The notes under the pieces are model-generated. The model saw only the letters and a program-made list of their open reading frames with translations. It was not told the origin of the DNA and did not search any database. Positions 1 through 21,962 of a DNA stretch of 21,962 nucleotides are shown here, one piece after another. Both the position numbers and the translations under genes were made by a program. Every line of letters starts with the position of its first letter. Positions within the stretch are counted from its first letter, which is position 1. Source of the DNA: Sistotremastrum niveocremeum HHB9708 (taxonomy: Eukaryota; Basidiomycota; Agaricomycetes; Sistotremastrales; Sistotremastraceae). The stretch is from NCBI GenBank assembly GCA_001630475.1, contig KV419435.1, positions 1 through 21,962 on the forward strand, given 5' to 3'.

Positions 1-687
1 GATCACAATGTCTGTCATCATCTCCGTAGACCAATGCTTCAAGGATCAGGATATAAGCTTGGCTAAACGGCTGTTCAAGCAAGCAGTGACCTCAATCAGT
101 TCTAATGTGATGCCAATCCAGATTCCAGAAGCATAGCAGGTGCGTTCTTCACCCCGCATGTCACATCTTCCTCGATTGACGACTGCTCACAAGTCACTGT
201 CTTCTCATATTTTGCATTCTTCATTATTCTTCTGTGCTCTCTTGTTATCCCCCCTCGCCTCTTGATTGTCACCTACGCTACAAGCTCTCGTCCTTGTCAA
301 ACTGCCGTATCCGCGCGTCGACAAGCAGGTGTATAACTGTCGGATGTTTGAAGGCAAGACGGGCTCAAAAACAAAGGTGATGCAACAATTACTCCAGAAG
401 CCACTCAACTACTCTATGTCATATTGCCTCAGCGTAGTCATCAATGCCCTCGGACTGTCCCCAATCATCCAGAATCTCCTTGCGATGACTTCAGCTTCTC
501 ACCTCCTTCGACAATTCCATTCTAATCTGTCTGGATCAAACACGATTTCTGTACTCATAGAGGGAGCAGAGCTGACGTGACAAGAACGATCTGGTCGGAC
601 CGGCAAATTTGGTGTATTATGTGCAGTGACTACTCTCTCGAAGAACGCTCTTTGCCTGTGACTAATAACTGCTGGTCAGGTTACGGC
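1..687. other. Left-edge region without a confident gene
   Basis: No family is recognisable here. An open frame on the plus strand runs in from the left edge and stops at 134-136; it contains an ATG at 8-10 and could be the last exon of a gene lying outside the window. The frame is too short (about 44 codons) to judge. A 104-codon frame at 266-580 has no recognisable domain or good start context. The rest is C/T-rich single-copy-looking sequence. Confidence 0.3.
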
Positions 688-830
688 TAAGGTTGCCCAT
701 GGGCTGGGTGTCACCCGGGTACCCGCAAAAGGTACCCGACACTAGGTATCTGCCGCAGCCAAACCCGGCGGATACGAGTTTGGATTTCTGGAACGACGGG
801 TTACCCGCCATACCCGCGGTAATTAATATA
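688..830 (+). repeat. Degenerate hAT-like transposon end, GGTACC/ACCCG-rich
   Basis: The segment opens with TAAGGTTGCCCATGGGC and then carries many GGTACCC, ACCCG and CGGGTA motifs, followed by an AT-rich core (ATTAATATATATAT). This layout resembles the left end of the complete element at 2180-2557, which opens TAAGGATGTTA, and of the terminus at 21466. No matching right end or target duplication was found, so this looks like a truncated remnant. Assignment to hAT rests on resemblance to the complete neighbour. Confidence 0.4.
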
Positions 831-1729
831 TATATTGCTTAAATTCATAAATATATTATATCATCATCATCACGTGGTGTGTTGACCGTAAGCGGCACTC
901 TTGACCATCGATTGGGCGCCTCTTGGGCTCTGCAGCTTCAGCGTCACATCACCTTCGTCCATTAACATCCTATTCACGATATCTCACATCGTTATCACCA
1001 CGGACGTGCCAAAATCTATTCTTGTCGACCTTTCCAATCGTCATCAACAAAGTTCTCTTGTCCCATTTCCACTTTTTCTCTCTCGCATCTGAGTCGTTTC
1101 CGTTGGCTCCTCAAGTCAAGCACGGGTAATCAAGATCGTCTTTCGTGTGTCAGTATCGGGGCTCTGGAGCTGTCTGGTGGGACAAGATGATCGTTGATGT
1201 GATAAGGGCCATGATGTGTTTGGGTGTGTTTTAAATCGTCATTTCGTTTCTTGTACTAACTCTATTTCTTACTTACATTGCGTCCTCCACATGCTCTATC
1301 TCATCTCGCCTTTGATTTCTCCTTGCATGGCACCTCACTTTCCTTCGACATCTACGTTTCTCTTGTCATCCGATTGTTGACGCGTCGCCATTTACCCCTC
1401 CAGTCGGAACCTTTGCCCTTGACGACGCGGCTTTCATCCTCAAGATGCCGCATCTGGATCAATTCCTCAATTCCCCCTTGCCTGCTTTCCTCCATGGGAC
1501 TCAAGTGTGTACATGAACAGGTATAGAGTGCAAATACTGGGGCACGTTGGTTTGAGATCGTATGTTGACATCACTTCTCTGCCTATTTGTCCACTCATTC
1601 GAGCCCGTCTCTCTTGCATTGTAGCGTCCATCTTGTCCTCCAGTGTGATTGATAAATTTGGTCTTTAGTCCCACTCACTGCAATGCCCATGTACGTACTC
1701 TCTCCACTCTCCTGCCGTTATTGATGGGT
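831..1729. other. Intergenic stretch, nothing recognised
   Basis: This stretch is C/T-rich on the plus strand. It holds only short open frames (82 codons or fewer) in overlapping frames, with no recognisable motif. No repeat, RNA gene or promoter signature stands out. Confidence 0.3.
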
Positions 1730-1990
1730 TGACGGGTACCTGCAGGGTCTACCCACGGGTTGCAGGTACTTGGGGGGCAGAAACCTGCCGGATACGGGTT
1801 TGACTTCCAAATTTGAGGCAGGTACCTGTACCTGTGGGCAATCTGTCAGGTTGCCTGCCAGTTTGCCCTACAGTCACACAGATTGTACTTTGGAACTCTC
1901 TTCTAAAATAGAGTTCCAAAGTCCAATCTACGTGACTGCAGGCAAGCACAGGTTGTGGTGGGATTGTGACTGGTTAAACTCTTCATCTAG
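1730..1990. repeat. GGTACC-rich degenerate repeat
   Basis: The segment has dense alternations of GGGTACCTG, CAGGTAC and CTGCCGG in both orientations, as in the complete hAT-type element downstream. It also contains a long imperfect inverted repeat, listed separately. I could not define its ends or a target duplication. It is probably an older, broken member of the same repeat class. Confidence 0.4.
1864..1945. repeat. Long imperfect inverted repeat (hairpin)
   Basis: The arms at about 1864-1899 and 1910-1945 are near reverse complements. The inner 19 bases, reading TTTGGAACTCT into the loop, have one mismatch, and outer blocks such as CAGTCAC/GTGACTG also pair. The loop is about 10 nt. It would fold into a hairpin in DNA or RNA. 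It lies inside GGTACC-rich repeat DNA and may be the core of a fold-back MITE. Confidence 0.6.
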
Positions 1991-2041
1991 GGTCTGAAAG
2001 TCCAGTCACAAATGGACTTTTTCCATTTTTGCCTGTGACTA

Positions 2042-2139
2042 CTTCTGAAAAAATTAGACCTACTAATTGTACTTTTGAGCGCTCAGGAGCACTAAAAAGT
2101 ACTCAAAAGTACAATTAATAGGTCTAATTTTTTCTGAAG
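2042..2139. mobile_element. 98 bp fold-back MITE flanked by TA
   Basis: The element is almost entirely palindromic. The left arm (about 2042-2079) opens CTTCTGAAAAAATTAGACC, and the right arm (about 2102-2139) is its reverse complement with two mismatches, separated by a 22 nt spacer. A TA dinucleotide sits at each edge (2040-2041 and 2140-2141), as expected for target duplication by Tc1/mariner-type transposases. It encodes nothing. Which transposase moved it cannot be told from this window; its ends do not match those of the large transposon at 15108-19577. Confidence 0.65.
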
Positions 2140-2179
2140 TATGATGAATATGTGGCCATACCCACTTGAGACCTAAAAT

Positions 2180-2557
2180 TAAGGATGTTAAACGAGTATA
2201 TCTTGCGGGTATGGGTACCTGCGCAGAAATTCAGAATCCATACCCACATCTGCCAGGTATTTTGACATGGGTACCTGCTACCTGTCAGGTATACCCACAG
2301 ATATTCAGAATATATTTCCTATTTTTAAAACAATTTTTTCGAGCTGTTTGAGCAATTTGGAGCCATAAAAAATTTGGGGTATCTGAAGACCTATGGGTGA
2401 GGCAGGTACCTGTGGTGAAAATTTCCCAGAACCAATACCTGCATCTGCCGGGTATTGATACATGCAGGTATTGTGTGTACGGGTACCTGTCCTTGGCGGG
2501 TACCTGTGGCAGGGACCCGGGCATGCAATACCGGGTACCACTCATCTAACATCCTTA
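2180..2557. mobile_element. Complete 378 bp non-autonomous hAT-type element
   Basis: The left end reads TAAGGATGTTAAACGAGT, and the right end, read inward, is TAAGGATGTTAGATGAGT, so the first 18 bases differ at two positions. The element is bounded by a perfect 8 bp direct repeat, CCTAAAAT, at 2172-2179 and 2558-2565. Eight-base target duplications are the hallmark of the hAT superfamily. The interior is filled with GGGTACCTG/CAGGTACCC motifs that could serve as subterminal transposase-binding sites. There is no coding capacity, so it must be moved in trans. Confidence 0.85.
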
Positions 2558-2565
2558 CCTAAAAT

Positions 2566-5097
2566 ACCTTGGGTATGCTGCTATAATTCCAGTTCAGTGA
2601 GCATTGGACAAGCTACAACTCGTATTGCCCGTTAGGGTTGCACCTCTAGTGATCATGATATATTGCTAACGAGGGCGTAAGACAGGCACACAAGCTAAAG
2701 AAACGCTAGCCACTCGCGACGATGGAAGTCCAGAAGCAAACGATCGACAAAGAAGGCGATCGAGCGGAGCTGGAATGCTAACAACTTCTTTCAGCGGCTA
2801 ACAGGGTTCTCCGGACATAAGAGAGTTTGGGGCGGTGGAGCTGTTGTGCCGAACTTGCCGATTTTGCACGGACCTTGGGTTCTAGTCGATGTGCCGGACT
2901 TTGCCGGTCGGTACCCCTTGTCCTTCAAGACCGAACTCCTTATTCATTCACTCGCCCTCCGTCGCCATCGCCTCAAAATCATTATAAATCGAAATATCAG
3001 TCATTCAGTAACTTATTGGAGATCCGACGCGGCCCCTTTTCTTATTATTCATTCGTCTTCGTCAACATGTTTCCTCCTTCGTCCGATATTCGTCACTCCC
3101 GACTGCCTTCGATTTCAATCGCTGAGCAATCGTTCTTTATTTATTATTAATCTTAGAGCCTCGTTATGAATACCGAACCGTATATATAGACCTAGGAATA
3201 CGCTCCAATGTACATTATCTCCTCTCTAGTAGACAACTGAGACTTAGATTGAGCTAGAAAATCCCAGTTTGACCTCAAGAACTGTAAGACGCAGCTTGTA
3301 GGCATTATCTGAGGACTGTCTCGCCATACCAAAGCCCCTCAAGCACTCTATTCGAGAAAGGTCATCAAAACTCTAAAATCCAACTTTATATTCATTCGCA
3401 CTCGTAGATCGAGTATTGAGACACATATTCGATTCTATACTACCTCTAATACACACCTATCGACTATCTAAGAGTTCCTATTCGATCCTAGAACCACCTA
3501 TTCGAGTATCGATCTCACACGATAGTTTCGATCTCTTCAATATACTTAGGGATCTCCTGATCTACGGCCTTACTCGTGAGCGTAGCATCTGACAACCCGT
3601 CGGGCTACCCGGGCTCCTGCGAACTGACCAAAGTCCGCACTGGACTCGATGGTGGGTCAACTCTCGCTCTCGCCAAATACACGCAACGTGGGGCTTGTGA
3701 TAGGTCAATTTGATTGTCGAGGTCCGGAACCGATCTCAGTCGCAACAGCTCAACATGTTCCACAACATCCTCCGCACGGAATGTCAATGCGAAAGCATGG
3801 TCTTACTTCCATCTCTACTGCAGGTTTGAAGCCGTACGTCTGAAACGAAGCCCTCTTCCTGAATTGGTAATCGACCACCATGTGAAGAAGCTTAGTCGTC
3901 GCTAAGTGATCAGTCTGGCTCCCTAATCTTCGTCTTCTTACCCCTGGTTATGTTAAGGTTCCGGACTCCGGTGACCAAATCGATCTCACACTGGATCGCC
4001 GATTTCGGCACCAACTATCTAGTCGAGAGTCATTTAAACAAATGCGGAAGCCGAGAACGTGTTCGAGCCGTGCAGTGAGAATATTGTCAGGACCTCCCGC
4101 AGCTAGGAAGGCCCAAGCAAGTGAATGCTTGGTGTCAACTCCATAGATGTGTCAGTATCATTTTTTTTTTTTTTTGATATCGATCGTGCTCGAAGCTTTC
4201 TATATCGTTGATGGACTTCAGTTGCTCAATTCGAGGCACAACCAGATATACTTGTCCCCAGACCATAAAGCAATCATTTGTCCGAAAAATCTGCTGAAAT
4301 AATCCGCCCCAAAGGGAAGCACGGCCGGCGTAAGCGCCGACGTTTCCCATGACAATCAGGGGCATGCCGCTTTCCCACACTCCTTCTAAGCTGCCTGCAT
4401 CCTCAACAGAACGCGATCGACCCCGCAAGAACAACACACGTTTGAAGATTCGTTTACTAGTCGAGCTCCCATGATCTGCTTCAAGCTGCCAAGATATCCA
4501 GAGCCGCACGTCTAGACTAGAACCATGATGTGTGGTGAGAGAAATGGATGATTTCATACTGGTGCAACGTGTCCAATCAAATAAATGTTATTACAGATGC
4601 GACACATCCAGATTTGATTCCGACGATAATCAGGAACGAAAGACTCACTCAGGGACGACTTGGATCTCCGTGGACAACCAGTGGGTTGGGTACAGGTCAC
4701 CGTCTGTCCTCTAAATTAGCTACAACCTTGCAGAAGTCCACTTCAACCCTCGTGCCCGTGAGCGATCTAACCTCGACGCACGTCCGCTATCGTGGGTCGA
4801 CCGATGAGAAGATTGACGACGCTTGCTTTGCGTAGCATGGCAGGGCAGAATAGGTTAAATGAGATGTTGAGGTGTGCGTGGCGAGGAAAGCGAAGCCAGC
4901 AAGCTTCTTCAGCTCGTGCGTCAGTATCATCGTGCCTTGTCGGATTTCCTTGCTGACCATGATGTAACACACTGTCAGTTCACAGATTCTTCTCACGCTG
5001 ACTAAGGAACATCTTGAAGTGACATCGACGAACAGTATAGCAGGTCATACGCTGCTGTGAAGAATATTCATCAATGAAGTATTGCGAAAGTCCATGG
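2566..5097. other. Gene-poor region, possible decayed elements
   Basis: No gene can be supported. A stretch near 2840-3600 contains a TATA-like TATATATAGA at about 3180 and pyrimidine-rich blocks, suggestive of a worn retroelement LTR, but I found no second copy and no TG..CA ends with a target duplication. On the minus strand about 3605-4150 has several open stretches of protein-like composition interrupted by stops, with no family recognised. A run of 15 T (4161-4175) lies beside them. Frames at 4135-4557 (minus, 140 codons) and 4548-4835 (plus) show no known domain. Confidence 0.3.
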
Positions 5098-5101
5098 GAT
5101 G

Positions 5102-5109
5102 TATAAAAG
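5102..5109 (+). promoter_or_regulatory. TATA box of the peroxygenase gene
   Basis: TATAAAAG lies 89 bases upstream of the ATG at 5198. The intervening leader contains C/T-rich blocks (CACTCCTCCTCTCCTC), a common arrangement near transcription starts of strongly expressed fungal genes. Transcription would be expected to begin roughly 30 bases downstream of the box. Confidence 0.7.
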
Positions 5110-5197
5110 CCCATCATTGAAGGCAGAGTTTCTCCATCGACCAGTCTCACCTGACAAGTCATCCTCGACCACTCCTCCTCTCCTCAATTCCAAAGAA

Positions 5198-6614
5198 ATG
5201 TTCGGAACTCTTAAAGCCTTCGCTTTCATCGCTGCTACGCTCTCCACAAGTGTTGTCCTTGGTGCCGCAACCGGTTCTGATGGCGGTGTGATCATCACTC
5301 TCCCTCCCCGCTCCAAGGATGTCGGCATCAAGAAAGTTCCTGGTATGTGTTATTCACTCTTTTCATAACGTAGTCCTAACACTACTCGCAGACGCTGCTC
5401 ACCCTTACATCGCACCTGGACCCAATGACCAACGTGGCCCGTGCCGTAAGTCATCTCCGAAATACCTAGAAAGTCACATAATAAATGGCCCTCTTAGCTG
5501 CCTTGAACACTCTGGCAAACCACGGTTACATCCCCCGCAATGGTATCGCCTCCTTCGAAGAAATCCTCGCTGGAACACGCGAAGGCTTCAACATGGACCG
5601 CGATCTCGCAGGCTTCCTGGCCGGTTTCTCCATGGTAAGAGCTTCAAATTTGTTCAATCACACACTTCTGACAATATATCTAGATGGCCCGCGGAAATGC
5701 TTTCCTGAACAAGCTCTCCATCGGTTCCGTCTCCCCTCAAATCCCAGTCGTCCCTGGCGCCATCGATGGCCCTGCTCCTCCCGGCGGTATCGCCAAGCAT
5801 GATCGCTTTGAAGGCGATGTCTCCATGACCCGCCAGGACTTCAACATCGGTGATGATGTTCACTTCCAAATCAGTCTCTTCGACGAGGTTTGTCTAATCC
5901 TCCTTCTCAATTCCCGATTCATTAATCATGGATTATATAGTTCCTCTCCGCTATTGAAGAATTCGGCGATGACAATGCGCTCCACGGTCCCAAGTCCATC
6001 GTTAACATGAAAGTCATGCAAGAGTTCAAGTTCCAACGCTTCCAGGAATCCCAGGCTGCCGATAAAACCGTCTCTTTCCACTCCAGCCGCATCGCCTCCT
6101 CTTACAACGAAGCTGCTTTCATCCTCACCTTCTTCGCTAACGGTGAGATTCTCCACCTTTCTCTTTGTAGGCGATATACTAAAACAATGCCCTCAGGAAC
6201 CGACGGTCTCCTGAGCAAGCAAGCTTTGACTTCCATCTTCCAAAACCAGACCTTCGCTCCTAACTGGTTCCGTCGTTCCTCCCCCGGTACCTTCGACTTC
6301 ATCGTCGACACCGCCGCCGAAGTCCTCGCTCCCCACCCCATCCAACCCGGTGCCAACGTCAACGGTGTATACGTCCTCGATCCCACTGACACCAGCGTAC
6401 GTATTCCCCTCCCTCCACCAAATATTCCTCGCTGACATTGAATTTTATACAGTGCAATGCCGCATACTCTGACTTCGTCCTTAACAACCTCCCCCACACT
6501 CTTAACAACGTCACCCAGCCTACATTCAAGAAGAACATCCAGACCTTGTTGAAGATTGTCGCTACTCCCTTCGGATGCCCCGAGCTCCTCCCTGCTGGCC
6601 CCGTCGGTCAATAA
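5198..6614 (+). CDS. Unspecific peroxygenase (heme-thiolate peroxidase, chloroperoxidase family), secreted, long type
   Basis: Seven exons: 5198-5342, 5392-5445, 5498-5634, 5684-5887, 5941-6142, 6197-6396, 6453-6614. The six introns are 49-56 bp with GT..AG ends, and splicing gives 367 aa. Residues 1-22 form a hydrophobic signal peptide, so the enzyme should be exported. The PCP motif is at 65-67, with Cys66 as axial heme thiolate. E155-G156-D157 lies in FEGD followed by SMTR. R230 and E237, seven residues apart, fit the acid-base pair of long peroxygenases. C315 and C356, 41 apart, fit the conserved C-terminal disulfide. NQT, NGT and NVT sequons suggest N-glycosylation. Family members use hydrogen peroxide to oxygenate or halogenate organic substrates; the actual substrate cannot be inferred. 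The start was chosen for the signal peptide and the TATA box upstream. No partner genes lie beside it. Confidence 0.93.
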
Positions 6615-9600
6615 ACGAACATCATAATTCTTTCTGCGGAGGAGTATGCTGCTCTCATCCTGTCCCACATATCTTACCCATTGGTCTATTTGTCGCATCA
6701 CTCGCCTCGCCAAAATCGCGTGTTTTGTGTTAGCGTTGTATTTAGTAGTATTCCTGTAATAGCTCCTATTTTATAGAGATGATGCAGCACATCTTCTTCA
6801 CCGATTTTCTGAGTCTTGGCACGATTCAAGCCAGACAATTCATGATGTCCGGACGGCGAACAACAAAACGAAATGGATCGAGAGTATCGCGTGACAACGC
6901 GTCGTGTCACGCTTGTGGTCATTATTCTCGTTCGCATCCAGTCGTATCCAGTCCACATCCTAGCTCGAGTTGCTCCGAACGAAGCAGCGCCCGCATGGGA
7001 CGTCAATCAGATTCACCACTCCTATACCCGACGTCCGAGTCTATAAATCTTCGAACAACCCCCGCCATAACGCTATCAGCTACAAGAATCACCAAGATTC
7101 ACCTGTCCTATAATCCGGTCACTCTGGATATCCACAGGACACTTCTGTCATATTCCAGCTCCTATTCCGCAACCATCTATTTTCAAGCATCATGCAAAGT
7201 CGCCTTTCCACATCCTCAAACCGTTGCCGTCGGGCATTGGGCATTCCTTGATGTGGGATCAAGATACACAGTTCGATCTTCAAGGCGAAGAGAGACTTGA
7301 AGAGGTCCATGCTTGTCGCGATTGTGATCAGAACTCCCCTGGATCACGGGCTACCTGTTTGGTTTAATTAGACATCGCACGATGCATATTACGGAGGCTG
7401 GTCTTGAAGCATCTCCTACACAAATCAAGAATAGGGAGCTGAAATCTGCGGCCAAATGCGATGAATGTATTACGAAATTCACATCCCTGTAGTATTTATA
7501 CATCCACACAGCTTACATTATAGAAGCAATCAGAACAGAATAACAATAAAGTCCAAGCAAAAGGGAGAGTCGGGTAGCTCCAGAGGATACCACCTGGCCC
7601 TTGTCTCCCCCCAACAGGAGCTTTCATCGCTGAGGAATGTGCAACGCACCTCCTGTCCAGAGTGAGGTGTGTTCCAAACTGGGGGCCTGCAGACCCATAA
7701 TTTGAAACCACAACCCTGCGCCTGAACCACATCCACATCGCGAGAGGGAGCATCTCTATTGTTACTTATGGGGTAAGTTTCTGGGTATGGGCGAGCTGAA
7801 GATTTGATTGTGAAAGAGCTCGGGTGGGTTGGCGAATGTTCAAGAGGCTTCGCAATAGTAGCAGACCAGAGGAATATTCTTTCGTTTCGGTGGTTAGCAC
7901 AAGGGGCACAGGTCCCGGCTGACGGTAGCAGATAAGTGGCCGAGAGCGCTTAATTTGGGAACACCGTTTGCTGAAAGCATAGTCGGCTTCCGGATGCCGG
8001 TTGCGCATTCATGACAAGCGAATTTTGCTGATCGGTTCAGAGCACCGCAGTCCAATGTTTCGTCGCTTTGTTATCTTATATGTCTGTTGCAGGGCCGCCG
8101 AACAGGAAGGAAAGCAAAGATTGAGAAGAGGATCGCACAAATTCTTGTCACAATTGGTGAAGATAGCCCTGCAGATCCTTTAGAAGACGCAGATGAGAAG
8201 ATACGGACGCGCCGATACCACTTCAATGACAGAGGCAGTTAGATATAGAGCTTATTCCGACCCCTAAAGGGTTTGCAGAGCGCGCAGGAGAACGAAAAGT
8301 TTTTGAAGTCCAGATAGTCTCGGGATGAAGCAACATCGGTATGGATGGATGGACAACGTGCCACGGTGACAGTGGCGGTTTAAACCTCTCATGTTCGGAG
8401 GAGCCGTTATCATATTTGGTAACCGGGCTGGGTCGAAAGGGAGGAAGCGGGCACGTCATCGGGTGAATACGATCAATCTAGAATACGCGTCAGCAAACGC
8501 GACGAAGTCCAGTGTGAGGATTACAGACCGTGTTGGGACGCAAGGACTTCTTCGATACATCCTCTTCTACTCAATCATGCACCGACTTCTCCGATCCTCC
8601 GTCTCGAGCAAGGTGGCAGCGTCGTGGTCATCCCCGATTAAATGGCCGGAGGAACTCGTACTGATGCTAGACTCTCAATTCAAAAGGCTCGATCGATAGC
8701 CATCATGCAATGAACATGCGGATTGGAGATCGAAGGGCGGCCGTACTTGAAATATATTGACGTTCCTCTGAAATCTCCCATCCGGCTGATCGATGTCGCG
8801 CTGGATCTAGAGGGTCGATTCGGTGATCGTTTCATTATTGCAGTAACATATGAATCTATTTCCGACACGTGTGTCCTAAGTGCAATCGAATTTCAGATAG
8901 GAACAGAAAGAGACGGGAGCTAGCGCACGTACAGTCGACGACAACTTCTTCCCTTCAACAAATATATCCTTCATCCTTCATATCACGCTAATCCCATAGC
9001 AAAGTATCCCAATCGTCAGCGGCCCGCCTATTGGGATCGCGATATCGAGTGCTTGGATGCGAATCGAAGATCCTGGCGACACGCATCATGGTCAAATACG
9101 AGGCAACGGGAAAAGCTCGTGCTGGTATTTACAAGGATCATCCCATCTCTCCGAGACTCATCCATATATCCCGGAACACAACTCTTCGAGCCTAGAGTAT
9201 AGGAATCGACATTATCTCGCGCGGACAGGAAAATCACATACGCCAGCGATTGTTCATTTAGATTTGATGTCAGGCTGAACTCTTGCAAATTTCGAGGGAG
9301 GGACCATTAGACTTGCATCCCAAGCTCTTCTCCAGCTGTCCATAGTCTGCCAGTTGTGATTGCGCTGATCGTTACTGAATTTGCTGATTGTTCGAGACGA
9401 TGAACGGAACGTCGGAGTCCGGATGTTCGACTAACTCCTTTTTCAGGCCTTGCTTTTCTCTTTATCTTTCTCGAGCGCTGTGAATGAACATTGCTGCTTT
9501 CTACTTGTCTAATCCATTATATCTCTGTTGAAGTTCGTCATGGTTCAGCATCAGCATCTTCCTCTCCAGACGGCAGACGCTTGATTACAGAGAGATTTAT

Positions 9601-10048
9601 TTCGACCAGCGTGTAGTGCGTGACGAAAACTTTTCTCTATTAGCAAGGAGATAACAGATGCCTTCTTCTAGTGAGGCTTCGGCGAGGCGGTCAGGTCTCA
9701 GGCCGCGAAAATTTACTCGAAATATTAGTCCCCTTTTCTAGACCGATCATCAATCCTCTTCAACGACAGTCACTCGCTCCACCACTCGACTTCTTTCACA
9801 ATAGATTTATCAGTCCGCTCCCTGCTACAGATCTACACGCAAATGTAACGGTGAAGCTGACAGGCTAAGAGAGAGGCTCTGTGAACATGCTGGGCGAGTG
9901 ATCCGGGCGGATAGCCCGAGACCTCTTTCCCCTTGCATACACACGGCAGGTGAACGCAGTAGTAACCACCGAATATTTTTTGCTCAATCCGACTCTTTCA
10001 TTTGCTGCGTAGGTATCTCAACCTCAATCTGAATCCCAGTCACTGCCC
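6615..10048. other. Long gene-poor interval downstream of the peroxygenase
   Basis: No recognisable family. The peroxygenase 3' UTR and polyadenylation site should lie just after 6614; no exact AATAAA was seen there. A TATAAA at 7042 precedes a roughly 105-codon open stretch (about 7060-7378) that has no early ATG. The plus frames at 8391-8699 and about 8711-8923 have somewhat protein-like composition (the second contains KYIDVPLKSPIRLIDVALDL), but sit in different frames and lack clear splice links. They may be relics of one gene. A 173-codon frame at 6779-7300 is serine/arginine-rich without motifs. Confidence 0.3.
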
Positions 10049-10520
10049 TTGGATCGACCACGGTGCCTACGCTCGGCCAAAGCTTCGCTTGATGTATCAA
10101 GAAAGTTAATTCGATCAAGAGAATTTAAAGACATGATCAGCACGATCTTCGATCGCCAATACCAATGCCGAAGCCCCAAAGCCGATTGTTCATTAATATT
10201 GAGCGCTCATTCTGGCAGATCATCCTCCGAATCTGGCAACTTCTTTCCCTACATGTGATCTCCCTCTTCCGGACTCTAGGGGTTTTGGACTTCTGGCTCG
10301 ATCGCGCCCGCGATCGACTTGCGACTTGTCAAATTATGATTGTTCCGAAGATGAGACTCCCGATCGTGCGATCTCGAGCGTAAAGTGTATGCACACCCGT
10401 ATTCCGGATCCTCCCGCAGAACGAAATCCTTTATTCAATTAATATTATCCTCCCGAATGCCAAGCATATTCTACAAACGATCTCCGCGTCTATCCTTCCA
10501 TCGAAGACTCCGCGATCGGA
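10049..10520. other. GATC-rich block upstream of a TATA box (copy A)
   Basis: By eye this block holds 14 GATC tetramers in about 480 bp, many inside CGATCG or TCGATC, where about two would be expected by chance. It ends about 29 bp before the TATA box at 10547. Two similar blocks occur at 11758-12275 and 20125-20885. They may be a repeated binding site for a regulator or a diverged repeat family; no protein is known to me for this pattern. Confidence 0.45.
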
Positions 10521-10546
10521 TTTGAGCTGTGGTGTTCTCCTCGATG

Positions 10547-10554
10547 TATAAAAG
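10547..10554 (+). promoter_or_regulatory. TATA box of module A
   Basis: TATAAAAG is followed by a pyrimidine-rich leader (CCCCATCTACACTTATCTC). This is the same arrangement as at the peroxygenase gene and at 20896. It implies plus-strand transcription toward 10924-11207. Confidence 0.5.
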
Positions 10555-10923
10555 GACGACAGAACTGTTGGTTTTCCCCATCTACACTTATCTCTGTCTA
10601 TCTACACCGAGCCAAACGACTTGTACTTTCTTGCTTTACATATCCGCTGCTATGTCTCCAGTCCACGCTACGTTCCCTTGACGCACCATGCATACATAAT
10701 CTTGCCACTACTCTCTTCCCGTGCCCAGCGAGCTAATTCACGTACCTGGACACGTCGCAGGGTCAGGAGTTATGTGTCGCGTTGGTCATCATCTATTAAA
10801 TCTGGGTAATTTTCTCCTCATTGTCATATTCGGTCTTAGAACTTATTGAACCATGACATAGGAATCCTGAAGCGATGGGATTCTCTCTCATCCTCTTTCG
10901 GGGTTAGCCCTCATAACGGCTTG

Positions 10924-11207
10924 ATGGCAGTGGCGTGCAGTCTGCGTTGTGAGTCTATCTTTACTGTCTGATTCTGTTTGCTGATCAGTCGATCAGCGCA
11001 GACGTATTTGCGCGTGTCCAGGAACGGTGTCGACCCTGGTGATATCGTTATGCGGGACTACGCCAGTAGGACAACCAGTGAGTTCAGTATCAATTCGATC
11101 TCTTGTTGACTCATCATTCTCTTGGTTTCGCAGCCCCTTCCTTCAGAGTTGCGACCATGACGTCGTCTGCTATCCTCTGCCGGTCAGACTCTAGCCCGTC
11201 AAGATAA
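10924..11207 (+). CDS. Candidate small spliced gene, unknown protein
   Basis: No family recognised. Good splice signals occur at 10806-10861, 10949-10996 (GTGAGT..CAG) and 11078-11133 (GTGAGT..GCAG). Joining 10924-10948, 10997-11077 and 11134-11207 gives an open frame of 60 codons (59 aa) that stays in frame over both junctions. The frame is also open upstream to the start of its first exon at 10862, so the true start could lie further upstream; the exon before 10806, however, does not join in frame. The product would be small, basic and serine-rich, without a signal peptide or known motif. It could equally be a spliced non-coding RNA. Support is the TATA box, pyrimidine leader and consistent splice sites only. 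Confidence 0.25.
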
Positions 11208-11757
11208 CTCCTGGGCATAATCATTGCTTCGAATTCCCTATTGTACCTCTAGCATGCCTTGAGCTCGCTTCGGTGAGTAAACTCTCTTCCCTCTTCAATC
11301 GACGTCTCTGAACGTCGTTTCAGTTCTTGTATTCTCGCGTCGAGCTCAAACATACGACTTTTCGGAAGTGATGACATGTAGTCGGTCTACGAGCGTGTAT
11401 TTTATACTCCGAAGACGTGTGAAGGGTTTCAGCGGTGGTGAGGACATCCGGCATGGGAGGCAGTGGATAGTTGAATTGTAGGATGGCTAACTCTTGTATC
11501 ATAGTCTTGGAAAATTTGAAGTTTATGTGTTCGAAAATACCTCTCGTATGATTTGGCAAAATCGTATTACCGTGGCGTCTTTGGAGTACTGTGACACTGC
11601 GACACCGCCAGTCTTTCTACAGTCCCAGGATCAGTTCTTTCAATAAGTGTCATGGGATCGGAGGATATTCTGCCATGTTCCGTTGAGAACAAAACAAGTC
11701 CAAGGGTTGGGCAATTCTTCTTTCAATGGCACAGTTGAATCGGCTCGGCAGCGATCG
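11208..11757. other. Intergenic, possible 3' part of transcript A
   Basis: Another intron-like segment (GTGAGTAAAC at about 11274, ending TTTCAG at about 11324) suggests that the transcript from module A continues beyond 11207 as untranslated sequence. Otherwise only short frames without motifs are seen. Confidence 0.25.
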
Positions 11758-12275
11758 TCGATCGATGACTAGTTCAAGAAGTTGGGACCACAAGGAGAGA
11801 TTGTGTCAGTTCCGAAGATCAAGACGAAGACTCCTGTTCTTTCCGACGCCGTGATCAAAGTTGTCTTTGCAAAGTTACGCATGAGCATCTCGATCGTCGG
11901 AAGCAAATCCTGCCATCTGTCGATCGCCGATCCGATCGGACGGAAACTTCGGAACCGCTAGCGCTCCCTCGCTTCCGCTCCGGGGGACGCACGCGATCCT
12001 TCGGAAAGCTCTTCCGAGCTTCGACATCTTCCCCAATTTCGGAATTTCACAGCTTAGATGAATGCCTTCTTCATGCGGATCTGTCTCGATTTCAAGGACA
12101 CTCGATCTCGATCCGGATTTCTGCGTTCCGATCCCCTTCGACATTGCTTGGCACTCTTGTCAAATCGTGCGATCTCGGGAACTCGGGCTTCCTTCACTTG
12201 GAATGAAGGGGCTTATTTTTTCCTCTCGATCCGGTCATATTTGGGAGACGATCTCAAGCTCCAATACATCGATCT
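11758..12275. other. GATC-rich block upstream of a TATA box (copy B)
   Basis: There are about 17 GATC tetramers in about 520 bp, in contexts such as TCGATCGCCGATCCGATCGG. The block ends about 107 bp before a TATA box at 12382. A 184-codon plus frame (12058-12612) crosses it and the TATA box. The lack of stops there probably reflects the base composition rather than a protein. Confidence 0.45.
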
Positions 12276-12381
12276 CGACGCCAAGCCTTTCCTTCGGAAA
12301 ATCACACCCGACTCGTTCCTCGCAGTGACCTTCTCGGAAGAGCTCCATCTGAGACGTGCTAAATTTAGACCCGCAGCGCAG

Positions 12382-12389
12382 TATATAAG
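12382..12389 (+). promoter_or_regulatory. TATA box of module B
   Basis: TATATAAG is followed within 30-50 bp by C/T-rich repeats (CCCATCTAATCCCATCTATC), very like the leader after the TATA box at 20896. It suggests plus-strand transcription. Confidence 0.5.
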
Positions 12390-12507
12390 GACACCAGATA
12401 TGCTGAGATCTCCCCATCTAATCCCATCTATCCCCCTTTCTTGCATATTTCACCAACCCACCTTCCCCTCTTCTGGCTCTGTTCTGCTCTCAGTTGCCAA
12501 ATGTCAC

Positions 12508-12751
12508 ATGCCTCTTTACTGCCGTGTCGTTCTCGCTTGCTTCCGGAACGGGTTGTGGTGTTTCCTAGACCTCTGGATCGGTCGAGTTGGTCAAGATGTA
12601 CACCGTAAGTAATCCTTCCTCGCATCGTGAGGTTGCAGCTTGAACTGATATCTCTCCAGTTGACTTGTTTCCCCCCATACCGTGGTCGCGGGATCTGCAA
12701 GACGAGCGATGTGGGATGTGCGTACATTGGTCACCAGGTTCAGACAGTTGA
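12508..12751 (+). CDS. Candidate small spliced frame, unknown
   Basis: No family recognised. Joining 12508-12604 to 12660-12751 across a good intron (GTAAGT at 12605, CCAG at 12656-12659) gives 62 aa, rich in Cys and Trp. An alternative ATG at 12501 in another frame would stop right after the same junction. A second intron-like segment follows (GTAAGTCTC at 12759). The region is very likely transcribed and spliced, but a coding role is weakly supported. Confidence 0.2.
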
Positions 12752-13793
12752 GGGATATGTAAGTCTCTGTCTCCCTCTCTTAAAGATCTCATCGTCTAAT
12801 GCTTTTCTTTCAAGGTACTGCTTCCAGTAGATATGAGCTCTGATTCTGTTTGTGAATTGGACAAGTCAACGCGGATCTAGCGGCCGTCGTATGTTTTCAA
12901 AGTTATTGATATACGGAAGATCGCTAATTTTTTTAGAGGGATCGAGTACCTACACAAGCTTTGACAGGTACTTCAAGACAGCGTAGAGATGTTTATATAC
13001 TTAAATTTTGGATTAGTAGTAATAAATCATAGATTTTGATCGGATTTTGTGCCGCGGACTGATGAAGAGCATGCAATATCTACTGAGGTTTTTCATACGA
13101 CAACACACTGCTTCGATATCATAGAGGCGAAAGAATGGATCGAAAGAAATCAGTCAATATTTTTCATTTTATGTTAACGAGACACACGAAAGACGCAATA
13201 TGGTACCAAGCTGTAGAATCAACGATAGTACAGAGACGATCTGTATAATCTTCTCTATTCCAAGCGCTAGCTGTAAAGCAGAGACAGAGGTTCTTGGTGA
13301 TCCCGGTTTTTCTTCGGGGCGCAATCTCCTTGTGAGCCGCAGAGCAAAGCTTCAAAGTCTGCAAAAATCAACACGCTCAGTCATCTTCGGCACATATCCG
13401 TCATCGACATATAACACCAACATGGGTCTTATTCGCTGCGCCGGAATTCTGGGATAATGGCACGAGCGAAGAATCATTACATGCTGAGTTTGTGGACTGA
13501 ACAAGGCATCAGCTTGAGAAGATAGGCAGGGCAGAAAGCAAAACTCACGTTCGCTATGGGAAGATTAGTTGTGCACAAAGTCGTCATCGCGTACATGTGA
13601 TGCTGGAAGACCTTGAACACGGGATTTCTTGGACGCTCTGAGCTTCAGGCTTCCGGAATCTTCACAGGCACGTGGGTATGATATTGACGGTCCTCTCTGA
13701 CAGCTTTCATCACTTTGAGAGTTAGAAGTGATCAACGCCTCTTCTAGATGCAGGGATGACATAGTCATCGAAGAGAAGACGATGCTCAAGTAA
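12752..13793. other. Intergenic, no recognised gene
   Basis: AT-rich around 12900-13050. Only short frames are present. Minus-strand splice-like signals (GTGAGT complement near 13548) suggest the 3' part of a minus-strand transcript starting near 14160. No motif, repeat or RNA gene was recognised. Confidence 0.25.
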
Positions 13794-14156
13794 TCATTCG
13801 TCCTTCGGACGGTGCGTCGGTGGTTGATCATGTGTCATGGCAGAGGGAGAGGTCCAGGACGTAATATGGGATTGCGGGTGGATGGAGAGAGTGGAATCCG
13901 GCATTGAAATCGGGAGCCGAAGTGGTAGATGTAAATTCGGCCACATATAGACGGCGAAGCTAGGGCATGGTGCTGAGAGTGTGAATAGATGAGCTATGAT
14001 AGTCGATTATAGGATGAAAAAGAACGTACCATGATCAAGCCCTCCGCCCACTATCGTCCCTAAAGTCTCCAGCCCTCCTGGGCCAGGCGAATTCGCAGGC
14101 TCAGATATATCGTACGCGTCGACAGGTTGAGGCTCAGATTATTGAGGTGATAGCAT
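13794..14156 (-). pseudogene. Candidate minus-strand spliced frame with an early stop
   Basis: A minus-strand ATG at 14156-14154 lies about 30 bp downstream of a TATAAAAG (14195-14188). Joining 14156-14030 to 13972-13794 across a 57 bp GTACGT..TCAG intron gives a frame of 102 codons, open except for a TAA at codon 6 (14141-14139). The sequence after that stop is Pro/Gly-rich, with no known domain. It could be a decayed gene, a wrong start, or chance; a sequence error at the stop is also possible. Confidence 0.15.
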
Positions 14157-14187
14157 GGTGAGGCGATTTTGGTCTGATTCTGGATGT

Positions 14188-14195
14188 CTTTTATA
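14188..14195 (-). promoter_or_regulatory. Minus-strand TATA box
   Basis: The minus strand reads CCTATAAAAGACATCC. It is placed to drive a minus-strand transcript through 14156-13560, where splice-like signals in the same direction are seen. Confidence 0.4.
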
Positions 14196-15025
14196 GGGTC
14201 ACGGAGGTCGGTGTTCGAGTATTTGAGTATTCGACGACACGTCATCTGTAGTCACGGTGTCGAAGAACAGCGGGATCTACTTTTCTACTCTGTAGGGATC
14301 GACTGGGCGAACTTTAACATATATTATCATGATCAAGTAATGACTGACCTCTATAGCATGTGATACATCGATGACACAAACCAACTCAGAGCTGCGGCTC
14401 AGCTGCGAGATGAAGTTGCTTCTGGTTCTAGGCATCCCATTTGATTTTGAGAGCAACCTCTGGTTGAATTCTGGCGGGGGTTTCGACTGTCAGACCTGTC
14501 AAGCCTTATACGTGATTGAAAGCACGAATGATTTTTTTCTGGAGTCATCGCCGAGACTCGGAGAGAAGCATCAGGAAACGGCCCCCCCAAATGCACGTGT
14601 GACGTGACATAACAGGTATTTCACGTTTCATGTTTGTTTCCAGGGCTTTCGTCGGTCCTGCAATCGAGAATATAGAAATTTAGATGACGAAGGTCATCGG
14701 CTCGTAACGGGGATTTTGTGTCACTCGTCTCGCGCAAATGAAATCTAGCTGAGCTTGCGAGTCTGTATTCAAGACAGGGATATAAAACTGTCCCACTGGC
14801 ACATTGGCTAACAAGAGACGCTTCACGATAGAGCTTGCTCCGAGAGAAAACCGAACCTTCAACGGACAGAGGCGCTCGACCCCAATCACCACAACGCACT
14901 ATAATATCTCTTGCACAATACAACCTCTGACACTCCGGCTGAACTACCACTGCCTAATTATCCAAATGAGTTAGGGAAGCATGGGAGACTGAAGTAGAAA
15001 GCTCACCGTCCACGAGCTACACCTC
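14196..15025. other. Flank of the large transposon; minus-strand intron visible
   Basis: On the minus strand a well-formed 53 bp intron (GTGAGC at 15006, branch CTAAC, ATTAG ending at 14954) lies downstream of the transposon insertion. The sequence after it is open for about 109 codons (14621-14950, minus) but no family is recognised. It probably belongs to the transcript the transposon entered. Confidence 0.3.
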
Positions 15026-15104
15026 CTACCTGGCTACGAAGAATTCGATTGCCAGAGCATTGGTCGAGCAGCAAAGGAGGCTACAAAAGTTCGCATTGGT
15101 CCGC

Positions 15105-15130
15105 GTACTGTACTAATATGACAGGTCCGG
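15105..15130 (+). repeat. Left terminal inverted repeat
   Basis: It matches the reverse complement of 19555-19580 at 25 of 26 positions. It includes the likely target duplication (TA at 15106-15107, or GTAC at 15105-15108). Confidence 0.9.
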
Positions 15131-15210
15131 TTTGTCCCATGTCCCGAAGGACAAACCGGACCGGAAAAAATCGTCCTGTCCGTGTCCCGAGAGTGAAGTC
15201 CGCCGGGACA
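15124..15210. repeat. Left subterminal TGTCCC array with a perfect hairpin
   Basis: TGTCCC occurs at 15133, 15140 and 15183, its complement GGGACA at 15205, and TGTCCG at 15177. The 14 bp arms 15124-15137 and 15149-15162 (GGTCCGGTTTGTCC and its exact reverse complement) flank an 11 nt loop. Such arrays near transposon ends usually bind the transposase or host factors. Confidence 0.7.
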
Positions 15211-15462
15211 GAAACTGCGTGACGTCACAAACTGTGACAGCTCGCGTCTTGCTTCAAGGCTTCTTAGAGATCTCAGCGCAAGGACCAGCAAGGACGCGTT
15301 TAGGCAGCTTGGTGCTGCCTTTTCTATGACAAAGACTCGACTTGGTGTCGAGATCTTTACTCTGTGAGAAGCGAATCAACTTGGCGTTGTTCGTCGACTC
15401 GGATTTTGGGTGCAGGGGATGATCTATAGATTACCATGTACGCTGAACAAAAGAAATATGAT

Positions 15463-18400
15463 CTAATCTTCATCTGAATCACTGTTGTAGTCGCATCGAC
15501 ACCATTCGGCAGCTGTGTAACGCTGAGTAGGCTTTCTGGATCGAGTCCCTCGCCGAACATCTGCACGAGGTACTGACTCTGGCTCGGCCTTTGCTCCCCC
15601 CTTCCCATCGGCGACGTCTTCTTCATCGCTCAAATCCATCTCATCACAATCAATATCGTCTTCAATGTCTTCAAACCCGGGCACTTCGAAGTCATCCTCA
15701 TCATCAGAAAGCTCGTATTGCACCCGTTTCTTAGGCGGTGGTGCGTTCATGGCCTTCTTGATTGCCTTCTTGACACTCATGGACGAATCAAGATCCAGAA
15801 GATCGCTTCCGTCGTACTGCTCATCGTCCTCCGGAGTTTCGAGATCTTCAGGCGTTGGACCGGTAGGAATCGTAGCATCCCGTGGCGCCGTGATCTCGGC
15901 GTAAAAGTCAGGGTTGTTGATCTTCATATCTGACAAGGCTTCGCGAGCTTCAAAACTGGACAGAGAAGCATGGGAGAGGTTGAAATTGCCAGCCTGACAC
16001 ATCTCGAAAGCCTACTCGTGTCAGGTCTTGTTCATACCGTAAGCGTGAAAATCATACCTTCTTAACGAGTTCTTCATTGTTGATCACCCGATGGGCAGAC
16101 ACCATCCACTGTACACACCGGTCTCGCAGAACACCGACTCGCTTCTCCAGATGCACACCCTCAGGTGCTGTGCCGCCGTCGAGTTGGCGCATGGTATCGT
16201 CGACAACATCTTTGTGCGCACATCGTTGAATACTCAGCTTCAAGACTCTCTGGATACCGACATCGCAAGGCTGGAAGAGGCCCGTGCACCCCGCGGGAAC
16301 ATACATGACAATAATCCACGGATATTCTTTCTTCATCCAATCACGAAATTCTTGGGACCTGTGAACGCTCCAACAGTCGATCAACCACATGCATCTTTGC
16401 GTAGGACGCTTGTGTAGCCTCCTTTGGCGCTGAAAGTAAGGTACGAGAATGAGCTCGACGTAACGCTTCATCGTTAACAAAGTGGACCAGTAGGTATGAC
16501 CACCTGAATCGTATATGATGCCTATTTCATCGGCTTCATCACGAGATCGGGCCTTGGTAGAAGGCTGGGATTCCTTGGTCTTGCCCGCAAAGACGGCTTG
16601 AAAGGGGAGAGCTTCGCCTGAGGCTGAAACACCAACAACGAGGGTGAAGGCTCGCTTCTCCTCGGTCCCAAGCACATCGACCTGCTTGACCCCGCTCTCG
16701 TTCCAGGTCAGCTTTGGTCCCATGGCATATATGACTTGCGTTTGATCTGTATTGACTAGGAATGCACCGTCATCGATTGACGCCTCACGAATGGAGGCTG
16801 CCATTCGAAGGAATGCTTGCGATAAAATGTTGTCAACGTCCTCTGGAGTTTTCTGGGCAGCTCGAGTTCCACATCGGACAGACCACTTGAGTGTCTTCTT
16901 CAGGTATCGACGGACATATGGAATGGTGCATTTAAACTTTTCGCCGTTCTTGTTTGGCTTCTCAAAGATCTCAGGACACATGTTGGTCAAGATTCCGACC
17001 ATAATGCCTCGCACGGAATTGATATCGAGAGAAACACCAGTCTTTCGAATGTTCCCAAGTGTCAGACGAATTTTACTCGCAGCTGCTGGATATGATTCCT
17101 AATGTATGGGGGATTAGGCGAGATCGTTCCAGCAAAGACATGACTCACCAAGATATTCTTTCGCTTTGTCGACGCTCCTGGTTTGTTGCGTGCGGCAACC
17201 TCCTTCAGTACCGCATCTGTCCACACCCATTGATCTTTGATATCCTTCCGACGCCAGTCCGACAGTCGTTGCGCATGGAAGTTGCCAAAAATGCCCTTGC
17301 TTGTGTTTCGAAGTCGGGCAGCAATTTTGGCATGACACCAAGGTCGACCCTCTGCAGCAACGGCTTCCTCAATCATGATCCAGGTAAGTGGTGCATAATA
17401 TCGCTTGTTTCTTGCATTTTCCGCTCGCCGTTGAGCTCTAGTTCCGTTTGGATTGGCCTTACGGCCATTCGGATGTGTTTTCGTCTTTTCGGCTTCGAAC
17501 TGCAGATACGGGCGAGTCGCGTTGGCAACATCGTTTGGACTGGATTTCTTGGAATCAGAATCATCCACCGGATTCAATGTCTATTTGAGGAGTTAGCGAG
17601 GGAGAAGTTGCGTAAGGAACGACTCACTCGTATCGGCAACTTTTTAATCTTCCGTTTCGTGCCAGGCACCCTCTCTCCTTTCAAGACCTCGGCATCCTTT
17701 ATCTTCTCTCGTTGCTCTGCCTTTCGTACGCGATCGTATTCTCGAATATTGGCTCGGTTGGCTTGTCGGACGGCTTCCTGATGTGATTGCCATGTTGAGC
17801 GATCGTTCTTGTCTCGTTCAAAGCCTCGAGAGACTTGGGCCTGATATACATCTGACGAGACCTTTTGGAACGGTAATACAGGCTGTTTCAATTGTTTCTG
17901 AGACGACTGTGATGACGATTTGGATCCAAAACTGGTGACAGCAGGAGTGACAAAGTGAGCAAATGGGTTGTTGGAGGAGAGTGTCGGTTTGATATCTGAG
18001 GCTTTTGATTCTTTGTCGATTGGCACGGAGGTTTGTGTTTCAGTTTCTGTGATCCCGTTGTCGTCATGATCATCACACAATAGGTTCTCAGCGGCTGGCA
18101 GTGATGTCTAAGTAAAGTCAGCTCCAAAATCTTTGCTTCACTCTTGATAAACTGAACGTACCCAATCCAGAGTCATCTGTGCGAGTTCGTAACACAGTTT
18201 GATACGTTCGCACCCAATGTACGTGGCTCCTGATGACGCAAACAATGGAACCTGAGTTGGCAGGTAATGATGCAAAACGGCGTTGAACGCGAACAGACCA
18301 CAGGATGTGGCGTCAGTCTGTCTGCCCTTGTCCAACTTGGTGAGAGCGAATGGAGTCGACTCTTTCGAATGCTGATTAATCCACCACTGCAGTGCATCGT

Positions 18401-19307
18401 GTTCAGCAGCGCGAATCTCATTACCACGCGGATCTGCATAGGCCAGTGTGCGCTCTCGAAAATTGATCACATAGGCAGTGTAGTGATCACCGTTGATGTG
18501 CATGATACCACCAACACTCGTGATTTCACCATCGCTGACGTCCTGACCAACAGTTCGGATGTGCGAACAGCGGTTCGATGTTTGATATTCGTCGGGACGC
18601 TTGGATGCGAATATGATGGACTCGAGGAACTCGAGGTTGGCAATATGAAAGGGAATTGCAAGTGATCGGCTAGCTTTTCTCAGAAGATGATTTCCGAGTT
18701 CACAGAGCTGGTGGATGTTGCTGCCGGTGAGTCGTTCGTCGGACAAATATGTTGTCAGCTCGTACGCGGAGCCTAACGAACATGTAGGCCCTTGCAGTGA
18801 GCCAAGCCAACGGATCTTCTCCAACATTGTCTTCAGTTGACGGAGGGGCGGTTTGTCAATTCCTTTCTTCTGAGCATTGAGAACCTTCTGTTCCGACCAC
18901 CGAAGACTGCCACGCCATGAATCACGGTGCATACGGATAAGATTCAGTCCCTCCCAATACGTGATGATCCAGATTGGCAGCCGACGATGCCTACTTTTTC
19001 CGGCAATGTGGAGTGGCATGACTGAGTGCGATGAAGTGAGGATGTTGGGGTTTGTCTCGAGATAGTCTCGCAGTTCTTGAAGCAGTGTGAGAGAGGGCAC
19101 CGATAGGTCTGCGAGTTGATGCGTGCTTGATATTTTCTCGGGTGGCTCAGACGACATCCATTCGCGCCAAGGAACGCGAACATGTGGGTCTCTAGCAGGA
19201 GAAGGAATTTTATCGAGGAGTAAGAGACTACTGATAGAGGAATCATTTGAGTAGAGGAGGTCCTTGGGCACAAGGAATTTGACAAGCGGAGGCTGGTCCA
19301 CATCCAT
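15463..19307 (-). CDS. Ulp1-like protease / helix-turn-helix / DDE_1 transposase fusion protein
   Basis: Exons on the minus strand: 19307-18162, 18107-17628, 17580-17149, 17098-16058, 16011-15463. Introns are 54, 47, 50 and 46 bp, all phase 0, with GTACGT, GTGAGT, GTGAGT and GTATGA donors. The product is 1215 aa. Exon 1 is a C48 (Ulp1/SENP) cysteine protease with His275 (GDHYTAYVI), Asp292 (ADPRG), Gln330 and Cys336 (SCGLFAFN); Gln-Cys spacing is six, as in Ulp1. Next comes a charged linker with KRKIKK (533-538), then a helix-turn-helix-like region (about 604-653). The DDE_1 core has Asp804 (NTDQT), Asp927 (LIDCW) and Asp965 (QPCDVGIQR), with 37 residues between the last two. The tail (1086-1168) is very acidic, followed by RRGTRSRKP. 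It should cut and paste its own element in the nucleus. The protease may act on SUMO-like conjugates or process the polyprotein; which one is unknown. Confidence 0.88.
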
Positions 19308-19423
19308 TTTGGTGGAGGGCGAGTAAAAAGAACAAGGTGTATTATTGGTACAAATAATATAAAACTATCTACGAATGCCACTGTACGACAAGGACCCAAA
19401 CAAACAAAAGGACAACAAAACTT
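19308..19423 (-). promoter_or_regulatory. 5' leader and promoter region of the transposon gene
   Basis: About 115 bp separates the ATG at 19307 from the right-end array. The minus strand reads ATAGTTTTATATTATTTGTACC near 19344-19372, an AT-rich stretch that could act as a TATA element. The start context (CCAAAATGG) is good. The array of GGGACA motifs immediately upstream means that transposase binding could also repress this promoter. Confidence 0.35.
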
Positions 19424-19545
19424 TGTCCCGTTGTTGTCCCACGGGCTCTTGTCCCGATATCCCCGCCGCCGCCAAATTTTCCCTTGTCCGTTGTCCCAAC
19501 GGGTTTCGCCCAACCGCCGGAACGTCTCAAAAATGTCCGTGTCCC
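19424..19545. repeat. Right subterminal TGTCCC array
   Basis: TGTCCC occurs at 19424, 19435, 19450, 19492 and 19540, with TGTCCG at 19485 and 19534. The 12-mer TGTCCGTGTCCC (19534-19545) is identical to 15177-15188 in the left end and in the same orientation. It is likely a binding array for the element's transposase. Confidence 0.7.
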
Positions 19546-19554
19546 AAGGCTCAG

Positions 19555-19580
19555 CCGGACCTGTCATATTGGTACAGTAC
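19555..19580 (-). repeat. Right terminal inverted repeat
   Basis: It is the reverse complement of 15105-15130 with one mismatch. It includes the likely target duplication (TA at 19578-19579). Confidence 0.9.
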
Positions 19581-19719
19581 AAGCCTGGAGGAACTAAAGA
19601 CAGTTATAAAAACTCAAACGTCAGCCGAAGATAGACGAGTGTAGCGGAACAGTGAGACTCACATCACCAGCATCTCTTGGAGATTGCCTCCGAGAATCGT
19701 AGAGGACAAGCTGTAACAT

Positions 19720-20124
19720 TGTTGCGAACGTCAGATGATATCAATGTAGAGTGACTAAGTGTACGAAATACCTTTTGGACCTAAGCGCGTTCACAGATAT
19801 GGATCATGAATCGAATCAAGAAGCACGGATCCCGTAGGCGATGTTATTAAGCACGCGTCCAGATCCTCAGAAAAAGACAATAGGCGTAGACAATAGGTAG
19901 AAATAGATGGGGAAAAGATGGGAAAAGTCGAAGGAGAGCTCGTACTTTTGTACTCTCATGAACTCCACAAAAGTCAACGGAACGGTAGACCGGACGTATT
20001 TTTAGACAAAGTCTTGGCATCGGAACGAATCCACGATTGAGGGAATGAACAGGAAGAGCAAGAAAGAAGGCAAAAGGACATTCGAGCATGGAATGAAGGG
20101 GGAGGGCTCAAAAGAAGCGGCCAC
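19720..20124. other. Intergenic, no recognised gene
   Basis: Minus-strand splice-like signals continue to about 19780 (AAAAG/GTATTT), consistent with an upstream part of the transcript split by the transposon. No domain, repeat or RNA gene was recognised. Confidence 0.25.
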
Positions 20125-20885
20125 GGATCGGAATGGGGCGATCGAGTTTTTGGATCCGCGTGGTAGCACTCGGAGTCGGGAGATCGACGGAAAGGTCGAT
20201 CGGTCGATCGCAGGTGGGAGATCCCCGATGGTTCCGGCAATTCTCTTCCGAGATCTGGCCCGATTCGGCATCGCCTTCTCCATCGATCGCTCTCGACTCG
20301 AACGAGCTCGGACTTTGAGTCCGAAGACAAAGCGAGCTTGAATGATCTCGGATGAGTAACTCTGTTCCGCCATCGTACCCGACTCTAAGATCTTGGACAT
20401 GCTGAGTGACTCGGACGAGCCTACGGGTATTACCAATTGACATTTGCTTTGGCATGTCGAGGTTACTAGTATGGTGGATAAAAGGAAACTCAGTCGACTG
20501 GATGGATGTGGGATCTCACCGAAGCGCTGAACGATGGGTCGGGACCACCGGAGCAGTCCTGTCATCGGGAAGACCGCCAAAGAAATCCTTCCGAGGATGG
20601 AGAGAAGCGCAAGCGATCGTCGCTCGATCACAGTCGTCTTTTGCTACACCAGCGTCTTCTTGTCCATCCGTCGGGATTCCGTCCGCGATTCTCGATCGAT
20701 CGATAGAATGTACTCCATCAATTCCGGAGCTTCAAGGCTCTTGGCATGAAGAAGTCAATTCAATAGCTTCCGAATCCCTCCTAAACCTGTCAAAGATTCG
20801 CGATCTGAGACCACACGATCGATGCTCTCTCCGATCCATTCAATCCATTTACTCGGCTCCGATTTTTTCTGACCCACAGATCGAT
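20125..20885. other. GATC-rich block upstream of a TATA box (copy C)
   Basis: By eye there are 20 GATC tetramers in about 760 bp, including TCGATCGGTCGATCGC and runs of overlapping CGATCGATCGAT, against about three expected. The block ends just before the TATA box at 20896. A 209-codon minus frame (20631-20002) and a 164-codon plus frame (20406-20900) cross it on opposite strands and show no domain. I take them as products of the base composition. Confidence 0.5.
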
Positions 20886-20895
20886 GAAGCTGGAG

Positions 20896-20903
20896 TATAA
20901 AAG
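20896..20903 (+). promoter_or_regulatory. TATA box of module C
   Basis: TATAAAAG is followed by CCCCCATCTCCCTCCATCTA, a leader closely resembling that after the TATA box at 12382. It implies plus-strand transcription toward 21052. Confidence 0.5.
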
Positions 20904-20929
20904 GCAGGCAGGGATGTCGCATATCCCCC

Positions 20930-21465
20930 ATCTCCCTCCATCTAACCCCTATCTAACGTTGTAGCAAGTAGGTGCCTCTTCCCGAAACTCCAGGCTTTCT
21001 TGAATTCTTCTTGTCACATCTTATACTTCCCACACGGTGGTCTGCTTTCTCATGCAACGCCCTTTCACGGAAGCGAAGAGAGAGAATCACCGACGTCTTT
21101 GGATGGGCTCCGTCGGTAAGATCTTTGTCCCGCGATATCTTCTATCTAATGTACTCATTGGCGCATTTTGTTTCTTCAGCACCTCTCTTTCGCTCTCTGC
21201 GTTGACTGTCATGAATGCGAGCTTCAATATGATTAAGGTTCGCTTCGTGTGAATTTGTGAGTAGATTTCTTTTCCTATCATTTGTTACACGACTTACTGA
21301 GACAATGCTTCAAGAAGGGACCTGACCGGCAATCATCACGGACCGTTCAATCTCCTTTCTAGGTGCTCCGGTTCGCGTACTTTGTCGAGGACCGTGAGCA
21401 CTTTTGTGATTTTTGTGATGTTATCTTGTCTGGGGTACTGATTATCTGTTTCGTCTCGTAAGGGC
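20930..21465 (+). ncRNA. Candidate spliced short transcript, probably non-coding
   Basis: A good intron is visible at 21117-21180 (GTAAGA..TTCAG, with CTAAT inside). The first ATG at 21052 gives only 29 codons when spliced, and other frames are equally short. There is no known RNA family or protein motif. The case for transcription rests on the TATA box, pyrimidine leader and intron; the strand is plus. It may be one member of a family with modules A and B. Confidence 0.2.
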
Positions 21466-21962
21466 TAAGGATGAACACGAATATGGACTCATGAATATGG
21501 GTACCTTACAGGCAGGTACCTTAGCCCTTGGGACCCATACTCAGACCTGTGAAATTTTTTTGTGACATTGATTTTCTCAAACCTAGGTACCTACTTGGGG
21601 TACCTGGATATACCTGTGAGTATATGGATATGAGTAGAACTGAGTAAAAAAAGCAAGGGGTTTTCGGAACCTTAAATCCGTACCCTGGGCCAGGGTGTGT
21701 GTGTGGGTCTCGGGCCCTTCCACACGTAAGTGCCCACCCAGAAATAATATATATATTAATTTTTGAATAATTATATATGAGTTTTGGAGTGCTCCAGTAT
21801 ATATTGAAAGCCTCAAAAATGTGTTTGGGCCTCTGCAACAGCTAAAAAATCCTACAATATAGCAGTTTCTAGGGTCCGGGGCTTGTATATGACCAAAAAT
21901 CAATATATTAATTCATTTTATATATGCATTGGTGTGTACTATTCAAAGAAGGATCCTTCATA
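21466..21962 (+). mobile_element. Left end of an hAT-type element, cut by the window edge
   Basis: The sequence opens TAAGGATGAACACGAATATG, sharing TAAGGATG with the ends of the complete element at 2180-2557. It continues with GGGTACCTTA, CAGGTACC and GGGGTACCTGG motifs and then an AT-rich interior like that at 820-860. The preceding eight bases (GTAAGGGC, 21458-21465) would be the target duplication; its partner should lie outside the window. No coding sequence is visible in this part. Confidence 0.5.

Follow-up and report, generated by a model that had tools for sequence, protein, structure and literature searches.

Ginger1, Mutator, CACTA and Crypton elements have been reported to carry Ulp1/C48 protease domains (PMC2836005, PMC2528002, PMC3212892). 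Such proteases occur in several unrelated transposon groups, where they are sometimes encoded by genes that are reversed or separate. For Ginger, it has been suggested that the Ulp1 and OTU domains act in transposition or repair (PMC2836005), and the joining of Ulp1 to transposases other than the one described below is already known from Ginger1 and CACTA. Within the pogo superfamily, Tigger elements have catalytic spacings of DD29-36D and nearly all Fot elements have DD35D (PMC7386202), and a host factor, HMGXB4, has been described that connects SUMO with a Tc1/mariner element (PMC10138897). The word 'protease' is absent from the main text of two large surveys of the pogo and Tc1/mariner elements (PMC7386202, PMC7325037). 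Fungal transposons carrying TET/JBP genes are described in a paper that makes no mention of mariner, Ulp1, protease, pogo, DDE_1 or CENP (PMC12730594), and a further paper makes no mention of C48 or peptidase (PMC10799480). Among the open papers listed in literature searches, covered by titles and abstract openings, none was recognised that reports the fusion of a C48 protease with a Tc1/mariner/pogo transposase, in line with the original prediction, which knew of no such element. The combination is new within the literature covered; priority is not thereby established.

The locus compared here with these systems lies in a window of 21,962 nucleotides from Sistotremastrum niveocremeum, which forms the start of contig C42 in a 34.7 Mb assembly; the copy within it is called C42 hereafter. 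Short introns and a Peroxidase_2 gene point to a fungus. Its gene runs from 19307 to 15463 on the reverse strand and consists of five exons which, once four GT..AG phase-0 introns are removed, encode 1215 residues with a single, terminal stop (Table 1). This frame had been proposed from the letters of the sequence and was reproduced exactly by a splicing and translation check, with the seven proposed catalytic residues (H275, D292, Q330, C336, D804, D927 and D965) all at the positions given. Gln330 we take to be the oxyanion-hole glutamine of the C48 family. The first ~190 residues of the product form an N-terminal extension that precedes the protease domain.

Table 1. Features of the element and of its gene in the window
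Feature	Position	Strand	Remarks
Whole element, TA to TA	15106..19579	-	4474 bp; inverted ends, TA on both sides
Inverted end, gene's 3' side	15106..15130	+	TA is the first two bases; agrees with the other end at 25 of 26 positions; pattern search
Inverted end, gene's 5' side	19555..19579	-	TA is the last two bases; end comparison and pattern search
Exon 1	18162..19307	-	Residues 1-382; N-terminal extension and C48 (Ulp1/SENP-like) protease
Intron 1	18108..18161	-	54 nt, GT..AG, phase 0; marks where protease and transposase part are joined
Exon 2	17628..18107	-	Residues 383-542; linker, without Met
Intron 2	17581..17627	-	47 nt, GT..AG, phase 0
Exon 3	17149..17580	-	Residues 543-686; presumed DNA-binding region; position conserved among copies
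Intron 3	17099..17148	-	50 nt, GT..AG, phase 0
Exon 4	16058..17098	-	Residues 687-1033; DDE_1 core
Intron 4	16012..16057	-	46 nt, GT..AG, phase 0
Exon 5	15463..16011	-	Acidic C-terminal tail and stop codon
Catalytic His275 codon	18483..18485	-	Invariant in 5/5 aligned copies
Catalytic Asp292 codon	18432..18434	-	Invariant in 5/5 aligned copies
Gln330 codon	18318..18320	-	Invariant in 5/5 aligned copies
Catalytic Cys336 codon	18300..18302	-	Invariant in 5/5 aligned copies
Catalytic Asp804 codon	16745..16747	-	Invariant in 5/5 aligned copies
Catalytic Asp927 codon	16376..16378	-	Invariant in 5/5 aligned copies
Catalytic Asp965 codon	16262..16264	-	Invariant in 5/5 aligned copies; 37 residues between Asp927 and Asp965

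The transposase part is identified by its core. The three catalytic aspartates have a DD37D spacing, and the Pfam DDE_1 model matches all five aligned copies, including the window product, in which DDE_3 is also found below its cut-off. A structural model of the DDE region is of middling confidence (pLDDT 65.7), and a fold search with it places the Mos1 mariner transposase first (E 2.2e-5), at low TM-scores of 0.31-0.35 by query length and an rmsd of 12-14. Known DNA-binding families were sought with Pfam in exon 3 of four copies (C43 left out) and in the full window product, and none was recognised; a winged-helix model, HTH_33, matches one of five exon-4 sequences at 0.0027. The earlier description of the core as pogo/Tigger-like is thus borne out as regards the DDE_1 core and the TA duplication described below, but not as regards its spacing, which lies outside both the Tigger range and the usual Fot value; no pogo-type DNA-binding domain was recognised. 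From these comparisons the label appears somewhat too specific.

Assignment of the N-terminal domain draws on the copies jointly. The His-Asp-Gln-Cys set occurs in the order and spacing of the C48 family, as aligned with Ulp1 (1euv), and is invariant among five copies, of which the other four have proteases only 24-47% identical to that of the window. Pfam C48 matches four of the five aligned copies, with a best value of 8.9e-10, and gives no match to the window copy, either with exon 1 or with the full product. Likewise, exon 1 of the window used alone against PDB sequences reaches Ulp1 at E 0.17, whereas a profile of the five sequences does so at 4.6e-8. An AlphaFold2 model of the protease has a middling mean pLDDT of 67.7, with blocks of 75-92 over residues 221 to 330 and lower values near the cysteine, residues 331-334 just before Cys336 falling below 50. 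Ulp1 and SENP structures head the fold search made with this model (E 1.8e-6 downward), the best match having a TM-score of 0.35 by query length and 0.56 by target length, with a large rmsd. By profile and predicted fold, the domain is of the C48 type.

Both domains recur together in the assembly. With the protease exon as query, matches were obtained in C42, C9 (two places), C5, C110, C43 and C35 (one locus in two pieces) and weakly in C51, while the DDE exon retrieved C42, C9 (two), C5, C110, C43 and C35. The diverged DDE sequence of C43 returned an identical set of seven loci from the assembly and nothing further, and the Pfam DDE_1 model recovered six, all but C5, and matched nothing elsewhere. 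At every one of these loci (7/7, a count to be read as at least seven) a protease ORF lies upstream on the same strand. The C51 match (E 1.3e-5) has no visible DDE, and its contig stops ~0.5 kb past the frame. The two C9 placements are identical across 4378 bp, one being truncated by a contig end; the C9 product aligns with that of the window over its full length without a stop, 687 of 1204 positions being identical (57%), and its four introns occupy matching places, intron 2 to within one codon. The C35 copy is broken, with eight stops in its alignment and a Trp in place of the catalytic Cys. When the DDE alignment was searched in viral_contigs and in genome_contigs for relatives outside this assembly, 598 and 59 pattern matches, respectively, were obtained, and none was confirmed.

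That the two domains move as a unit is indicated by the ends and by unoccupied sites. Inverted ends with TACTGTRC are present in C42, C9, C110 and C43, and self-comparison of C5 and C35 gave none bracketing their genes. A family-wide end pattern occurs at 54 places, against 9 for its reversed control, whereas a 17-base pattern from the end of the element in the window (up to three mismatches) gave 55 against 47 and is uninformative beyond the two true ends. Ten loci were examined for short relatives: two were without such an end, and the other eight reduce to seven distinct copies, each 375-385 bp long and with its ends paired. Judged from sequence, these short relatives with similar ends are non-autonomous. 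In C43, a 4.7 kb element that carries the two domains interrupts a reading frame that we take to resemble a Copia integrase; joining its flanks with one TA restores this frame, and unoccupied paralogues of the site in C18, C37 and C38 are gapless across the junction at 84-87%. Unoccupied relatives were also found for two of the five short-copy sites searched, namely three for the C91 copy (95-97%) and, for the C18 copy, two of full length (78%) and one partial. The flank at the end of the first C9 copy includes 226 bp that are repeated elsewhere in the contig, with identity beginning within one base of the TA. The unoccupied C43 and short-copy sites imply that the insertion unit carries protease and transposase together and that the duplication is TA. 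This duplication is observed at the sites of relatives, and the window copy has TA at both of its ends.

The reading that we favour, by a little more than even chances, is that of a DNA transposon, mobile by cut and paste and of the Tc1/mariner-pogo type, that would encode one protein in its recognised gene. In this protein an N-terminal C48 protease would be followed in turn by a linker, by a region presumed to bind DNA and by the DDE core, and the protease would strip a modifier at the element's ends. The transposase part would bind the ends, excise the element and insert it at TA, as in Tc1/mariner. Being covalently attached, the protease would enter each transposition complex, in a way that the product of a separate gene would not, and there it might remove SUMO, or a related modifier such as ubiquitin, from the transposase itself or from chromatin or repair proteins at the ends. 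Such removal could counter silencing or degradation and favour completion of transposition. The joined frame, the common splicing, the intact catalytic residues and the TA-flanked inverted ends are properties of the DNA; the role of the protease is what we infer. SUMO is proposed as substrate from family resemblance. Consensus psi-K-x-E sites number two in the window product and zero in C9, and by this motif count none is conserved between the two; with so few sites, the transposase itself would be no obvious SUMO target.

The fusion could be real and the protease a mere passenger, acquired by a single capture of a host Ulp1-type gene and taking no part in transposition, which we regard as unlikely. 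Capture of ULP domains by plant MULEs has been described (PMC2528002, PMC6117577), and here the protease diverges faster than the transposase, with identities between C42 and C9 of 47% for the protease and 72% for the DDE core. Over ten pairs of copies, pN/pS ranges from 0.475 to 0.787 for the protease and from 0.246 to 0.620 for the DDE core; synonymous sites are saturated, so that selection on the protease is poorly measurable in this way, and the values, though weak, are compatible with constraint. For a passenger, however, decay or loss in some copies would be expected, whereas the protease is present at all of the at least seven DDE loci, its catalytic residues are invariant in five of five copies despite the low identity of the proteases, and the catalytic Cys is lost only in C35, a copy broken throughout. 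The retention of the fusion in five diverged versions within one genome suggests that the protease contributes to the working of the element.

Whether one protein or two are made turns on intron 1. In five diverged copies (C42, C9, C5, C110 and C43) this intron lies at the corresponding place, after the protease domain and 14 residues past an Arg (which in C43 is the second of an adjacent pair), with lengths of 54, 51, 49, 54 and 53 nt, respectively; in each case it is GT..AG and phase 0, with a YTNAY site 10-12 nt upstream of the acceptor. In C5, C110 and C43 it was placed by eye, after which length, phase and motifs were checked, so that judgement is involved. Automatic splice choices in the linkers of these three copies ('introns' of 99 to 258 nt) were dropped as alignment artefacts. 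Retention of intron 1 leads to a stop in C42 (at 18138), C110 and C43 and to a frame shift in C5, and leaves the frame open in C9. One locus might on this account yield two products, a free protease ending at 18138 and acting in trans when the intron is retained, and the fusion when it is spliced. The stops in C42, C110 and C43 are what this scheme would require, but retention in C9 meets no stop and cannot yield a free protease there, and we consider such a dual output distinctly improbable.

Distances between copies in the protease and in the DDE domain are correlated (r 0.97), a value reached by 1/120 labellings, the minimum possible with five copies, as is expected if the two domains have travelled together. 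That the locus is instead two neighbouring genes, their joint being an artefact of reading through the gap between them, is very doubtful: it could appeal to the in-frame stop at 18138 and to the ATG with which C5 exon 2 opens, so that a separate DDE start in C5 is possible on sequence grounds, but the position, phase and length of intron 1 are common to all five copies, and the open frame of C9 rules out, for that copy, a separate protease terminated by a stop like the one at 18138. Moreover, exon 2 contains no Met in C42 or C9, and the single Met of their exon 3 is residue 69 of 144, so that a separate DDE protein in these copies would lack about half of the conserved exon 3. The original prediction of one polypeptide, which an end of the protease at 18138 or a constant separation of the domains would have contradicted, therefore stands at the level of DNA: the stop lies within an intron common to five copies and is absent from C9, C9 matches over its full length, and at all seven DDE loci the protease precedes the DDE domain on the same strand. 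Cleavage of the fusion by its own protease into protease and transposase, also raised in that prediction, is scarcely credible, for although the linker between the domains is long and poorly conserved, Ulp1-type enzymes cut after Gly-Gly, and this pair is absent from residues 383-686 of the window product and occurs once in C9, at 407, where it is unshared.

Taken further, the fused transposon would represent a distinct, undescribed lineage of TA-inserting DDE_1 elements whose transposase requires a C48 protease at its N-terminus. The protease, which occurs at each of the DDE loci found in this assembly, would co-evolve with the core and strip SUMO or ubiquitin at the transposition complex; we consider the case for this whole proposal evenly balanced. 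If it is true, one more transposase superfamily has taken up such a protease, which would point to modifier removal as something that eukaryotic DNA transposons need repeatedly. In the present element the enzyme forms part of the transposase polypeptide, and the superfamily concerned has a simple and well understood TA reaction; this arrangement, together with the uninterrupted C9 frame in the same genome, makes it possible to ask, through one catalytic residue, whether removing modifiers aids transposition.

Among known systems, several share single features with the element. Some Cryptons (CryptonF-2_PS and some CryptonS) likewise carry a C48 peptidase on a mobile element, but use a tyrosine recombinase (PMC3212892). 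MarCry-1_FO, a fungal element, resembles the present one in being Mariner-type and TA-duplicating and in having an additional enzyme; that enzyme, which has a gene of its own, is a tyrosine recombinase and not a protease (PMC3212892). Plant MULE and CACTA elements containing ULP1 similarly have a Ulp1 domain within a TIR transposon, both with transposases of other families than that found here; in KI-MULEs the protease is reversed relative to the transposase gene, unlike here, whereas for CACTA there is mention of proteins that combine Tnp2 with ULP1 (PMC2528002, PMC6117577). Ginger1 comes closer in joining a Ulp1-type protease to a DDE transposase, but its core is Gypsy-integrase-like and its Ulp1 or OTU domain C-terminal (PMC2836005), whereas the present core is DDE_1 and the protease N-terminal, which places the element outside Ginger1. 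With the pogo superfamily of IS630-Tc1-mariner the element shares a DDE_1 core with three Asp, the TA duplication, short inverted ends and a length within the 1.2-5.2 kb of pogo (PMC7386202, PMC7325037). It departs from that superfamily in the size of its product, 1215 aa as against 300-977 aa (PMC7386202, PMC7325037), in having no recognised HTH_Tnp_Tc5, CENP-B_N or HTH_psq domain, in its DD37D spacing and in the C48 protease at its N-terminus.

The complete relative of the window element on contig C43 interrupts an integrase frame, which we take to be Copia-like, and at least three unoccupied copies of this frame, at 84-87% identity, are found at loci L068-L070. At the first of the two placements of the full-length relative on C9, 226 bp of the right flank are repeated in inverted orientation near C9:60 kb with 100% identity, which begins no more than one base from the TA. 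This second occurrence is perhaps an unoccupied site, the left side being past the contig end. Loci L059-L063 and L065-L067 hold seven non-autonomous copies, only 375-385 bp in length, whose ends and subterminal sequence are as in the C9 family, and a pattern search located paired ends of the C110 type spaced ~250-270 bp apart.

The C-terminal tail of the fusion protein is acidic, with a basic RRGTR motif close to its end, and alignment of the C42 and C9 copies identified a segment, ELSD.DDDFEV.GFE, common to both. Elsewhere in the window, two frames match Peroxidase_2, the heme-haloperoxidase/peroxygenase family (E 2.7e-16 and 2e-9), and are probably exons of a single gene.

Coordinates of the element relatives, protease matches and other features
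Feature	Position	Strand or score
C43 relative, in stretch L022 (C43:262500-272300)	3001 and 7694 of stretch	
226-bp repeat, C9	L018 4376-4601 and L072 1011-1236	second place inverted
C110-type paired ends (example)	C4:642923-643192	
C-terminal tail	window 15463-15800	-
Peroxidase_2 frames	window 5485-6435	+
Distant protease, C51	L024 6265-7641 (C51:212270-213646)	
Three open frames, C51	L024 2-5113	-
Peptidase_C48 match	C14:149366-150046	114.6 bits
Peptidase_C48 match	C15:98597-98773	26.4 bits

C51 encodes a distantly related protease of this type, with 25% identity to the one in the window, and the nearby contig end falls before any DDE part could show. The same contig carries what appears to be a family of tandem genes, three similar open frames in succession (277, 508 and 491 aa). 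Two more Peptidase_C48 matches in this assembly (G000), on C14 and C15, lie apart from the DDE loci and are likely to represent host SUMO-protease genes.
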